Virus record (IMG/VR): IMGVR_UViG_3300010389_000004
Location: 1-64,000 of that record
Direction: 5' to 3' (one strand)
Length of the DNA stretch: 64,000 nt
Source: a virus
Shown here: piece after piece, positions 1 to 64,000 of the stretch
Layout: each line of letters begins with the position of its first letter
How positions within the stretch are numbered: the stretch's first letter is position 1
Position numbers and translations under genes: made by a program
The notes under the pieces: model-generated
Database searches by the model: none
Told to the model about the DNA's origin: nothing
What the model saw: only the letters and a program-made list of their open reading frames with translations

Positions 1-135
1 CTATGCACAGTCTACCACGGCAATCGGTGTCTCAGATTTTGCAGACTTCTGCACAGCGGCTCGGCGGTGAGCCACCCAGACCACTGGTTAGCCATACAGT
101 GTACGGATCCTCAGTCTTCTATGCTGCGCATAGAG

Positions 136-196
136 CAAACTGCGGCCACTTTTGTCTTTTCTGAGGGATATCAAACTGCGGCCACTTTTGCCTTTT
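136..196. repeat. Two direct repeats, 36-bp period
   Basis: A 19-bp sequence (CAAACTGCGGCCACTTTTG) occurs at 136-154 and again at 172-190, and similarity continues for six more bases, giving 24 of 25 identical. The copies lie just downstream of the primase stop codon. A small perfect inverted repeat (CTATGC-TGC-GCATAG, 119-133) lies beside them. The phasing suggests paired protein-binding sites or a promoter element for the next minus-strand gene beyond the window. The role is unknown; no gene is convincing in 1-194. Confidence 0.6.
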
Positions 197-1205
197 ATAA
201 ACCCAACCAATCTGGCTCTTCCATCGAGCGAATTACCTCTGCTCGATACTCAACAGACCAGTCATTCCAGTCACCTTGTCGATCGCCAACAGCCAGGTAC
301 GCTTCGACACCAATACTGCGCAGATCCAGAACGATCTTCTGCGCCTCAGAGCGTGCGTCGCTGTCCAACCCCACGAACACACGACGATCAGTCCTGGAAG
401 CCAACAGAGCACGCTGGGTTTCAGACACCGACTTCCCGAAAGCAGCTACCGCATTGAAGCCCGCATCACGCACAGCCCACGCATTGAAAATACCCTCGAC
501 CAAAACAAGGTCTCGCTCTGCCCACGCCTCATCCCAGCCATACAGGAATTGCGTCTTCTTCAATTTCAAACTGTCATTAGGGGGGTTCAGGTATTTCAAA
601 TGAGAAGGATGCAACTTCGCATGATCCCACGCTTGAAAGAACACGAACGCTCCGTTGAAGAACACCGGCAGGCAGGTGCGGCCTTCGTATCGACCCTCAA
701 CGAATACCCCCGCACGCTCTTTCAGAATGCGCTCCATTGAAAACCCACGAGCTGACATAGCCAGAAGGCTTTGGTAGATCTGGTTATCGTAGAAGGGTAT
801 CCCTGTGTAACCACCGTCCGCGCAATGCCAGCGAATACCAGGCACCTGCAAGTCTTCCGCCCTGGTGCGCACTGGAGCGAGGTCTTCCTCCTCAGCGTCC
901 TCCTCGCTCACTGCTTCCAGGAATGCCATGAAGGAGTCGAAGTCCGCAGGAGAGACCTTCTTGCGGCCGCCCAGGGCCTTATACGCTGCCTCTCGATCGC
1001 AGCCCGTGATCGAGCACACCAGCGTTACAACAGACCCTTTCTCCTGACAGCGGTAACAAATAAATTGGGCTTTGGTGCTATTCACCCAAAGCCCTTTCTC
1101 TTTCCCACAGAAGGGACAAGTACAGATTAGCTCTTCGCCTGCTTCCTGGGTGAACTCCAGATTGTCAACCACCCAGGACTCAATATTCTCAGTATCCAAC
1201 AGCAT
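195..1205 (-). CDS. DnaG-type DNA primase (zinc finger plus TOPRIM)
   Basis: Predicted primase that lays RNA primers for phage DNA replication. The N-terminus has a zinc-ribbon of the primase type, with Cys28/Cys30/Cys33 and a CYRC pair (Cys50, Cys53). The C-terminal third has a TOPRIM fold: LVLVEG with Glu237, then GLDSD with Asp281 and Asp283, the expected metal-binding acidic residues. At 336 aa it is short and has no helicase domain of its own, unlike T7 gp4. The helicase is instead the adjacent upstream gene, whose stop overlaps this ATG (TGATG), so the two are translationally coupled and probably form the primosome. It is the last gene of the left minus-strand operon. Confidence 0.9.
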   Translation of the reverse strand: MLLDTENIESWVVDNLEFTQEAGEELICTCPFCGKEKGLWVNSTKAQFICYRCQEKGSVVTLVCSITGCDREAAYKALGGRKKVSPADFDSFMAFLEAVSEEDAEEEDLAPVRTRAEDLQVPGIRWHCADGGYTGIPFYDNQIYQSLLAMSARGFSMERILKERAGVFVEGRYEGRTCLPVFFNGAFVFFQAWDHAKLHPSHLKYLNPPNDSLKLKKTQFLYGWDEAWAERDLVLVEGIFNAWAVRDAGFNAVAAFGKSVSETQRALLASRTDRRVFVGLDSDARSEAQKIVLDLRSIGVEAYLAVGDRQGDWNDWSVEYRAEVIRSMEEPDWLGL

Positions 1206-2590
1206 CAGGAATACGCCCCCAAGAGTGAGTTCATGGATTGCTGAGCATCAGGCTCTTGGCGCACAGACGTCATAGCAGAGTCGGCTTCTTCCTCGGTCAA
1301 CTGCGCGACTTCGAAGTTGATTCGGAATGGAAGCTGCTGGAGCTTTTCACCTGTGCGGTGCTTCACCCAGTACATCCGCATTATGCGGTTGTGGTATTCT
1401 TCCTTCGTCTGGCAAAGAGCGATCATCACGTCAGCGATGTTTGCCTTTTCAATACAGTCAGACACGTCCTCAAGATTGACGATCTCGCTACCTTGCGATT
1501 TACGCCCGGCCTGGGTTGCGGTAATTAGCGCGAAGTCCATCGACACTGCAAGACCACGAATCTTCTGGAAGATGTCCTTCAGGCGCGAGTAATCATCCTG
1601 GCCAGGGCCATCCATCAGATCGCCGTAGTCCAAAACCACCGCCTCAACCGGAGCACCCCAACGCTGCTCAATGGATTTCAGGTATGCCCTGAGCATTGAG
1701 ACTGTCAGACCTCGCGTCGGGAATTGACGTACTGCCAGTGCTCCAACACCAGCCTGCACAAACTCTGCCCACTGACGGAGGACACCTGCGTTCTCTCGAT
1801 ACGCATAAGGGGGAATACCTGTCAGCGAGCTAATCAATTTGCAGGCGATCAGATTGGCTGATTGCTCCAAGCTGATATACACAACGCGCCTCTGATTTCT
1901 CACCAGGTCAGCAGCGAGTCCTGACATCACCGTGGTCTTGCCTGTGTTGGTCGGCGCCATGAATATCGTCATCTCACGCTTGCCAAAACCACCCGCCATG
2001 ATGCGATCGAACTTCGGGCGACCCGTCGGAAGAACCACACGGTGTTCGGGGTTCATCAGGTATTCCAGGGTACGGTCAATATCCGCCCCGAAGTCGAACG
2101 TCTCGGTGTCGGAGAGTGAAACGATATCCGATACCCGCAAGAACGAATTAGCAGCCGCAGACAGGTCTACCTCCTGGCCCGCCTTTACCTTCCCGGCAAT
2201 CTCCTTGAGAAGGATCTTCACGCGCTGCGTCCGCACCCACTGAAAGAGTTTGTCCTGGACGAACTGGCCATCGAGCGGAGGGGTAAATAGTAGCTGCTGA
2301 TTCTGGTACATCCACGACCGATACTGCGTCGCCAGATCCTCTGACTTCAGACGGCTCGCGTGCTCCTCAACGTAGTACTGGAAAATAGCAGGGCTAATCG
2401 GTGAGGCGTACTCCTGCAAAGCCTTGTAGCTGAATGACACACAGTCACTCAGGTACTTGCCGCCTAACACCTCTGAATCAAACACCTCAACGCCGGCCAC
2501 CTCGGAGACCTGTTGAGCTACGCGCATGTCGGAGTAAATCAACCGGACTACCGTTGTGGCGAAATCCGGTGGGAAGGTCTCGACGTTCAT
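1205..2590 (-). CDS. Replicative DNA helicase, DnaB-like
   Basis: RecA-fold hexameric helicase expected to unwind DNA at the replication fork. A helical N-terminal region of about 180 aa is followed by the ATPase domain: Walker A APTNTGKT near residues 212-219, Walker B AVVLDYGDLM near 317-326, then LITATQAGRK and a C-terminal MYWVKHRTG segment typical of the DnaB C domain. I chose the ATG at 2590 over an in-frame TTG three bases upstream, because the ATG overlaps the preceding stop (TGATG) and has GGAGAG four bases before it. That gives 461 aa. It lies directly upstream of the primase, the usual phage helicase-primase arrangement. Confidence 0.93.
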   Translation of the reverse strand: MNVETFPPDFATTVVRLIYSDMRVAQQVSEVAGVEVFDSEVLGGKYLSDCVSFSYKALQEYASPISPAIFQYYVEEHASRLKSEDLATQYRSWMYQNQQLLFTPPLDGQFVQDKLFQWVRTQRVKILLKEIAGKVKAGQEVDLSAAANSFLRVSDIVSLSDTETFDFGADIDRTLEYLMNPEHRVVLPTGRPKFDRIMAGGFGKREMTIFMAPTNTGKTTVMSGLAADLVRNQRRVVYISLEQSANLIACKLISSLTGIPPYAYRENAGVLRQWAEFVQAGVGALAVRQFPTRGLTVSMLRAYLKSIEQRWGAPVEAVVLDYGDLMDGPGQDDYSRLKDIFQKIRGLAVSMDFALITATQAGRKSQGSEIVNLEDVSDCIEKANIADVMIALCQTKEEYHNRIMRMYWVKHRTGEKLQQLPFRINFEVAQLTEEEADSAMTSVRQEPDAQQSMNSLLGAYS

Positions 2591-3180
2591 CAAACTCTCC
2601 GCCGCAACTCACAGAGCCAGGTGTAGTACGCGGCGTCCTCCCCACACATGCGGAAGACTTCCGCCGCGTGCGGGGGGACACTGACCAAGCCAGAATCTGA
2701 GAGGAATCGAAAATCCGCGTCTGTCACCAGGAACTCCCCTGACAACAACGCGGAACAATGCTGAATAGCGTCTCTACGGTTTTGGAATACCGCCCCCATC
2801 TGGGTAACGGTGTCTTCATCGGCGGACATCCCCATGAGGATGTAATCGGCCTGCGATTCGTTGAGTACGGACCCTTGGGCTTTCTTCGCTTCACGTCGTT
2901 TGTACACATCCCAAGCGTGCGCTGAGTTCAGCCACGCAGGACCGCGATTCGACGGCTTCAGAGGAACGGTGATATCCAGGAAGCGCTCGACCGACACACC
3001 CAACGACCGACACTTGGATACGAGAGAGACGAAGGTGTTGTAGTGTTTGCTGTGGCGCGGTCCTGACTTCGGGTGCCACATGAACACGCGCTTGCCTGCA
3101 ACGTCAGATAGTCTGCCCGCGTAGTGTCTGAGCGCCTGCTCAGCCTCTTCTTGCAGAAGCATTACTGCCATGCCTGCCAT
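2590..3180 (-). CDS. Unknown protein, first gene of helicase-primase operon
   Basis: A 196-aa protein I do not recognise. The frame stays open upstream to 3213, but that segment lies inside a strong terminator hairpin. The ATG at 3180 has GAGGTG four bases upstream and is the better start. The protein is soluble-looking with mixed charge, a basic central stretch (VYKRREAKKAQG) and no membrane segment or clear catalytic motif. Its position before the DnaB-like helicase, with overlapping stop and start, makes a helicase loader or other replication accessory plausible. That idea rests only on gene order. Confidence 0.75.
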   Translation of the reverse strand: MAGMAVMLLQEEAEQALRHYAGRLSDVAGKRVFMWHPKSGPRHSKHYNTFVSLVSKCRSLGVSVERFLDITVPLKPSNRGPAWLNSAHAWDVYKRREAKKAQGSVLNESQADYILMGMSADEDTVTQMGAVFQNRRDAIQHCSALLSGEFLVTDADFRFLSDSGLVSVPPHAAEVFRMCGEDAAYYTWLCELRRRV

Positions 3181-3192
3181 CGAGCACCTCGC

Positions 3193-3235
3193 AAAAAAGT
3201 TCGGCTCCCTCACCCGTCACAGGAGGGAGCCGAAC
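3193..3235 (-). terminator. Intrinsic terminator in the leader of the helicase-primase operon
   Basis: A perfect 13-bp inverted repeat (arms 3199-3211 and 3223-3235, 11-nt loop), read on the minus strand, is followed at once by six T. This is a classical rho-independent terminator. It lies only 13 nt before the ATG at 3180 and downstream of the divergent promoter region, so transcripts from that region must pass through it to reach the gene. It is therefore likely an attenuator. Confidence 0.85.
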
Positions 3236-3384
3236 CAAGCCGTCCACCTGGACGACCACCAGCAAGGGCACCAAACAAGACCACGGGTGTGACGGGTATG
3301 GTCTCGCTCGCAAGATGGTGAGGACGGCTGATGGAGCAACCGTCCTCGTATGACGTTGGAGCCGTGAGGTTTCTCCGTTGCCAT
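3217..3384 (-). CDS. Possible 55-aa leader peptide
   Basis: A small minus-strand frame starts at ATG 3384, six bases after AGGGTGG, and ends at a TGA inside the loop of the terminator at 3193-3235. The product is 55 aa with five tryptophans, four of them in its last third, and no recognisable domain. A reading frame ending inside an attenuator hairpin could control termination through ribosome position. Codon content is not distinctive, so this may equally be chance. Confidence 0.22.
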   Translation of the reverse strand: MATEKPHGSNVIRGRLLHQPSSPSCERDHTRHTRGLVWCPCWWSSRWTAWFGSLL

Positions 3385-3413
3385 GAGTACCACCCTAAGA
3401 CGAAAAGTTTAGG

Positions 3414-3428
3414 TGTCAAGACTTGACA
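3414..3428. promoter_or_regulatory. Palindrome with back-to-back TTGACA boxes
   Basis: TGTCAAG-A-CTTGACA is a perfect palindrome lying between two divergent operons. Each arm contains a consensus -35 hexamer pointing outward. Sixteen bases downstream there is TACTTT on the plus strand (3445-3450) and TAGGGT on the minus strand (3392-3397), both weak -10 matches. The symmetry suggests an operator where one regulator controls both promoters. A further TTGACA lies on the plus strand at 3495-3500 with no clear -10 partner. Confidence 0.5.
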
Positions 3429-3506
3429 CAGAAAATTCTTGCGGTACTTTTGTCCCCCTTGCTCACTTCCGGGGATACTCACCTATCCGAGCAGTTGACA
3501 GGATTG

Positions 3507-3576
3507 CACCGCAGCCACAGGTACGATCGGAGGGACCGGAATCTCTCCTTGAGTCCAGTGGCTGCGGTGTGTTTTT
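3507..3576 (+). terminator. Intrinsic terminator-like hairpin in the leader of the plus-strand operon
   Basis: A perfect 12-bp inverted repeat (CACCGCAGCCAC at 3507-3518, its complement at 3558-3569) encloses a 39-nt loop and is followed by TGTTTTT. The T-run ends 11 nt before the ATG at 3587. Together with the terminator on the other strand at 3193-3235 it gives a mirror-image layout in which both divergent operons begin with a leader hairpin. The large loop may fold further, so a riboswitch-like or attenuator function is possible. Confidence 0.7.
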
Positions 3577-3586
3577 GAGGGAAGCT

Positions 3587-4042
3587 ATGCAGAACCACCA
3601 GCCACCACAACCCGTCGGCACCCCGATCTCCGCGAGGGAGATCCACTCGGGGTGCTACATACCCCCCGAGGTGTTGAACGACCCGAAGCTCTCGCCGGCC
3701 GCGAAGCTCGTCTACGGTCGTCTGCGTTGGCACGCCCGAGACAAATCCTCCTGCTGGCCGGCAGTCGCTACTTTGAGTGAAGCGCTAGGCATGAACTCCT
3801 CAACGATTCATCGAGCGCTCAAGACTCTCAAAGACCAAGGCTATATCATGATCTCCGGCGCCAAGTTTCGAAACTCGACTTATACCTTCCTTTTACATAG
3901 GCGGTTCTTGAAAGCACCGTCCGATATGCAAGGTGCTCAGCACGGAGGGTATTCAGCGCAAATAACACAGCCCGTCTATTTCAACACCACTGTGAATTTG
4001 CCCCCGAATACTCAAAACCAGACTTTTGAGGGAGACCTGTGA
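3587..4042 (+). CDS. Winged helix-turn-helix replication or regulatory protein
   Basis: A 151-aa protein starting at the ATG preceded by GAGGG. Residues from about 27 to 95 match the helix-turn-helix domain seen at the N-terminus of many plasmid and phage replication initiators and regulators: a segment like LSPAAKLVYGRLRWHA, then a recognition-helix region around MNSSTIHRALKTLKDQGYI. The C-terminal third is Asn/Gln-rich and looks disordered. It is the first gene of the plus-strand replication and recombination operon. Just downstream lie 20-bp direct repeats (4051-4110) that could be its binding sites. Either an origin-binding protein or an operon regulator fits. Confidence 0.7.
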   Translation: MQNHQPPQPVGTPISAREIHSGCYIPPEVLNDPKLSPAAKLVYGRLRWHARDKSSCWPAVATLSEALGMNSSTIHRALKTLKDQGYIMISGAKFRNSTYTFLLHRRFLKAPSDMQGAQHGGYSAQITQPVYFNTTVNLPPNTQNQTFEGDL

Positions 4043-4050
4043 GGCAGCCT

Positions 4051-4110
4051 CACGGTGTGCAAATTGCAAGGGTGTCTTGCAAATTGCAACGGTGCCTTGC
4101 AAAAAGCGTC
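4051..4110. repeat. 20-bp direct repeats, possible iterons or operators
   Basis: TGCAAATTGCAA units begin at 4058 and 4078, and a partial third TGCAAA begins at 4098, a strict 20-bp spacing. Each unit continues with a similar GGTGtCT or GGTGcCT tail, and a partial tail (CGGTG) precedes the first. TTGCAA is itself self-complementary. The next 40 bases are A/G-rich. Their position directly after a winged-helix gene suggests binding sites for it, such as replication iterons or operators. Confidence 0.5.
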
Positions 4111-4145
4111 ACTAAAAGAGAAGTAAAAGAGTAGGAAAAGGAAGA

Positions 4146-4178
4146 AACTTCCTTCGGAAGTTATTGCGCGGGGCGCAA
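4146..4178 (+). promoter_or_regulatory. Two short hairpins just upstream of the helicase gene
   Basis: Two perfect inverted repeats follow each other: AACTTCC-TTC-GGAAGTT (4146-4162) and TTGCGC-GGG-GCGCAA (4164-4178). The GGAG ribosome binding site starts at 4181 and the ATG at 4192. There is no T-run, so they are not terminators. They may protect the 5' end of a processed mRNA or affect ribosome access. Confidence 0.4.
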
Positions 4179-4191
4179 CTGGAGTTTCAAA

Positions 4192-5607
4192 ATGATAGTT
4201 CGAATTCATGAAGGAAGACTGTTTTCCCGGATTGAGCTTCAAGCCCAAACCGAGGAAGAGTATTCAAACCCCATGCTTGCGGATGTAGCCGTAGCCGGAA
4301 TAAAGGAAGCGCTGACGGTATATAATAAGGACGGCGACCCATTCACCTCATTCTACCCGGAAGGGGTTCATGGCATCGCTCCACCGATGTCATTCCTGAA
4401 GGGACACACCGAGCGCCTCTGCACCTACCTCGCTGGCAGAGGTATCGGAGTGGAGTTCTACCCGGCCGACTTGATTGAGCAACGCCAGTCACCCCCGGAC
4501 TTCACCCCGCCCGTCGGGGAACTCATCAAGCTCCAGCCGTGGGCAGTGGAGAACATCGTCAAGCATCAGTACGGGATCATGAGCCTCTGTACGCGCTTCG
4601 GGAAGTCCTACGTGTACGCCGGCATGTACGTTGCACTCGGTAGGCCGCGCACGATGATGATCGCCAAGACGGTCACGATTGCTGAGCAGGTATCGCGTGA
4701 ATTGGCGAAGTGGTTGGGCGAGCCTGTCGGTGTCGTGTCGCACACGATCGGGAAAACAGCCTGGCACAACTTCAACGTCGGGATTGCGAAATCATTCTAC
4801 CCTCGAAATTCGAGTGAAATCCGTCCTGAGTATCGCCCCTTACTTGGTGGGCTTGAAATGCTCATCGTCGACGAGTGCCACTCGTTCGGATCGCAGATCC
4901 AAAGTCTGTACCACCACATGCCCGAATTGATTTGGTCTTGGGGAGGATCAGCAACTCCGTTCACCAAGGAGGTCGAGCAGCAGTTCTTGCTTGAGGGCTA
5001 CGCTGGCCCCGTGCGTATTGAGGCAAAGGCGAAGCTGTTGTCCGACTACGGGTATGTCGCCAAGCTCAACGTGTTCTGGTACCGGTTCAAGCACAGCACC
5101 CCCGAACCGAATGCCAAGTACCACGACCTCATCACCAAGCACATCGTTTTCGACGAACGCCGAAACCAACTCATCGCCAGCATCGCCTACGGTGAAATGG
5201 ACGCAGGTGGACAAGGTATTATCTTCGTCGATCGCGTCGAGCACGGCAAAGAGCTTTGCTCTCTCATCCCTGGGTCGGTGTTTGTTTCATCGACCACCAT
5301 GAACCGCAGTACGTCGAACGACACTCTGCGGCAATTCAACAACCGAGAGATTCCCGTCGTTATCACCACCAAGAAGTGGCGAGAAGGAGTTACGTTTCGA
5401 GCAGACTATGGCATCAACGCCGAAGGCGCCAACGCCGATCACGTCACCATCCAAAAGGTGGGGCGACCGTTGATGCCCAAAGAAGATCTTTCCGCCGTCC
5501 GGTGGTATGAGATTTGGGATCACGGGTTACAACCCTTTGAACGATGGTCCCAAACACGATACGCCTGTCTGCGCGATGAAGAATGGCCTCAGTCCTTTGT
5601 GGAGTAA
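4192..5607 (+). CDS. SF2 DNA helicase, UvsW-like
   Basis: A 471-aa superfamily 2 helicase. Motif I is TRFGKS (residues 134-139), a variant of GxGKT. Motif II is DECH (227-230), motif III GSATP (252-256), and motif VI QKVGRP (421-426). A segment LQPWAVENI (114-122) precedes motif I, like a Q-tip motif. T4 UvsW and related phage helicases have this size and motif set, and remodel branched DNA such as D-loops and stalled forks. Its place before a RecA-like gene in a recombination operon supports that role. The start has GGAG eight bases upstream. The N-terminal 110 aa are probably a substrate-binding domain; I do not recognise them. Confidence 0.85.
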   Translation: MIVRIHEGRLFSRIELQAQTEEEYSNPMLADVAVAGIKEALTVYNKDGDPFTSFYPEGVHGIAPPMSFLKGHTERLCTYLAGRGIGVEFYPADLIEQRQSPPDFTPPVGELIKLQPWAVENIVKHQYGIMSLCTRFGKSYVYAGMYVALGRPRTMMIAKTVTIAEQVSRELAKWLGEPVGVVSHTIGKTAWHNFNVGIAKSFYPRNSSEIRPEYRPLLGGLEMLIVDECHSFGSQIQSLYHHMPELIWSWGGSATPFTKEVEQQFLLEGYAGPVRIEAKAKLLSDYGYVAKLNVFWYRFKHSTPEPNAKYHDLITKHIVFDERRNQLIASIAYGEMDAGGQGIIFVDRVEHGKELCSLIPGSVFVSSTTMNRSTSNDTLRQFNNREIPVVITTKKWREGVTFRADYGINAEGANADHVTIQKVGRPLMPKEDLSAVRWYEIWDHGLQPFERWSQTRYACLRDEEWPQSFVE

Positions 5608-5614
5608 AACCAAC

Positions 5615-6970
5615 ATGGCAAAAAAGAAAAGCAGTGGTCCCGCCACTCTACGCGCCCTGAAACAGAGCTTCGTTGACCAAGGTGTTCGTCAACAAACTCA
5701 GGTCTCGTATATCCCGTTTCGGTCTGACTACCTGAACCTCTTGACGGGAGGTGGTATCCCCACCAACGGGTTCACCGAGATCTTCGGTGATCCTGGGATG
5801 TTCAAGTCCACCTTGGCGGCAGAGCTGTCAATCACCACGCTCCGCGACCTCGGTGGGGTACTGGTCATTCACGACACTGAGAACAAACTCAAGGACGATC
5901 GGTTTTCGTCTCTCGGTTTCCAATTGCCGAATGCTGAGGAGTCAGACCACTACTGGCGCTTCATTGGCAATTGGCCGAAGTACCGCCTTACGATCGAGGG
6001 TTATTTCCAGGATATGTCGCAGATCGTGTCATTGTCTCGCATGGAGGATCTGGCTCTCGCCAAGGAACGCCTACTTGACGGCACAATGCCGGATCGAGAA
6101 GTGTTCCTGTACCGAGCTTTCTGCGGGGCAAGTATCAAATCACCCGATGACGTGACGGACGCTCACCGCAAAGCGATCGAGAAGAACCTTGTCGAACCCG
6201 GACAGCTTCTTTCGCAGCACCGCCGGCTCATCTTGTCAATGATTGACTCAGCGTCTGCGTTGCCGGCAGAAGCGGAAGTTCCTGACGCGATAACGGGGAA
6301 GGTAGAGAAAGCGAACGTCGCTTTGAGGGCTGGGGTGTGGTCAGAGCAACTGCGTCGTTGGGGGTGGCTTGACGATCGAGTTGCTTGCCTACATATCGCG
6401 CAGAAAAGACTAGACCTGAAATTCAAAGGCCCGTCGTTCCAAAAAGCGGCCAGCACCACCGCGCAGAACTTTTACTACACCTTGCGCATCTCCCTGCGCA
6501 AAGCAGCGCAAGGGGCGCTGTACCGTCTCCCCGATGGCACGCTGTTGGAGCACGCAAAGGCGGAGACTGACGACAAGCACCACCAGGTGGGTAGCGTGAT
6601 CGTCGCAAAAACCGAGAAGTCGGCATTCGGTATTGGGACGAGTATTCCTTTGGTGATGTTGAACTTCTCAGGCACGGACGTCATCTGGTCAGCTTGGAAA
6701 ACGCTGCTTGCTCTGGGTCTCTTGAAACACACGAGCGGGGGATGGTACGCGTTCACGCACGACATCTTCATCCGCGAGCTTGGAGACCGAAAGGTCAACT
6801 TCCAGTCGTTCTTCGATCTGTACCGCGACCCTGACGAGGTGCAGCGTCTCGCTCGGGCCAGCATTGCCTACGTCCAATGGTTGCACACCGGCATCGTGCC
6901 AGAGACCGAGCCAACCAAGCCGAAAACTGTCAAGAAGAAGACCACCAAGAAGAAGGCTAAGAAGAAATGA
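5615..6970 (+). CDS. RecA/UvsX-like recombinase
   Basis: A 451-aa RecA-fold ATPase, likely the phage strand-exchange protein. The start at ATG 5615 follows GGAG and lies seven bases after the helicase stop; the frame is open further upstream but overlaps the helicase. Walker A is GDPGMFKST (58-66), an unusual form in which Met-Phe replaces the usual Ser-Gly before Lys. VLVIHDTENK (83-92) is similar to the phage-family strand after Walker A, and LILSMIDSASAL (205-216) is Walker B. A segment near 290-330 (HIAQKRLDL and following) may hold DNA-binding loops. The C-terminus is a lysine-rich tail (KKKTTKKKAKKK). It overlaps the next gene by four bases (ATGA). Confidence 0.85.
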   Translation: MAKKKSSGPATLRALKQSFVDQGVRQQTQVSYIPFRSDYLNLLTGGGIPTNGFTEIFGDPGMFKSTLAAELSITTLRDLGGVLVIHDTENKLKDDRFSSLGFQLPNAEESDHYWRFIGNWPKYRLTIEGYFQDMSQIVSLSRMEDLALAKERLLDGTMPDREVFLYRAFCGASIKSPDDVTDAHRKAIEKNLVEPGQLLSQHRRLILSMIDSASALPAEAEVPDAITGKVEKANVALRAGVWSEQLRRWGWLDDRVACLHIAQKRLDLKFKGPSFQKAASTTAQNFYYTLRISLRKAAQGALYRLPDGTLLEHAKAETDDKHHQVGSVIVAKTEKSAFGIGTSIPLVMLNFSGTDVIWSAWKTLLALGLLKHTSGGWYAFTHDIFIRELGDRKVNFQSFFDLYRDPDEVQRLARASIAYVQWLHTGIVPETEPTKPKTVKKKTTKKKAKKK

Positions 6971-7485
6971 TTTCGCAGGAAGCCCTGATGGGCTGGCTGC
7001 ACGAGGAACTGCGAACGTACCCGTGCTCCTACCCATCGCTTGAAATCATCCTGTCGTTGAAATACCCGCGCCTGGGTGAGTGTTTGCATAAGCTCCCCGG
7101 CGCCGGCGCCGAGGTGTATTTCACCGACCCCGCTTGGTCGAATTACCTGGTCTCTTACGAGATTCAAACACAAGGAGCGAGAGCTGCGCAATACCACCAC
7201 GAATTCGTTACCAGCACTCTGAAGCAGATCGAACAGACACGAAGGCCTTCATCAACCCAGGAGATTCTGTTCGTGTACCTGAGCTGCTGGCGATGGGCGG
7301 CGGGAATGAACACAACCCCCTACCCTTGGTCTCAGTGGTGTGAGAGCTGGTATCAGCTATTCGAGATTCTGGTGAGAACGGACAAAGACTTCATGTCCTC
7401 CACCAGCAAGATTCACCCGAACGATTTCTGGTGGTATTTGGAACGCGTCTTTGACGGCACGCTCCTTCAGTACCTCCCAAGCTAG
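6967..7485 (+). CDS. Unknown protein in the recombination operon
   Basis: A 172-aa protein that I do not recognise. It is rich in aromatic residues, especially tryptophan, in its C-terminal half (for example CWRWAAG and the NDFWWYLERVF region), with no membrane helix or obvious metal site. Its ATG overlaps the recombinase TGA, so it is translationally coupled to RecA. This suggests a recombination mediator or accessory factor, but only gene position supports that. Confidence 0.75.
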   Translation: MISQEALMGWLHEELRTYPCSYPSLEIILSLKYPRLGECLHKLPGAGAEVYFTDPAWSNYLVSYEIQTQGARAAQYHHEFVTSTLKQIEQTRRPSSTQEILFVYLSCWRWAAGMNTTPYPWSQWCESWYQLFEILVRTDKDFMSSTSKIHPNDFWWYLERVFDGTLLQYLPS

Positions 7486-7492
7486 GAGCAAC

Positions 7493-8482
7493 ATGGCTAA
7501 CCTGATTATCGACATGCACAACCTGATGCATAGGGCCGCACACGCGTACTCGTCGCTGTGGAGCTATAACACCCGAACAGGGGAAAAGGAGTTCACGGGA
7601 CTCTACCACGGCATCTTCATGATGATGTCCTCCTATGTGAAGCTGTTCTCACCGGACTACATTTTCATCTGCTCTGACTTCAAGCAGCGTGACAACTCGT
7701 GGAGGCACCAACTGTATCCCGAGTACAAGGCCGCCCGGAAGAAGGACCGTAAGCCTGAAGACCAACGTAGGTACGACGCGATCAACAACCAGGCGGACAC
7801 CTTGCGCTGGATCTTCCAGCATATGCGCGTGGCGTTTCTTGAAGCCCCCGGGTACGAAGCTGACGACATTATCGCCACTCTCGTTACCCGCGAGCTTGCG
7901 GGGCAGGACAACACCATTGTCTCGACAGATAAGGACCTGTGGCAACTCACGCCGTATGCGCGAGTCTACTACCCAGGGCAGAAGAAGGTCATTGATCTGA
8001 ACCCTGTAATGTTCTCGGCTGAAGTAGCTGAGTACATCAATGCCAAGAACAAGCCTGGGGACAGAGTGCTCTATTTGAATACCCCAGAGTCGTGGGTTAT
8101 CTACCGAGCGCTGCTGGGGGACTCGTCGGACAATATCCCAAGCATCGCCGGCATGGGGCCGAAGCGCGTGAAGGAGTTCATGCTTGCGATCGACTACCGC
8201 TCGGTAGCTGAAGGCATCGAGCATGTGAAAGCCACCAACCCCAAGATGGCCGGCACGAAATGGTTCCAGGAGTTGTGCAGCGAAGAGGGACAAAGCACAT
8301 ACCACCGGAACCTGGAACTCATGCGTCTCCCGAACCCTCGGTTCACGAAGCGGCTGCCTCAGCTACGGGATACGAACTACACCCCCTACGCCAAACAGCT
8401 CTTGACCGAGTGGGCTTTGCGCTGCTTCAGCCCTGAAATGAAGCAGCTTTCTGAGTGCCTGTTTTTGCAGAGGTTTGCCTGA
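7493..8482 (+). CDS. 5'-3' exonuclease / flap endonuclease (FEN family)
   Basis: A 329-aa nuclease of the PIN-fold FEN family, like T5 D15, T4 RNase H and the polymerase I 5' nuclease. Start ATG 7493 is preceded by AGGAG. Visible landmarks: LIIDMHNLMHR at the N-terminus with the first acidic residue; YKAAR (the helical-arch basic motif); EADDIIATL; STDKDLWQL; and LLGDSSDNIPSIAGMGPKR, the H3TH DNA-binding motif with its metal-binding aspartates. It would remove RNA primers and resect 5' ends to make substrates for the recombinase. It overlaps the next gene (TGATG). Confidence 0.92.
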   Translation: MANLIIDMHNLMHRAAHAYSSLWSYNTRTGEKEFTGLYHGIFMMMSSYVKLFSPDYIFICSDFKQRDNSWRHQLYPEYKAARKKDRKPEDQRRYDAINNQADTLRWIFQHMRVAFLEAPGYEADDIIATLVTRELAGQDNTIVSTDKDLWQLTPYARVYYPGQKKVIDLNPVMFSAEVAEYINAKNKPGDRVLYLNTPESWVIYRALLGDSSDNIPSIAGMGPKRVKEFMLAIDYRSVAEGIEHVKATNPKMAGTKWFQELCSEEGQSTYHRNLELMRLPNPRFTKRLPQLRDTNYTPYAKQLLTEWALRCFSPEMKQLSECLFLQRFA

Positions 8483-9528
8483 TGTATTCAACTCACGTCG
8501 AGGTCCCCGTCGCCATCATCGGCGGAGACCACCACATCCATGCCTGGAGTCAATCGAACTACCCCACCGAGTCGGGAGCGGGGTCTAGGATTGACAGGTC
8601 GCTCGCGTCACTCCAGGAAGCGGTCAACCTTGCCCGGCAATACAAAACCAACCGCGTGATTCTCAATGGCGACCTCTTCCACACCAAGAACTCGATCCAC
8701 CCGATCGTGTTGGAAGAGACGATGCGTCTGCTTGAGCAAAACTCGGATATCTGGTTTATCCTGAATACGGGAAACCACGAGCGCCCCAACAAGCACTCAA
8801 ACCGAAGCACGTTGTCAGCTCTCGATCGCCTTGACAACTGCACGGTAATCAAGAAGCCGGTGGTTTTCGACATCGGGCTCGATGCTGCCTTCCTGCCGTA
8901 CTACAGCGATTACGCGAGCATCACCGAGCGGGTGGAAGATCTCTATGCGTGTCAGTACGCAGCAAGCTCCTCGCAAGGGTCGGTGCTGATTGCTCACTAC
9001 CCGCTGTTCGGCGCCGACATCGGCAGCATCCGCCTGGACTCAGGCCCCAAGATCGAACAGTTCCGACCGGAGCTATTCGACCTCCTGCTGTTCAGCGATA
9101 TCCACCAGCGTCAGCAGGTAGCCGGCACGGACAATGCCATCCACTTGGGAGCGACGCACGCGAACGTCTTCAGCGAGGAGAAGTACACCTGCGGGTGGTG
9201 GTTGTTGGGAGTCGACACCCGCAAAGACGTGCCGGCGATATCGGCGCTACCGACGAAAATCCCAGGGTTGCGCACCGTGTGGAGCGAGGAAGAGAAGAAG
9301 AAATACGAGTCCGAAGGGTACGTTGTAAAGCTCGCGCTTAGCGAAATCGTGAAGCAGACGCAGAGGCAGTCGGATATCGCTGCCGGCGACGTTCCGAAGA
9401 TCTCGTACACAGGCAGCCTGACAAACCTCATCTCTGAGTACGTCAGGTATAACGACGATATCCCCGACTCCATGAAACCTGGGGTTATGGCGAAGGTGAC
9501 GGAGTGTTTCCGAGGAGGACAAGCATGA
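8482..9528 (+). CDS. SbcD/Mre11-like nuclease subunit (T4 gp47-like)
   Basis: A 348-aa calcineurin-like metallophosphoesterase. The ordered metal motifs are visible: GGDHHIH near the N-terminus, LNGDLFH, NTGNHER, IAHYPL and FSDIHQ. With the ATPase gene that overlaps its end, it should form an Mre11-Rad50/SbcCD complex that trims double-strand ends and cleaves hairpins. ATG 8482 overlaps the FEN stop. A charged segment around EEEKKKYESEG precedes the C-terminal region, which in this family contacts the ATPase. The usual residues all appear present. Confidence 0.92.
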   Translation: MYSTHVEVPVAIIGGDHHIHAWSQSNYPTESGAGSRIDRSLASLQEAVNLARQYKTNRVILNGDLFHTKNSIHPIVLEETMRLLEQNSDIWFILNTGNHERPNKHSNRSTLSALDRLDNCTVIKKPVVFDIGLDAAFLPYYSDYASITERVEDLYACQYAASSSQGSVLIAHYPLFGADIGSIRLDSGPKIEQFRPELFDLLLFSDIHQRQQVAGTDNAIHLGATHANVFSEEKYTCGWWLLGVDTRKDVPAISALPTKIPGLRTVWSEEEKKKYESEGYVVKLALSEIVKQTQRQSDIAAGDVPKISYTGSLTNLISEYVRYNDDIPDSMKPGVMAKVTECFRGGQA

Positions 9529-11375
9529 GGATATACGCCTCAAACTTCAGAGGGTACGAGGAAGCCTACGCGGAGTTCGCAGGGAACCGATGCATCGTGG
9601 TGCTCGGCGAAAACCGTGATGCAGACTACGCTGCCTCAAACGCTTCGGGCAAAACCACACTCGCCCTTCATCTGGTCTCATGGGCGCTATACGGGAAATA
9701 CCCGGGACAGCGCTCTGCTGACTCGGTGATCCGTGAGGGTGAGAAGTCCTGCTCGGTGGACTGTGAGTTTCACAGTCGCGCAACAGGGCAGCACTTCAAG
9801 GTTGTTCGCAGCCGCGGGCCAAACGTCCTGACCTTCTACGTTGACGGGAGCCAGGTATCAGGGGATATCACCTCAGTCCAAAGAGCTATTGAGGAGTCCA
9901 TTGGAGTTCCTTACGACGTGTTCCACAGGGTATGTGTCTACACGGGCGACGGCTCTGCTTTCGCCAGGTTGACGGACGCTGCGCAAAAGGAAACTCTGCG
10001 GACACTGTTCCCCGTTGATTTCACCGAAGCGCTCTCAGCGGCGAAGATTCAACACCGGTTTTCGGAAGACGCGGTACTGCAAGCCCGTACCCGCGTGCAG
10101 TACATAACGGCTGAGTGCGACAAGCTGAAGGAAGATATTCAGGTTCAGCAGGCGGCTCAGGGCACTGAAGAGGCTACAAACGACTTGCTGGAGCAATGGA
10201 CGGCAGCAAGGAACGAATACCACAACCAACTCCAAGCGTTTGCCTCTACCCGCGAGGAATGGTCGAAGTATTTCAATCAGTACCAGCGGTACTTGGACTT
10301 CGAGAACAAACAGCTTGAGCAACTGGATCTTCAAATATCTCAGCGAATGCGTGACATCACCGCGATGAATGACACCACGAATCGCCTGACGCAACTACAG
10401 CAACAGCTTCACGCGCAAATCACACAAGCAAACGAATACCGGTGCCCTACCTGCAACCAAGGTCTGCCGGAAGCCACCAAGACCGAGGTCATTAACAAGT
10501 TGCGGGGTGAGTTTGAATCGGCCGCACAAAGCATTCAGCAGACGGCCGCGGCGCTTCAGGCGACGACCGCAGACCTGGAGTCACTGCGAGAAGCTCACAC
10601 GCAAGGCACACAGAGCGTTTCATTCCACAACGCGCAGTGGAAGGCAGCACGGGACGAGCACGCCCGCGTTGAACAACACGCTCGCGCATTGCAGCAAAGC
10701 TACGACCAAGCTCAGAACATGCTCGACCAGATCATGCACCAGCGCCCTGGGTCAAGCACGTTAGAGGTGCTGGTCAGCAATCTGGAAGCAAAGTCCCGCA
10801 GCTTGGCAGAGGAAACCCAGGTTTTACGAAACGAGGAAGCCAACGTGTTGGAGTGGGCTGCGGCAGTGAAGGCGTTAGGCCTCAAAGGGATCCAACACTA
10901 TGCGTTTGCCTCTCTGTGTAAACCCATCTCGGATGTTGCAAACGCCGTCCTTCAGAAGTTCTCAGAGAACCAACTCAAGGTCGAGCTGCTGAGTGAGGCT
11001 GAAGCGTCAAACGGCAAGTCATCAAAGGCAGGGCTACACGTCGCCGCCAGCAGCACCACAGGCGGTCACTGGTATTCAGAGCTTTCCCGGAGCGAGAAGG
11101 CACGGGTAGACATCGCTATCTTCCTGTCGTTGTTCGTGCTCTTCCTACCCAGAGCGAACATTGCGCCGGTACTCATCCTGGATGAGGTTGCGGACGCTAT
11201 GGATGAGATCGGCAAAGAAGATACCATTGCGGTATTGCAGGAGTTCTGTGAGACCTACGGGGTAACAGCGCTTATTACTACCAATGACGCAAGCATCACC
11301 ACCGCTGTGAGCGACTGGTACCTCTGCGTGAAGAAAGACGGAGTGTCAAGTGCCGAACGAATCCACGAGTCTTGA
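9525..11375 (+). CDS. SbcC/Rad50-like ATPase subunit (T4 gp46-like)
   Basis: A 616-aa SMC-like ATPase. The N-terminal Walker A is NASGKTT (39-45). A long coiled coil, rich in Gln/Glu heptads, covers about residues 190-430 and is interrupted by a zinc-hook CPTC (Cys307, Cys310). The C-terminus carries LSRSEKARVDIA, in the place of the ABC signature, and Walker B LILDEVADAMD, then ALITTND. The coiled coil is short compared with cellular Rad50 and similar to T4 gp46. ATG 9525 follows CGAGGAGG and overlaps the nuclease stop by four bases, as expected for two subunits of one complex. Confidence 0.93.
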   Translation: MRIYASNFRGYEEAYAEFAGNRCIVVLGENRDADYAASNASGKTTLALHLVSWALYGKYPGQRSADSVIREGEKSCSVDCEFHSRATGQHFKVVRSRGPNVLTFYVDGSQVSGDITSVQRAIEESIGVPYDVFHRVCVYTGDGSAFARLTDAAQKETLRTLFPVDFTEALSAAKIQHRFSEDAVLQARTRVQYITAECDKLKEDIQVQQAAQGTEEATNDLLEQWTAARNEYHNQLQAFASTREEWSKYFNQYQRYLDFENKQLEQLDLQISQRMRDITAMNDTTNRLTQLQQQLHAQITQANEYRCPTCNQGLPEATKTEVINKLRGEFESAAQSIQQTAAALQATTADLESLREAHTQGTQSVSFHNAQWKAARDEHARVEQHARALQQSYDQAQNMLDQIMHQRPGSSTLEVLVSNLEAKSRSLAEETQVLRNEEANVLEWAAAVKALGLKGIQHYAFASLCKPISDVANAVLQKFSENQLKVELLSEAEASNGKSSKAGLHVAASSTTGGHWYSELSRSEKARVDIAIFLSLFVLFLPRANIAPVLILDEVADAMDEIGKEDTIAVLQEFCETYGVTALITTNDASITTAVSDWYLCVKKDGVSSAERIHES

Positions 11376-11802
11376 AATACACAATGACACCACCTTCTTC
11401 CTCACATACTTCCTGCTCTCAGGGCACTCCGGGAAAGTTGAGGCGGTAAATCGAAACCCGCTGAGGGTTTTCCAAGAGCCGTCGCTTTGGGTGACTGTGG
11501 AAGACCGTCTGCACCTGCGTAGAGATCAGATCGCCTATGCTTTCTGCCACAACGACGCGGAGCTGCCCCCTCAGATCGCGCTGCTGGCGCAAGAGGGCGT
11601 ACCTTACTTCCAAGGCAAAGGATACCGGTACCACTTCAACCTCAACACAGGTAAGCGGGTCTCTCTGCCGTCGTTCTTCAAGCTTGCGCCTCAGCACCTG
11701 AATTTCGACTGGCTTGCCTTGGAATATGGCTACATCAACATGTCGATCGTGGAAAGCGTAATGTGCGTCGACGAAGAGTTTGATCCAGGAGATCAGTGGT
11801 AA
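11350..11802 (+). CDS. Unknown protein between SbcC-like and RuvC-like genes
   Basis: A 150-aa protein, starting most likely at GTG 11350, six bases after GGAG, inside the end of the SbcC-like gene (26-nt overlap). No family recognised. It has mixed alpha/beta character, a short hydrophobic stretch at the N-terminus (FFLTYFLLS) and no cysteine pairs suggesting a metal site. Its stop overlaps the next ATG (TAATG). Position in the operon suggests a role in DNA processing. Confidence 0.7.
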   Translation: MPNESTSLEIHNDTTFFLTYFLLSGHSGKVEAVNRNPLRVFQEPSLWVTVEDRLHLRRDQIAYAFCHNDAELPPQIALLAQEGVPYFQGKGYRYHFNLNTGKRVSLPSFFKLAPQHLNFDWLALEYGYINMSIVESVMCVDEEFDPGDQW

Positions 11803-12581
11803 TGCCAACCCCTATCGTAAACATCAAAGGCATCGTCGGAATTGACAGCGGGTTTGCCACCCAGGGTGTGTGCTGTATCGGCTTCAGCCGCGGCCCCACC
11901 ATTCTTCACGTCGCCTCAACGGTAGCCACCGCCAAGAAGGGCGTGGATGACGTCATCCCTCGGATGAAAGCTCAGATTGCCGTAGCCAAGCAGCAAGTCG
12001 AGATGCTCCAGAGTCTCCCTGGCGACGGGGTGGTTCTGGTAGGCCGCGAGACGTGGGCAGCAGCCGGCGGAGTGAAGAACGCGAAGACGGGCTACCTTCG
12101 TGGGTGGTACGACGGCTTGCTTGTTGACTGCTTGGAACGAATCGGCGCGTTCCCTGTTGACGTCACACCAACCAACACGTCAATGCTCTCCAACCCTGGG
12201 GGTATGGTGCTGCGTGGCAAGAAGTCCTCCCCGCCGGCGGAAGTGGCCGCCTTCCTGGAGAGCAGCTACAAGCAATTCATCCACAACCTGTCCGCGCACA
12301 TGTTGAGTGACCCTGGCGGCCCCTATGGGAATGTCCTGAACCTCACGCAAGAGGGGTGGGTTCCGTCAAAGTCAAAAAGCCACCTGAGCCACGGGGTGGA
12401 CGCAACGGTGATCGCCATCGCTCTTCTTGCCAGCACCATCGCCCCAGCTATGATGAGACTACGCGGTCCAAGACAGGTGCAGGTAGTCGAGTCGTTGTAT
12501 GCCCAAATCATCAACAAATTCAATGCTGGACAACCAGCGAGCTTCCTACCTTGCGACCAGGCTTCAGGACGTGACGCTTGA
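11802..12581 (+). CDS. RuvC-like Holliday junction resolvase
   Basis: A protein of about 259 aa with an RNase H-like fold. GIVGIDSGFATQG near the N-terminus supplies the first catalytic Asp. LVGRETW in the middle gives an acidic residue, and SHGVDATVIAIAL near residue 200 matches the C-terminal HxxDAxxIA motif of RuvC-type resolvases. These enzymes cut four-way junctions, which a phage needs to debranch DNA before packaging. AGGAG lies ten bases before ATG 11802. An in-frame GTG at 11796, four bases after AGGAG, is an equally possible start adding two residues. Confidence 0.75.
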   Translation: MPTPIVNIKGIVGIDSGFATQGVCCIGFSRGPTILHVASTVATAKKGVDDVIPRMKAQIAVAKQQVEMLQSLPGDGVVLVGRETWAAAGGVKNAKTGYLRGWYDGLLVDCLERIGAFPVDVTPTNTSMLSNPGGMVLRGKKSSPPAEVAAFLESSYKQFIHNLSAHMLSDPGGPYGNVLNLTQEGWVPSKSKSHLSHGVDATVIAIALLASTIAPAMMRLRGPRQVQVVESLYAQIINKFNAGQPASFLPCDQASGRDA

Positions 12582-13299
12582 TCAACCTGAAGAGAACGCT
12601 CTCCAACAGGAGTTCTGGGAACTCCTAACCCCTAAGTTCATGCCGGCGACGATTCGGCACTTCTCCGGGAACCTCCGCGATGACCAGGTGGAAGACCTGG
12701 TTTCCGACATCTTCCATAAGCTGTGTTCCCGCATCTACGACTTCTCCCCCAGTAAGGGGACGTTCTTCAATTGGGCTGTCACCGCCATTCGAAATCACTG
12801 CATCGACGTCGCACGAAAGCGCGGGGCAGTGTCTGAGTCCGCGGGAGGGTTCACGTTAGAGCGGATCCCCAGCATGACCACCGACCCCGACTCAGAAGAC
12901 TCAGCGTCCGCGTCCACGTTGTTCCTGACCCGAGTCATCCGCCGACTGCCTTTCGAGCTGCACTCATGGCAAGTCATGGAGATCATCTCGATCGCCCACA
13001 GACACAAACTCCGCACCACCGATGTCTGCGTGAAGAAGATTACCGCGGCGCTCAAGTCTTGGGGAATCGACATCACGGACTTCGGTGTCCCAAAGTCCGT
13101 GTGCGAGGGGATATTCATGGTATTCAGGATTCAGCTTATGGCTGACCAGCCTGAGTTCTTCGGCCAGGTCATGCAGAAGCTTGCGGGGTGGGGAGGGTTT
13201 GACCAAACCCGAGCCTTGGTCGATGAGTTTGGGGCAGAGCTTGTCTGCCGGCTGGTGTTGGCGGCCGGCGGTGAAAAGATTTCCCTGCCTAAACCCTAA
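12499..13299 (+). CDS. ECF-like RNA polymerase sigma factor (region 2)
   Basis: A 266-aa protein whose residues about 55-110 closely resemble sigma-70 region 2 of the ECF type: DQVEDLVSDIFHKL, then FSPSKGTFFNWAVTAIRN and HCIDVARKRG, the core-binding and -10 recognition helices. The second half does not look like a canonical region 4, so it may be a divergent phage late sigma factor that binds another protein for -35 contact. The start is uncertain: ATG 12499 overlaps the previous gene by 83 bases with a weak ribosome site, while ATG 12523 and GTG 12571 are alternatives. It is the last gene of the plus-strand operon, facing the end of the late operon. Confidence 0.7.
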   Translation: MPKSSTNSMLDNQRASYLATRLQDVTLDQPEENALQQEFWELLTPKFMPATIRHFSGNLRDDQVEDLVSDIFHKLCSRIYDFSPSKGTFFNWAVTAIRNHCIDVARKRGAVSESAGGFTLERIPSMTTDPDSEDSASASTLFLTRVIRRLPFELHSWQVMEIISIAHRHKLRTTDVCVKKITAALKSWGIDITDFGVPKSVCEGIFMVFRIQLMADQPEFFGQVMQKLAGWGGFDQTRALVDEFGAELVCRLVLAAGGEKISLPKP

Positions 13300-13304
13300 G
13301 TCTA

Positions 13305-14609
13305 CTAAAACAGAGGCATGAACGCGTTGGAGATCTCTCCCCACGCGTTGAACTGACAGCACGGCACCAGTTCGTGCAGGTTGGCTGTCACGCACTCATA
13401 CTGCAAAACACCCACAGGGCGTGAGAGTGCGTAGTTCTCCGTGCCGTCAGCCGTCCACGACGGCGTACCCAACCCGCCTGAGTCAAACTGAAGCATCTCA
13501 GTTGTCAGGGTAGGGCTATCGGCTGACTCAAACGTAACCCCAAGCGTAGGGTCGGCTACCCCTTCCGCCATGAGATCCAGCGAGTAGATAGCTCGGGCTC
13601 CTGAAGGCCACCCGATCGTGTCGACGTCCGCCCGCTGGAATAGCTTCGGCGATGGGATCTCAGCGTACACATCTGGAGGGTTGGACGAACTCATCATGTC
13701 TTTTGAAGAAGACACCATCAGGGAGCGCTGAGCGTGCTGCCAGGCATGGCAGTAATACCGCTCAGCCACAGCCGCCGTGTAAGGCAGCAAAGAAGGCGCC
13801 GGCGAATCGGCTCGACGGCGTGGGTTCGCACTGGCGTAGAGTGAGTGAATCTTCAGAGCAAAAGAATTCGCGCTCTCCAGCAGCACACCAATCTCGAAGT
13901 AGGTTGCATTCTCCGAGGGCACTACAGTAAGCACCTCAGTTACCTCGGTTCCGTTTGCGAACGTCGTAACTGATTGCTCCTCGACTCGCGTCTCGCCAGA
14001 CACCGTGTCGTTCCACGCAGCGTACAGCCGACCCCAGCCGCTCTCGATCGTGGTGTACCGGATCGAGATCGTGATGGTCTTTCCTGCCCACATCTCTGGC
14101 GGCGCGTGGAAGGAAACGGGCTGGAAGATTACAGGCAGCTCTTCGTTCGGCAGGTCCACCGTGCGAGTACCGCTGGAGAATGCGAAAGAAGCAGAGTAGT
14201 CGCCAGAATCTTGAGTGCCCGGAGTACCGGCGGCGGCCAGCAGATCCTTCTGGATGAACCACCCGACGAATTGCGTGGGAACGTATTCCGTCCCGCCAGA
14301 CCCGACGACGCCTGTCAACCCACCTGTCCCCAGGTTTTGGAAACCACTGGTTGCCACCAAGCCCGACGCAAGCGGGAAGCTCTGCGCTTTCGAGAGCAGA
14401 TTCAGCCAACGCGTAATTCGGAAGTCACCATTCACCTCAAGCGTGGGCGGGTGGTTGAGGTCTTGCACGTTGGTGGCAGAAGAAAACTCGGAATAGATAG
14501 CCTGCATCGCCGAGGTGATCTTCGTGAAATTCCCGTTGATGTCGTTGACGTAGTTCCCCGCGTCAATGGGGTTTGCAAGCGCATTTGCGCCGACTAGTGG
14601 CGTTGGCAT
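13305..14609 (-). CDS. Putative tail fibre or tail-tip appendage protein
   Basis: A 434-aa protein at the distal end of the late operon. The N-terminus (MPTPLVGANALANPIDA) resembles starts of phage tail-fibre or receptor-binding proteins that attach to the tail. The body is rich in Thr/Ser/Gly and predicted beta-structure, with segments like FQPVSFHAPPEMWAGKTITISI that look like a carbohydrate-binding beta-sandwich. AGGAG lies six bases before the ATG. As the last structural gene after the tape measure and hub genes it is a reasonable candidate for host recognition. No enzymatic motif is visible. Confidence 0.6.
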   Translation of the reverse strand: MPTPLVGANALANPIDAGNYVNDINGNFTKITSAMQAIYSEFSSATNVQDLNHPPTLEVNGDFRITRWLNLLSKAQSFPLASGLVATSGFQNLGTGGLTGVVGSGGTEYVPTQFVGWFIQKDLLAAAGTPGTQDSGDYSASFAFSSGTRTVDLPNEELPVIFQPVSFHAPPEMWAGKTITISIRYTTIESGWGRLYAAWNDTVSGETRVEEQSVTTFANGTEVTEVLTVVPSENATYFEIGVLLESANSFALKIHSLYASANPRRRADSPAPSLLPYTAAVAERYYCHAWQHAQRSLMVSSSKDMMSSSNPPDVYAEIPSPKLFQRADVDTIGWPSGARAIYSLDLMAEGVADPTLGVTFESADSPTLTTEMLQFDSGGLGTPSWTADGTENYALSRPVGVLQYECVTANLHELVPCCQFNAWGEISNAFMPLF

Positions 14610-14618
14610 CGGTTTCTC

Positions 14619-15365
14619 CTACACACAGACAACAGTCAGTTCTCTCAAGCCCCAGCTCGATGTGCCGACGCCCCACCCTGTCGGTGAAGCTCCCCATCTC
14701 CAGCGAGGATCAGTCCAAGGCACCAGTTGGTCTTCTTGACGGCAGCGGAGCGTTCCGGTTGACCCACCCCGGGGCGCGTCAGGAAGGTACAAGTACCCCG
14801 GCCAGTAGTCGCTCCCGTGGGCGTAAACGAGAGGATCTACCATGATCAGGTCAGAGGCCGACAAAGCAGGCTGACCGATGGTCGCACGGTACGCGTTCAA
14901 TCCTGTCTGGACGGCAGAGGTCAGCGAGTCAAAACGAACGATCTCCACCCCAAACACATAGGATAGGTCAACCCCTCCGACGTCGTGCATGGGGTAGTAA
15001 TCGACAGGGTACGGAACGGAGTCGGGGGTGATTGAGGCTCTACCGACCACCGTGTATTTACCGAGCGCGTCACGCCGAAGCTGTACGGGGATCTTCTCAG
15101 CATCTGCGATGAGCTGCTGCGCTTGGTTAGTCACCAAGACGTCTCGCACTACCTTGCGGGTATCGTCCTGCAAACGCACGTTCACCACAAACGTAGCCAC
15201 GGTCGGCTGACCCGGAAGAGCGTCTTCAGGCATCGTTTTGATGCGCGGGGTTTCCGTGGTTGTGCCGAGTACGATGTCCTGCTTCGCGTCGATCGCGTTC
15301 TTGGCGATCCGCTCGATCTGCTTACGCTGGTGCTGCTGACGCTGCGCTGGAGACTGTGTGTTCAT
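14619..15365 (-). CDS. Unknown tail-associated protein
   Basis: A 248-aa protein of unknown family. The N-terminus is basic and Gln-rich (QRQQHQRKQIERI) and likely helical. The rest is beta-rich, ending in a Trp/Gly-rich stretch (DPRWRWGASPTGWGVG). Its ATG overlaps the upstream hub-like gene stop (ATGA). It sits between the hub-like protein and the last fibre-like gene, so it is probably a tail-tip structural component or adaptor. Confidence 0.65.
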   Translation of the reverse strand: MNTQSPAQRQQHQRKQIERIAKNAIDAKQDIVLGTTTETPRIKTMPEDALPGQPTVATFVVNVRLQDDTRKVVRDVLVTNQAQQLIADAEKIPVQLRRDALGKYTVVGRASITPDSVPYPVDYYPMHDVGGVDLSYVFGVEIVRFDSLTSAVQTGLNAYRATIGQPALSASDLIMVDPLVYAHGSDYWPGYLYLPDAPRGGSTGTLRCRQEDQLVPWTDPRWRWGASPTGWGVGTSSWGLRELTVVCV

Positions 15366-17149
15366 GCTGGCACTCTGTAAACAGTGAGCGTCATAGACGC
15401 TTCGTTTTCTCGGAACAACTCACGCGAGATGCTCTTGACCTTGTATTTGAACCCTGTGTCCGAATCCTGAATGATATCGCCCGGCTCAAGCAGAATATCC
15501 CTGCGCAGCTTTATAGTGCGCTCAGCTTGTTCCGCCAGACGGATCACGAGCTCATTTCGAGCAAACGTCCGGCAACCGGGGTTCGTGATCTCAGGGTGCG
15601 TCGGCGTAATGGCCGGCACGATCGAGTCTTCTAAGCTCGACAGGATGGTGTTCTTGATTTCCTCCGTGCGGCGTTCCCACTCCCTGAAAGGTCCAGTACC
15701 TGGAACCAGGGAGTTGAAATTGGAGATCACTGCGTCAGCGCGGAGTTCCTTGTAGACCGTCTCGTAGGGAACTCCGTGGATCTCAAAAGAGAAATTCCCG
15801 ATCTGTTGGAGCACCCAAAGCGCTGAGATGAGGATGGCAGAGGAGGCAAGATCCTTTGAGGCGTTCCCAGGGTTTGCTGTAGCTTGACCTCCAGGCGTAC
15901 CCGTCTCCAAGTAGGTCTTATAGAGAGCCGCGGTGTAGACGGCGCCGCCATACGCAGAGAAGAACCCCAAGAGAAGGGCAACCGACAGGAACACATCGTT
16001 TTCAATGCTCGCGTGGTACTTGGTCTCAGACACGGCTTCAAAGAACGGGTCGCTGATGAGTCCCTGAATGAAACCGTCCACCGTGAAGTTCTCGAAGGTG
16101 GGAGACTGTACTGTCACTCCGTTGCCGTCTACTACCGTACCGACCTTGACTCGGTAAGACTCGTTACCGTCCCCACCCCAGGTCTCACGGAAATCCATCC
16201 TGCTATCGAAGAAGCCGAACGTCCCCTGGTACGTCGAGAGCTTCTGCTTGGGTTTTGGAATCTCCGACAGGTTCTTATCCAGCCCCAAAACTGTGACGGC
16301 GTTGATGGTGTCGTAAGCCCCGCTGTTCTGCGAGATACTCACCACCTCAATCCCGGATACCTCGCGGGAGACAGGACTATCAATTCGTCGAGAGATGAAT
16401 TTCAGCTTGCCCTCGCCGTTGAACCACGGAGACAGGTGCAGTACCTGCCCAAGCATCCCAATGGCTTCCAAAGGAGAAGTCTGCACGACTTGAAGCTGCT
16501 TCTCGATACGGTAGGGCTCGACACCGATTAGCACCTCGTCGCCTTCAAGCCCCATCCCCCAGGCGGTGTCGGTGGCGATCTCTCTGGCGATCGAGCCGAC
16601 GTCATCGTACCCATCTCGAAACGCGTAAACGCTATCGGGGTTATTAGCGCTATTCGGGAGCCATACCCCCTCGGTGGTGATCTCCCAGTCCACATACTGT
16701 TGGTCACGCGAGGTGAACGTCACCTGGGTTGTGCGCTCATTGCCGCGCTCTGTTTTCCCAGGAATTACCCCGGCCGCTCCGGGGATGATCTCTTCGGATG
16801 CTGTGGGGGTTTGGACGCTCCACCCTGTGAAGGTGCAGACCCATTGGTCTTCGGGCACCTTTGTGTCGCCCTCATAGATTTTGATGATGCAGTTATAGAA
16901 CAGCGCAGGGTGCAACCCATTGAGGACCAACGCAATACTCAACGAGGAGCTGTCCGACTGCATGTCCAGGTTCAAAGAGGCTGACCGCACGCGCGAGGTG
17001 ATGTCGAGCGGCGTCTGCATTGCAGTGCCTCTCACGATGTCGCTGTCCGTGTCACTTAGCCGGCTGTAGATCACCGCACGAAAATCAGGGCAGTGGTCAG
17101 ATGCCCTGATTCGTTGATCGAGTGCGGTTGCCAGGTATGAGGTCAGCAT
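15362..17149 (-). CDS. Putative tail hub protein
   Basis: A 595-aa protein. The start (a segment with DFRAVIYSRL, then SLNLDMQSDSSSLSIALVLNG) and the end (GDIIQDSDTGFKYKVKSISREL, then MTLTVYRV) resemble phage tail hub proteins of the gp27 / protein D type. In these, beta-barrel domains form the ring at the tail tip. A hydrophobic stretch about two thirds along (near ALLLGFFSAYGGAVYTA, and again SSAILISALWVLQQIG) is unusual for a hub and could contact the host membrane. Position downstream of the tape measure supports a tail-tip role. The family call is from overall pattern only. Confidence 0.5.
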   Translation of the reverse strand: MLTSYLATALDQRIRASDHCPDFRAVIYSRLSDTDSDIVRGTAMQTPLDITSRVRSASLNLDMQSDSSSLSIALVLNGLHPALFYNCIIKIYEGDTKVPEDQWVCTFTGWSVQTPTASEEIIPGAAGVIPGKTERGNERTTQVTFTSRDQQYVDWEITTEGVWLPNSANNPDSVYAFRDGYDDVGSIAREIATDTAWGMGLEGDEVLIGVEPYRIEKQLQVVQTSPLEAIGMLGQVLHLSPWFNGEGKLKFISRRIDSPVSREVSGIEVVSISQNSGAYDTINAVTVLGLDKNLSEIPKPKQKLSTYQGTFGFFDSRMDFRETWGGDGNESYRVKVGTVVDGNGVTVQSPTFENFTVDGFIQGLISDPFFEAVSETKYHASIENDVFLSVALLLGFFSAYGGAVYTAALYKTYLETGTPGGQATANPGNASKDLASSAILISALWVLQQIGNFSFEIHGVPYETVYKELRADAVISNFNSLVPGTGPFREWERRTEEIKNTILSSLEDSIVPAITPTHPEITNPGCRTFARNELVIRLAEQAERTIKLRRDILLEPGDIIQDSDTGFKYKVKSISRELFRENEASMTLTVYRVPA

Positions 17150-20100
17150 TACAGTGTTCCCAGCGGAGTCAGCTTGATCGGACTAGAGTACGAGGATCCT
17201 ACACGATACCCCACGGTCGTGGTCTGCCCATTGTAGTGCATGGCACTCACAATCAACAGATCCCCCGCAACAAGCCCGCGAGCGGACAACCCCAGGCTGT
17301 ATGGAGTCCCCAACACGAGCTGCCCACTGAGCGTAGTCTGAAGTTGGGTAGCGCAGTTGGTGAACATCACCTTCTGAGTATTGAACACCATCAAACTACC
17401 GTCGTCCTCAAAGTCAACCTCACCGGTGTTGAAGTTGACCTTCATTCGAGGCATTGAGAAGTTGTAGGCGTCTGAGCGCACCCCGAACGTGGACGGCCCG
17501 CCACGGTTGGAGATAGCGAGCGTCGAGTTGGCTTGCCCTTGTTCTCGGTAGTCGTAGAACGTGTTGAACACGCGCACTTGAGAAGCGCCCGACACTCCCG
17601 TGAAGTGCAGATCAACATAAGACAGCTTCGCGGAGGACATGATCCGTGAGCCCTTACCCAATGAGCCGAGACGGTAGACCACACCCTCCTGAGCATCGTG
17701 GATAGTCGTTGATCCGATGTCGCCCACGATGTGAACCGTCTTCACCCCGCCAACGGTATCGACCTCATCCAAACCGTCGACCGGAAACATGATCGTGTTG
17801 CCGTTCAACACCGCTTGGATGTCATCAGACCCCACCAACTGATCTCGCGTCGCTGCGGTAGGAACTCGCACGGATACCAGCTCGTCCGATGCGTTGCGCC
17901 ACTGGACAAGGCAGTACGCGGACAAACGTGACACGACCGAGGACACATCGTAGGTATCCACCGTCGCTGCCGACTGTGTGCCCAAACCAAGAGCAGGGCC
18001 ACTGTCTCCGATCACTTCGAATTGCGTGGAAGCTGTCCAGGTTCCGGGAGTGGTGATTTCGAGTGTGTCGAAATCCGTGAATTGGAACGTCGGCATTTCC
18101 TCGACCGCATCCAGGTCAGGGCGCTTCCAGAATTCAGGAAGACCGTCGACGTTCAATTTGAAATTACACCGAACGGTGTAAGCGGGATTCACCCCGTCGT
18201 CCACAGTCCCTTCAAGCTCGAAGGCCGAGTCTGAGGAGGACAACATGCTCCGAACGTCTAGCACAGGCAGTGTGCGGCCTGCTAGGGGCATCTGGAGAGC
18301 CTGCATATCCCCGAACATGTCAGATGCGGCCGCCCAGTTCGCCTGAGCAACCCCGGATTCATCGTAGAGGGTGATATCCGAAAGAGACGCCGGCGGCGTG
18401 GTCATACCTGACGGGTCGTAGAAATCTGCCAGGTTCACGAAATACCAGAAGGGCCATCCGACGAGATACCCTTGAATCAGGTACGTCGGTGAAGTCGCTA
18501 CGTCCGGCACCAACTGCTGGCCGCCTTTGGCATAGAGCGACGTCGCTCTATCCCACAGAGGTATCTGCCGAATGATGACGTTCGCGTCAGTAACGCCAGC
18601 CAGGACGACGTACTGATCGTCAGCGCCGTATTTGTGGAACAGGCGCTTGGTTGTCAGATCAACGACGCTCTCGATATTGATTGTCCCGCCCACCACAGCC
18701 AACGCAGGCTCGATCTCCAGCATTCCTTTCTTGCCGGCAACGATCAGGCTCTCGAATTTCTCACCCGTTGAGTAGAGGCTATTACTGAACGTGAGCGTCG
18801 CCGTGCCACCCGTTGAGAAAGGCATATAGGCATAATTGTTGCTGGTCGTGTTTTGCTTACAGGTCAGCAGACGATCAAGGCGCGAGTGGTAACACAGACC
18901 CCCAAGAGCTGAACCCATGCCGTGAGAGCCGAGAGATACCGCGTCGGGAGTAACCAGGTCAATTCGACGCAGGTCTCCTACCGTGTTCTGCACACCGTAC
19001 ACCTCGTTGGTATTCGGGTTGTACGCAAGATCTCGAATCGGAGCGCCGAGGTTGCCGAGGTTCGTAGCAGACCCGCCGTCGAGGTCAATCTCGTACAGGT
19101 CATTAGCACTTGAAACAGTGTAGAACCTGGCGTTGGCTGCGTGATAGCACAGACCACGCAAGCTCAAAAAAGAGGGAGAGTACAACAGCGTGCAAACGCC
19201 TGTGAGCTTATTTACCTCCCAAAACTCAGAGCCGCTGGCGCCACCCGTCACCATCACCAGACGCTCGTTCACACTGTCGTAGGTAAGCCCGTATGAGTAC
19301 AAGGTGGTATCCGTCATGGCGGCAATAAAGGTAGCTGCGCCAGTGAGAGGATCCATCGTGAACAGTTCATGGCCGCCTACGACAAGCTCCACGCCGTACA
19401 CCACGTCTGCCGAGGAATCGTAGGCCATCCCCGAAAACCACAGGTCATCAGACCCGTCATTGATAACCGCAACTCCCGTCGCCGGCACCAGGTCGACATC
19501 CGGGTTGGGTTGGGTGATGTTCGCCACCGCGATCGCCAGGTCACTGCCGGCGTACTGGTTGAAGGCGGCGTAGTCCTTCGAGCGCACCTTGGCGAAGACG
19601 TAGGTGTTGGTATTGCTATCCCACCGGTAGGAATAGGTCTGCCGGCGAGTTACCTCGACGCCCCCGCCCGACATGAAGTCCACCACGAACACGCCTGTCC
19701 TCTTACGCGAGAGAACGTCGAGCAACCAGCTCGTGGCGGTAGGGTTGAAGTCCACAGCGGACACTGCCGGCAACTGCGCCCCGTCTCCTCCGCGCAAACG
19801 GATTTCAGAAGCTGGCGGGTCGTTATCCCACTGAAACGAATTCGGGGCGGAGTAGACGATGTTGGGAATATCCGCGTCGTCGTAGGTCGGCAGATCAAGA
19901 GGAACTGCCAGAGGGGTATTCACGCGAAATGCGAAAACGTAGTCCTTGTAGTTCGGGTCATTGGCGACAGAACGAAGGCGCACGCGGATCTTGTAGAAGT
20001 AGTTCTCATCGGGGCGCGTCAACGTAAGCGAGCCCGTGCTGGAAATAGGCTGCTGATTCACAGCCTGCACCCTCGGTGTGCTCACACCTTCAGCAGCACC

Positions 20101-20298
20101 GTCCTCCCACATCGAGATTATCTGAGCGCCACCAAAGCTGCGGATGCCGGCGTCGTTTCTCCAGAACGGGAGAATGGACACGGGGATGTTCACCGCCGCG
20201 GACAGACCATCAACCACAATTACGCGGACGTTCTGAGGGTCGGTGAGATCCACAAACCCCTCAGGGTTGTTTACGCCTTCGCCAGGGTTCGTAGACAT
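17149..20298 (-). CDS. Large tail protein with propeller-like repeats
   Basis: A 1,049-aa virion protein. The start ATG 20298 overlaps the upstream stop (TAATG); an open frame further upstream is not needed. Residues about 289-490 contain five repeats of roughly 35-45 aa of the form GLxYDxxxxxxYxV, a short gap, xLYEIDLxTGxAxxLG (copies near 289, 337, 382, 422 and 467). These look like blades of a beta-propeller. The N-terminal 130 aa and the C-terminal 550 aa are beta-rich with no enzyme motif. A second propeller-bearing protein is encoded at 23267-24601. The repeats may bind sugars or proteins on the host surface. Confidence 0.65.
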   Translation of the reverse strand: MSTNPGEGVNNPEGFVDLTDPQNVRVIVVDGLSAAVNIPVSILPFWRNDAGIRSFGGAQIISMWEDGAAEGVSTPRVQAVNQQPISSTGSLTLTRPDENYFYKIRVRLRSVANDPNYKDYVFAFRVNTPLAVPLDLPTYDDADIPNIVYSAPNSFQWDNDPPASEIRLRGGDGAQLPAVSAVDFNPTATSWLLDVLSRKRTGVFVVDFMSGGGVEVTRRQTYSYRWDSNTNTYVFAKVRSKDYAAFNQYAGSDLAIAVANITQPNPDVDLVPATGVAVINDGSDDLWFSGMAYDSSADVVYGVELVVGGHELFTMDPLTGAATFIAAMTDTTLYSYGLTYDSVNERLVMVTGGASGSEFWEVNKLTGVCTLLYSPSFLSLRGLCYHAANARFYTVSSANDLYEIDLDGGSATNLGNLGAPIRDLAYNPNTNEVYGVQNTVGDLRRIDLVTPDAVSLGSHGMGSALGGLCYHSRLDRLLTCKQNTTSNNYAYMPFSTGGTATLTFSNSLYSTGEKFESLIVAGKKGMLEIEPALAVVGGTINIESVVDLTTKRLFHKYGADDQYVVLAGVTDANVIIRQIPLWDRATSLYAKGGQQLVPDVATSPTYLIQGYLVGWPFWYFVNLADFYDPSGMTTPPASLSDITLYDESGVAQANWAAASDMFGDMQALQMPLAGRTLPVLDVRSMLSSSDSAFELEGTVDDGVNPAYTVRCNFKLNVDGLPEFWKRPDLDAVEEMPTFQFTDFDTLEITTPGTWTASTQFEVIGDSGPALGLGTQSAATVDTYDVSSVVSRLSAYCLVQWRNASDELVSVRVPTAATRDQLVGSDDIQAVLNGNTIMFPVDGLDEVDTVGGVKTVHIVGDIGSTTIHDAQEGVVYRLGSLGKGSRIMSSAKLSYVDLHFTGVSGASQVRVFNTFYDYREQGQANSTLAISNRGGPSTFGVRSDAYNFSMPRMKVNFNTGEVDFEDDGSLMVFNTQKVMFTNCATQLQTTLSGQLVLGTPYSLGLSARGLVAGDLLIVSAMHYNGQTTTVGYRVGSSYSSPIKLTPLGTL

Positions 20299-21740
20299 TA
20301 CAACACCACCTCTACCTTGTAGACATTCGACAACCGTGCGGAGTATGGCAGATGAATACCAAAAGGAGCACCCCCGACCAGAGTGTCGATCGTGCCTGCT
20401 GGGGCACACACCACCTGGACAGCCCAGATATCGGAAGCGCTTAGAAGTCCGCTAGGCTTCAAAAAGAAACTCACCTCGGTCGCGGAGACAGGCGCGGTAA
20501 AGACAAACCCCGACGTCGGCGCGGTTCGCCAGATTGACCCGTCCCACATCTCTGCTTTCGCGGGCGAGGTATCGTTCACCGCAGTGAGCAGGTGGGTAAA
20601 TACCGACGGCGATGTCTTGTAATGGATCTGAGCGCCTTGGTTTGTCGTGGGGGTATCCCACAGCGCTTCCTCGCCGGCGATGACGATGTATTCGAAATCC
20701 CCTCCACGCAAACCCTGGGGGATAGACACTGTGAACTCAACCGAAGTAGGCGACCCTGCGCCGAGCGATACCTGGTCGGTATCTGCCGTCAAAAGACACT
20801 CGCCCTCAAAGATAGCAATACCCTGATTAGCTCCAGATACTACGGTCGGGAGGTCGTAAGGGTCAGCAGTGGCGTACAAGGTGTCGAGCTGTCCTTTGGT
20901 CTCGCCCGGAGCTGCGCCCACCGTGATATCGGCTATCTGCACTTGCTGTTCCAAGTGCCACTTGTAATCGCCCCCGTCAGCTACAGCTACCCACGTCCCC
21001 AGTCCTGCTATCAACACCTCGTCTTCTGACAACGCGGCGGGGATAGCAGGGTATGGGGCGGGCGTGAAAGGATCTGAAACAGCGGGCTCTTCCAGAACAG
21101 GGTCGGGGTCTCCAGTCTCGTGGTTGTAGAAACCGTACCCTTCAGCATTGCCGGGTAGAAATTCCTGGTGGACGTCGTGCTCACACCCTTCCAGCCCCTC
21201 CGCTTCAAGCACGGAACTCACCTGCATGTCAGGGTCAAGAAGCTGCGGGCTTGGGAACCCGTCGATACAGCAGGTGAATGGGTGGACGCTGCTCATGAAC
21301 CGGTCTTGCGGGTAAATGACTGCCCCTGACAAGCCTTCAGCAACCCAGAAGTAGTAACTGCTGGTGTGAGACTTCCCGCGGTTACGCGCAATGATGTCAA
21401 TTCGAAAGCACTGGGGTGTGTAGTAGTTCGGGATAACTGTCGGGAAGCCAAGGTTGGGGCCGCCGAGAGCACCTTTGATAAACCACTGGTATCCAGAACC
21501 TCGCTCGAAGTTGAGGGGTTTGGTTTCAGCGTCTTGGTCGTCCAACACTCGCGTGATGTACCCGTCTACTGAGTTGGTATGGCTGTTCCCCACCACTACG
21601 AGAGTTACCCCCAAGCCCAGGAGCATAGGGTTATGCGGAGACATACCCGCTGCTGCATCACCGAGCGTGAGAAAACGTCGATCGTTGAACCCTTTGCGAA
21701 CGACCAGGTGCTCTGCGCGAAGTGTGGTAGGACTACTCAC
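20298..21740 (-). CDS. Unknown tail-tip structural protein
   Basis: A 480-aa protein. I place the start at GTG 21740: it has AGGAGG six bases upstream and overlaps the previous gene by eight bases. The longer open frame upstream is only the antisense-like reading of the acidic C-terminus of that gene. The sequence is beta-rich with a cysteine cluster near residue 180 (FTCCIDGF), a Pro/Asp/Glu-rich linker near 240-270, and a C-terminal half resembling tail beta-sandwich domains. It lies between tail genes and is probably part of the tip or fibre complex. Confidence 0.65.
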   Translation of the reverse strand: MSSPTTLRAEHLVVRKGFNDRRFLTLGDAAAGMSPHNPMLLGLGVTLVVVGNSHTNSVDGYITRVLDDQDAETKPLNFERGSGYQWFIKGALGGPNLGFPTVIPNYYTPQCFRIDIIARNRGKSHTSSYYFWVAEGLSGAVIYPQDRFMSSVHPFTCCIDGFPSPQLLDPDMQVSSVLEAEGLEGCEHDVHQEFLPGNAEGYGFYNHETGDPDPVLEEPAVSDPFTPAPYPAIPAALSEDEVLIAGLGTWVAVADGGDYKWHLEQQVQIADITVGAAPGETKGQLDTLYATADPYDLPTVVSGANQGIAIFEGECLLTADTDQVSLGAGSPTSVEFTVSIPQGLRGGDFEYIVIAGEEALWDTPTTNQGAQIHYKTSPSVFTHLLTAVNDTSPAKAEMWDGSIWRTAPTSGFVFTAPVSATEVSFFLKPSGLLSASDIWAVQVVCAPAGTIDTLVGGAPFGIHLPYSARLSNVYKVEVVL

Positions 21741-22578
21741 CCTCTTCCTCCTCTTCTTCCGGCAATTCCGGCAATTCCGGCGGAGTCTCTGGGGCGTCGC
21801 CGTCAACGCAGGGGTTTGTCTCCCCATCCCACGGGTTGAATCCTGGGAGAAGGCTCCAGGGGTTTGAGAAGGCGTAGTCCAAGCTCGTGGAGAAATCACG
21901 GAAGAACATCAGACCGCCGTGGAAGTTATCAGACCACTGGAGGTAAGCGGCAATATCGCCAAGGGCGGCAAGAGCATTGGTGGGATCCAAGGCCATCATG
22001 ATGAAGGCTTCTGACGTCTCAGGGTCATAGCCCAAGACGTTGATATGCCGCCAGATGCGCACACGGTTTCGCTGGAACTGGCGGAACATGGTGTAGTCGT
22101 CCGTGTTCTCAGTAGGCGAGCCGAGCACAACGGTACTCTCTTCTCTCACACGGACGATGACGTCCTGGTTGGAGGTGCGACGAATATTTCGAGTAGTCAC
22201 CTTGATGCGGAACTCGACGCCGGCGAGATAATCGCTATCTGATACCCCGCTGAACCCGAGAGTGTCTTCATCTCCGATAACCGCCTGTGCGACGTACCTA
22301 CGCGAGCCGACAGACTCAAACCAGTCCGTGATGTCCTTTGACTGCCCCGTAGCGGGGTAGCTCAGGGTGACGGAGAACGTCCTGGCGTGCGCATTGAGAT
22401 CCAGAAAGATCGTGATTCCCAAACCACGGTAGAGTGAATTCTTGCTGGCAACCAAATCCCCATGCCCGCCATCGTTCATGGTGAGGAACTGCTGCTGTCC
22501 ACGACCAAAAGCCCTTGGCGGGCGCTCAGCCCACCAAGGCGGTGTGAAGTTCACGAGATTGGCGGAGTGTGGTTGCAT
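21733..22578 (-). CDS. Unknown tail protein with acidic C-terminus
   Basis: A 281-aa protein ending in a Pro/Glu-rich tail (PELPELPEEEEEEGE). The main body is mixed alpha/beta, with a Trp/Pro motif near the start (FTPPWWAERPP). Homologous tail-tip proteins often act as linkers, but no family is recognisable here. One base separates its ATG from the upstream stop. The Glu-rich coding end doubles as the ribosome binding site (GAGGAGGAAGAGG) for the following gene. Confidence 0.65.
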   Translation of the reverse strand: MQPHSANLVNFTPPWWAERPPRAFGRGQQQFLTMNDGGHGDLVASKNSLYRGLGITIFLDLNAHARTFSVTLSYPATGQSKDITDWFESVGSRRYVAQAVIGDEDTLGFSGVSDSDYLAGVEFRIKVTTRNIRRTSNQDVIVRVREESTVVLGSPTENTDDYTMFRQFQRNRVRIWRHINVLGYDPETSEAFIMMALDPTNALAALGDIAAYLQWSDNFHGGLMFFRDFSTSLDYAFSNPWSLLPGFNPWDGETNPCVDGDAPETPPELPELPEEEEEEGE

Positions 22579-22579
22579 C

Positions 22580-23263
22580 CTACTCGTTTACGTTGAACAG
22601 ACCAGATTCAGTTGGAAGCTCAGACCCACCTACGGCGAACAAGCTCGCTTGTGGGGGATCCTCTACGCGCACCTTCAGATGAATTTCAAATTGGTTCACA
22701 GCCCAATGGCTGTGCGCCATCTGTTGTCGGCGGGTGTCCTTATCCCCCACGCGAGCTAACGCCTGCAACCCACGCTTGTACTCCGGCTTCCAGACATCGC
22801 CGCCCACAGTGATCTTGATGATGTCTACGGCGTAGGCTTTCTGCGTGCGGTCAAACGGACGCCAGATCAGGTATTCTCCATTATCCCAGTCAGGGTCATT
22901 CAACCACATGCGTTCAATATCCAGGATGAACTCCCACTCCGCCGCCAGCCCACCTTCTGGACGGAAGCTCTCGATGATCACCGTGTCATCAAGAACGCGA
23001 TCGAACTTATGCACGAAGTTCGATCGCTGAGTCTTCATCTGAGCGATATCCCTACCAGCGTGAACGTCACTCATGAAGAAGTCGGTCTCTTCAGGGAGGT
23101 ACGGGTAGACCACCAGCCTCTGAGAAGGGTTCGCCAAACCTGAGTGGTAGAGCAGTCGAGACCCAGAAACCGCAGGGCAAAACGGGTCGTAGTATCCCCC
23201 CATGTAAGGCGGGACACCATACGGCCCGAAGCGGTCAAAGAGGTTCCCAAAGGTCTTCGGCAT
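22580..23263 (-). CDS. Unknown tail-tip protein
   Basis: A 227-aa protein, not recognised. The N-terminus is rich in Gly/Tyr/Pro (YGVPPYMGGYYDPF), followed by a mixed region with several Trp and Arg (EYLIWRPFDRT). There is no membrane segment. It is translated from an ATG three bases after the upstream stop, with GGAG overlapping that stop. Position between two tail proteins suggests a structural role. Confidence 0.65.
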   Translation of the reverse strand: MPKTFGNLFDRFGPYGVPPYMGGYYDPFCPAVSGSRLLYHSGLANPSQRLVVYPYLPEETDFFMSDVHAGRDIAQMKTQRSNFVHKFDRVLDDTVIIESFRPEGGLAAEWEFILDIERMWLNDPDWDNGEYLIWRPFDRTQKAYAVDIIKITVGGDVWKPEYKRGLQALARVGDKDTRRQQMAHSHWAVNQFEIHLKVRVEDPPQASLFAVGGSELPTESGLFNVNE

Positions 23264-23266
23264 CTC

Positions 23267-24601
23267 TTACTCCGGGTGCATCGTGGACTGGATCGGGTTG
23301 CCGCTGTTGTCGATCGTGGTCGAGAGGTCAAACGCTTCCACGCGGTTGGTGGTGTTGGTGACGTCAGCCTCTGCGGTCGAAAGGTTTCGCTGGTCTTTCG
23401 GGAAAGTGTTGATGGCATAGGAGGAAGGCTGTCCTGTCGCCAAGTCTTCCAACACCATCCGCAGGTTGTGGCCCGAGAGCGCCAGCGCTCGATCGAGCAT
23501 GTCCAAGTCAACCCCTTGAGAAGTGGTATCGAAAATGTCGATGTCCGCCTTCTCCTTGTAGACCAGTGAGAACGCCGTCGTGCGGCCGTCACTCACACGG
23601 CGCAAACCGATGATGTAGAACTCGTCCTCATTTGGCAGCACCGTACCGTCAATGAGGAAAGTTGGGACACCTCCTTGGTCAATGAAATTCGGGTTCCCGT
23701 CGATCTCATAGGTGGCGTCGTAAGTGATATCCCATTCCAGGTCTGAATCTGGGAAAGCATGGTAGTAGAGCGTGGACGAGGAGATCGCGTACATGCGATC
23801 GGCCGTCGGATTCACCGCAGCACTCTGGTAGGTGTTCGACACCGAAGCCAAAACGGTCGCGCCACCAGTGTTCGGGTTGATCTCATAGAGTTGCTGAGTA
23901 ACGGTGTTGTCGCCCACCCCGAAGAGCTTTCGGCGGGTTGGGTCGAAGGCAAGGCCGCGGACGTCGAATGACCCGCCGAAAGCACCGACAAGCGAAGCTA
24001 CCCCTGTCGCTAGATCAACGACGTACAGGTTGCTTCCCGTCGACCCGTACACCGTCCCTGTCAACGGGTCTCGCGTGAGAGACTCCATACCACTGACGCC
24101 CAACGCCCCCACCACTGTGCCGGCTACAGGCCCCGCGCCGGCGAGTACGGAGACAGGGTAGTAGATCAGATTGTTGGTGGCGCTATCGACGCAGTACAGG
24201 CGGTTAGAGGTAGGTTCGAAAACCAATGCCGCGACGGTGTTGGAAGTTCCCACCGAGTTCACCGTAGCACCCGAAGCTTCATTGATCTCGTACAACGTCG
24301 GCCCCGCCGAGTTGCACCCGAAGATTCGAGAGCCTGTGTCATCCCAGTCGATATCGGTATTTGCTGAGCAAGACCCAATACTGGTAGCGGAGGAACTAGG
24401 TAAGACGATGGTCGCCTGCTGGTCAGCAGAGAAAGAGAAGTAGGCGCCGTTGGCTGTGGCAGAAGGGTCAAGTCGAGCAACCCCCACTTGGTAAGTCGCC
24501 GTCGGTACGAACTCCGCAACCGCACGACCCGGAAAGATTCGGATCGCGCTGAGATCCCTCACAGGGACCACCTGCATATCAGGCAAGTTGTTGTGCGGCA
24601 T
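23267..24601 (-). CDS. Tail protein with beta-propeller-like domain
   Basis: A 444-aa protein. Residues about 83-281 hold five repeats of 35-45 aa, each with a pattern such as LAFDPTRRKLFGVG, then LYEINPNTGGATVL. The Asp-Pro, Tyr/Phe-Gly and Tyr-x-Ile/Val-Asp positions recur, as in blades of a WD/YVTN-like propeller. The C-terminal 160 aa differ and contain a beta-hairpin-rich region with a charged end. AGGAG lies seven bases before the ATG. The repeat form is the same as in the larger protein at 17149-20298, so the two probably share ancestry in that domain. Confidence 0.65.
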   Translation of the reverse strand: MPHNNLPDMQVVPVRDLSAIRIFPGRAVAEFVPTATYQVGVARLDPSATANGAYFSFSADQQATIVLPSSSATSIGSCSANTDIDWDDTGSRIFGCNSAGPTLYEINEASGATVNSVGTSNTVAALVFEPTSNRLYCVDSATNNLIYYPVSVLAGAGPVAGTVVGALGVSGMESLTRDPLTGTVYGSTGSNLYVVDLATGVASLVGAFGGSFDVRGLAFDPTRRKLFGVGDNTVTQQLYEINPNTGGATVLASVSNTYQSAAVNPTADRMYAISSSTLYYHAFPDSDLEWDITYDATYEIDGNPNFIDQGGVPTFLIDGTVLPNEDEFYIIGLRRVSDGRTTAFSLVYKEKADIDIFDTTSQGVDLDMLDRALALSGHNLRMVLEDLATGQPSSYAINTFPKDQRNLSTAEADVTNTTNRVEAFDLSTTIDNSGNPIQSTMHPE

Positions 24602-24610
24602 TGGGTTCTC

Positions 24611-25183
24611 CTACTGTTCCGCTGCGGACACTTCACCCGACACACGTTGGGTAGCATCCAAGAATTTCTTCTGGCGGTACCGAGCGATTACCGAAGACCC
24701 GCTGTTGTCAGGATCTCCGTCGTACACCTCGATCAAGACTTCAGTGGGAACACCAAACTCTTGGCTGACGATCGTGACCTTCTGGTTGTGCCCTTGCAGA
24801 CCAGCAATGCGAGTGATCGCGTCGTTGATCGCGGCGATGTTGGTGGGGCCGACTGTCCCGAAGGTCGCGTCGAACACTACGAAGTACCACTCAGAACGGA
24901 GTTGCGCGGCCGCATTCCAGATCCGCACACGGTAGAGCTTCCCCGTCGCGTAGGAGCTGTCCAACTCGACCTTGATCGCATTACCCTCAGTACCGGAATC
25001 GACTGAGGAGTCGGAGTCCACGATCGCTGAGTCAGTGACGTTGTAGATCTCCCAAGACCAGGTGGTAGTCCCGCCTGCTCCCTCAGTGGGGTCTGGGAAG
25101 AAAACCAAAACGGCTTTCCCCAGTTGGTAGGTGTTCGGTTTGGCAACCTCCAGGGCGCCGCCGTACCCTCGTGCGTGCAACAT
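24611..25183 (-). CDS. Unknown tail protein, first gene after the tape measure
   Basis: A 190-aa protein immediately downstream of the tape measure. In siphoviruses this position usually holds a distal tail protein, but I see no clear Dit signature. It is beta-rich in the first half and has a helical centre (IAAINDAITRIAGLQGHNQK). AGGAG lies six bases before the ATG. It ends with a charged stretch. Its function as a distal tail or tip component is inferred from gene order only. Confidence 0.65.
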   Translation of the reverse strand: MLHARGYGGALEVAKPNTYQLGKAVLVFFPDPTEGAGGTTTWSWEIYNVTDSAIVDSDSSVDSGTEGNAIKVELDSSYATGKLYRVRIWNAAAQLRSEWYFVVFDATFGTVGPTNIAAINDAITRIAGLQGHNQKVTIVSQEFGVPTEVLIEVYDGDPDNSGSSVIARYRQKKFLDATQRVSGEVSAAEQ

Positions 25184-25191
25184 GTAGTCTC

Positions 25192-28100
25192 CTATGGACG
25201 TGCGGTAGCTGGGGCTACTCCCAGACCAGACCCCGTGTGTCGGCGCAGGATATCTATGATTATATCAGCCCGCTCCACAATAGGACGATTCGCCTGGTGG
25301 AGGGTTTCAGCCACTTCCTTGATAGCTACGGTAGTGGACCCTGAAATCACACCTCGAATTTCTTCGGTGGATTCGATCGCAGAGTCAACCGACTCGTGGA
25401 CAGCACTGGCTGATGATTGCAGACGGCTGAGGAGGAATGATCCCAACGCCATGATCCCCACAGACAGCGTACTCATCGTCTCACCAAACGCACTGGTCAG
25501 CGAGTCCTTCAAACGAGTCTGCAAGCTAGCTGTGAACTCCTGCGTGAGCTGGTTACTGACATCGGTGAAGATCTTCTTGCCAATGCCGGCGGCGTAATGC
25601 ATCCACGCATTGAATCGAACACCGGCGGCATGAGCTTCTTTTCGAGCTTCGTGCATCCCTTCTACCAACGAGCCGTCGATCATTCCCGACAATGTGTCTT
25701 GTAGCGCCGAGCCCACAGACTTGACGATGTAGGAGTCAACCACAGGGGCAACATTGATCTTGTTCCCCATCTCCTGGATGCGTTTCTCCAACGCTGCACG
25801 AATGCGGTCAAACTCCTCGGGTGACATATTGTCGAAATTCAAGTCGCCCACAGGGACTTCGAAGCCTGCTTTGTTTGCCGCGTCAACAAACAGCGCTCGG
25901 GCGTCGATACTCTCCCCCGCTTTTGCTGCTTCAGCGGCTTGATCTTGTACCTCAGCCATGAGGTTGGAGAGCATTTGGGATTGCTCATACACAAACTCCT
26001 TGCTCTCGCGGGAGTCGAACTTGAACATCGCCAGATCCTTGGGACCAAGACCCAACGACTCGCGCTGTTGCTCGAAAATCCCCTTGCGTTTGAACTTCTC
26101 AACCTCACGCTGGGTCTTTGCCTCAGCCGCTTTGATTGCAGCTTCCCGGCGAGCGTGCATGATCGCCCGCTCTCGGAGCTTTTCGATGTTCGTGTACGAC
26201 TCAACCTCTGCGTCAAGCATCCCTGCTTGCTTCGCCATGAGGGTGATGACTTCCTTGTAGTACGATGTGCCACGGTACTGGTCGAGCTTCTCCAACGCCC
26301 CGCCCAGCGCAGCCTGCAAAACGGACGCCGGTGTGCCGACCTCATTTGCACTGATGCCGATAGCAGTGAGCACGTCGGCGCCGACCTCCTTTCGGGCGGC
26401 AAAGTGCTTCTTGGTATTCTCCAGGACGCGCTCGTACACGCGGATGGATTTATCCGTCAACACATCGGTGAGTTCAAGACCAACTCCTCTTTCACCCAAC
26501 ACATTGACAAAGATACTGTTCATTAGCTTCGTGACACGGTTCAGCTGCGCAGTACGGGATTTCGCAGAGGCCATGTCATCCTCTACCAAGGCCGTCTGTG
26601 CCATCTCTTGCCATCGCTGGCGCTCCGCAGCAAGCATCTCAAGCATCGTTATGATTACTGTCGATGTTCCTGCGTCCCGCACGACCCCAATACGATCTTT
26701 GGTTCTGGACGCCTCTTCAGGGTCTTTGAAGAGTTTCTGCAAAAGATCTTCTCGCTCAGAACGAGTGCTTCGCTCTACTGCTGAAATACGGTCATACTCG
26801 TCAACAATCCCTGCGAGCACCGAACGAGCCTCTTTACCTTTCATTGAGATGTTGAATATGCGCAGAGCCAACGACTGAGAGTTTTTGGCCTGTTCCTTAG
26901 CTCGTCGATTAGCGTCTTCCAAGGAGTCGCTGAATGCTGAAGTCTCGTCTGACGCACGTTTGATGAGATCCCCGTACTCCGACCAAATTTCTTTAGCGTT
27001 CGCACCAAGATCGTCTAGGAGGCTCGACACTTCTGGAGCTTCGTCTCTCATAATGGTCAGCGACTGATCCCAAGAATCTTCAATGTCCCGTGCCAGTTGC
27101 TGGTTACTCTCTGCGAAACGTTCCGCTAAGGCTTGCATCTCGCGGCGCTCGCCGAGGTCTGCATCATCAAAGTACCCTGTGCCGGCGGCGGCCAGGAACA
27201 TAGCCTTAATCATTTCGGATAGATCCGACGTGACCAGATCCAGCTTGGCTTTTTCCTCTTCAATCTTTTTGGTCAAGATATCCGAGCGTCTGAACAACTG
27301 GTTGGCGTCAAAGCTGGTTACTTTTAGCATCCCCTCAATGTACTCATCCCGAGAGGCTTTCTCCTCCAACTGCCTCTCAGCCTTAGCTAAGTCGATCTTG
27401 GCGAACGTGTCATCAAGCGTAGGTGCTACACCGTATTTCTCTTGCATCAAGGCCGACAGCTCAACATCTTCTTGGAGCTGTTTGATCTTTTCTCGCAGAG
27501 TCTTGTCAGTCCTATCCCAGTCTGCCCCAAACTCACCTCGAAGCTCATCGTACTCCGCCAGTGGACCGGACTTCAGATCGGACAACTCTTGCTCAAGTTG
27601 GGCTATACTAGCGCGAACCGCTTCAGCTTTGGCCTCTAGCTCTCCAGATGCAGATGCATCGAGTACGTATTTCAGGTTCTCATCTAGATTAGCTTGCAAC
27701 GCTTGAACCTTAGCTCGCGCCTCCTCAAACGAACGCTTCTCCAACCTAACGATGTTTTCGATAGGCAACTTGGAATCAGAACGCAGCTCATCGGAGAAAT
27801 CACGGCTCTTTTGCAGAACGCCTTCAGAGAATAGTTGGACAACCTCTTGCTTGAATTTGTCGGGGTCTATATTCGCGTCCCGGAGCTTGCTCAACAGATC
27901 TTCGTCAGTTACGCCTTCAGAAGACATGTACTTAGCAGCTCTCGATTTAAGTATGCGTTCGCGAGCTTCACGCATGTTCCGGTCTTCAACCTCTGACTGG
28001 ACTTCATAGAGCGCCTCTAGATCTTTCTGCGCTTCCTTACGGCGAATCTCAAAGTAGTGCGAATAGCTGCGACCCTCTGAGGTTGGGTTCATCTTCTCCT

Positions 28101-31100
28101 TAATCCAATCAAACCCAGCAGCAACGTACTGCCTGATTATAGCGGATATGTGCAACGCCTTTGTCTTCAGCCAGCTAACCACCTTTATGCGGGCGTTGGT
28201 TAGTGCGATCTCGACCTTTGCGTTAAACAACACAACCGCCATGTCAAACCCAAGCTTCACGCTTGTCCACACCCAGCGCCCAAACGCCATAGCTGAGTTC
28301 TTTACAAAAGACCAAACCCCATTGATCAGCGTTCGCAGATCTTTGAAGAAATTATTTCGACCTTCCGCAGCGTCGAAGTACCGGTCACGGATGAACTTGA
28401 CCACCATCTGCGCAGAGGTAGCCACGATCCTCGTAACCAACCGAACGCCGGCAACCAAACGAGTGAGAAGGTTCGGCACCTGTGTTTGGATGTCGTCGAG
28501 CCACCCCTCGGAAGCTTCCATGACTTCTTCAACCACCACCAAACGGATACGCTCAAACGCCTGCTTGATTTGAATGATGGTCTTCTGGATACGCTGTGCA
28601 CGCAGCACGGTCTCGTCAGTAACGAACGGAACCTTAGAGGCTTCGATCATGGCCTCTTTGATATTCACCGTGTCGTCCATCAACACGCCGCGGAGTGACC
28701 CGAACTGCGCACCAATAGTTTGCAGCAAGCGCTCCTGGTATTGCAGTGAGATGTTGCCGGATCGCACCGCTGACACGATCGACATAAAGATGTCAACGGG
28801 GTTCATGGTGTGAATCTGTTGGAGGTCAATGCCTATGCTGGCAAAGATCTCGCTCATCTCTCCAATACCGCCCTCTTGCTGGAGTTGGGTAATTGAGGAC
28901 TTCATCGAGATGAACGCCTGTTGGACTTCCATCCCGTTCGCACCCAACATCTCCATCGTGCGGGTGAGCCTATCGTAGTCCTTCACAGAGATGCCGGAGA
29001 TGTTTGCGTCCCTGCGCAAGTCCCTGATCTTGGCGGTCGCTTGGTCCAAAAAGTTGAACGCGCTTTGCAGAGCACGTTGGCCTTCAGAGATGACGGTACC
29101 AAACAACTCCCCGATCACTTTACCCAACACACCGATGACTTTGACAGGGAGGCCGATGAGTACCTTGGTGATGAGTCCCAAAACGCTAAGAAGCTTGTCC
29201 AGACCCGCGAACAAAAGCCTTACCGGCTCCGCCACCGCGCCGATAATCCTGCCAAAGAACCCAAACGCACTCACCGCTTTGAGAATCCCTTGTGACAGCG
29301 CGTTTGTGGCTGCCAGAAGCCCTTTGACCAGGTAAATCGGCGAAGCGCCCGCAGTGCCCAACACGGAGCCAGCGACGTTCATGGCTTTGGAAAACGCTGC
29401 GCCGCCTTGACGGAACATCGCAGAGAGACCTTCAGCAACTCCTGAAGCTCCCCCACCAAGCATCTGCTTGATGCCTTGGTAGAGTACGCCCGTACCCTTC
29501 TTCATCTGTTCAACCATGACAGGGAAGAAGGTGGACGACTTGATAAGAGCCTCACGGAGAGGACCCATTTTCGGCAGCGAGCTGGGGAAGAAGTTATTAA
29601 AGATGTATTGCAGGACACCAGCGAGATCCCGCATGGTTTTCGCCGTACTCTTCTCCATCTCCTGAATCATGGTCGGAAGCAAAGTTTGACCGGCGTGTTT
29701 GGCTTTCTTGAGGAGATCCTTGTCGTTGAATACCTTGCCGGCAATGTTCTTCAGCATGTCGTCGGTTATGCCCGCCCAAGCCCCCGTGGTTTGAGTACCG
29801 AGGCTGAAAGCGCCGAACTGGTTTGCAATCCTCCCCGGGTTGAACGGAAGACCGGCTTCGGCCATGATCTCGCTGAGAGGTTTTTGGCTACCCCCTCTCT
29901 TAGTGACCATCGCGTTCTGCGCGATGAAGTCTTTCATCCCCTCACTGGTTCTTATGCCCTGCTCAATCCCCTTCCGCACAGCCTGTACGATCGCGCTGAG
30001 CATCTTCGTCTGGTCCGGCAACGCTTTGAACTTTTCGAGGTGTTCCTTACTCGTCAAACCAGCAAGCTCCCCCACGCTGCGAGGGAAACCCCTCATACCC
30101 ATAGAGGCAAACGCTGTAATAAGCCCTGCGGGGCTTTTCTCACCGATCTGCTTGAGGCGTTCGACGGTCTCCTTCTCATTGACGCGAGCCTCATTACCAC
30201 TCATGCGGATAAACAACTTATCCAGCCCAGCGGCCATCTCCATAACGGCTTGAACGAGACTCTTGATGTCTGCGTCGTCAGCGTTGGCGTCCGTCAATAG
30301 CTCCTTCAAAACCTGGAGAACGTCCGAACTGCCGGAGAAGCCTTGGTGTGTTGAGTAAATCTTCTCCAAAGCCCTGTGTTTGGCGGTGTCAGAGCTAACA
30401 TCCGCTTTGAGAGTGCCCTCCGCGAAGTCTTCGTCTTTGGTGATCTTGCCGAGTCGTGCAATCTGCTTGAGGGTGGTGAACGAATTGCCTACCGCCAACC
30501 TACCGTCAGTGCTTTGCTTCGCCTTCTCTGCTTTCGCTGCTTCTTCGGCCTTCTTCACGGAGCCGGAGAAATCGTCAAGCTCCAGCTTGGCGTAGGTTAC
30601 GGACTCACCCATCTTGCGGAGGTGTTGCGCCAAGAAGTCCATCTTGGTATTCACACCCTCTTGCACGTCACGGTTGGCGACGAGTGTTTCGGTAGATAAC
30701 CCGAGCTTGGCGGTAAACTTCTCCAGAGCCGCTACAGTTTTCTGTGCGTCCTCAGCGCTCATCCCGAGCATCTGCTCCAGCAGGTTTTTGGCAGACTCGC
30801 CACCAGCCTTTGCGTTACGAGCCAGCGCCGTGAGTTCTGCTTTCTTGGCTTCAGCCTCAGCGAGCTTCTTGGCAGTCTCGCTATCCGCGAACGCCAAGTC
30901 AGCTTCGCCGGGCATAGCCTTTTGGAGCGCTACGATGAGCGCGTCGATGCGGCTGTCGAAGTTCTGGTTGCTGAGGTTCTGCCCCATGTTGCGGAGCCTG
31001 TCGGAGTGCTCCGTCGGAGACATCTTGGTTCTGTTCTCCTTGATGTCCCTGTAATCATTGAACGCCGCGTAGATCTCTTTATTCAGAGCCTTCGCGTTCT

Positions 31101-34100
31101 CCGAGACCTTCTTCAGTTCTTCGCGGGCAGAGTCACTGAGTCCGTTGTCTACGTCGTCAGCCGCTTTGTCCAAAACCTTGACGAAAGCCATAGCCTTGTC
31201 GGACATGTCGGTGATTACGCGCATGTAATCACCAAGCTCAGCAACCACCTTCGTGGCTTGCTCAAAGTGGTGATCACTGAACTCATTCAAGGTCTTCTCA
31301 GCGTCTGCCAGTGCCCTCTCGTACTTTGAAGCGTTTTGCAGCGAAGCATCCAACTGGTTGTTGGCCAACCACTCTCGCTCCGCACGGGCGATCTCCACCT
31401 TCTTACGTCGATCGAACAGCGCCTTGTCCGCTTCGGCCTGGGTCTTCTCTTGCGCGAGCTGGGCGGCGAGCTGGTCAGACATCTTCTCTTCGGCGTCCAA
31501 GCGGGCGTTGTAGGCATCAGCCGCCCGCTTACTTGCTTCCGGTGCAGCCTTCTGTTGGAAGGCTTTACGTTCTTTTCGCGTGATAGACTCGGGCTTGCCT
31601 TTCTTACGAAGCTTCTTCTCCTCTTCCAGTGCTTGGGTGAGTTCCCCCTCCACTTTTTTGAGTTCCCCAGAGCCAGAGGTCTGCTTTTGCAAAGCCTCTT
31701 CATACTCGTTGTACACGGCGCCCAAGTGTACCTGCGCGGCCTCCAACGCCCTCAACCGTTGGGTGAAGGTCTGGTACTTCTCACGATGGTTGCTGAGAAC
31801 AGCAAACTGCTTGGCGTATTCCCCCGCAAGCTTCTCTGCCCACTCCTTCAACGGGGCAATCTGGGTCTCTTTGACACTGACCTCTTGCCCTTCCTCGCCG
31901 TAGGGGTTGTACTTATTGAAAGCGCCTTTCGTGGTAACACCGCTGAGCTTCGAGTACCGAGTCGGGTCGATTGACTTGAGCAATGAGATGAATTCAGAAA
32001 CCACACTCTTTCGAGTACCAGCACCTTCCTCACCGGTAAACTCTGAGATGGCCTCTGCCGCAGTCTTCAACAGTGAGGCGGACTCTTTCAATCGGAGGTA
32101 GGCTTCTTCACTGGCACCCACATAGTTATCGCCGTCTTGAACATCCATCAGCAACTGGTTCATGCTTTGGATCTCTTTGGAGGTCCTCATCTCCAATCTG
32201 CGGATCGCGTTTTGCTTACCCTCCAGGTCGCCCTTACCTTTGTCAGAAGCTTCGAATTTATTTAGATCTTTGCCGAGCACACGGTAAAACTTCCGAACGA
32301 TCTCCACCTGCTCGTTGGCGAGGGTGACTTGCTCCGCTTCGAGCATCTTGCGACGACGGCGGATTTCACGGATTTCCTGCTGCTTGTTCTTGACGTCCTG
32401 CCTTCTCGCGTCGTCATCCTTCTTAGCCTTCTCAGCACGACTGGCCTTCTCTGCCTCAACCTGCTCTTTGGTCATCTGCTTGAGAATTCGACGCTCATCC
32501 CTCTTCTTCTCCTTGGAGAGATTCTTAGCGGACTCCGCCAGTTTCTCATGGTGCTCCTTCAGGGCACGCTCTGCGGTCTCCAACTCGTGCTTCTTCAGCT
32601 CCTCTTCTTTCTTGTACTTCTGGCGGAGAAGGGCTCGCTCTTCCTGGAATTTCTTGATGCGACGCGCTTTATCAACCTCCGCTTCCGAAGGCCCGCCACC
32701 CGCACCCCCCGTGAGGAACTTTTGAATAGCTGAGACCGCTCGGGTAACACCACCAAAACCAGAGCGCAGTTTTTGAACTTGCTCATCAAGCTTCTCAAAC
32801 GCCCCACCTAACGGAGTGAGCGTACTGTCCTGCATCTTCTTGATAACCGCCGTGTATTTGTCCACACGAGCAGAGGCGAGCTTCAGAGCAACATTCAGCT
32901 TGTCCAGCGCGTCATTGCCGGCTTTTGAAGCTTCGAGCTGTTCCTTCTCCGCCTTTTCACGCTCTTCGGCGTTCTTGCCTTGGGCTTTCCCAAAACCTCC
33001 GGGAGAAAGGAACCGGAACCCTTTTCGGACCTTATCCAGAATGAAATCGGATACAGCTTTGGCACCGCCCGCCGCTTTCTCGCCGGTACTGTCGATGCTC
33101 TCTCCGTCATACCCTTTGAGGGATTTTCCTTTTTCCTTCGACCAACGACCCAAGCGGCCGGGGAGCAATGCACCACCTACCTGCGCGAGCCCCTTCGCCA
33201 GACCCTTGGTGCTCTCACGGACACTACCAAAAATCTTGCCCACCTTATTGGCGAGCCCTTGCCCGAGCTTGCCCAGAATCATCAGGGAAGTCTCAGTGAC
33301 TGCCGAGAGGGGTGCGAGAGCGCCGCGGTAGAAGAACTTCACCATCCCGCCCAACGTTTGGAAATACCCACGCACGGCGGTCTTCATCAGGTTGATGGAC
33401 GCTTTTGCACTGAAGGGTGAAACCAGGATTGCTCCAACGGTGTTCATCACCGATCGGATAGGCCCAACCACAAACCCTTGCATAGCATCGTCGAGGAGCA
33501 TTCCGAATTCTCGGAAAGAGGTGAGTACGTTTTTGAACTTATCAACGAACTCAGAACCGGCGAGCTTCGCTACCCCGTCCATGAACTTGGCAGTGTATTT
33601 TCGGATGCGTCGTGCTGCGCCGAGGTAGACGTTCTCAAACAGACTGGCAAACACATCCACCATGTCGGTGAGTTTGGCGTTTGCTTGGCGCTTGAGCCTT
33701 GTCGCCAACCAAGCGAAGAAGGCAACCTCTTTCTTCAAAGCCTTCCACCGCATCTGCATCTGTTCGTAGATGCCGGCAGCCAAACCAGTTGCGAGGTTCC
33801 TTGCACCTTTGATGACAAACGGTGCGGCGACGACACCAGCAATACCGATCGCCGAAGCCCCGCCCGTCCCAAAGATAGACGCCAGCAGCCCGCCATTAGC
33901 AAACGAGTTGCCGGCTGCCAACCCACCGGAGAACGCGGCCGCGATCGCAGACACCGCTCCCGTAATCCCACTGGTGATGGTTCCGTCGATAATGGAACGG
34001 AAGATCATGACGATGGGTGAGTTGTATATGACGGCACCCATCATGTCGAACCCAGACACCACAAACCCAGGCATTGTGGTCAAGAAGAAGGTCTTGATAG

Positions 34101-35682
34101 CACCCACCGCGGCAGCCGGTGCTTGTCCCGAAAACAACAGCGCTCCAAGAACACCGCCCGTGATAGGTGCGGCGGGGCCGATAACCATCGACATGGTTTT
34201 GTAGATGGTCTCAGCGATCGAGCCCATCGACTTCTTGAACTCTCCTGATGACTCCTGCAACCGCTTAGCCGGCTGCGTCGTCAGGGACATGATGGACTTC
34301 ATGCGGGCGTTGACTGTGCGCTTCTCTTCCTCGTAGCGCTCCCGCGTCGTTTTCACATTCTCTTCTTCAGTTTCACGCTGCTCTCTCAGCACAGCCGCCA
34401 TTTTGGTGCCGCTGCTGATATTCTTCTGCGTGCCGCGGTCAACCAGCTTGAGGTTGCTAGCCATCTCAACCAGGCCAGCCACGAGCGATTTGAGTATGCC
34501 CTCCAGTTTGACACCCAGGGCGAAGATACCCTGCACCGACTTGTCGAGGTTCTCCAACGAGGTCATGGCGGATTTCAGGCGAGCGCCCATACCCGCCGAG
34601 CCGCGAATCATCTTGGCGATCTCTTTGCCTCTTGTAGCGAGGGCTTCGAGAATCGGCCACATCTGACGCAGAGACTGGAGGAAGAGCATCGTAGCCGCAC
34701 GGCCGTCGCCAGCTTGCGCACGGATACGCACGATCGACCTGCGGAGCACGGTGAACAGCGCCTGAATCCCGATGAGACCAGTCGAGATAAACGACAACAT
34801 CGGGAACACGAGGCTCCCCAACCCTGTGATAGAGCCGGTCAGTAAGCCTACCCCCGAAACCACCGTCGAGAGGATTGACGCAGCGTAGTAGAGCTTGGAG
34901 ATCACAACGTCAGACGTCAAGTTGATCTGCACAAGACCTTTGTTGATGGCCATTACCAGATCTCGAATCTGGCTGACCAGACCTCCGATATTACGCTTGA
35001 ACACAAGCCCGATAATCCCACCAAGGGAGAAGCGCATAGCCCCGAAGATACCGGAGGCTAGTGTGAGCCCCCCGAGCATTGATGTCAGCCCGTTGGAGAG
35101 CTTGTTCATCATCTCTACGGTGCCGCTCACCTTGTCGGTGATCCCGACGATGTTCTTCCACAAGGCTAAGGTGCCGCCTAGCAGACCCCCGCCGAGGGCT
35201 TTCATAATACCCCCTATGGAGTATTGAATTTCCTCGGTGTGTTCGGAGATATGCCGCACCGTCTCCTGGATGATAAACCCGAGCCCGAGGATCTTACCCA
35301 AGGACGCCGGAGTAAATCGGTCGAGGAAGTCCCCGACCTTCCCGAAGACACGTTCCATACGGCTTTCGGTCTGCGCTGCGCCATTCTCAAGGTCACGAGC
35401 CAACCCTTGCTGGAACTGCTTGCGGACGTTCCCCATCCGCGCATCCAAACTGTCAAAGATGGTTTCAATTACGAAACCTGCTTTTTTGAATTGGGTGGTG
35501 ATCTCAGAGATATTGGCGGTCATTGACCGAATCGAGCGGTCAAGGCCGTCATCAAGCTCTACTTTGATGACGGCCTTTTTTGAGGCGAAGGCGGTGAGTT
35601 GTTTGCTGAGGGAGTCGAGCTTTTCGAACACGTTGCCCATGTTCGTCACAAAGTCGATCTGAACCTGTCCAACTGAACTCAT
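25192..35682 (-). CDS. Tape measure protein (very long)
   Basis: A 3,496-aa protein, by far the largest gene of the window, which sets tail length and fills the tail tube. The start is ATG 35682, with AGGAG eight bases upstream; an ATG 13 codons earlier has no site. It has typical tape-measure features: a helical N-terminus, hydrophobic segments near residues 160-310, 495-640 and 2130-2190, and long charged coiled coils (for example about 990-1130 and 1330-1460, rich in Lys/Glu/Gln/Arg). By the usual rule of about 1.5 angstrom per residue the tail would be near 520 nm. No lysozyme or peptidase motif stands out. It follows the two tail-assembly chaperone frames. Confidence 0.93.
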   Translation of the reverse strand: MSSVGQVQIDFVTNMGNVFEKLDSLSKQLTAFASKKAVIKVELDDGLDRSIRSMTANISEITTQFKKAGFVIETIFDSLDARMGNVRKQFQQGLARDLENGAAQTESRMERVFGKVGDFLDRFTPASLGKILGLGFIIQETVRHISEHTEEIQYSIGGIMKALGGGLLGGTLALWKNIVGITDKVSGTVEMMNKLSNGLTSMLGGLTLASGIFGAMRFSLGGIIGLVFKRNIGGLVSQIRDLVMAINKGLVQINLTSDVVISKLYYAASILSTVVSGVGLLTGSITGLGSLVFPMLSFISTGLIGIQALFTVLRRSIVRIRAQAGDGRAATMLFLQSLRQMWPILEALATRGKEIAKMIRGSAGMGARLKSAMTSLENLDKSVQGIFALGVKLEGILKSLVAGLVEMASNLKLVDRGTQKNISSGTKMAAVLREQRETEEENVKTTRERYEEEKRTVNARMKSIMSLTTQPAKRLQESSGEFKKSMGSIAETIYKTMSMVIGPAAPITGGVLGALLFSGQAPAAAVGAIKTFFLTTMPGFVVSGFDMMGAVIYNSPIVMIFRSIIDGTITSGITGAVSAIAAAFSGGLAAGNSFANGGLLASIFGTGGASAIGIAGVVAAPFVIKGARNLATGLAAGIYEQMQMRWKALKKEVAFFAWLATRLKRQANAKLTDMVDVFASLFENVYLGAARRIRKYTAKFMDGVAKLAGSEFVDKFKNVLTSFREFGMLLDDAMQGFVVGPIRSVMNTVGAILVSPFSAKASINLMKTAVRGYFQTLGGMVKFFYRGALAPLSAVTETSLMILGKLGQGLANKVGKIFGSVRESTKGLAKGLAQVGGALLPGRLGRWSKEKGKSLKGYDGESIDSTGEKAAGGAKAVSDFILDKVRKGFRFLSPGGFGKAQGKNAEEREKAEKEQLEASKAGNDALDKLNVALKLASARVDKYTAVIKKMQDSTLTPLGGAFEKLDEQVQKLRSGFGGVTRAVSAIQKFLTGGAGGGPSEAEVDKARRIKKFQEERALLRQKYKKEEELKKHELETAERALKEHHEKLAESAKNLSKEKKRDERRILKQMTKEQVEAEKASRAEKAKKDDDARRQDVKNKQQEIREIRRRRKMLEAEQVTLANEQVEIVRKFYRVLGKDLNKFEASDKGKGDLEGKQNAIRRLEMRTSKEIQSMNQLLMDVQDGDNYVGASEEAYLRLKESASLLKTAAEAISEFTGEEGAGTRKSVVSEFISLLKSIDPTRYSKLSGVTTKGAFNKYNPYGEEGQEVSVKETQIAPLKEWAEKLAGEYAKQFAVLSNHREKYQTFTQRLRALEAAQVHLGAVYNEYEEALQKQTSGSGELKKVEGELTQALEEEKKLRKKGKPESITRKERKAFQQKAAPEASKRAADAYNARLDAEEKMSDQLAAQLAQEKTQAEADKALFDRRKKVEIARAEREWLANNQLDASLQNASKYERALADAEKTLNEFSDHHFEQATKVVAELGDYMRVITDMSDKAMAFVKVLDKAADDVDNGLSDSAREELKKVSENAKALNKEIYAAFNDYRDIKENRTKMSPTEHSDRLRNMGQNLSNQNFDSRIDALIVALQKAMPGEADLAFADSETAKKLAEAEAKKAELTALARNAKAGGESAKNLLEQMLGMSAEDAQKTVAALEKFTAKLGLSTETLVANRDVQEGVNTKMDFLAQHLRKMGESVTYAKLELDDFSGSVKKAEEAAKAEKAKQSTDGRLAVGNSFTTLKQIARLGKITKDEDFAEGTLKADVSSDTAKHRALEKIYSTHQGFSGSSDVLQVLKELLTDANADDADIKSLVQAVMEMAAGLDKLFIRMSGNEARVNEKETVERLKQIGEKSPAGLITAFASMGMRGFPRSVGELAGLTSKEHLEKFKALPDQTKMLSAIVQAVRKGIEQGIRTSEGMKDFIAQNAMVTKRGGSQKPLSEIMAEAGLPFNPGRIANQFGAFSLGTQTTGAWAGITDDMLKNIAGKVFNDKDLLKKAKHAGQTLLPTMIQEMEKSTAKTMRDLAGVLQYIFNNFFPSSLPKMGPLREALIKSSTFFPVMVEQMKKGTGVLYQGIKQMLGGGASGVAEGLSAMFRQGGAAFSKAMNVAGSVLGTAGASPIYLVKGLLAATNALSQGILKAVSAFGFFGRIIGAVAEPVRLLFAGLDKLLSVLGLITKVLIGLPVKVIGVLGKVIGELFGTVISEGQRALQSAFNFLDQATAKIRDLRRDANISGISVKDYDRLTRTMEMLGANGMEVQQAFISMKSSITQLQQEGGIGEMSEIFASIGIDLQQIHTMNPVDIFMSIVSAVRSGNISLQYQERLLQTIGAQFGSLRGVLMDDTVNIKEAMIEASKVPFVTDETVLRAQRIQKTIIQIKQAFERIRLVVVEEVMEASEGWLDDIQTQVPNLLTRLVAGVRLVTRIVATSAQMVVKFIRDRYFDAAEGRNNFFKDLRTLINGVWSFVKNSAMAFGRWVWTSVKLGFDMAVVLFNAKVEIALTNARIKVVSWLKTKALHISAIIRQYVAAGFDWIKEKMNPTSEGRSYSHYFEIRRKEAQKDLEALYEVQSEVEDRNMREARERILKSRAAKYMSSEGVTDEDLLSKLRDANIDPDKFKQEVVQLFSEGVLQKSRDFSDELRSDSKLPIENIVRLEKRSFEEARAKVQALQANLDENLKYVLDASASGELEAKAEAVRASIAQLEQELSDLKSGPLAEYDELRGEFGADWDRTDKTLREKIKQLQEDVELSALMQEKYGVAPTLDDTFAKIDLAKAERQLEEKASRDEYIEGMLKVTSFDANQLFRRSDILTKKIEEEKAKLDLVTSDLSEMIKAMFLAAAGTGYFDDADLGERREMQALAERFAESNQQLARDIEDSWDQSLTIMRDEAPEVSSLLDDLGANAKEIWSEYGDLIKRASDETSAFSDSLEDANRRAKEQAKNSQSLALRIFNISMKGKEARSVLAGIVDEYDRISAVERSTRSEREDLLQKLFKDPEEASRTKDRIGVVRDAGTSTVIITMLEMLAAERQRWQEMAQTALVEDDMASAKSRTAQLNRVTKLMNSIFVNVLGERGVGLELTDVLTDKSIRVYERVLENTKKHFAARKEVGADVLTAIGISANEVGTPASVLQAALGGALEKLDQYRGTSYYKEVITLMAKQAGMLDAEVESYTNIEKLRERAIMHARREAAIKAAEAKTQREVEKFKRKGIFEQQRESLGLGPKDLAMFKFDSRESKEFVYEQSQMLSNLMAEVQDQAAEAAKAGESIDARALFVDAANKAGFEVPVGDLNFDNMSPEEFDRIRAALEKRIQEMGNKINVAPVVDSYIVKSVGSALQDTLSGMIDGSLVEGMHEARKEAHAAGVRFNAWMHYAAGIGKKIFTDVSNQLTQEFTASLQTRLKDSLTSAFGETMSTLSVGIMALGSFLLSRLQSSASAVHESVDSAIESTEEIRGVISGSTTVAIKEVAETLHQANRPIVERADIIIDILRRHTGSGLGVAPATARP

Positions 35683-35696
35683 GCTGTTGACTCCTG

Positions 35697-36170
35697 TCAG
35701 GAGGACACCAGGCCCTCCCAATTCTTCTCAATTCGCGCAATCTCCTGCTCAGATAGCTCGGTTGCGCTACGTTCCGCTTCTTCCCAGGTCTTCCCGCTGA
35801 CATCCCCGACAGACCAGGGCGAGTCAATCTTCCGACCCGTGAACTTCGCCATCGCTGCATCCAATTTACGCGCCATCTGCAACACCTTGACCTGCTTAGC
35901 CCGCAGCTTGTCTTCCTCAGCCTGCTGCTTGCGCTCAACGGGACTGGGGTTTTTGCTGGAGAAGAGAAATTCCAGCTCCCGGTCCATGTCGCTGATGCTG
36001 TTGTCCAACGATTCGTTGAACTCCTTGGCGTGTTTGGCGGCCTCTTTGCTTAGAAGTCCTGCCAACGACAAAGAGAGAGCGCCTTGTAGTCGACGTCCCT
36101 CTTCCAGTTTGGATTTTATGCAGAGCATGATGTGAGCTTTGAACTGCCCGAGGGTCATGCTCTCCCGCAT
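35697..36170 (-). CDS. Tail assembly chaperone, frameshift extension (GT-type)
   Basis: The downstream half of a lambda G/GT-like tail chaperone pair. As a stand-alone frame it would start at ATG 36170 (157 aa, helical and highly charged). But the same frame is open well upstream of that ATG, overlaps the end of the first chaperone gene in the -1 frame, and reads as plausible protein there (ELSVLTGENLLVRNGFGLAE). I therefore infer it is made as a fusion by slippage at 36371-36377, adding 224 aa to the first chaperone's N-terminal part. The fusion would bind the tape measure during tail assembly. Confidence 0.8.
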   Translation of the reverse strand: MRESMTLGQFKAHIMLCIKSKLEEGRRLQGALSLSLAGLLSKEAAKHAKEFNESLDNSISDMDRELEFLFSSKNPSPVERKQQAEEDKLRAKQVKVLQMARKLDAAMAKFTGRKIDSPWSVGDVSGKTWEEAERSATELSEQEIARIEKNWEGLVSS

Positions 36171-36223
36171 TTCTGCTAGTCCGAAACCGTTTCGGACTAG
36201 CAGGTTCTCTCCCGTCAGAACGC

Positions 36224-36847
36224 TTAGCTCTGATCCGAATCCGTCTTCTTCTTCGCCTTCTTCGGAACTTCCTTGCCCTTCTCCGCGTCCATCGGCTCGT
36301 TCGTCGGCAGCGCCTCCTCGTCCGTCGTCTCCTCGCTCTTCTTCTTCTTCGGAAGCGCCTGAGCGAAAAGTTTTCCCAGGCTGCCAGACCCCTTGAAGTT
36401 GACTTCGTAGACAGCCTTGGCGAGTCCCACAACGTCGTCGATCAAGAGATCGGAACTGTCCGAAGTAAACGCCTTCTCATCGAGCACAACGTACTCGCCA
36501 GCGTCAGTCACCGTGGCCAGAACCAGCGCTCGCGTGAACGCAGATTCTTCCTCGCTGATGAGATCCAGAACGACTTCCGCGAGGTTGATCGGGTCAAGAC
36601 CCTCAGACCCCTCGCTGAACTGCTGGAGGACGCCCTGCTCCTTCAGGCGCCCAAGGATCTTCTTGAGATCCTTCGCCACGTTCATGGCAGTACGATAAGT
36701 GTACTCCTGCACCATGACCGAGCGATCGCCGGAAAGTTTGACGACCTGGTTGTTTGCTCCTGCAATCTTGCGCATGAATTTGCTCCCTACGACCTTCAGA
36801 TAAAAGTGCGCCCTGCTCAGGGCCACCAGAAGTGAAACCCAAACCAT
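36224..36847 (-). CDS. Tail assembly chaperone (G-type)
   Basis: First tail-assembly chaperone, lying between the tail-tube gene and the tape measure, the standard siphovirus place. Two starts are credible: ATG 36847 (207 aa; AGGAG six bases upstream) and ATG 36775 (183 aa; GGGAG seven bases upstream). The protein is helical and acidic, ending in a Lys/Glu-rich tail (KKKKSEETTDEE, later KKAKKKTDSDQS). The slippery heptamer at 36371-36377 lies before this tail, so most ribosomes make this protein and a fraction shift to make the fusion. An intrinsic terminator lies 34 bases before ATG 36847, which would lower its expression relative to the tail tube. Confidence 0.85.
   Translation of the reverse strand: MVWVSLLVALSRAHFYLKVVGSKFMRKIAGANNQVVKLSGDRSVMVQEYTYRTAMNVAKDLKKILGRLKEQGVLQQFSEGSEGLDPINLAEVVLDLISEEESAFTRALVLATVTDAGEYVVLDEKAFTSDSSDLLIDDVVGLAKAVYEVNFKGSGSLGKLFAQALPKKKKSEETTDEEALPTNEPMDAEKGKEVPKKAKKKTDSDQS
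36371..36377 (-). promoter_or_regulatory. Programmed -1 ribosomal frameshift site GGGAAAA
   Basis: On the minus strand the heptamer reads G GGA AAA in the frame of the upstream chaperone gene, a perfect X XXY YYZ slippery site. It sits about 50 codons before the zero-frame stop (36224-36226), and the -1 frame is open from here through to 35697. This matches the lambda G/GT arrangement, which uses GGGAAAG. Confidence 0.85.
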
Positions 36848-36880
36848 AGAGTTCTCCTCACAGGGCTGCGCTTATACTAG

Positions 36881-36909
36881 AAAAGGCTCCCCAATCTGGG
36901 GAGCCTTTT
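36881..36909 (-). terminator. Terminator between tail-tube and chaperone genes
   Basis: AAAAGGCTCCCCA and its exact complement (13 bp, arms 36881-36893 and 36897-36909) flank a 3-nt loop. Because the arms end in A4/T4 it can act on either strand. On the minus strand it falls after the abundant tail-tube gene and before the low-level chaperone gene, a sensible place for partial termination. Confidence 0.85.
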
Positions 36910-36935
36910 CTCATTACCGACTTCTAGTCCAAAGA

Positions 36936-38150
36936 CTAGATGCAGGCGCCTTGCGGATCCACAAAGGTACCGAAGTGACGCTTGAGCAGGTGGAACGTGC
37001 CCCGTCGACCAAGGCCGTCGGTGAGGATCTTGAAGGTCATCGCGGCCTTCGCAAACGAGGTAGGATCAGCGGTCAGAGCACCGTTGATACCCGCGGAGGT
37101 GCGGTAGAACTGGTACGCGCACTGCGGGCCAGAAACACTGAGGATCTGGATTTGCAGAGCACCCTCGATCGTCGAACCGTCTTGCAGCGAGTACGAGCAG
37201 GCTTCCCGCTCGAAGCTGTAGTCAATTCGCACCGTCGAACCACTCGGGATCGCACCACCGGCGACGCGAGTGATGGTGGTTTGGGTAGTAGCCACCGCAC
37301 CACTAAAGGTGTGAGAGGCACTCGCTGCCATGTCAGCAATCAGCTCAGTGCCGGTAACAGCCAGCGGTGCAGGATTGACACCATCGCGGGTGCGGTAGGA
37401 GATGTCCAGATCAGCACCGGTCGATTCCGCGAAGAACGGGGAGTTCAGCTCGTTGATCGCAGCGGCGATCGACGCGGCAAGGTTCGTGGCGTTCGTGGCA
37501 GTGGCGCCGTCGTCGAACTCCGTACCGCAGGTCAACGTGTAGATCGTACCGTTCGGGTGAGTCAAGACAAGCGTCTGACCCGCCGTACAGGTAGCGCCCG
37601 CCACAGTGATTTGGGTGACGGCCGAACTCGTGCCCTCGTTCGCAGCAGTGACCGTGTAGTCCGTGGTGAGGTTGTATTCCACGTCACCCGTTTCGTTTGT
37701 GACGCGGAGGACAGTTGCGCCACGATAGATGATCACACCGTCGAAGATACCCTCACGGGCTTGACTCGCAAAGTTCGTCGCCGTGGTGCCGGTGAGCGTG
37801 ACGGTTGCGCCCTCATAGAGGACAACCATGTTGCTGTTACCAGCGGTACGGTTGGTGATGGTTTGCGAGCGGAACAGAAGCTCCAGGTTACGACGAACGA
37901 TCTCAGTGAGACCAAGGCCGATTTCACCATTCAGCTTCGTCACCACACGGTGGACGGCGGACTGAATACCCTCGCGGGCAGAGTCCTTCTCCAAGTAGTC
38001 TTCACTGAGGTCGATCGAGAGGTCTTCGATATCACCCAGCTCAAACGGGTTCGTAGCGCCGTCGGGCGTGAACCAAGCGGAAATCCGCGAAGGCAACATG
38101 TAGTTGGTCTTCGAGTGCGGAGAATTCACAGTTTTGGATTGTGCAGGCAT
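36936..38150 (-). CDS. Major tail tube protein
   Basis: A 404-aa protein placed directly before the tail chaperones and tape measure, the conserved position of the siphovirus major tail protein. The N-terminal and C-terminal regions look like one tube fold. The middle (about residues 170-260) carries an inserted Ala/Thr/Gly-rich module with a helix like TNATNLAASIAAAINELN followed by beta-strands. This type of insertion is common in phage tail proteins and may protrude from the tube surface. AGGAG lies eight bases upstream. Absence of a sheath gene next to it supports a non-contractile tail. Confidence 0.8.
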   Translation of the reverse strand: MPAQSKTVNSPHSKTNYMLPSRISAWFTPDGATNPFELGDIEDLSIDLSEDYLEKDSAREGIQSAVHRVVTKLNGEIGLGLTEIVRRNLELLFRSQTITNRTAGNSNMVVLYEGATVTLTGTTATNFASQAREGIFDGVIIYRGATVLRVTNETGDVEYNLTTDYTVTAANEGTSSAVTQITVAGATCTAGQTLVLTHPNGTIYTLTCGTEFDDGATATNATNLAASIAAAINELNSPFFAESTGADLDISYRTRDGVNPAPLAVTGTELIADMAASASHTFSGAVATTQTTITRVAGGAIPSGSTVRIDYSFEREACSYSLQDGSTIEGALQIQILSVSGPQCAYQFYRTSAGINGALTADPTSFAKAAMTFKILTDGLGRRGTFHLLKRHFGTFVDPQGACI

Positions 38151-38171
38151 GTCTGCTACTCCTTCATGTTT

Positions 38172-38789
38172 TCATGCGTTTCTGGTGTAAAGAACCGCAA
38201 CTCTGAAAGAGAAGACTGCTCGACCATTTTCCTGGATTTGATCAAGCGAAGGCTCAGTCGATCGGGTGGCCCTATGCACTACCACGTCCACAGAATTACT
38301 AACCACCGTCTCTTCTGCATCCTCGCTATGTCTGCCCAGGTTATCCCGGGTGATCATCCAGCTTTGGTTCTGGAACAGGCTCCATAAGCGTAGAGCTGCT
38401 GTCTTTGCGAGCTGGGGTGAAGTACCTGACACCGCAATTCGCACGGCTCCCTCCCGTTGAGGATCACTGTGGGAGCCGGAGAAGGAGTAACTGCTGCCGT
38501 CGTCGTAGACACCAACGATTACCCCATAGGTTTCATGCTGGTCGGCATTCACCTCGTCAGTCAAGATGGAAAACAGGTTTTTACCCAACTCCAAAGAAAC
38601 GGGGGCGGAGAGGTTCTTGGATTTCGCACCCGGATCTCCAGGACGCTCGATCGGGAAGTAGAGCGCGTTGAGGAACAACGCCACGCAATCAGAGAGCAAC
38701 TGCGTCGCCGGCGGCGTCTCGGGGATCACGCTATCCAGCGTAACCCGCAAGGCGTGTATCTGACCTTTGGTAAACCCAGACTCTGCCAT
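38172..38789 (-). CDS. Putative tail terminator protein
   Basis: A 205-aa protein immediately upstream of the tail-tube gene, the usual place of the lambda gpU-like tail terminator that caps the tube and joins it to the head. The start is ATG 38789, overlapping the upstream stop (TAATG) with GGTGG nearby; a GTG nine bases earlier is also open. It is mixed alpha/beta with no membrane helix. The role is taken from synteny and size, since no family motif is clear. Confidence 0.55.
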   Translation of the reverse strand: MAESGFTKGQIHALRVTLDSVIPETPPATQLLSDCVALFLNALYFPIERPGDPGAKSKNLSAPVSLELGKNLFSILTDEVNADQHETYGVIVGVYDDGSSYSFSGSHSDPQREGAVRIAVSGTSPQLAKTAALRLWSLFQNQSWMITRDNLGRHSEDAEETVVSNSVDVVVHRATRSTEPSLDQIQENGRAVFSFRVAVLYTRNA

Positions 38790-39232
38790 TACTTCCACCT
38801 GCTGTACAAGTCGGCGACGGGGCCGGCGTCGGATTCGTCAATATCTGACTGCGGGGCGTTGTCTGAAATGCGGTCGTTGGTGCGGTTTGCTTTTTGGCTA
38901 AGCTTCACCAAGGTGAACTCCTTGGTACTCGCTGCACCAAGGGCGGTCTCCTCAACCTTCTCGTCTTTCACCAGGTAGAACTCAGTAGGGCGGTGATTGA
39001 AGACCAGCACATCCCCCACACGGACTCGATCTTTCAGCAACCTCGTGTGAAAGATCGCCAGAGCATCGCGCATGTAGTAGGTGTCCTTATCGGTGTACAC
39101 CCTGCGGGAGGAATCCTCAAACCAGCAGGGGATACCCACTACAGCCTCTTCCTGCGTCTTCTCAAGATCAGCGAACTGAGAGGCCGCGACGGTCTTGGCA
39201 GGAATGATTCGACGTAGTGAATGGCGGTGCAT
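38789..39232 (-). CDS. Putative head-tail completion protein
   Basis: A 147-aa protein between the head-tail connector genes and the tail terminator candidate. The central part (KDRVRVGDVLVFNHRPTEFYLVKDE) is beta-rich, like the small barrel of head-closure or stopper proteins. The ends are charged and probably flexible. GGGAAG lies before the ATG. The assignment as a stopper or neck protein rests on order and size. Confidence 0.5.
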   Translation of the reverse strand: MHRHSLRRIIPAKTVAASQFADLEKTQEEAVVGIPCWFEDSSRRVYTDKDTYYMRDALAIFHTRLLKDRVRVGDVLVFNHRPTEFYLVKDEKVEETALGAASTKEFTLVKLSQKANRTNDRISDNAPQSDIDESDAGPVADLYSRWK

Positions 39233-39234
39233 AG

Positions 39235-40080
39235 CTACTTCCCAACAATGATTTTACGGAGAGCGCTAACCCCTCCCAAAACACCACCTGTGATTGCCGC
39301 AGCGACAGCAGCCGGCGCCGCCCCCATACCAATGAGGACAGGCGTGGCAACCAAGGCCATGATCTTCAGGTTGTCAACGACGCCGGCAATCCTGATGGTG
39401 CCGTTGATTGAGATACGGATGTTCCTGCGAAGCCGGCCCAGGATTTTCAGGTTCTCGGAAACCTTGCGCTCCTGGGTTTGGAGATTCTGCATTGCTTCCC
39501 GCACTGCCTTTTTGCGCATGGCTATATCACGGGCTACCGCCTGCGCTAATTGCTCGATTTTCTGAGCGTAGTCCTCATCAGACCCTTTGGTAATTGCGTC
39601 GTTGATGATGTCGTCAAGCTCAGAAGTCGCGTCATCCAGACCGTCGTCGAACTTCTTCAGCCCACGCTCCAGCTTGGAGATGGTCGAATCGTACTTGCCG
39701 AGAACAGCCTCAATCTGCTTCGCGTGCTCGTCGACCACATCGAGCTTCCGTTGCTCAGCCATCGTCAGCTCGCGCTGCTTGTATGCCCCGCTGGGGTCAA
39801 CTTCGCTGAGCTTCACAAGACGTCCGTCGTGCCGGACAGTGATTTCCCGCTCCAGCTTGTTCTTCTTGGCATTGCTCCCCTGGCGGCCTTTCAAGTCCTT
39901 TTGGATCTCGCGGTCAGTTGCGTAGAGGATGTCCACATAGTCCTCAACAGCGTCAACCATCTTGTCGCGGGAATCACGCAAATCCTCATTGAGTTGCTTC
40001 ACCATGTCAGCAACGTCAGTGACGGCCTGTGCTTGAGACTCCAGGTCATTCTGGATCTTCTTGATCCGCTCTTTGGACAT
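39235..40080 (-). CDS. Coiled-coil protein with C-terminal membrane-like segment
   Basis: A 281-aa protein. Residues 1-225 are mostly charged heptad-rich helix. The last 55 residues hold a hydrophobic Ala/Gly-rich stretch (LVATPVLIGMGAAPAAVAAAITGGVLGGV) that could span a membrane. The layout is like the paralogous proteins at 42209-42994 and 43034-43807, although sequence similarity is not obvious. It lies among head-tail joining genes. A protein carried in the virion and delivered into the host membrane is possible; that is inference. GAGG lies five bases upstream of the ATG. Confidence 0.65.
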   Translation of the reverse strand: MSKERIKKIQNDLESQAQAVTDVADMVKQLNEDLRDSRDKMVDAVEDYVDILYATDREIQKDLKGRQGSNAKKNKLEREITVRHDGRLVKLSEVDPSGAYKQRELTMAEQRKLDVVDEHAKQIEAVLGKYDSTISKLERGLKKFDDGLDDATSELDDIINDAITKGSDEDYAQKIEQLAQAVARDIAMRKKAVREAMQNLQTQERKVSENLKILGRLRRNIRISINGTIRIAGVVDNLKIMALVATPVLIGMGAAPAAVAAAITGGVLGGVSALRKIIVGK

Positions 40081-40082
40081 GA

Positions 40083-40916
40083 CTACCTCGGGAAACTACG
40101 TCCGGTAACAGCTAGCCACGGTCGCAGAAGTTGTCGTGCCTCAACGCAGATGTTCTGCTGCGTCGCACGCGCGAGGTCAAAGCTCTCGCTAGACCTCCCG
40201 ATCTGCACTCCCGTGAGTCCTTGAGCCTGCATGTTCATGCGGCTCTGCCAGTCATTCCCAACCTCCTCTTGGCGCAGTCGGAACAAGGCTTGCACAACAC
40301 AGGCTTGCTTGACTTCTGGTGGGATGAGTTCAAGCAGTGAGGCAAATACGTTGTAGGGTTGGTCGCTACCCATCGCTCGTGGGAACTGGCGCTGCCCATG
40401 AGTCCACTCCAGCGCGTAGAACGTCAGTCGAGACCCAATGAACATCTCCGTGTCGATGTCGTCAGAGGCTGTAACCAGCGCTCGAAGAGATCTGCCGGCG
40501 TCAAGGCCTGTGAGTCGTTCCCAGTCCTCCCACTCCATGCGAGTCTGCATGTAGCTCGTGGCGTAAGCCATATCTGCATACGGCTCTCGACCGTCGGGCA
40601 CTGTGGGGGAAAAGCCGGCGCCGAAGGAGAACTGCTCGAACCAGGTGTAGGTATTCCCGCCGAATTGCCCAATGAACTTGAAGAACCCATGCGTCCCTGG
40701 GTAGGACACACCAGCATCCTCGGGGTCAACCAGGTAGTCAGCGATCGAGTATGTATAGCTGTCGTCTTCTAAGGTCTGCGTAATTCCAGCAGGATAGACA
40801 AGCTCGTCCTGCTTTTGCAGCAACGCATTCAACACCTCTACCGTCAACGACGACAGCATCACCCCCTTACCGGTAGTGGGGTGGTAGAGTTGGGAAGTAA
40901 CGCTGACGTTCGGCAT
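40083..40916 (-). CDS. Head-tail adaptor-like protein
   Basis: A 277-aa protein. The second half carries the pattern of phage head-tail adaptors of the gp6/gp15-like or DnaT-like kind: LRALVTASDDIDTEMFIGS, then LEWTHGQRQFPRA, then IPPEVKQACVVQALF. In these, helices pack as a ring below the portal. The first 120 aa are different and beta-rich, with a Phe-rich piece (GFFKFIGQFGG), so it is longer than usual adaptors. Its place between capsid and tail genes fits a connector role. Confidence 0.6.
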   Translation of the reverse strand: MPNVSVTSQLYHPTTGKGVMLSSLTVEVLNALLQKQDELVYPAGITQTLEDDSYTYSIADYLVDPEDAGVSYPGTHGFFKFIGQFGGNTYTWFEQFSFGAGFSPTVPDGREPYADMAYATSYMQTRMEWEDWERLTGLDAGRSLRALVTASDDIDTEMFIGSRLTFYALEWTHGQRQFPRAMGSDQPYNVFASLLELIPPEVKQACVVQALFRLRQEEVGNDWQSRMNMQAQGLTGVQIGRSSESFDLARATQQNICVEARQLLRPWLAVTGRSFPR

Positions 40917-40927
40917 GGGATCCCTAC

Positions 40928-41644
40928 CTACTCGACTGTTGCGCCCTCAGCGCCGGTTTCCCCAGGCTGGGTCTCCTCAACGGGGACACCATCCTCCTCA
41001 AGAGTCTCTCCCGATCGAGCCTTGTCTTGTGATGCCAGCGCCTCAACCGGCGTGGGGATCGTGCTGCCAGGGACAAGCCGCGGGTCGGGGAGACGCGGCG
41101 AGTCGGAGATCCACTTGATGAGGCTACTGGTGAGGTCAGAGTCATTAGCGGTCGTGACAACACCGCGCCCGGGATACATCAACCCCTTGGTCTCCTCTTT
41201 GTCGTCCACCACGACCTGCCCGTCAGAGCGGAGCAGGATAGCACGAGGACCGCGATAGCCGTCCTCAGTGTTGAGTTCCCAGTCCTTACAGAAGCGGAAA
41301 TCCGTGGAGAGCGTGGCACCGCAGAGAAGACTGATAGCGGCTTTCGCTGCTTCCTGCCATGAGGTGTACGAGGTCGAGCAATGCCCGTCCACGCCCGGCA
41401 CGTCTTTCAAGATTGACCAGGCGCCGTCCGTGTCAAAAACGTAGGCGTGTTTCATCCGGTCAAACTGGACAGAGAAGCCCACGTCGAACTTGCGGTCTGC
41501 TTGGGTGGTAGACTCAACCTCTGAGCGAAAATGGACGTGATCCATTACCCAGTACGCTGAGTATTCCTTCCCATCGTTGCCCTTGATGCTGGCGTACTTG
41601 GAAGGAACGTCGACAGGAACCAGGTTATCCGTCAGGAAGCTCAT
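40928..41644 (-). CDS. Unknown structural-region protein
   Basis: A 238-aa protein, not recognised. The first 150 aa look like a compact mixed fold with several Trp and Cys. The C-terminal 60 aa are Glu/Pro/Gly-rich (GETLEEDGVPVEETQPGETG) and likely disordered. AGGAG lies six bases before the ATG. It is encoded between a coiled-coil protein and the head-tail adaptor-like protein. Confidence 0.65.
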   Translation of the reverse strand: MSFLTDNLVPVDVPSKYASIKGNDGKEYSAYWVMDHVHFRSEVESTTQADRKFDVGFSVQFDRMKHAYVFDTDGAWSILKDVPGVDGHCSTSYTSWQEAAKAAISLLCGATLSTDFRFCKDWELNTEDGYRGPRAILLRSDGQVVVDDKEETKGLMYPGRGVVTTANDSDLTSSLIKWISDSPRLPDPRLVPGSTIPTPVEALASQDKARSGETLEEDGVPVEETQPGETGAEGATVE

Positions 41645-41647
41645 ACT

Positions 41648-42205
41648 TTACTCCTTCAAGAGAGCGTCGATCTTTTCCGACTCCTTGTCGTAAGTTCGCT
41701 CCCAACCTTCGATTTCGCGCTTGACGTATGTTACCCGCGCACTGAACTTATCCAAAAGGGAAGTCACCTCTTTCCGTGCTTCCTCGCCTTTCTTACGCAA
41801 GGCTTCTTGCTCGTCGTCGGGAAGATCCTTGACCGAGCGGGTGTCGTACAGCAACAGCTCCTTCCCCCTCATTTTCAGGAAGGGCTCAGAGAGACGCGCG
41901 AATATCCGCTCGATGAGGTTCAGATCGCGCTTGGTGCTGAGTTCCTTGGCTTCGTCTTCCAACCGCTCGTACTGATCAATGATCTTGAGCAGAGGCCGGC
42001 GCGATGCAAAACGGTTGGGGATATTGCTGTAGAGGTAGTCGGCCGAGACCCTGGCGATCTTCATCCGGTCGGTGAGTTCTTTTACCTCAATATCCCACGC
42101 GTGCTTGGTGGCTGAGTCAGCACGCAGCATACCGCGGAGAGTTTTCAAGTGTCTCTCCGCGGTATTCGCCGCTGCACGGACTATCTGTACCTGTCTGGCT
42201 GCCAC
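41648..42205 (-). CDS. Helical coiled-coil protein
   Basis: A 185-aa almost fully helical, highly charged protein starting at GTG 42205 with GGGGAG eight bases upstream. Heptad-like runs cover most of its length (for example ERLEDEAKELSTKRDLNLIERI). There is no hydrophobic segment. It follows the two paralogous membrane coiled-coil proteins and may act with them. Function unknown. Confidence 0.65.
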   Translation of the reverse strand: MAARQVQIVRAAANTAERHLKTLRGMLRADSATKHAWDIEVKELTDRMKIARVSADYLYSNIPNRFASRRPLLKIIDQYERLEDEAKELSTKRDLNLIERIFARLSEPFLKMRGKELLLYDTRSVKDLPDDEQEALRKKGEEARKEVTSLLDKFSARVTYVKREIEGWERTYDKESEKIDALLKE

Positions 42206-42208
42206 CGT

Positions 42209-42994
42209 TTAGTCTCCCCAGTTGATTCTCTTCACTTGCGCGACCAGTTCGGCGTGCAAGGCTTCCGTGCGAGAGAAGGACGCATCCAAGAGCTTCTTCT
42301 TCTTCTTCTTCTTACCGAGATCTTCAAGCACTCGATCAAGCGCCTTGGCTTCCTTCTCTGCCTCACTCAGCTTGCGCTCTGCCGCACGGACCTCGGCTTG
42401 ATCCTCGGGGTCCGCCGCATCCAAAGGGTCTTTGAACTTCCCAGCCACCTCGCTTCGGTGCCAGTCGTGGACCCGCCCAACGATCATCCCGCCGACAACG
42501 AGTATAGCCCCAAACCCAAGAAACGTTTTCAACCCCACTGAGAAAGCTGCTGCTGCTGTCTTCCCCGCAGCTATGGCCGCTTTCTCCAACAGCGCAGACG
42601 AGACTAAGGTAGTCGCAGCCCCCGCGATCGCCGCGGTGTACAAACCCCAGTGCCGGAGTATGTAGGGCTCCATGTCGGAAATCTCTCGGGCGTACTTGGA
42701 CGCTGACTCAGCTACTGCGGAAAGCTGTGCAGCTTTCGTTTCAGCCCCGCTTGCAGAAGAAGTCTTGGGCAGGTGATCCAAAATACGATCGGCTTCCTTG
42801 CGGACCCTTTCAAACGCGTCAGCCAGGTCATCCACGTTGTAGGACCAAGCCTTCTTAGCTGTCGCGTGATCCAGCTTAGCCTGCTTGATCGACTGGTCGA
42901 TCTCGCGCATTTCCTTTTTGGCCTTATTGAAGGCATTGTCAATGTCGTTGAGATCCTTATTCAGATCTCGTTCATCGTAAGAAAACCAACCCAT
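42209..42994 (-). CDS. Coiled-coil membrane-like protein, paralogue B
   Basis: A 261-aa protein sharing its first 37 residues (MGWFSYDERDLNKDLNDID and following) almost exactly with the neighbour at 43034-43807. It also shares the segment KKAWSYNVDDLA, a pair of Ala/Gly-rich hydrophobic helices in the middle (about 115-165), and a C-terminal coiled coil with KLSEAEKEAKALDRVLEDLGK. A run of seven lysines replaces four in the paralogue. It starts after AGGAGAAATC, identical to the paralogue. The pair arose by tandem duplication. Candidates are virion membrane proteins or lysis/exclusion factors; none can be proved from sequence. Confidence 0.75.
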   Translation of the reverse strand: MGWFSYDERDLNKDLNDIDNAFNKAKKEMREIDQSIKQAKLDHATAKKAWSYNVDDLADAFERVRKEADRILDHLPKTSSASGAETKAAQLSAVAESASKYAREISDMEPYILRHWGLYTAAIAGAATTLVSSALLEKAAIAAGKTAAAAFSVGLKTFLGFGAILVVGGMIVGRVHDWHRSEVAGKFKDPLDAADPEDQAEVRAAERKLSEAEKEAKALDRVLEDLGKKKKKKKLLDASFSRTEALHAELVAQVKRINWGD

Positions 42995-43007
42995 GATTTC
43001 TCCTTCT
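42885..43007. repeat. 123-bp duplicated segment, copy 1
   Basis: This segment covers the start and upstream ribosome site of the gene at 42209-42994. It matches 43698-43820 at 121 of 123 positions. Both differences are in codons near the start (AGATCC/AGGTCC and AGATCT/AGGTCT on the plus strand). The rest of the two genes has diverged much more, so this end has been kept alike by recent duplication or gene conversion. Confidence 0.9.
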
Positions 43008-43033
43008 AGGGAGCGTGCGAACTGATGGAGTGT

Positions 43034-43807
43034 TTACTCGTCCCAGTTGGCTTTCTTGGCTTGGGACACCAGAGCGGAGTGCAGAGACTCCATGCGCGTG
43101 AACGCGGCGTCCAAGAGCTTCTTCTTCTTGCCGAGGTCTTCCACCACGCGGTCGAGTTCCTTGGCTTCCTTCTCTGCTTCGGAGAGCTTCTTCTCAGCCT
43201 CGCGGGTTTTCGACTGCTCCAACGGATCGAGAGCTTTCAAAGGGTCTTTGAACTCCTTGGTGACGGTGTTCTTCACCCAGTCCCAAAAGCGTCCGCCCAC
43301 CATCGACAGACCAATAGCTACCGGAGCGGCTGCGATCATCGCGCCAGTGCCGATAGCAAGAGCACCCGCAGCCGAAGCCCCGAGAGCTGCTACGACCTGG
43401 CCGACTTGAAGACCCACGGCTACCGAATTCGAAGCACCCGACACTGCGCCGAGTAGCAACGTCCAGTGACGAATGAGGCGAGGCTCCAATTCAGAAACCT
43501 GCTTCGCGTAGTCTTGAGCTGACTTCGCCACCGTCGCCAACTGAGAGGCCTTATCAGCAAGGTCAGACTTGCCGGATTTGTCCATTTTGCTTTGGATGCG
43601 TTCGGCCTCATCCACAACGTCCTTGAAGGCTCTCGCCAAGTCATCCACGTTGTAGGACCAAGCCTTCTTGGAAGAACTCGAATTCAGCTTGGCGCCTTTG
43701 ATCGACTGGTCGATCTCGCGCATTTCCTTTTTGGCCTTATTGAAGGCATTGTCAATGTCGTTGAGGTCCTTATTCAGGTCTCGTTCATCGTAAGAAAACC
43801 AACCCAT
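43034..43807 (-). CDS. Coiled-coil membrane-like protein, paralogue A
   Basis: A 257-aa protein and upstream member of a tandem pair with 42209-42994. Order of parts: nearly identical N-terminal helix (1-37), KKAWSYNVDDLA (about 47-58), a divergent coiled coil, two hydrophobic Ala/Gly-rich helices (about 118-165, for example GTGAMIAAAPVAIGLSMVGG), FKDPL-LDP linker, and a C-terminal coiled coil. AGGAG lies five bases before the ATG. A homing-endonuclease gene lies just upstream. The two hydrophobic helices suggest insertion into a membrane or a hydrophobic assembly. Confidence 0.75.
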   Translation of the reverse strand: MGWFSYDERDLNKDLNDIDNAFNKAKKEMREIDQSIKGAKLNSSSSKKAWSYNVDDLARAFKDVVDEAERIQSKMDKSGKSDLADKASQLATVAKSAQDYAKQVSELEPRLIRHWTLLLGAVSGASNSVAVGLQVGQVVAALGASAAGALAIGTGAMIAAAPVAIGLSMVGGRFWDWVKNTVTKEFKDPLKALDPLEQSKTREAEKKLSEAEKEAKELDRVVEDLGKKKKLLDAAFTRMESLHSALVSQAKKANWDE

Positions 43808-43820
43808 GATTTCTCCTTCT
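43698..43820. repeat. 123-bp duplicated segment, copy 2
   Basis: Partner of 42885-43007, 813 bp away, in the same orientation, with two mismatches. Recombination between these copies would delete one paralogue and leave a fused gene, so copy number may vary among relatives. Confidence 0.9.
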
Positions 43821-43857
43821 TTGGAACTACAGTGGGTCGGTGCCCACGGTGACTACC

Positions 43858-44742
43858 TTATTTACGGACGTCTCCCAGCAACTCGTTGAACTTGTCACGC
43901 GCCCACTTGTTGAGGGCAACCAAGGCTGCCGATATCTCGGGCGGAGTTCTGTCAGAGGCTAGCTGGTTTTCCTTGCGGAGCTTCGCAGTGAGTCGCACAG
44001 CAGCGCGGACGATCGACTGCGAAGCCTCAATCTTTTCTTTCGTGAAGTCGCCTTTTGGCGATAGGGAATGCACGAACTTGTCAAACGCCACGAGATAGTT
44101 TTCGAAATCAGAGATGTGTGCGTCGAGCGTATCACTGGGGATGTCCTTCGGGAAGTCTGACACCTCCGACAGGAACGCTTCAAGACGGCTGATATAGGAG
44201 GTGAGCTTACCGGAGCCATAGGCGATGCTGTTATTACCGCGAGAGTTGATGATCTTGCTGATCACTGGCTGCGAGGCACCGAACTTTTGCGCGAGCTGCG
44301 CTTGGGTGTATTTACCCGTCTCGTACAACCGAACGATCTGCGCTACCTGCTTATCCGAAAACTTATGGTTCGGGTTATTCTCGCCGGCAAGAGATCCTGC
44401 CGCCCGACGGTCAAGTGCGTTGTCTTGCTTGGTGCCCCACTTCAGATTTCGCAGTGCGTTGTTTCGGCGGTCGTTGTCGATATGCCTGACGTCGTGTGCG
44501 TCGCTCGGGCGATCTTGTCCGAAGGCTTTGAGAACAGCGTGGTGGGCTTTGTAGGTTTTGCGCTGACCGTCCACGATCGCCACGAAGTAGTGGTATCCGT
44601 TCGGGTGAGTTCCCAAACTGATCGGCTTGGGCGTTCCGCTCTTTACCGTGGAACGGATATTGCCGAGGTTGGATGCCTCATAGCCTGCGGCATCGGGAAT
44701 CCCACGCCACTCTTCCTGGGGGGTCTGTTCTTCAGAATCCAT
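43858..44742 (-). CDS. HNH homing endonuclease with NUMOD4 and HTH
   Basis: A 294-aa endonuclease. Residues 11-45 match a NUMOD4 element (EEWRGIPDAAGYEASNLGNI). Residues 65-110 contain the HNH motif (AHHAVLKAFG, then VRHIDNDRRNNALRNLKWGT). Residues about 128-168 form a helix-turn-helix (YTQAQLAQKFGASQPVISKI). These cut DNA site-specifically and spread by homing. About 120 extra C-terminal residues are helical and not part of the usual enzyme. They may be an acquired domain or the remains of a structural gene. ATG 44742 overlaps the upstream stop and has GGAG seven bases before it. Confidence 0.88.
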   Translation of the reverse strand: MDSEEQTPQEEWRGIPDAAGYEASNLGNIRSTVKSGTPKPISLGTHPNGYHYFVAIVDGQRKTYKAHHAVLKAFGQDRPSDAHDVRHIDNDRRNNALRNLKWGTKQDNALDRRAAGSLAGENNPNHKFSDKQVAQIVRLYETGKYTQAQLAQKFGASQPVISKIINSRGNNSIAYGSGKLTSYISRLEAFLSEVSDFPKDIPSDTLDAHISDFENYLVAFDKFVHSLSPKGDFTKEKIEASQSIVRAAVRLTAKLRKENQLASDRTPPEISAALVALNKWARDKFNELLGDVRK

Positions 44743-45149
44743 TACGCGTCTCCGTCAAACCTCAAGTACCTCTCGACCTCTAATTCAAACAGAGCTTGGT
44801 AGTAGGAGCTGTTCTGTTCAAGCGGAGCGCTCAGATACTTTGCTGCACCAAAAAACCCGAGAGACGGGTGGTTGTAGGGAACGTTGTGCTGACGCTCAGC
44901 GTATGGCGTGTCATAGACAACCCTGACGATCGACAACGCCTTCGAGATGGTAGGGAGCACTTGAATGCTCGATGAATCTTTCAGACGTCCGGTGAGGACA
45001 GGGACAAAGGCTTGCGAGTCTGATTGAATCCTTCGAGCTACGGCAATTTGAGCGTGGACAACGGCTTTAGCCAGACGGTCTTTGATACTCTGAATGCTCA
45101 CGGCATTCCGAATATCCATTGCGACGTAACCAGCCTTGTCCACGCTCAT
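44742..45149 (-). CDS. Minor capsid / HK97 gp10-like connector protein
   Basis: A 135-aa protein. The pattern QSDSQAFVPVLTGRLKDSS, then a hydrophobic beta-strand (IVRVVYDTPYAERQHN) and a Gly-Ala-Lys-Tyr segment near the end (GFFGAAKYLSAPLEQN), is typical of the minor capsid/HK97 gp10 family. These proteins act in head-tail joining or tail completion. The ribosome site is weak. Its stop overlaps the homing-endonuclease start, which may reduce disturbance to the operon. Confidence 0.65.
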   Translation of the reverse strand: MSVDKAGYVAMDIRNAVSIQSIKDRLAKAVVHAQIAVARRIQSDSQAFVPVLTGRLKDSSSIQVLPTISKALSIVRVVYDTPYAERQHNVPYNHPSLGFFGAAKYLSAPLEQNSSYYQALFELEVERYLRFDGDA

Positions 45150-45158
45150 ACTGTGACC

Positions 45159-46040
45159 CTATTTGCCGGGAACGTACTTGGCGTACTCGGTCGGGTTGTT
45201 GACCTTCAGGTAGGGGAGGTATTCCTCATTCCACCAGGTCGCGTATGCAGGGTCGTTCGTGTCCTGCGTTGGAGGTTTCGGAGGAATAGCCAGACCCTTG
45301 GGGCCGGCCAGATCTTCCTGCTGGAGTGTCGAGTTGGTCGAGGAATTCGCAACCTGATTGGGAGACACGATGTCCGTACCGAAACCAATGGGAACGCCGC
45401 CCACACGGGACGACCCAGGCATGACGCTCTTGGGGACGTTCTCGCGCTCAGCGGTTTGGAGAGTTTCACCAGGCTCAGGGTCTCGCCACGCGACGAAGCT
45501 AAGGCGGACGCGCTCTTCGTCAGTCAGGTACTTGGAGACGAAGACCTTCTTGCCGTCCTTATTGACGTCAACCGTCATCTCTTCCCGAATCGAAGAAACA
45601 GCGTAGCGGTTGAGCTGAGTAATCAGCTTGATCGCCACCGGCACTGGAATTTGCACTGCCGCAAAAGGAACCAGCACGGTGCGGGTGCGGTTGAATACCA
45701 CAGACACCACACGGCTGGTGGAAACTTCGATCATCCAGGACTTGATGAAGTCCAGGGCGGCAGAGCGGATAGGCTCTTCCGTCTCGTCGAGAATCTCCAT
45801 GAGCACCAAGAGTTTGGGGAGAGGCTCATTCTCCGAAAACGCGCGGCGGCCGTGGTGCTGAAGGAAGTGGTTGTTCCAGCGGTTGCGGGCAGACGCTTCG
45901 ATCTTCTGGATTTCCAAGTTCCGGCGGGGCGAGAACTTGTCGTAGTCACTACTCTCCGGGTAAGCGTGTGACAGGGAAGGCAACCGCGTGTTTTGCGCGG
46001 TAGGTATTGAGCCGGGAGGGGGCATCAGTTCTGACGACAT
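45159..46040 (-). CDS. Unknown protein following the major capsid gene
   Basis: A 293-aa protein with start ATG 46040, AGGAG six bases upstream; the open frame before it lies in a terminator. No family recognised. The N-terminus is Pro/Ser-rich, the centre looks folded with alternating helix and strand (for example SRVVSVVFNRTRTVLVPF), and the C-terminal 70 aa are Pro/Asn-rich. Position after the capsid gene suggests a decoration or connector function. The terminator that separates it from the capsid gene (46055-46093) would keep its level low compared with capsid. Confidence 0.65.
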   Translation of the reverse strand: MSSELMPPPGSIPTAQNTRLPSLSHAYPESSDYDKFSPRRNLEIQKIEASARNRWNNHFLQHHGRRAFSENEPLPKLLVLMEILDETEEPIRSAALDFIKSWMIEVSTSRVVSVVFNRTRTVLVPFAAVQIPVPVAIKLITQLNRYAVSSIREEMTVDVNKDGKKVFVSKYLTDEERVRLSFVAWRDPEPGETLQTAERENVPKSVMPGSSRVGGVPIGFGTDIVSPNQVANSSTNSTLQQEDLAGPKGLAIPPKPPTQDTNDPAYATWWNEEYLPYLKVNNPTEYAKYVPGK

Positions 46041-46054
46041 TCGAATCTCCTTAC

Positions 46055-46093
46055 AAAATGATGAGAGGCAGCCAATTGACTGCCTCTCATCAT
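46055..46093 (-). terminator. Terminator after the major capsid gene
   Basis: A perfect 14-bp stem (46058-46071 with 46080-46093), 8-nt loop, followed on the minus strand by TTTT. It lies between the capsid stop and the next gene, and its T-run ends 15 nt before that gene's ATG. Confidence 0.88.
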
Positions 46094-46132
46094 CACTTGG
46101 CAATTACTGCAAGTCCAGCTACGAATCAGGGA

Positions 46133-47137
46133 TTACGCATCGCTGATGTCTTGCAGAGAAGCGCCGAGGTACGGGTTCTTGTAGAGCAGGAGGCTGTAGG
46201 TCTTCGCCCACATCGCGGTTGCGTCCTGATCGCCCGCATCACGAGGTTCGATCGTGAAGTCCTGGAGAACGTGATACTCCAGAAGATCAACGTCGATGAA
46301 GTCGATGCGGTTGTTCTCGTAGAGAGGAACAGCGGTGATTGCCACGCCCTTGAAGTAGAGCGTGCTGGTACCGCCGTGGTAGGACGGAGCCTTTTCCGGC
46401 TCCCGGTCGGCGGCGTAGTGGAAGGTACGGTCTGCGGAGAGCAGAGCGCCGATCGCACGGTGAACGCCGGGGGAGCAGAAGATGTGGGTGATCTTGCCAC
46501 GACGGATGTCGCGCAATTCGGACATGATGTTCTCAGCCAGCAATTCCGTGAACGGACGGTTCGTGCCGGGCGAGACGGGGTTCGGACTGACGATCGACTG
46601 CCACCAAGTGTAGGTGGAGCGGTTGATACCGGCGTACTCGGTAGCGAGCGTGCCGTCGTCAATTGCCGCTTGAATGCCGATCAGGTCAGTGCCGGAGGAG
46701 CTGAGCGAGCTGTTGGCGCCATTCAGACCGCCAACACCGTCAGAAAGCATTTGCAGGTTCATGTTGTTTTGAAGCTGCTTCACGCCTTGCTCAGTTTCCT
46801 CAGCGATGGCGTCAATGATCGCACGCTCAGATTGCGTGACAGCTTGGGCCAGGCCGCTCACGCGCGTCGGAACGCCGTTGAGCTTCCAGTCCATTGAAGC
46901 GGTCATGAACTGATTGCGCAGGTCATTGCGGTTGATGCCGATCGAGCCGTCTTCACGGTAAGAACCGGCCGCGGGGTTGGAGCTGTACTGGACTTTCCAG
47001 CGAACGTCCTTCTCCTTGGTGGCCTTCTTCTTCGGTTCGATCAGACTCATGAACACGGTGTTGCGAGCGAAGGTTCGATAGAACACCTTTTCGAACTCTT
47101 CCTTGACGATCACCGCAGCGTCGTTGAATGAAAACAT
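46133..47137 (-). CDS. Major capsid protein
   Basis: A 334-aa protein directly downstream of a scaffold-like gene and followed by a strong terminator, as expected for the most abundant head protein. The N-terminus (FNDAAVIVKEEFEKVFYRTF) is a helix of the kind seen at the start of HK97-fold capsids. The protein contains an extended-loop-like region near residues 45-70 and an alternating fold after it (GKITHIFCSPGVHRAIGALL resembles the A-domain of phage capsids). A DNA hairpin at 47200-47233 lies upstream. The family call is by position plus general fold pattern. Confidence 0.75.
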   Translation of the reverse strand: MFSFNDAAVIVKEEFEKVFYRTFARNTVFMSLIEPKKKATKEKDVRWKVQYSSNPAAGSYREDGSIGINRNDLRNQFMTASMDWKLNGVPTRVSGLAQAVTQSERAIIDAIAEETEQGVKQLQNNMNLQMLSDGVGGLNGANSSLSSSGTDLIGIQAAIDDGTLATEYAGINRSTYTWWQSIVSPNPVSPGTNRPFTELLAENIMSELRDIRRGKITHIFCSPGVHRAIGALLSADRTFHYAADREPEKAPSYHGGTSTLYFKGVAITAVPLYENNRIDFIDVDLLEYHVLQDFTIEPRDAGDQDATAMWAKTYSLLLYKNPYLGASLQDISDA

Positions 47138-47199
47138 GTGGAAGTCCCTCTTGGTTTGATGTGGTAGTGCGACACCTCTTTGGGGACTCCCAAACGAAG

Positions 47200-47233
47200 G
47201 TGGGTGATATCAGCTACTGCCGATATCACCCAC
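47200..47233. promoter_or_regulatory. 12-bp-stem hairpin upstream of the capsid gene
   Basis: GTGGGTGATATC (47200-47211) pairs perfectly with 47222-47233 around a 10-nt loop. No T-run follows on either strand. It lies between scaffold and capsid genes, 62 nt before the capsid ATG. It may be an mRNA processing or stability element that raises capsid expression, or a binding site. Confidence 0.5.
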
Positions 47234-47276
47234 GCTAGAACACATCCATGCTTCAGATCAAGCAAAAAGGTTCGTC

Positions 47277-48368
47277 TTAGTCCGTAGCGATTTTCTGAGA
47301 GAGCCTACGCACGACGGCATCCTTGGCGTCTTCGAAAGTCTCCGACTGCTTTTCGGGGATTTTCGGAGCTTCACGCGGCACACTGCCTCGTGTTGACCCC
47401 GTGTTTGTAGAGGGCGGCGGGACTTGAGAGCGAGCTTGCTCGATCGCCTTCTGGCGCTCTTCTTCCAGCCGCTTGTTGGTGGTCTCTTTGAACATTGAGG
47501 GGATTTTGGCTTTCATCTTTTCCAGCGCGTTCTTGTACGCGAGGCTGGAATTACCCTCGGAGGACACCTCGTTGTTCACCTGCTGAAAAGCAATCTGAAC
47601 CATGTCCTCGTGAATGCCCATCTCTTCAGCGATGTTTCGGAAGGTCGCCCAATTCGCGGTGTATTGAGCTTGCTTCTTCTCTTTGAGGATCTGTTCCTTC
47701 TCAGCCTGAAGACGTTTCGCTGACTCCTGCGCCGCTGCCAGCTTCTGCGCGAGAGTGGCTGCCTCTTCCTGAGCTAGCGCAGTCTTACGGGCGACACGTT
47801 CTGCGATCGCAGCGTGCAACCCCGCGGTATCAAAGGAGCCATCCTCCTTCTTGAACTTCTCGAAGAGCTGGTTGAATTCCTCAGTCGTAAGGTCAGCTTG
47901 CGGGGCGTCGGACTGAAGCTGTTTCGCCGGCGGATCCTCTTGCTTCTCCGGTTCGTCCTGTTTCTCCGGCGGGGTGTCTTCCTGTTTCGGAGTCTCCTGC
48001 TCCTCGGGCTCATCCCAAGGGTCTCGGGGTGCATCAGGCGGAAGATCCTCGGTAGTGACCTTGGGTTTTGACGACTCAGTGCGGGATTTCACCCGCTCCA
48101 TGATCTGTGCCATGCGTGAGTTATCGTCGTCGGACAGCTTACGCAGGTAAGTATCGCTCTGACGGCTCTTGTCCTGCTCTTGCTGAAGTTGAGCTTCATA
48201 CTCAGCGATCGCGCCTTTGAGATCAAAAGAGCGAGCAGCGATCGTGCCCTCAATCTGACCACGCTCTTTCGCTTCTTCGAGCTTCTGTTCGTGGTCGATC
48301 TTGTCATCAGCTCTTTTGCCGGCAGCCTCAACAGCGCCTGCAAATTCCGAGGACCCATTGGTGTTCAT
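47277..48368 (-). CDS. Putative capsid scaffold protein
   Basis: A 363-aa acidic, helical protein just upstream of the capsid gene, the standard scaffold position. A central Pro/Glu/Lys-rich linker (for example EEQETPKQEDTPPEKQDEPE) is followed by a long coiled coil (about 205-235) and a C-terminal helical region with basic patches, which in scaffolds binds capsid. AGGAG lies six bases upstream of ATG. No protease is visible nearby, so scaffold removal may not depend on a phage protease in this window. Confidence 0.7.
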   Translation of the reverse strand: MNTNGSSEFAGAVEAAGKRADDKIDHEQKLEEAKERGQIEGTIAARSFDLKGAIAEYEAQLQQEQDKSRQSDTYLRKLSDDDNSRMAQIMERVKSRTESSKPKVTTEDLPPDAPRDPWDEPEEQETPKQEDTPPEKQDEPEKQEDPPAKQLQSDAPQADLTTEEFNQLFEKFKKEDGSFDTAGLHAAIAERVARKTALAQEEAATLAQKLAAAQESAKRLQAEKEQILKEKKQAQYTANWATFRNIAEEMGIHEDMVQIAFQQVNNEVSSEGNSSLAYKNALEKMKAKIPSMFKETTNKRLEEERQKAIEQARSQVPPPSTNTGSTRGSVPREAPKIPEKQSETFEDAKDAVVRRLSQKIATD

Positions 48369-48377
48369 CTGCGTCTC

Positions 48378-49256
48378 CTACAACGACGTAATGTGAGGGT
48401 TTGGGCGTTTTCTCTTCCGAACCCCGTCACGGCCTATGAAACCCTGGACATCTTCCAAGGTGAGAATCTTCCCGAACTTACCATCGTAAGTGTCGGTGTT
48501 TTGCTGGAAGCTCCTGTCAATCCCGTGCCTACAGTTCGGGTGAAACAGATTTGGACTCAGCCAGCGCTGCGCAAACATGAATGCGTCCGGGGTCATTACC
48601 CTGCCTTGACACAAGATGCACGTTTGGGCGGACTCCGGTACTGTACCTGGGTTTGTGATTTTGACCAAGCTCTTTGACCGCGGTACGTTCTTCGCGTATT
48701 CGTCAAAGCGCTTCAGCTCGACGTCAGCCTCTCTCACGAAGTTGGCTGGTAGGGTGCGCGAGAGCATCTTCATCGCGGACACCAAGCGCAGACGGTAGAG
48801 GCGAGAGTAGTCAGACTGCGTGCGCAGGACAGCCGCCAGCATTCCCTCAGAAGGCTTGGGCTTTACCTGCTTGTTCCCCAACAACCAATCCCCGATCCTC
48901 TGCATGATCGAGCGGCCTTGTCGATTATGGACGGCTTGATCGTCGATCGAGTTGATTGCAGTGCCGAAGTAGCCGCGCAGAGACTGATCCCATCGGTTCT
49001 TGAATCTGACAGCCAAGGCATCCATCAGAATGCCGGCTTGTTCATTACCGGTGCGGTTGGTTTTCTCCAGGTACCACTGCCCGAGCCTTGTGATTTCCTC
49101 ATGCCCGAGCTTGGTGAACTTCTCCTGGAAATCCCTGAGCTTCTTGGAGGACAGCTTGCGCACGTCCTTTTCAACCTGCTGCTGGTACGAACTCAACTCT
49201 CGCACCGCTGAGGCGAAGGAAGCGTTAGTGAAGAATTGGTTCGTGGGAGGTTTCAT
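48378..49256 (-). CDS. Minor head protein, Mu gpF / SPP1 gp7-like
   Basis: A 292-aa protein with the hallmark of the Mu F-like head morphogenesis family at its C-terminus: CILCQGRVM, then FHPNCRHGIDRSF (Cys-x2-Cys ... His-Pro-x-Cys-Arg-His). It associates with the portal in few copies and helps capsid assembly or genome entry. The N-terminal 200 aa are helical. The start ATG 49256 has AGGATGG upstream; an in-frame TTG two codons earlier has no proper spacing. An intrinsic terminator (49289-49326) precedes it by 33 nt. Confidence 0.85.
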   Translation of the reverse strand: MKPPTNQFFTNASFASAVRELSSYQQQVEKDVRKLSSKKLRDFQEKFTKLGHEEITRLGQWYLEKTNRTGNEQAGILMDALAVRFKNRWDQSLRGYFGTAINSIDDQAVHNRQGRSIMQRIGDWLLGNKQVKPKPSEGMLAAVLRTQSDYSRLYRLRLVSAMKMLSRTLPANFVREADVELKRFDEYAKNVPRSKSLVKITNPGTVPESAQTCILCQGRVMTPDAFMFAQRWLSPNLFHPNCRHGIDRSFQQNTDTYDGKFGKILTLEDVQGFIGRDGVRKRKRPNPHITSL

Positions 49257-49288
49257 GGACAACCATCCTACTCACGCACACGCGCCAT

Positions 49289-49326
49289 AAAAAACGAAAT
49301 ACCCTGCGCAGGAGCAGGGTATTTCG
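49289..49326 (-). terminator. Intrinsic terminator upstream of the Mu F-like gene
   Basis: A perfect 13-bp stem (49295-49307 with 49314-49326) with 6-nt loop, followed by six T on the minus strand. Textbook form. It separates the acidic-tail protein gene from the minor head protein gene. Confidence 0.92.
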
Positions 49327-49378
49327 CCGTCGTCGTAGGAAAGAGAGTCACCTTCCTCATGCTACATACGGGTGAGAC

Positions 49379-49945
49379 CTAGACTTCCGTCCCGTCAGCA
49401 TCGTCGCCCTCGGGGTCGGAGGGATCCTCGTCTTCAGGGTCGCCGTCATCACCGTCATCGTCGTCTTCGGGATCAGCAGCAGGTTGGGCAGGCGGCGTGT
49501 AGGCGATGGTAGCGGCAGGCGCTTCGAGCGCGGGCGCCACCGGCTGTTCTTCTTCCTCGGATTCGACCAGCAGAGGCAACGCGATCTTGAAGCCCTCCTT
49601 GACGGCAAACTCCAGCAGGCGCTCGCCTTGTTGCAGGATCAAATCCCAGGTGTCGATAGCCGTCTTCACACCCTCGTACTTGATGATGGTTTCGGCAGCA
49701 CGAGCTTGGGCGACCAGGCGGCCGTGAATACGGCGGGCGCCGTGGACGTTGCCGGTGGAGAGAGCTTTGGCGATGCTCTCGCCCTGCTCCTTGAACGTCG
49801 ACACGAACGGAATCTTGATGTCATTCGACATCGCCGATTCAATTTGGTCGAGCACGTCATTGAGGGCGACTTCGGCTTCAGCGACCACCTTGTCAGCCAG
49901 TGCGTTCACCGCCCCACTCAGGCGGTCTTTGGGGTTACTATCCAT
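49379..49945 (-). CDS. Unknown protein with very acidic tail
   Basis: A 188-aa protein, start ATG 49945 (AAAGG eight bases upstream). The first 115 aa are helical (for example GAVNALADKVVAEAEVAL). The last 70 aa are Pro/Ala-rich, then almost only Asp/Glu (DPEDDDDGDDGDPEDEDP). It is flanked on both sides by strong terminators, so it is transcribed as a nearly separate unit. It may be a virion or scaffold-assisting protein. Function unknown. Confidence 0.7.
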   Translation of the reverse strand: MDSNPKDRLSGAVNALADKVVAEAEVALNDVLDQIESAMSNDIKIPFVSTFKEQGESIAKALSTGNVHGARRIHGRLVAQARAAETIIKYEGVKTAIDTWDLILQQGERLLEFAVKEGFKIALPLLVESEEEEQPVAPALEAPAATIAYTPPAQPAADPEDDDDGDDGDPEDEDPSDPEGDDADGTEV

Positions 49946-49984
49946 TGATCGGACCTTTCCTGTAGTGGGCAAGCCACCACAAAC

Positions 49985-50024
49985 AAAAGAAAACTGGTTG
50001 GAGAGTATTCTCCAACCAGTTTAC
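49985..50024 (-). terminator. Intrinsic terminator after the lipoprotein gene
   Basis: A perfect 13-bp stem (49993-50005 with 50012-50024), 6-nt loop, followed on the minus strand by TTCTTTTG. The next gene's ATG is 40 nt further on. Confidence 0.88.
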
Positions 50025-50046
50025 GCGCAACGCAAGGGTTTCAGCC

Positions 50047-50379
50047 CTACTCGGCGTTAGCGGCTTTCGCGCTTTCCTGCAATCGCAGGAGCAGTTCGCG
50101 GTGAGCGTCGCGTGTGGACTCGATCGACTTGCGCTCAAGATCCCAATCAGTGACCCAAGCGCCCTCTCCCTGAGAGGCTTGTTCCAGCCAACTGTCCAAG
50201 AGCTTCATGTCTTTAGCAACGACGTTATACGAGGCCACAGCCTCATCCGCCAATTCCTGGTCGATCGGAGTGCTCTCCGCACACATGCAGCCCGTCATCG
50301 ACAGTACCGCGATCATCAAGACCGCACAGAGCAGGGTAGCCAGACTGAAGACAGCCTTGCTACGGGTTTGGATTGCCAT
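50047..50379 (-). CDS. Small putative lipoprotein
   Basis: A 110-aa protein with start ATG 50379 (AGGAG six bases upstream). The N-terminus has a signal peptide (basic MAIQTRSK, hydrophobic VFSLATLLCAVLMIAVLS) and a lipobox-like LSMTGC, with the modified Cys near residue 31. The remainder is a helix-rich soluble domain. It overlaps the end of the holin-like gene by 20 bases. This pairing suggests a lysis role such as a spanin component, or a surface protein blocking superinfection. The lipobox has Met at -3 instead of the usual Leu/Val/Ile. Confidence 0.65.
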   Translation of the reverse strand: MAIQTRSKAVFSLATLLCAVLMIAVLSMTGCMCAESTPIDQELADEAVASYNVVAKDMKLLDSWLEQASQGEGAWVTDWDLERKSIESTRDAHRELLLRLQESAKAANAE

Positions 50380-51136
50380 CGTTCTCTCCTTTTGATGCAT
50401 CATCCGCGAAAATACGCAGAAACCGGGTTCTAGCTGATTCTGGCGTGTCTACCGGAGCCGTCGGCTTCTTACGACGTGCATACTCCGCTTCCAGTTGCGC
50501 GATGAACTCTTTGAGTTCTGCCTTTCCGTATCCCTCAAGGTTTTGGGTAAGCATCGGCTTAGCCTTGTCCTTGGAAATCGTTAGGGTGTTGCCGGAAACG
50601 CGTTTGTCTTTGCTCGTGCGCTTCTGGAATTCATCCACCAAGCCTACCATCAGCCGATCAATCTTTGAGGACGCTACCTGATCATTCAGCGAACGTCCCG
50701 CGAAAACTCGGTAAATCGTAGGGACCAAAGGAAGGCTCACACCCAGCGCGTTCATGTTTTCAATCAAGCGCATGAACTCAGTGATTGCGACGTAGGCGTA
50801 AAACACCTTCGGGAGAACACGCAGTAAATCGGACGCGTAAGTGGCTTGATGCGCCGCAACCAACACCGTGATGTAGGCAACCACTCTACCCAGCGCCGCG
50901 AACGGAACCCGGCTAGTGAATAGCCCCTCCTTCAGCGAAACCAGGATCTCCACCGCAATGGAAAGCCCCAGCACAATCAAAAGACTGTACAGGGGCAGAG
51001 GGTCGTCCACTACTACCTGGTCGAGCACGACGATGGGGGATACCACCAAGAGCTTTGAAACGACCCCGAGACCCAAAGCCCCGAACCCGCTCACCGCCCC
51101 GCGATATAGCCCTGTGTCATACACACTGCCTAGCAT
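50360..51136 (-). CDS. Holin-family membrane protein
   Basis: A 258-aa membrane protein. Three hydrophobic helices lie in the N-terminal half (GLGVVSKLLVVSPIVVL; LYSLLIVLGLSIAVEILVS; VVAYITVLVAAH). Then comes YAYVAITEFMRLIENMNALG followed by LPLVPTIYRVF, close to the conserved ending of the phage_holin_4 (Cph1/phi29-like) family. A long charged cytoplasmic C-terminus of 110 aa is additional. The start is ATG 51136; an in-frame GTG 21 bases earlier is possible. Holins time host lysis by piercing the membrane. Its position between head genes is uncommon, and no endolysin is adjacent. Confidence 0.65.
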   Translation of the reverse strand: MLGSVYDTGLYRGAVSGFGALGLGVVSKLLVVSPIVVLDQVVVDDPLPLYSLLIVLGLSIAVEILVSLKEGLFTSRVPFAALGRVVAYITVLVAAHQATYASDLLRVLPKVFYAYVAITEFMRLIENMNALGVSLPLVPTIYRVFAGRSLNDQVASSKIDRLMVGLVDEFQKRTSKDKRVSGNTLTISKDKAKPMLTQNLEGYGKAELKEFIAQLEAEYARRKKPTAPVDTPESARTRFLRIFADDASKGENDGNPNP

Positions 51137-51192
51137 CCCTACGCACCCTCTTTCCACCTTGGACCAACGCTCGTGTCAGTAGCTGCTAGCTC

Positions 51193-53511
51193 TTAGTCAT
51201 AGCTCCAGTTGTCATTCCAGACCATGTTGAACGTAGCACCGATGAGGTTCAACCACGGGCCGTATTCAAAAGCCGCAGCGTCGTAATCCTCACCACCCAG
51301 CGTCGCAGAGGAGATCGCAATCGTGTTACTCGAAACCTCTTCGTAATTCGAAGGGTCGGTAATCGTGATGGTCCCCAACGTGACATCCGAATTGGGAGTC
51401 AACGAGCGCATCGTGCTGTCCTGGATATCCACCGTGATAACGCCAAGTGCGGAAATCGTGACGTCATCGTCAGTGTCACCTTGCAGCAAGCCGGCGGTGT
51501 AGCCGAGGGTCGCATTCGACAACAGACCAAAGCCGGAAATGGTCATGTCGAGGTCGTCAATGTCGGGCGACAGGATTGCCACGTCAAACGTAGCGTCACG
51601 CAGCGTGAGCGACCCTGAGAAGTCAGTCGGAGTGCCGACGATGTTCTCGCCCTGAATAGTGGCCCCGCTCAATTCCAGGTCTGCATCATCCACAGCGCCG
51701 ATGCCGTCTACGGTGTCGATCGTGATGGTGGCGACGGTAGTTGCGACGTTGCCTACGAAAGCTTTGAGCGACGTGTCCTCAATGTCGATTTCCAGATCGC
51801 CAGAATTCCACGTCAGCGTGCGCGTGGTTTCTCCAGCCATCGTGCCGGCGACAAGGGTCAGGGTCGAGCCTGCTTCCAGAGCGTCAAGCCCGCCAATCGT
51901 GAGGTGGAAATCATCGAGCGTGATTGACGGGTAGTTGTACTCGTAATTCGCGTCAATGAAGTTCGCAGCGACGGCGCCGCTGGTGTCTTCCAACGTGGTA
52001 GCGCTCCACGCAATAGAGCCATCGCCAGAGCCGGCGAAGTCTTCAAGCGTGTCAAGCTCAATCGTGCAGAGCACCGTGGGGGTATCCGCAGCGATGGTGC
52101 GATCGGCGCTGTCTTGGATGGTGACATCCAAATCCAGCGAGTTCCACGCAGCACTCTCTGAGGAGTCACCTTGCAGCAAGCCAGCCACGAAATCGACCGT
52201 CGCGGAGGTTGCCAAGGTACCAAGACCACCCAGAGTGAAATCCAAACGGTCAATATCAGTCGTGCCACCGATGCTATTCGCAACCACGTCGATGTACTTG
52301 CTATCCGAAGAATTCACACGGAGGTAGATATTCAAACCCGACGCCGGCGGAGTGCTGCCGTCAGTGATGTCCGTGAAGATGATCGTGCTGTCAGCCAGGT
52401 AAGGCTGGCACTTGATTTCCAGGTTGCGGCCGCGGGTTGCGGCAGAGCCGTCAGCGCCCACAGGCTCAACCCAGATATCCAAAGCCGAGGCCACGCCACC
52501 CAAGTTGTCCAACGTCCAATCATGGAAACGAAGGCCCTCAATGAAGTTCGCGTGGATCTCCAAATCCTTGTCGTTTGCAGCAGGCTCAAGCCACAGGTGG
52601 AAGCCTTCACCAGACACTGCTTCAGAGAGCGTCCAGTTTGCGATATCGAGATCAGGCATCCAACCATGCCCCACCAGCCAACCGGCAGTGGTGGTCAGCT
52701 CGGGGCGAATCTTGTGAGTCACCAACGTCCACACACGGTTGAGCTGATTCCAAGCAAGCTCACCGCCGCCTTCGATCACACCGCCATACAGCTTGTTGAG
52801 CGTGCCATTGTAGAGAACAGAGAGGCCTTCGCTCTCAGCCAACCATGAGCGCAGCTCAATGTTTTGAAGCCACGTCGAATCACCACGGTAAGCCACGAGG
52901 TTGGCCGCCGTGATTCGGTGTTCTGAGGCAGAGGGGTCATTGGTGCCACGCCAGTTGGCTGACTGGTACATGCGCACGACAGCCACAGCCAGACGAGCAT
53001 CAAACTCGCTGTTGTAGAGCACCGCGTCAATCGTCGACGGCAGGCCCAGGGTCGCCAGGTAGGACTTGATCGTTGAAGCGCTCTCACCGTATTGCACGAT
53101 CTGGTTTTGAAGCTCAACCCAGAAGAGCAACGCCCACTTCGCGTTGTCCGTGTAGGCGCCTTCAAGCAATGAGTCAATGTCGATCGTGGCAGCATCCGCA
53201 GCGATGGTCGCGTGCGGGAAGTCCTCGGTGTCGAGATCGCTGATCGCTTTGATCAAGCCGTAGCGACCCAAAATCGGGAACAGCTCTTTCTGCCCCGGAG
53301 TCAGGGATTGAAACCCTGCGTAGGTCGTAGCGCCTGGACCCAGCTTGGTCTCCATCAGAGTATTGATGGTAGACCGTGCGGTCGTCGCGTTTGAAGTCAA
53401 CTCGGCGCCTTGCTGATACACAGCAAGGAACTCCAGGTAGCGACGTTGTTGAGAACCAGCAAGGCCAGTCAACAGTCGCGTAGAATTGAGGCCAGTGTCA
53501 GGCGTAGCCAT
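51193..53511 (-). CDS. Virion protein with tandem beta repeats
   Basis: A 772-aa protein directly downstream of the portal gene. The N-terminal 250 aa are helical. Residues about 290-420 contain three repeats of about 45 aa with the form FHLWLEP ... DLEIHAN. Residues 423-772 contain three repeats of 110-120 aa, starting near 423, 535 and 654, each with LxxTIGGLxxL ... VAGLLQGD ... LDVTIQDS ... LCTIELDT. The structure is likely beta-sandwich domains strung on a helical base, as in capsid decoration, whisker or fibre proteins. AGGAG lies seven bases before ATG. The protein is acidic and nearly lacks Cys and Lys in the repeat region. Confidence 0.7.
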   Translation of the reverse strand: MATPDTGLNSTRLLTGLAGSQQRRYLEFLAVYQQGAELTSNATTARSTINTLMETKLGPGATTYAGFQSLTPGQKELFPILGRYGLIKAISDLDTEDFPHATIAADAATIDIDSLLEGAYTDNAKWALLFWVELQNQIVQYGESASTIKSYLATLGLPSTIDAVLYNSEFDARLAVAVVRMYQSANWRGTNDPSASEHRITAANLVAYRGDSTWLQNIELRSWLAESEGLSVLYNGTLNKLYGGVIEGGGELAWNQLNRVWTLVTHKIRPELTTTAGWLVGHGWMPDLDIANWTLSEAVSGEGFHLWLEPAANDKDLEIHANFIEGLRFHDWTLDNLGGVASALDIWVEPVGADGSAATRGRNLEIKCQPYLADSTIIFTDITDGSTPPASGLNIYLRVNSSDSKYIDVVANSIGGTTDIDRLDFTLGGLGTLATSATVDFVAGLLQGDSSESAAWNSLDLDVTIQDSADRTIAADTPTVLCTIELDTLEDFAGSGDGSIAWSATTLEDTSGAVAANFIDANYEYNYPSITLDDFHLTIGGLDALEAGSTLTLVAGTMAGETTRTLTWNSGDLEIDIEDTSLKAFVGNVATTVATITIDTVDGIGAVDDADLELSGATIQGENIVGTPTDFSGSLTLRDATFDVAILSPDIDDLDMTISGFGLLSNATLGYTAGLLQGDTDDDVTISALGVITVDIQDSTMRSLTPNSDVTLGTITITDPSNYEEVSSNTIAISSATLGGEDYDAAAFEYGPWLNLIGATFNMVWNDNWSYD

Positions 53512-53513
53512 GC

Positions 53514-55511
53514 CTATTCTCCTGTAAATTCATTCGGAACCGCGACTTCGGGGTTTCCGTCCGTTGGTTGAATTCCTTGAAGGCCGTTTCCGTCCAGGTC
53601 ATTCTGGGGTACGACTTCGGAACTATCTACGTCTGAAAATTCCATCCCAAAGCCCATGCCGCTCTCAGATACCCCGCGAGCTTCGTCTTGCTCGATTCGG
53701 ATGATCTCCTGTTCGGCTTCTTTCTCGCTGAGGTTATCGACCTCGGTGAGCACACGGTGGAGGGACATAGACGCTTTGCCGTTCAAGCGGTCGATAGCCA
53801 ACTGCGTGTCTTGAGGCAGCGCGGGGCGCATGTCGATCGACACGTCGCCAAGGCTGAATACCTCCTGCGCAAACAGGTCGGACTCGCTAATCCGGGCCAG
53901 CATTTCAGGTGTGGCAAGCATGTTGTATTTCGACGGATCCATCTGCTGAGAGGGATCGTCGAGGTACACACCTTCGGGCGCGAGGTTTGCCACCTTGGTG
54001 CCTTGGAAGTATTTCGCAAAGGATTCCAAGGAGACACCAAGCCCGCGGCGTTCGTTTTGGCTCTTCAGTGCGGCCAGACGGCTCTGCACCTCTTCGGGGA
54101 GCTGGTCTTCATTCAGCAGATTTTGTAGGCGAGACTGGAATGCCGACAGATACTCATCCCGAACATTGTGCTCGCCGTAATAGTCCAAAGCGGAAAGCAC
54201 GTTGAACACGATCCGCTGCATCGCACGAACCATAATCGGGCGCTTGGCATTCGCTTTGTTGATTGCAGGAGTCATGCGCATCTTGTACGCGACGCCGGAC
54301 TGCACCTGACCTGCCTCTGCTGAATCTAACAGGAAGCTCGGCAAACCTGACAGCACCGAGAAGAGGTTGAGTAGTTGCTTGAAGTTCTCGCGGCTGCTCT
54401 GCGTGTCAGCGCTAGGTTGCAGGTACTCGGGTTTCTCGGTGTCCGTTGGTCTACGGAACCATACACCATCACGAGGGGATTCAAAAAACGCCCTGCGGTC
54501 AACAGGGTCAATCATCGCCATTGAATCCGGCAGAAGGAGATTCGGTCCTGCGTACTTGTTGAGCAACCCGCCCTCGCGTGAGGCACGGTCATTCACCAGG
54601 TAGTTGATATCCAGAATGTCATCCCAGTCTGAGCGGAACCTGTTGATCGTTACGCGATTAGCGATGATGGTAATTGCGAAATCAGAAAGCCCCGTCATCA
54701 CAACGCGCTTGAGTGCAGGATCCCAATATTCCAAAGGGACGTTCCCGACGATCTTGTCGTCATCGCCAACAGCCCACAGGTAGTTTTCATACCACCCTTC
54801 GAAATGGCGCTCCTCAATGACGTAATAGCGAATCTCAGCTCCGCAGTATCCTTCAAGCGTTTCGGTCTCGGGGATTTCCTCACGAGCGATCTGCGTCTTT
54901 TTGGCAATGCAATACCACTCGTCCGCTGACCCATCCACGAAGTACACAAACAGGTCTTTGGGCAATACCTGCATGAGATCCAGACGACCGCGTTGAGGGT
55001 CGATGCTGACTTGGACACCCAAGTACCCAAAGACCGATGCCATAACCCGCCACTCACGCACGCGAGCGCCAAGCTGCATTCGATCATTCAGGAGTTTGTC
55101 GAGAGGCTCGATACCGGTGTCAACGGTGCAACCTCCGCCCACGATGAGGTCGGCGTTGACCTCACTCACCAGGTGGATGAGGTTGTAGGCGTGGTAAACC
55201 ACCTGGTCATCGTACTTCTGAGATTGGTTCTTATACCACTCAGACTGAAAAGCACCGACGCCCTCCAAGAAGATCTTCTCGTACTTGGCGAGCTTCTGCT
55301 GGCGCCGACGGTCTTCTTCGGTGCGCCAGTACTTCGTAACCTTACCGTCAGGGCCACGAACCACCGTCAGCGGGGACTTCCCCCGACCCGCTGCCGCCTG
55401 TTCCTCAGACGACACGAACACGCCTCGATCGTCCAACTGCGAAATCACGTCGTCCGTCAGGTTGGACTTGCTGATCGCAGTGCGAAGCGTTTGGTAGAGG
55501 GAATTGGGCAT
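53514..55511 (-). CDS. Portal protein
   Basis: A 665-aa protein between terminase and capsid genes, matching phage portal proteins in size and form. It has a helical N-terminus, beta-rich wing (for example GYLGVQVSIDPQRGRLDLMQVLPKD), the conserved clip/stem-like region with LFSVLSGLPSFLLDSAEAGQVQSGVAYKM, and a long helical crown. The portal forms the dodecameric DNA entry ring at one capsid vertex. The ribosome site is GGAG nine bases before the ATG. A 53-aa gene ends 14 nt upstream. The last 50 residues are acidic and disordered. Confidence 0.85.
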   Translation of the reverse strand: MPNSLYQTLRTAISKSNLTDDVISQLDDRGVFVSSEEQAAAGRGKSPLTVVRGPDGKVTKYWRTEEDRRRQQKLAKYEKIFLEGVGAFQSEWYKNQSQKYDDQVVYHAYNLIHLVSEVNADLIVGGGCTVDTGIEPLDKLLNDRMQLGARVREWRVMASVFGYLGVQVSIDPQRGRLDLMQVLPKDLFVYFVDGSADEWYCIAKKTQIAREEIPETETLEGYCGAEIRYYVIEERHFEGWYENYLWAVGDDDKIVGNVPLEYWDPALKRVVMTGLSDFAITIIANRVTINRFRSDWDDILDINYLVNDRASREGGLLNKYAGPNLLLPDSMAMIDPVDRRAFFESPRDGVWFRRPTDTEKPEYLQPSADTQSSRENFKQLLNLFSVLSGLPSFLLDSAEAGQVQSGVAYKMRMTPAINKANAKRPIMVRAMQRIVFNVLSALDYYGEHNVRDEYLSAFQSRLQNLLNEDQLPEEVQSRLAALKSQNERRGLGVSLESFAKYFQGTKVANLAPEGVYLDDPSQQMDPSKYNMLATPEMLARISESDLFAQEVFSLGDVSIDMRPALPQDTQLAIDRLNGKASMSLHRVLTEVDNLSEKEAEQEIIRIEQDEARGVSESGMGFGMEFSDVDSSEVVPQNDLDGNGLQGIQPTDGNPEVAVPNEFTGE

Positions 55512-55525
55512 CTTGACTCTCTCCG

Positions 55526-55687
55526 CTATGGGGTCGCAATCACGACATGGTATTGCAACAAGTTGCTCAGGTATACCATAGCGGCTACATAGCTACCAGC
55601 TCCCGCAGCAGTCAAGGCGGTGCCCAACTTCGTCTCAAGCTCGGCGTCAGTCTCACCGATTTCGAGGTTGGTCACGGTGTACGTCAT
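55526..55687 (-). CDS. Small protein (53 aa) upstream of the portal gene
   Basis: ATG 55687 has GGAG five bases upstream and overlaps the preceding small gene by four bases (ATGA). The frame ends at TAG 55526-55528. The product begins MTYTVTNLEIGETDAELETK and has a small hydrophobic C-terminal part (VAAMVYLSNLLQ). No family recognised. The strong ribosome site, coupling and phase-free placement before the portal gene argue that it is real. It could be a virion component. Confidence 0.7.
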   Translation of the reverse strand: MTYTVTNLEIGETDAELETKLGTALTAAGAGSYVAAMVYLSNLLQYHVVIATP

Positions 55688-55833
55688 ACCCACTCCTCAG
55701 AAATGTAGGGCACAGCTTGCGCGTGCCGGAAGTAAAAGCGCTCTGTCAAGCGCGGGTTGCGGACCATCAGGTCGTTCGTCCAGAGCAGTGTCGTGTAGGC
55801 AGTCTTCGAGACCACATCGGTATACGTTGCCAT
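55684..55833 (-). CDS. Small protein (49 aa)
   Basis: ATG 55833 is preceded by AGGAGG with five-base spacing, one of the best ribosome sites of the window. The frame ends at TGA 55684-55686. The product (MATYTDVVSKTAYTTLLWTN and following) has several aromatic residues and a basic centre (MVRNPRLTERFYFRH). Unknown function, probably a virion or packaging helper because it lies in the late operon between a virion protein and the portal. Confidence 0.72.
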   Translation of the reverse strand: MATYTDVVSKTAYTTLLWTNDLMVRNPRLTERFYFRHAQAVPYISEEWV

Positions 55834-55903
55834 TGGCACCTCCTGGCTAACAACGTACTCGCTTACTCACCTGTGTCACGCGAAATCTTACTGACACACC
55901 TCA

Positions 55904-56950
55904 TTAGGACAGCGTGGCTGCTGCCGCTTGCAGAGCATCAAAGTAGGCTTGGTACTCAGACCTGTCGTAACCGATGTCAAACGAGAAGAAGGCACAGGTT
56001 CCGCCGTGCCACTCAACCAGTCCAGAAGCGCTAATGTCTCCATAGATCACATAGGTGATGTTGCTGGAGAAAGCGATGTCGGCAGTCGAACTGCCGCCGA
56101 TACGCTCAACCTCATTTCGGTAAACGCGAATTGGAGCATTGCGCGGGGTGATGATGCCGTACCACGAGGCGGTCAATCCAAGAGGCTCATCCCCGAAGTA
56201 GGTGATCCCAGACCAACGGTAGTGATCACCTGCTGATCCTCGCCACAGTCGAATGGCTTGTGTGGCATTATGGTACACACTCACACCGGACACCGCTTGT
56301 CCAGGCGACGACATGTAGGCGAGCGTGCTAATATCGTCAACACCTTCAAGCCAGTCATTGATTGCCTCGTTGGACTCACCCGCGTGACTTCGTAGCTGCC
56401 CAACCCCAACCCCAACACCGAATCGGACCTTCTGGGAATCAAGCATGTACTGCGGGAGTGTTCCGTTGGCGAAACCGGCAAGGTCGAAATTGGAGTCGTT
56501 CACCTTGGTGGCGACGGGCCAGCGAACAATATCGACGTCCTCTTCTTCGTCGATAAATTCGTGGGCAAGATCGAAGGGTGTCCATGCCAAGCAGGTATCC
56601 AACACAAGAGGATTTTTACCTGGAATAGCGACAGCTACTGTCAAGCTCTCGCCAACAGTGATATCGCCGCCAGGTTCCTGAATACCGCTTCCTTGTGTCG
56701 GGGCATACCGAACGTAAACCGTAGCATCAGCAACGTCCTCAAGCTCGTCTACCCACGTCTCCCCATCTAGTGAAATCTGCCATTCAGAATTCGGCACAGA
56801 GACCGTTCCTGCTTCTCCGGTAATGTCGAATGACTTCACCGCTGATGGGTAACGCACCGTAGCCACGAAATCACCAAGGTCATCAGTGGAGACAGAAGGC
56901 CCGCCTCCACCAAGCCAGGCGATATTCAACATGCTGTTTCTGTGAGCCAT
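55904..56950 (-). CDS. Unknown virion protein, beta-rich
   Basis: A 348-aa protein of beta-rich composition. The N-terminal 110 aa look like an immunoglobulin-like domain: alternating strands, with VSVPNSEWQISLDGETWVDEL in the manner of phage Ig-like modules, and YVRYAPTQG. The rest resembles a galactose-binding or lectin-like sandwich (YVIYGDISASGLVEW). AGAGGA precedes ATG. Possible head decoration or fibre protein; its place between terminase and portal is not decisive. Confidence 0.65.
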   Translation of the reverse strand: MAHRNSMLNIAWLGGGGPSVSTDDLGDFVATVRYPSAVKSFDITGEAGTVSVPNSEWQISLDGETWVDELEDVADATVYVRYAPTQGSGIQEPGGDITVGESLTVAVAIPGKNPLVLDTCLAWTPFDLAHEFIDEEEDVDIVRWPVATKVNDSNFDLAGFANGTLPQYMLDSQKVRFGVGVGVGQLRSHAGESNEAINDWLEGVDDISTLAYMSSPGQAVSGVSVYHNATQAIRLWRGSAGDHYRWSGITYFGDEPLGLTASWYGIITPRNAPIRVYRNEVERIGGSSTADIAFSSNITYVIYGDISASGLVEWHGGTCAFFSFDIGYDRSEYQAYFDALQAAAATLS

Positions 56951-56959
56951 CAGGTTCCT

Positions 56960-57511
56960 CTACAGTTTCACGATACCGTAGCGAGCGTGGTATGCGATCG
57001 CCCCGTCAATGTACACAGCGTCCACGTCGATCTGCATCATCTCGTTCTGCGTACCGAACGGGGAGGACGCTGGAGCCACCTGCCCGTTGGTGAATTTATA
57101 GGCGGAGTTGACTGCCATGTTCAGGCTGCCGGGAGTAGCGTTGGTGTTTTTGATGTAGATCGTAAAGCCCTGTCTGCCAGTAGCAGAAGGTTCGTTGGTA
57201 GGGGCGTTGATTGTCAGCGTTCCCACAGACCCAAAATCCGCCACCACGATGAAGTTGTTCCCAAGGCTCAGGTCGATATCCACAGAGTCAGTCGCGGAGA
57301 CCGTCCCCAGATTGACTGCGGATTCAACCGTCGCCGCTGGACTGCCGTTGGGGTTTTCAATGATCGTGTAGACCAATTCCCCGGCGCTCTTGTTGTAAGC
57401 AACCCCCTGGATGATTGGGTCGGTGTAGCTGCTGGCCGACAACGCGGCCGCGATCGCAGCTTCAATATCCGACCCGCTGGTCAACACAGGGACTCGTAGA
57501 ATTTCTGCCAT
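56960..57511 (-). CDS. Unknown structural protein
   Basis: A 183-aa protein, start ATG 57511 with AGGAG seven bases upstream. It is beta-rich (for example TVSATDSVDIDLSLGNNFIVVADFG) after a short helical Ala-rich start, with a small C-terminal segment containing several Tyr. It resembles capsid decoration or short fibre domains in composition only. A terminator hairpin (57539-57576) lies 28 nt before the ATG, so its level is set by read-through or by a nearby promoter I cannot see. Confidence 0.65.
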   Translation of the reverse strand: MAEILRVPVLTSGSDIEAAIAAALSASSYTDPIIQGVAYNKSAGELVYTIIENPNGSPAATVESAVNLGTVSATDSVDIDLSLGNNFIVVADFGSVGTLTINAPTNEPSATGRQGFTIYIKNTNATPGSLNMAVNSAYKFTNGQVAPASSPFGTQNEMMQIDVDAVYIDGAIAYHARYGIVKL

Positions 57512-57538
57512 TGTGCCTCTCCTGGAAAACGGCCTACA

Positions 57539-57576
57539 CAAAAGATACGAGGGAGAACAGAGTCTCCCTCGTATCT
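57539..57576 (-). terminator. Intrinsic terminator before the gene at 56960-57511
   Basis: A perfect 14-bp stem (57543-57556 with 57563-57576), 6-nt loop, followed on the minus strand by TTTG after the closing T. It falls between the Pro/Ala-rich gene and the next structural gene. Confidence 0.88.
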
Positions 57577-57598
57577 CAGCAAATGCGGCTCCGCAATT

Positions 57599-57970
57599 CT
57601 ACTTGGGCATGGGCGGGGCACCCGCTTGGGATGCCGGCGACATGTTCGCGTTGTCGGCGCCTGGGGCACCCCCAGCGGCAGGCGGGGCGGTCACGCCAGT
57701 TTCGATCTCTTGCTTGGCTTCGGCGAGGTTCGTCAAACCAACTTCGATCTTGGCAACGGTCTCCTCAGAAACCGCGGGGTCGGCTTCAGCAACCTTGTGG
57801 GCTTCCAGGCCGGCAGCCTGCGCAACCGTCAAAGCCTCAGTTGCCTTCTTCGCAGATTCCGCATCCGTCGCCGGCGGCTTGTCAGCAGCGGGTTGGGCAG
57901 CGGGTTGACCGGGCTGGGGAACGGTCGGAGGGACCTGCTTCCCGGCACCTTGGGTAGGCGCATCGTTCAT
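57599..57970 (-). CDS. Pro/Ala/Gln-rich small protein after the terminase
   Basis: A 123-aa protein starting at ATG 57970 (AGGAG six bases upstream). It is composed mainly of Pro, Ala, Gly, Gln and Glu, for example PGQPAAQPAADKPPATDA, with one helical stretch in the middle (AEALTVAQAAGLEAHKVA-like). It is probably disordered. It follows the terminase gene and may help packaging or head assembly. No family recognised. Confidence 0.7.
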   Translation of the reverse strand: MNDAPTQGAGKQVPPTVPQPGQPAAQPAADKPPATDAESAKKATEALTVAQAAGLEAHKVAEADPAVSEETVAKIEVGLTNLAEAKQEIETGVTAPPAAGGAPGADNANMSPASQAGAPPMPK

Positions 57971-58036
57971 GTGATTCTCCTGGTTCAAGAATTACGTTGG
58001 GCTTCTCCCAAACATACGGTCGGGAAACGACCTCCA

Positions 58037-59959
58037 TCAGCCCATCCTAGCGTTGATGTACGCTTGGTGGAAGTCGTTATCTGTCTCCTGACGGTTGTGC
58101 TCAACCTTGGCGTAGAGTGCTGGGTTTGAACGCACCATCTCTTCCAAAGCGGCTTGTGCGCCAAGACCTCGTGAGACGTTGAAGGACATTCTCTGTAGAA
58201 CAGCCAAGCCATCCACAATTGAGTCCACACAGTCATCGTGAGCGCCTGAAGGGAAAGCACACAGCTCGTCGATCGCTGCGTCAACCGAGGGGTTACGCTG
58301 CCCTGGCAGCAGATTGAAGGGCGCTGCCCATTCCCCACGTTCGAAAATGGGAGAAACGCCGAGGGCTCGGGTGGTCTTTGAATTGTTCCCGCGCTTCACC
58401 TCATACACCGGAGCGTGAAACCCAAGGCGGATGCTCAACTCATTGAGGGAATCAGCCAAGGCTTTTTGGAATGCCACGGATTCCACGAGAAAACCCAGGT
58501 GATGGAACGCGAATGCTTCCTCAGCGACGCCCTTACCCACCGTACCTGATCCCCAATACGACGCGCCTACTCGATTCGAGTAATAGACGTAGTGCTTGAA
58601 CATCAACATCATGATGCCAGCCATCGTGGTTCTGACGCGATCGACATCAAGCAGGTAGTATTTGCGTGTGCGGATTGAATAGCCCTGGGTGACGATAGCC
58701 GTGAAGTCATTATCGGCTTCTTCTGCACGCTTACCTCGTGAACCAGCAGGGTCCAATGAGGTAATGCAGATCAGGTCATCAGGCAGAACCTCCAGATTGA
58801 GGTTATTCATTTCCAGGTGGCGGAGTACGTTATCAGGTAATTCCTCACCCTTGCGCACCCAATACTTGATCCATGCTCGGTGGACGTATTTCGTTGCGTC
58901 ATCCACAGGCTCCAGCATGAATTCCTTCTGGAAAGCCCGAGACCCCAAGTCTCTCAATTTCCAGGATAGGTACGGGAGGTAGTAGATCGGCTGATTGGTC
59001 GCTTGCCGGTAAGCGAGTTCGGATTCGGTGAGTGGGTTACGCCATTCATCAATTGGGCGTAGAGGATCCATCGCTCCGTACTTTTGCTCCCACAACGGGT
59101 TTATGGGCAAGCCTTGCTCAGTGAATCCCTCACACGCTGGTTGCTTCGTCTTGATCCAGTTCGTTGTCCTGCGCTTGTCTTTCCATAAGCGCATAACCAG
59201 ATCGTCCTCATGCACGGTCGTACCGATGACGATGATATTGCCCACGCCAAGAGAGGGCACGTTGGATAGCGCTCCCCAGAACCAGTCCCATAACGACTCT
59301 CTAACCTTCACTGATTTGACGTGCTTGTCCTCAATGATGTCATCCAAGATGAGTAGGTCAGGACGCACGGATACCAGGTTGTTATAGATCGGCTGACCAT
59401 ACCGGTTCTTGGTGACGTAGCCTGAAGGCAAGTCATCCGGGAAGGACTCGTTGGCACCACGGAGCGCACCACCTGTTGAAGCTGAGAATACGGCTACCTG
59501 GTTGGTGGTTCTCAGGTACTTGTGACGCCAGCCTTGCTTCTTGGCTCCGCCAGTTTCGGTGTCGCCTACCAAGTCTCCGAAAGCCTTTCGGATTACCTCG
59601 TTCTGCTCAAGCTCCATTCGAATCTTGCCAAGGAAGCGCTCAGCGTTTCCTGACGTGCTGGAGATGACGCCGATGTACCGACGCTTGCGGTAGCAGACGC
59701 ACCAGAGCACATACGCAAAAGAGACCACGGTGGATTTGCCGTGATCTCGTGGAACGAGCTTCAGGAGGTGTTTGCCGTTCTTGAGTGTTTGTAGGTCTTG
59801 GATCAACCCCGAGTGAAAGGGTGCGAAGTGCTCTGAGAAGTGACCCGCCAGGAATACCCTACAGAACATCTTGAACGAGCCAGCACACAGCAAGGTCCAC
59901 TCTTTGAGAGTGTACTTGGAGAAGTCAACCTTGACCGGATCGAGGACGGCTGGGGACAT
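58037..59959 (-). CDS. Terminase large subunit
   Basis: A 640-aa packaging motor. Walker A is VPRDHGKST (69-77) and Walker B LLILDD (202-207). The C-terminal nuclease domain shows SLDPAG (Asp403), DND (416-418) and HDD (574-576), the metal-binding acids of the RNase H-like terminase nuclease. The start is uncertain: ATG 59959 has only GAGA-like upstream sequence, while the frame is open to 60007. A 28-residue segment between the ALRGAN region and Walker B may be an insertion in the ATPase domain. It is the first large gene of the late operon; no small subunit is recognisable beside it. Confidence 0.93.
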   Translation of the reverse strand: MSPAVLDPVKVDFSKYTLKEWTLLCAGSFKMFCRVFLAGHFSEHFAPFHSGLIQDLQTLKNGKHLLKLVPRDHGKSTVVSFAYVLWCVCYRKRRYIGVISSTSGNAERFLGKIRMELEQNEVIRKAFGDLVGDTETGGAKKQGWRHKYLRTTNQVAVFSASTGGALRGANESFPDDLPSGYVTKNRYGQPIYNNLVSVRPDLLILDDIIEDKHVKSVKVRESLWDWFWGALSNVPSLGVGNIIVIGTTVHEDDLVMRLWKDKRRTTNWIKTKQPACEGFTEQGLPINPLWEQKYGAMDPLRPIDEWRNPLTESELAYRQATNQPIYYLPYLSWKLRDLGSRAFQKEFMLEPVDDATKYVHRAWIKYWVRKGEELPDNVLRHLEMNNLNLEVLPDDLICITSLDPAGSRGKRAEEADNDFTAIVTQGYSIRTRKYYLLDVDRVRTTMAGIMMLMFKHYVYYSNRVGASYWGSGTVGKGVAEEAFAFHHLGFLVESVAFQKALADSLNELSIRLGFHAPVYEVKRGNNSKTTRALGVSPIFERGEWAAPFNLLPGQRNPSVDAAIDELCAFPSGAHDDCVDSIVDGLAVLQRMSFNVSRGLGAQAALEEMVRSNPALYAKVEHNRQETDNDFHQAYINARMG

Positions 59960-60025
59960 ACTGCTTTTCTCTACGACGACAACAGAGACCGAATAGAGTG
60001 CCGTCATAGTGCGGGTGTGTCAAAT

Positions 60026-60421
60026 GAGAAAGCCCGGACCGGGCGAGGAGATCCGGGCTTCTCGATGCAGGCTCGCGCAGGGAAGAGCTGCAAGCCTGCT
60101 TGGTGCAGGAGACACGGGCAACGTCTCCTGTTTGGGTCTCCCCTCCCACCACAGATGGGAGACCCGTCTGCTCGTCTCGGGGCTAGGAGACGAGCAAGGT
60201 GAGGGTGGTAGAGTGTTGGGGGCTACCACCCTTGTGAGACTGCCTGCCTTTCCCCGTGCGGGCAGTCTCGTGTCGGCATTCTCCACAGGGATGCGAAACC
60301 TGCGTGCTCCTGCCGACAAAATAAGGAGCGGGTGAGTGGCTGATGAGGTGCAGATGACCACCCACCCTGAACCCCGTGGTGACTCCTCATGACGGTCTGT
60401 GTGTGCGTTCCACACCATGAG
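60026..60421. ncRNA. Array of ten tandem hairpins, possible structured RNA
   Basis: Ten perfect or near-perfect stems follow one another: 60026-60063, 60067-60099, 60106-60130, 60134-60165, 60169-60196, 60203-60231, 60236-60269, 60272-60317, 60330-60367 and 60386-60421. Each has 6-10 core base pairs and only 2-18 nt between. Several extend through G-U pairs when read as plus-strand RNA (strongest at 60203-60231 and 60236-60269), while 60169-60196 and 60330-60367 extend better on the minus strand. No protein frame with a ribosome site fits. As minus-strand leader it would precede the terminase gene and the whole late operon. A large non-coding RNA, an antitermination leader or a packaging site are all possible. 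Confidence 0.55.
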
Positions 60422-60486
60422 AAGTTGTACCTACACAGTACGAGGGTCTGAGGGTAAGTTACGTTTACTGAGTTCCTCATGCAATA

Positions 60487-60514
60487 GGAAAAGCCGTCCA
60501 TGGGCAGGACGGCT
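60487..60514 (-). terminator. Terminator of the right-hand small-gene operon
   Basis: An 8-bp stem (AGCCGTCC at 60492-60499 with 60507-60514), 7-nt loop, followed by TTTTCC on the minus strand. It ends the operon of small genes that runs leftward to 60532. Confidence 0.75.
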
Positions 60515-60531
60515 CTCACTACGGGCTGTAA

Positions 60532-60627
60532 CTACGAGTTGAGTGCAGCGATGACCTGGACAGCGTTGGGTGGAACACTCGGTCTTTCTCGCCCATTATC
60601 GTAGCCAGGCTCCTGAGGGTTGCTCAA
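60532..60627 (-). CDS. Possible 31-aa peptide
   Basis: A TTG at 60627 overlaps the stop of the gene upstream (TTGA). The frame runs to TAG 60532-60534 and encodes MSNPQEPGYDNGRERPSVPP followed by a short helix. Codon choice is like neighbouring genes. There is no strong ribosome site and the start is TTG, so this is tentative. The operon terminator follows at once. Confidence 0.4.
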   Translation of the reverse strand: MSNPQEPGYDNGRERPSVPPNAVQVIAALNS

Positions 60628-60815
60628 TACTCGAACTCGCCCACCCACTTCCTACGCAACAGCGCCTCACGCGTTGACTGATGCATCAGCTTTACCAGGG
60701 CATCATCTTGTCGCTCGGCTTCCTCATACCACTCCCCTATCGAGTAGAATTCTGGCTGGTCGGAGTCTTCAGGCAGCAGCCAGGCGAACACTGAAGCTGT
60801 TGCGTCGTAGCCCAC
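60624..60815 (-). CDS. Unknown small protein (63 aa)
   Basis: Starts at GTG 60815 with GGGAG nine bases upstream. The frame reads without break and gives an acidic product (EDSDQPEFYSIGEWYEEAER) ending with RRKWVGEFEY. No family recognised. It lies in a tightly packed operon of small genes transcribed leftward, the kind of region that holds host-takeover genes in many phages. Confidence 0.65.
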   Translation of the reverse strand: MGYDATASVFAWLLPEDSDQPEFYSIGEWYEEAERQDDALVKLMHQSTREALLRRKWVGEFEY

Positions 60816-60819
60816 GAAT

Positions 60820-60969
60820 TCATTCTCCCAGGTTATTGACCTTTTCCAGGGCGTTCAGCAGAGAGTCGTATACCGGCGCCCACTTCTCGCGCTCCTCGGC
60901 GCCTTTGTTCATGATTGCGTCTACTGACCCAATCAGCTTGGTGATTTCTCTGGCGATATCATCTGACAT
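60820..60969 (-). CDS. Unknown small protein (49 aa)
   Basis: ATG 60969 lies 11 bases inside the end of the preceding gene, and the frame ends at TGA 60820-60822. The product (MSDDIAREITKLIGSVDAIM and following) is a charged helical protein. The ribosome site is weak (GGACG). Its exact fit between neighbours supports it as a real gene. Confidence 0.6.
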   Translation of the reverse strand: MSDDIAREITKLIGSVDAIMNKGAEEREKWAPVYDSLLNALEKVNNLGE

Positions 60970-61396
60970 TGAGTGCGTCCTCGATCAACTCAATCAGAGG
61001 GAGGTGGATTTGAATGCCATGCGCTCTGTATTCGACCCCCGAGTGTTTACCCAGTACCTGCGCTGAAGCACACCAGACCTCTTGGGGGTCTGTATCGTTT
61101 GGAGATTTGATAAGGCGACGCACAAACTCCAGCTTGAGAGAAAAGAGCTTACCGATACTCGCTAGCCTCAGCAGCATGTCATAACAGAGTATGGCATAAG
61201 CGACTTCAGGAGGACACGACGCGAAAATCCCTATACCCTCTTCTCCTTTTCCCTCACCACGACGGTCTGCTACCAAGGCTTCGCCGAATCCCCAGAGGAT
61301 CCCCATATTGCCGGCGCCGCCCCCAAACTCGGGCAAATCCCACTCCAGTTTCGTGTACAGGTCGGTGATGTCCGCCAGGGCTTGTTTGAAATCCAC
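60959..61396 (-). CDS. Unknown protein (145 aa)
   Basis: Starts at GTG 61396, five bases after GGAA. Contents are helical, with a Gly-rich loop (FGGGAGNMGILWGFGEA) and a CYDMLLRLASIGKLFSLK helix in the middle. No family recognised. Same operon as the other small genes; function unknown. Confidence 0.65.
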   Translation of the reverse strand: MDFKQALADITDLYTKLEWDLPEFGGGAGNMGILWGFGEALVADRRGEGKGEEGIGIFASCPPEVAYAILCYDMLLRLASIGKLFSLKLEFVRRLIKSPNDTDPQEVWCASAQVLGKHSGVEYRAHGIQIHLPLIELIEDALNVR

Positions 61397-61398
61397 AG

Positions 61399-61653
61399 CT
61401 ATTCCATTTCATGCAAGAGATCTACTGACCGGAGGAGTTTGGTCTTCAGGAGGTCAGGTAGGTTTTTGTGCTCCGCCGATTCCTGACAACCAGCCTTCTC
61501 CAACGTATCCAACATATCGAGAAACGTGGAGAGCTTTTCTGGGTAAGGTAATACCAACACGCCTGTTTTGCGAGCCTTCCTGACCCGCTCGATCATGTCC
61601 GATAGGGAGATGATATCGCCTGGTCTTCCACCTCTACCTTTGGGCATCGTCAT
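61399..61653 (-). CDS. Unknown small basic protein (84 aa)
   Basis: ATG 61653 overlaps the end of the upstream gene by 20 bases. An in-frame second ATG lies two codons later. It has a basic N-terminus (MPKGRGGRPGD) and two likely helices (DMIERVRKARK and FLDMLDTLEKAG). The first resembles DNA-binding protein starts. Not recognised. Confidence 0.6.
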   Translation of the reverse strand: MTMPKGRGGRPGDIISLSDMIERVRKARKTGVLVLPYPEKLSTFLDMLDTLEKAGCQESAEHKNLPDLLKTKLLRSVDLLHEME

Positions 61654-62131
61654 TACCCCAAGCTTTTATTTCTGGAGTCCCCTCAGAAACGTCCACTGAG
61701 AGAAAGACGCGATGGTCTTCTCGCATTCGACAGGTGTATTGTCTGATTACGGACATGTACGCTCGGTGGGGGTATTCGCCAGAAATGTTGTAGCTCCCCA
61801 TGTCCTCTACTGCGTTATCGTAGAAATACACTTTGCCCACCAGTGCTTCCCTGTTTGGGAGTTCTTTATTGATGACGATATGCCCGCACTTCAGCGTATG
61901 GACTACTTCAAAAGCCCAATTCATCAGGTCAAACGTGAAGAGTGCGATAGCAGCGTCATCAGAAATACCTTGTGGTTGTCCGTCGTTCCCGACAGTCGCG
62001 TGAAACCTTCCCCAGAAGAAGTAAGCGGGCAAAGAAGACTTGACCGGGCTCGTCTTGCCATAATCAGGCTGCTCACGGTTATGCTCTTCGTAGAAGCTCT
62101 TGATATCTCGTAGTTCTTGTCCGTGGTTCAT
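61634..62131 (-). CDS. Unknown protein (165 aa)
   Basis: ATG 62131 overlaps the preceding stop (ATGA), indicating coupling; a GTG ten codons earlier is also in frame but overlaps more. The product has mixed alpha/beta content, with an aromatic segment near the start (LPAYFFWGRFHATVG) and a C-terminal part with VFLSVDVSEGTPEI. No motif recognised. Confidence 0.65.
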   Translation of the reverse strand: MNHGQELRDIKSFYEEHNREQPDYGKTSPVKSSLPAYFFWGRFHATVGNDGQPQGISDDAAIALFTFDLMNWAFEVVHTLKCGHIVINKELPNREALVGKVYFYDNAVEDMGSYNISGEYPHRAYMSVIRQYTCRMREDHRVFLSVDVSEGTPEIKAWGNDDAQR

Positions 62132-62307
62132 AGGTCGTTCAGATCCTCCGCTACTTCCCACAGCTCAGTACCCACGATCCGCGCTTCCCAGGTTCCCACA
62201 CTACCTGCGGGGTATGTCCACTGACGGTCTACGCATTTCACGGACACCTCTACACCCAAGACGTCTGACAGCAGAGCAGCGGCTTCTTCGTCAAAGTAAC
62301 TGGTCAT
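62128..62307 (-). CDS. Unknown small protein (59 aa)
   Basis: ATG 62307 has AGGAG ten bases upstream, and the frame ends at TGA 62128-62130, overlapping the next ATG. The product (MTSYFDEEAAALLSDVLGVE, then a Trp-containing beta-like part) is small and acidic. No family recognised. It starts one base after the stop that would end the disrupted gene at 62309-62498. Confidence 0.7.
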   Translation of the reverse strand: MTSYFDEEAAALLSDVLGVEVSVKCVDRQWTYPAGSVGTWEARIVGTELWEVAEDLNDL

Positions 62308-62308
62308 A

Positions 62309-62498
62309 CTACAGGGACTCCTCTGGCTGCTGCTCCTCGGGGTTATCCCGGAGGTATTCAGCGTAGGGTCTTAGGTCTTAGGTCCTTCCTCCAGGTGTCT
62401 GGCTTGGTGATGTAGGTTTCCTTGATACCAAGTCTCTTGGCTTCCCTCACCAGATACCTGCACATCTCATCCCACTTCTCTGCTTTCACGTCCATCAT
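62309..62498 (-). pseudogene. Small gene broken by a 7-bp tandem duplication
   Basis: ATG 62498 (or 62495) follows AGGAGTAA and opens a good frame, but it stops at TGA 62358-62360 after 46 codons. The sequence GGTCTTA is present twice in tandem on the plus strand (62367-62380). With one copy removed, the frame continues without interruption to TAG 62309-62311 and gives a 60-aa protein ending YAEYLRDNPEEQQPEESL, whose stop lies just before the next ATG. This points to a recent 7-bp duplication, or a sequence error, in a once-intact gene. Confidence 0.65.
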
Positions 62499-62524
62499 TT
62501 ACTCCTGCTGGTGTTCGTAGGGTG

Positions 62525-62719
62525 TCACACACCGCCGCGTTTGCGTTTCTTACGCCTGGAAATCAGGCGGGCCATTTCTCGACGAATCTCTCGATTAGAG
62601 GTAGTTGATTTGTAGCCATGCGGGGTTGCTACCCTGAGATGCCCACCGCGCCTTTTGCGGATGTTTTCAATGGCTTCTGAGCGTAGTTGCGCGTGGTCAA
62701 TACCGTCACCCTGACTCAT
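62525..62719 (-). CDS. Small very basic protein (64 aa)
   Basis: ATG 62719 is preceded by AAGGAAAAGAGA and overlaps the end of the upstream gene by 14 bases. The product is strongly basic with a C-terminal cluster SRRKKRKRGGV and many Arg throughout, so nucleic-acid binding is likely. No domain recognised. Confidence 0.65.
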   Translation of the reverse strand: MSQGDGIDHAQLRSEAIENIRKRRGGHLRVATPHGYKSTTSNREIRREMARLISRRKKRKRGGV

Positions 62720-63008
62720 TCTCTTTTCCTTCCTTGAGTTTGTGGTACAGGTCTTCGCCTTTTTGCGTTAGCTCCCAATGTTTGGACTCACCAGGTCTCA
62801 TGGCGTTGACGTCCCAAACATACCCTAGCCTGTCCAGAGCATGACAATGCCTCGTGACAAGAGATCGTCGGGCGGAATCAGCACGCACCCCTGCGGGGCG
62901 CCCACCACGAGGCCACATTGCCCTAGCCAGGTCAATCGTGTATTTGCGCCCGTCGCCGATCGCCAATAGCAGCTTTTCTTTGAAGGGCGTGAGCGGAACG
63001 GTGGTCAT
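62706..63008 (-). CDS. Winged-helix-like small protein (100 aa)
   Basis: ATG 63008 overlaps the upstream stop (ATGA). The helix-turn-helix-like part (KYTIDLARAMWPR, then SARRSLVTRHCHALDRLGYVWD) and the wing-like end (KHWELTQKGEDLYHKL) match the outline of a winged-helix DNA-binding protein. It may regulate the small-gene operon. The family is not certain. Confidence 0.55.
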   Translation of the reverse strand: MTTVPLTPFKEKLLLAIGDGRKYTIDLARAMWPRGGRPAGVRADSARRSLVTRHCHALDRLGYVWDVNAMRPGESKHWELTQKGEDLYHKLKEGKENESG

Positions 63009-63592
63009 TCGGCTTCCTCGTTTTCAAGATCCGCCTTCGCTTTGGTAATCAAGCGATCCATGTGCTTATCAAGCGTACCGTCGAATACCTTTTGGAAGGC
63101 AGCAACCCCTCTCGCAACTGCGTCAGAATCTTCCCCCGAAAGCTCCTGCACCCACTTCTTCAAGTCCTCGGCGAGAGGCTTGTTCTCCGTTAGACAGGCG
63201 TAGGCCAAAATAGCCGCCCGAGCCGCAGCGTCCTTCTCCGGCTTCAGTACAAAGTAGCTGTCTTCCGCCGGCGTGCCGTCTTGCTTGGTGATGTCGTACT
63301 TCTGGTAGAGGCCGCGAGGTGCTTGGTGAATCTCCAGTCGGTCTGGGTCATCGTCTTCAGCCCACCGCACGAACTCAACCAATAGGCAGTTGCACTGGCA
63401 GTCCTCAAGCTCGGCCGCTTCTCTTTCCAAGCGGTCGCGCAAATGGTTCTCGACGAGCTTCGCGGTGTTGCTCCCACAGTACGACGTCCCGTTACCCCAG
63501 AAAGCCAGCCGTTCTGGATCCGCGGCCATCCCCTCGGAGATGTCCATCTTCATGTTCAAGGACACCTTCACGATTGCTTTTCGGATCTTCAT
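63005..63592 (-). CDS. Conserved phage protein of unknown function (195 aa)
   Basis: ATG 63592 follows AGGGTGAGGT. The central segment DSYFVLKPEKDAAARAAILA, followed by YACLTENKPLAEDLKKWV, is a pattern I have seen in many uncharacterised phage proteins (yFVLxPxxD, aYA, NxxLAxDL). It has several Cys near residue 65 (LEDCQCNCLL). Function unknown. Confidence 0.65.
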   Translation of the reverse strand: MKIRKAIVKVSLNMKMDISEGMAADPERLAFWGNGTSYCGSNTAKLVENHLRDRLEREAAELEDCQCNCLLVEFVRWAEDDDPDRLEIHQAPRGLYQKYDITKQDGTPAEDSYFVLKPEKDAAARAAILAYACLTENKPLAEDLKKWVQELSGEDSDAVARGVAAFQKVFDGTLDKHMDRLITKAKADLENEEAE

Positions 63593-63846
63593 ACCTCACC
63601 CTTCTCGTCGCCTTCGTCGTCCAGTTCCACGGTGTTACCCAACATAGTCTCCGCAATGAGATCACAGGCGAAGGTAGCAGCCCCCAAACACTCGTAGGGA
63701 GAACCACCCTTCAACACCGAAGAGGCGTACCGCTCGTGCTTACTGAATATCACCGCAAGCACAAAGGAGCTAATGAGCTTACGACGCCCCAGCTCTTGAG
63801 CGATCTGTTCCAAAGTTGCTTCACCCAGGGGCGTATCCATCTCCAT
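63589..63846 (-). CDS. Unknown small protein (85 aa)
   Basis: ATG 63846 has AAGGA five bases upstream; the stop overlaps the next ATG (ATGA). The product is helical and Ala/Glu-rich (EATLEQIAQELGRRKLISSFVLAVI) with an acidic end (DDEGDEKGE). No family recognised. Confidence 0.65.
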   Translation of the reverse strand: MEMDTPLGEATLEQIAQELGRRKLISSFVLAVIFSKHERYASSVLKGGSPYECLGAATFACDLIAETMLGNTVELDDEGDEKGEV

Positions 63847-63854
63847 GTCAGTCC

Positions 63855-64000
63855 TTACTCTTTATCAAAACCAAAGAACGCCCGAAGCCTGGCCAAACAC
63901 GCCGTCCAAGCAGCCCCGTCGAGCTTATGGATAGCGTCATAGAGGACACGGGTTTCGGGGTGGTCAAAGCTCCGGTGAATTCCGACACCTAGTTGGCTCT
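63855..64000 (-). CDS. Partial gene running off the right edge
   Basis: A minus-strand frame is open from the window edge to TAA 63855-63857. The visible 47 residues (ending in LARLRAFFGFDKE) look like coding sequence, with helix-forming content and codon use like the neighbours. The start lies outside the window. Confidence 0.6.
   Translation of the reverse strand, partial: SQLGVGIHRSFDHPETRVLYDAIHKLDGAAWTACLARLRAFFGFDKE

Follow-up and report, generated by a model that had tools for sequence, protein, structure and literature searches.

Back-to-back -35 boxes and leader terminators in a candidate divergent control region of a phage

How is transcription divided between two operons that leave the same intergenic region of a phage in opposite directions? 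The window examined here comprises bases 1-64,000 of the 94,081-base IMG/VR virus record IMGVR_UViG_3300010389_000004. The minus strand carries almost all genes of this phage, and a rightward block at 3587-13299 is the exception. The first gene of this block (3587-4042, plus strand) encodes an HTH_36 protein resembling replication initiators; a helicase and a UvsX/RecA-like protein are also encoded in it, and its last gene (12499-13299, plus strand) matches the profile of sigma-70 region 2 and is a candidate late sigma factor. Leftward from 3180 there is a gene without assigned function (2590-3180, minus strand; no family at cut-off), followed by genes for a DnaB-like helicase and a primase. 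Searches of the available collections turned up no close relative for this phage. A DNA search with 2590-4700 against phages gave zero matches, and so did tblastn against phages with the RecA-like protein and the protein at the capsid position. Relatives were not found in viral contigs by single-protein scans with the HTH protein, the helicase, the terminase and a polymerase fragment, nor in genome contigs scanned with the DnaB protein. The terminase, DnaB and portal-position proteins have distant matches only, all below 60% identity, with those listed at about 21-29%. As a separate observation, 42209-42994 and 43034-43807 on the minus strand are adjacent paralogous genes whose N-termini are nearly identical. 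Two proteins (L006:14006-15424 and L007:1735-3171) contain long Pro/Gln-rich QQQGFAPPPAQ repeats.

The initial annotation had described one palindrome carrying two outward TTGACA boxes between the two operons, and this is confirmed. The palindrome at 3414-3428 is 15 bp long, TGTCAAGACTTGACA (TGTCAAG-A-CTTGACA), and perfect around its centre base. Sequence search and promoter ranking identify it as two outward -35 boxes placed back to back (TGTCAA-GAC-TTGACA). Only one exact copy exists in the 94,081-base record, in which the expected number of exact TTGACA pairs placed back to back at this distance is about 0.003. On both sides a TANNNT follows at N16, and pattern matching gives a plus promoter candidate, TTGACA-N16-TACTTT, at 3423-3450 (-10 box 3445-3450) and a minus promoter candidate, TTGACA-N16-TAGGGT, at 3392-3419 on the minus strand (-10 box 3397-3392). 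The chance of finding TANNNT at 15-18 bp on one side is p ~0.044, and the pattern TTGACA-N14-20-TANNNT has four matches in the whole record, two of which are these candidates. The E. coli -10 matrix places them 8th and 15th among 188,082 positions; a looser TANNNT matrix, picked after the site had been seen, places them 1st and 2nd. The layout is that of back-to-back divergent sigma-70-type promoters, with outward -35 boxes and a -10 box at 15-18 bp on each side, though both -10 boxes are weak and poor by E. coli standards. A standard strict scan detected neither a sigma-70 site nor the leader hairpins described below, because it accepts no loop longer than 8 and requires a better -10. Transcription from the plus candidate is predicted to begin in a pyrimidine run, as read by eye from the sequence, and the spacing would put the minus start at or beside an ATG at 3384. 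Divergent promoters at 3392-3450 are supported by sequence.

Must such a striking phage palindrome be an operator, or could two -35 boxes fused together account for it? A survey separates the two readings. Viral contigs were scanned for the palindrome with any centre base, which gave at least 119 stretches, and for a scrambled palindrome, TGACAAGNCTTGTCA, as a control, which gave 84 stretches in a complete scan, 80 of them classified; the genes around both kinds of site were called with a crude gene caller. Among the matches listed, 52 of 119 palindrome loci have TANNNT at 15-18 bp on both sides, compared with 0 of 80 control loci (Fisher p 7e-15, loci being counted without correction for relatedness), and these 52 group into 26 clusters by similar context. 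Again among the matches listed, 56 of 119 palindrome loci are located within coding sequence while the number in the control is 63 of 80, and 21 of 119 are located between divergent genes against 2 of 80. A second viral scan was anchored on one right-hand TATAAT and took in 119 of 120 stretches, yielding 115 unique -35 pairs. Almost every gap between 1 and 30 bp was represented among the back-to-back pairs, and 58 of the 115 had a left TANNNT. A special 3-bp spacing of the boxes was considered and rejected, as gap 3 is found in 4 of the 115 unique pairs, with no excess. The palindrome therefore would need no regulator, since the layout recurs in viruses and -35 pairs occur at almost every spacing; it appears to be one geometry among back-to-back promoters, an ordinary design. 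As a side observation, in the viral loci L019, L032, L037, L016, L132 and others the -35 palindrome has near-consensus -10 boxes on both sides, a phage divergent-promoter layout that could be catalogued.

What, then, of the shared regulator that had been proposed to act at the palindrome, with the winged-helix protein as its candidate? The proposal amounts to one repressor, the 3587-4042 product, binding the palindrome and switching both operons. It draws on the perfection of the palindrome around its centre base, on its overlap with both -35 boxes, and on an HTH protein being encoded next to it. However, the -35 boxes already account for the palindrome, and a second operator is absent. Repressor-operator switches and L5-like stoperators have several operator copies, while here there is a single site in the window with up to 3 mismatches allowed and a single exact site in the record, so the locus does not fall into that class. 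The family profile of the protein is also initiator-like. The product is only 151 aa long, matches HTH_36, and its matches span the N-terminal part of most profiles. Of its 19 PHROG families, 16 belong to DNA metabolism (initiators, O-like, DnaD-like, primosomal), three are of unknown function and none belongs to transcription regulation; its NCBIfam regulator matches are weak and below cut-off. In its winged-helix domain the product fits the replication initiators of the HTH_36/O-like kind, whose other feature is a helicase-loader part at the C-terminus. What is more, a 20-bp tandem direct repeat, 90% identical (4058-4097, plus strand), lies directly behind the protein's own gene; it may represent initiator-binding iterons and seems a more natural target for the protein than the palindrome. 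We take the product to be an initiator, not a switch protein, and nothing in the sequence appears to call for a repressor overlaid on the palindrome; the proposal is improbable, and neither the shared regulator nor the regulatory role of the winged-helix protein is upheld. An early-to-late switch would be better assigned to the sigma-70 region 2 protein at 12499-13299. Behind the 4058-4097 repeat there is an A-rich stretch (4106-4160), and the region looks like an origin; a clear turning point in GC skew was not found.

The other part of the proposal, a terminator hairpin directly before the first gene of each operon, is borne out. The minus leader terminator (3193-3235, minus strand) has arms 3199-3211/3223-3235 with 13 perfect pairs, an 11-nt loop and a T6 run. 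In the plus leader terminator (3507-3577, plus strand) the arms 3507-3521/3555-3569 are 15 nt long and match at 93%, with a single mismatch; they enclose a 33-nt loop, and the T-rich tail TGTTTTTG follows. Both are GC-rich stems followed by a sense-strand T-run, as in intrinsic terminators. Because the distance from stem end to start codon is only 17 nt (minus) and 15 nt (plus), there is no room for a promoter behind either hairpin, and since neither has an upstream gene on its own strand, they are true leader elements. Each stands between a predicted promoter and the first gene, which is the position of an attenuator, and from this arrangement conditional termination is a plausible and sensible reading. 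The mirror symmetry described for the region is loose. The promoters are symmetric at N16, but the leaders differ in length and folding, the minus leader having about 190 nt and the plus leader about 120 nt.

Is there any sign that termination could be conditional? The minus leader RNA (3181-3386, minus strand) is strongly folded: its predicted energy is -98.6 kcal/mol, where shuffles average -74.4 (z -5.59; 0 of 200 shuffles equal it). A candidate antiterminator is predicted at 3215-3254 (minus strand), where 3254-3244 pairs with 3226-3215. In a transcript that ends at 3212 this predicted fold excludes the terminator, an outcome given by one among the several transcript lengths that were folded; after synthesis of the 3' arm, and at full length, the terminator wins the predicted fold. 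In addition, 10 nt at 3288-3297 (minus strand) could pair without a mismatch to the loop of the terminator (3212-3221), a complementarity that 5 of 3000 shuffles reach. Rfam 15 gave no leader match at gathering score and one sub-threshold match elsewhere. From these predictions it looks as if the minus leader could open or close through its own folding or translation, and if it is a real attenuator, RNA folding or host translation state would gate the phage replication genes. For the plus leader, folding is z -3.14 against shuffles, and fold prediction found no convincing antiterminator; a plus-leader ORF was dropped, having a TTG start, no ribosome site and codon usage that is not gene-like. 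Thus, of the attenuation that had been suggested for both operons, leader terminators crossed by both transcripts stand, with a predicted antiterminator on the minus side and none convincing on the plus side; attenuation is plausible, and the minus leader gives it its best support.

Translation enters because the minus leader contains an ORF of 55 codons (3217-3384, minus strand). It begins at ATG 3384, where transcription is predicted to start, its stop lies in the terminator loop, and it has Trp at codons 39, 43, 44, 48 and 51. Five Trp codons within 14 are found nowhere else in the record in any frame. In shuffled minus leaders, 4 of 2000 reach five Trp in 14, and 18 of 2000 reach five for any of twelve amino acids. 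The ORF lacks a ribosome site and differs from the phage genes in codon usage, so that its translation is putative. In a ribosome masking calculation, with a footprint size chosen by the analyst, a ribosome at codon 51 or beyond leaves 0 pairs of the terminator 5' arm, one at codon 48 leaves 7 of 13, and one at codons 39-44 leaves 12-13. Attenuators of the pyrBI/trp type have a leader ORF, a terminator before the first gene and an antiterminator alternative. The minus leader resembles them in its leader ORF, in its terminator before the first gene and in its candidate antiterminator; it differs in that phage replication genes follow and in that the ORF has neither ribosome site nor gene-like codon usage. 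The minus leader could then be a ribosome-mediated attenuator with a leaderless Trp-rich peptide, where a ribosome that slows at Trp 48/51, or translates as far as the stop, would cover the terminator arm and allow read-through into the helicase and primase genes. We regard this as improbable; if true, phage replication would be gated by how much tryptophan the host supplies or by how fast it translates. A literature search over titles and abstract openings, mostly excluding subscription journals, did not find ribosome-mediated or Trp-codon attenuation in phages.

The observed sequences, positions, folds and statistics can be joined in the following scenario. Two host-type promoters would share one common back-to-back -35 block, and since the block is shared, RNA polymerase probably occupies one promoter at a time. 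Leftward transcription would lead to the DnaB-helicase and primase genes, and rightward transcription to the genes for the initiator-like protein, the helicase and recombination. Just ahead of the first ribosome site, each RNA is predicted to run into an intrinsic terminator; the majority of early transcripts should therefore stop as short leaders while read-through feeds the genes. Minus-side read-through is probably conditional, with the antiterminator fold excluding the terminator, or alternatively with a ribosome close behind polymerase holding the terminator open. We give an even chance to this reading as a whole, that is, an early divergent control region with a promoter pair and leader terminators, in which read-through feeds the genes and is conditional on the minus side.

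Do the hairpins have to act on the RNAs that start between them? They might instead be insulators, with late leftward antisense transcription through the plus operon being halted at 3235-3193 before it enters the replication genes. The convergent operons near 13.3 kb are separated by a gap of 5 bp, no terminator-like hairpin was found on either strand at 12900-13700 (loops 3-14, score >=15), and nearly all genes outside 3587-13299 are on the minus strand, all of which suits this explanation. Yet it leaves the plus hairpin unexplained, where strong rightward transcription is not expected to arrive, and with both promoters located between the hairpins their own RNAs must still pass; we consider it unlikely. 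Slightly less likely again is a role of the hairpins in stabilising the 5'-UTR or in processing, ahead of the ribosome site, as a genome-wide habit with little termination. In the whole record, 12 of the 39 upstream gaps of at least 35 nt contain a hairpin that a T-run follows, at a distance of 5-62 nt from the start codon (the gene list for this count had three called ORFs removed and two added by hand), whereas 40 shuffled runs gave 0 such gaps in 37 runs and 1 in three. There are also a few strong 5' hairpins without a T-run (35697-36170, 66203-66622), as stabilisers would allow. Against this, the T-runs are sense in 12 gaps and antisense in 2, as terminators predict, and in 10 of the 12 gaps the preceding gene has the same orientation, so that the hairpin may simply end that gene.

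These counts point to a phage that places terminators ahead of many of its own genes. With one crude gene caller throughout, which recovers 7 and not 12 hairpin gaps in this phage, the proportion is 7 of 44 gaps against 63 of 1423 in 228 viral loci (Fisher p 0.004). The frequency is elevated, not unique. A search of 260 nt to each side detected a leader terminator at 0 of the 52 other bidirectional viral loci, and the promoter palindrome together with leader terminators does not appear to be a recurrent module.

How does the arrangement compare with known systems? In E. coli bidirectional promoters, a -10 element is shared with -35 hexamers on either side, and the polymerases can compete (PMC12825309). 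One DNA block serves divergent transcription in both cases; here the -35 boxes abut and separate -10 boxes lie outside, in contrast to the shared -10. The available part of PMC12825309 presents no phage cases. In Cluster O mycobacteriophages, which carry a 17-bp repeat, the mRNAs from the divergent promoters PL1 and PR2 start at the first gene's codon, according to the part of PMC4351075 available. Points of likeness are SigA-like divergent promoters that share an intergenic region close to the left end, mRNAs predicted to be leaderless, and dispersed stem-loop terminators, whereas here a leader and a terminator intervene before the first gene (PMC4351075). Cluster K mycobacteriophages have extended start-associated sequences, inverted repeats with a common consensus and with a 13-bp start sequence (PMC3203893, available part). 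They are similar in having inverted repeats just upstream of the starts of a gene subset in one genome, while in this phage the hairpins inspected differ in sequence from one another and most are followed by a T-run (PMC3203893).

Some minor observations concern the hairpin-bearing genes elsewhere in the record. A TTGC motif, picked after looking, is present within 35 nt before 8 of the 12 hairpins against a 12% background, which is suggestive; CCCTTGC was also tried and is not specific. On the minus strand, the late-promoter pattern TTGCNN-N17-TRYTMT occurs four times in the record (70703, 57582, 50030, 47265), each time upstream of a hairpin-bearing gene, the pattern being derived from the same four sites that it matches. 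At three of the four, the hairpin contains the -10 part, which may mean that the terminator has a promoter nested within it. At 67404-67442 of the record (L006:7405-7443, minus strand), the 3' arm of a hairpin includes the ribosome site (AGGAG) of the following gene, with 5 nt left to the ATG, and this may indicate translational control.
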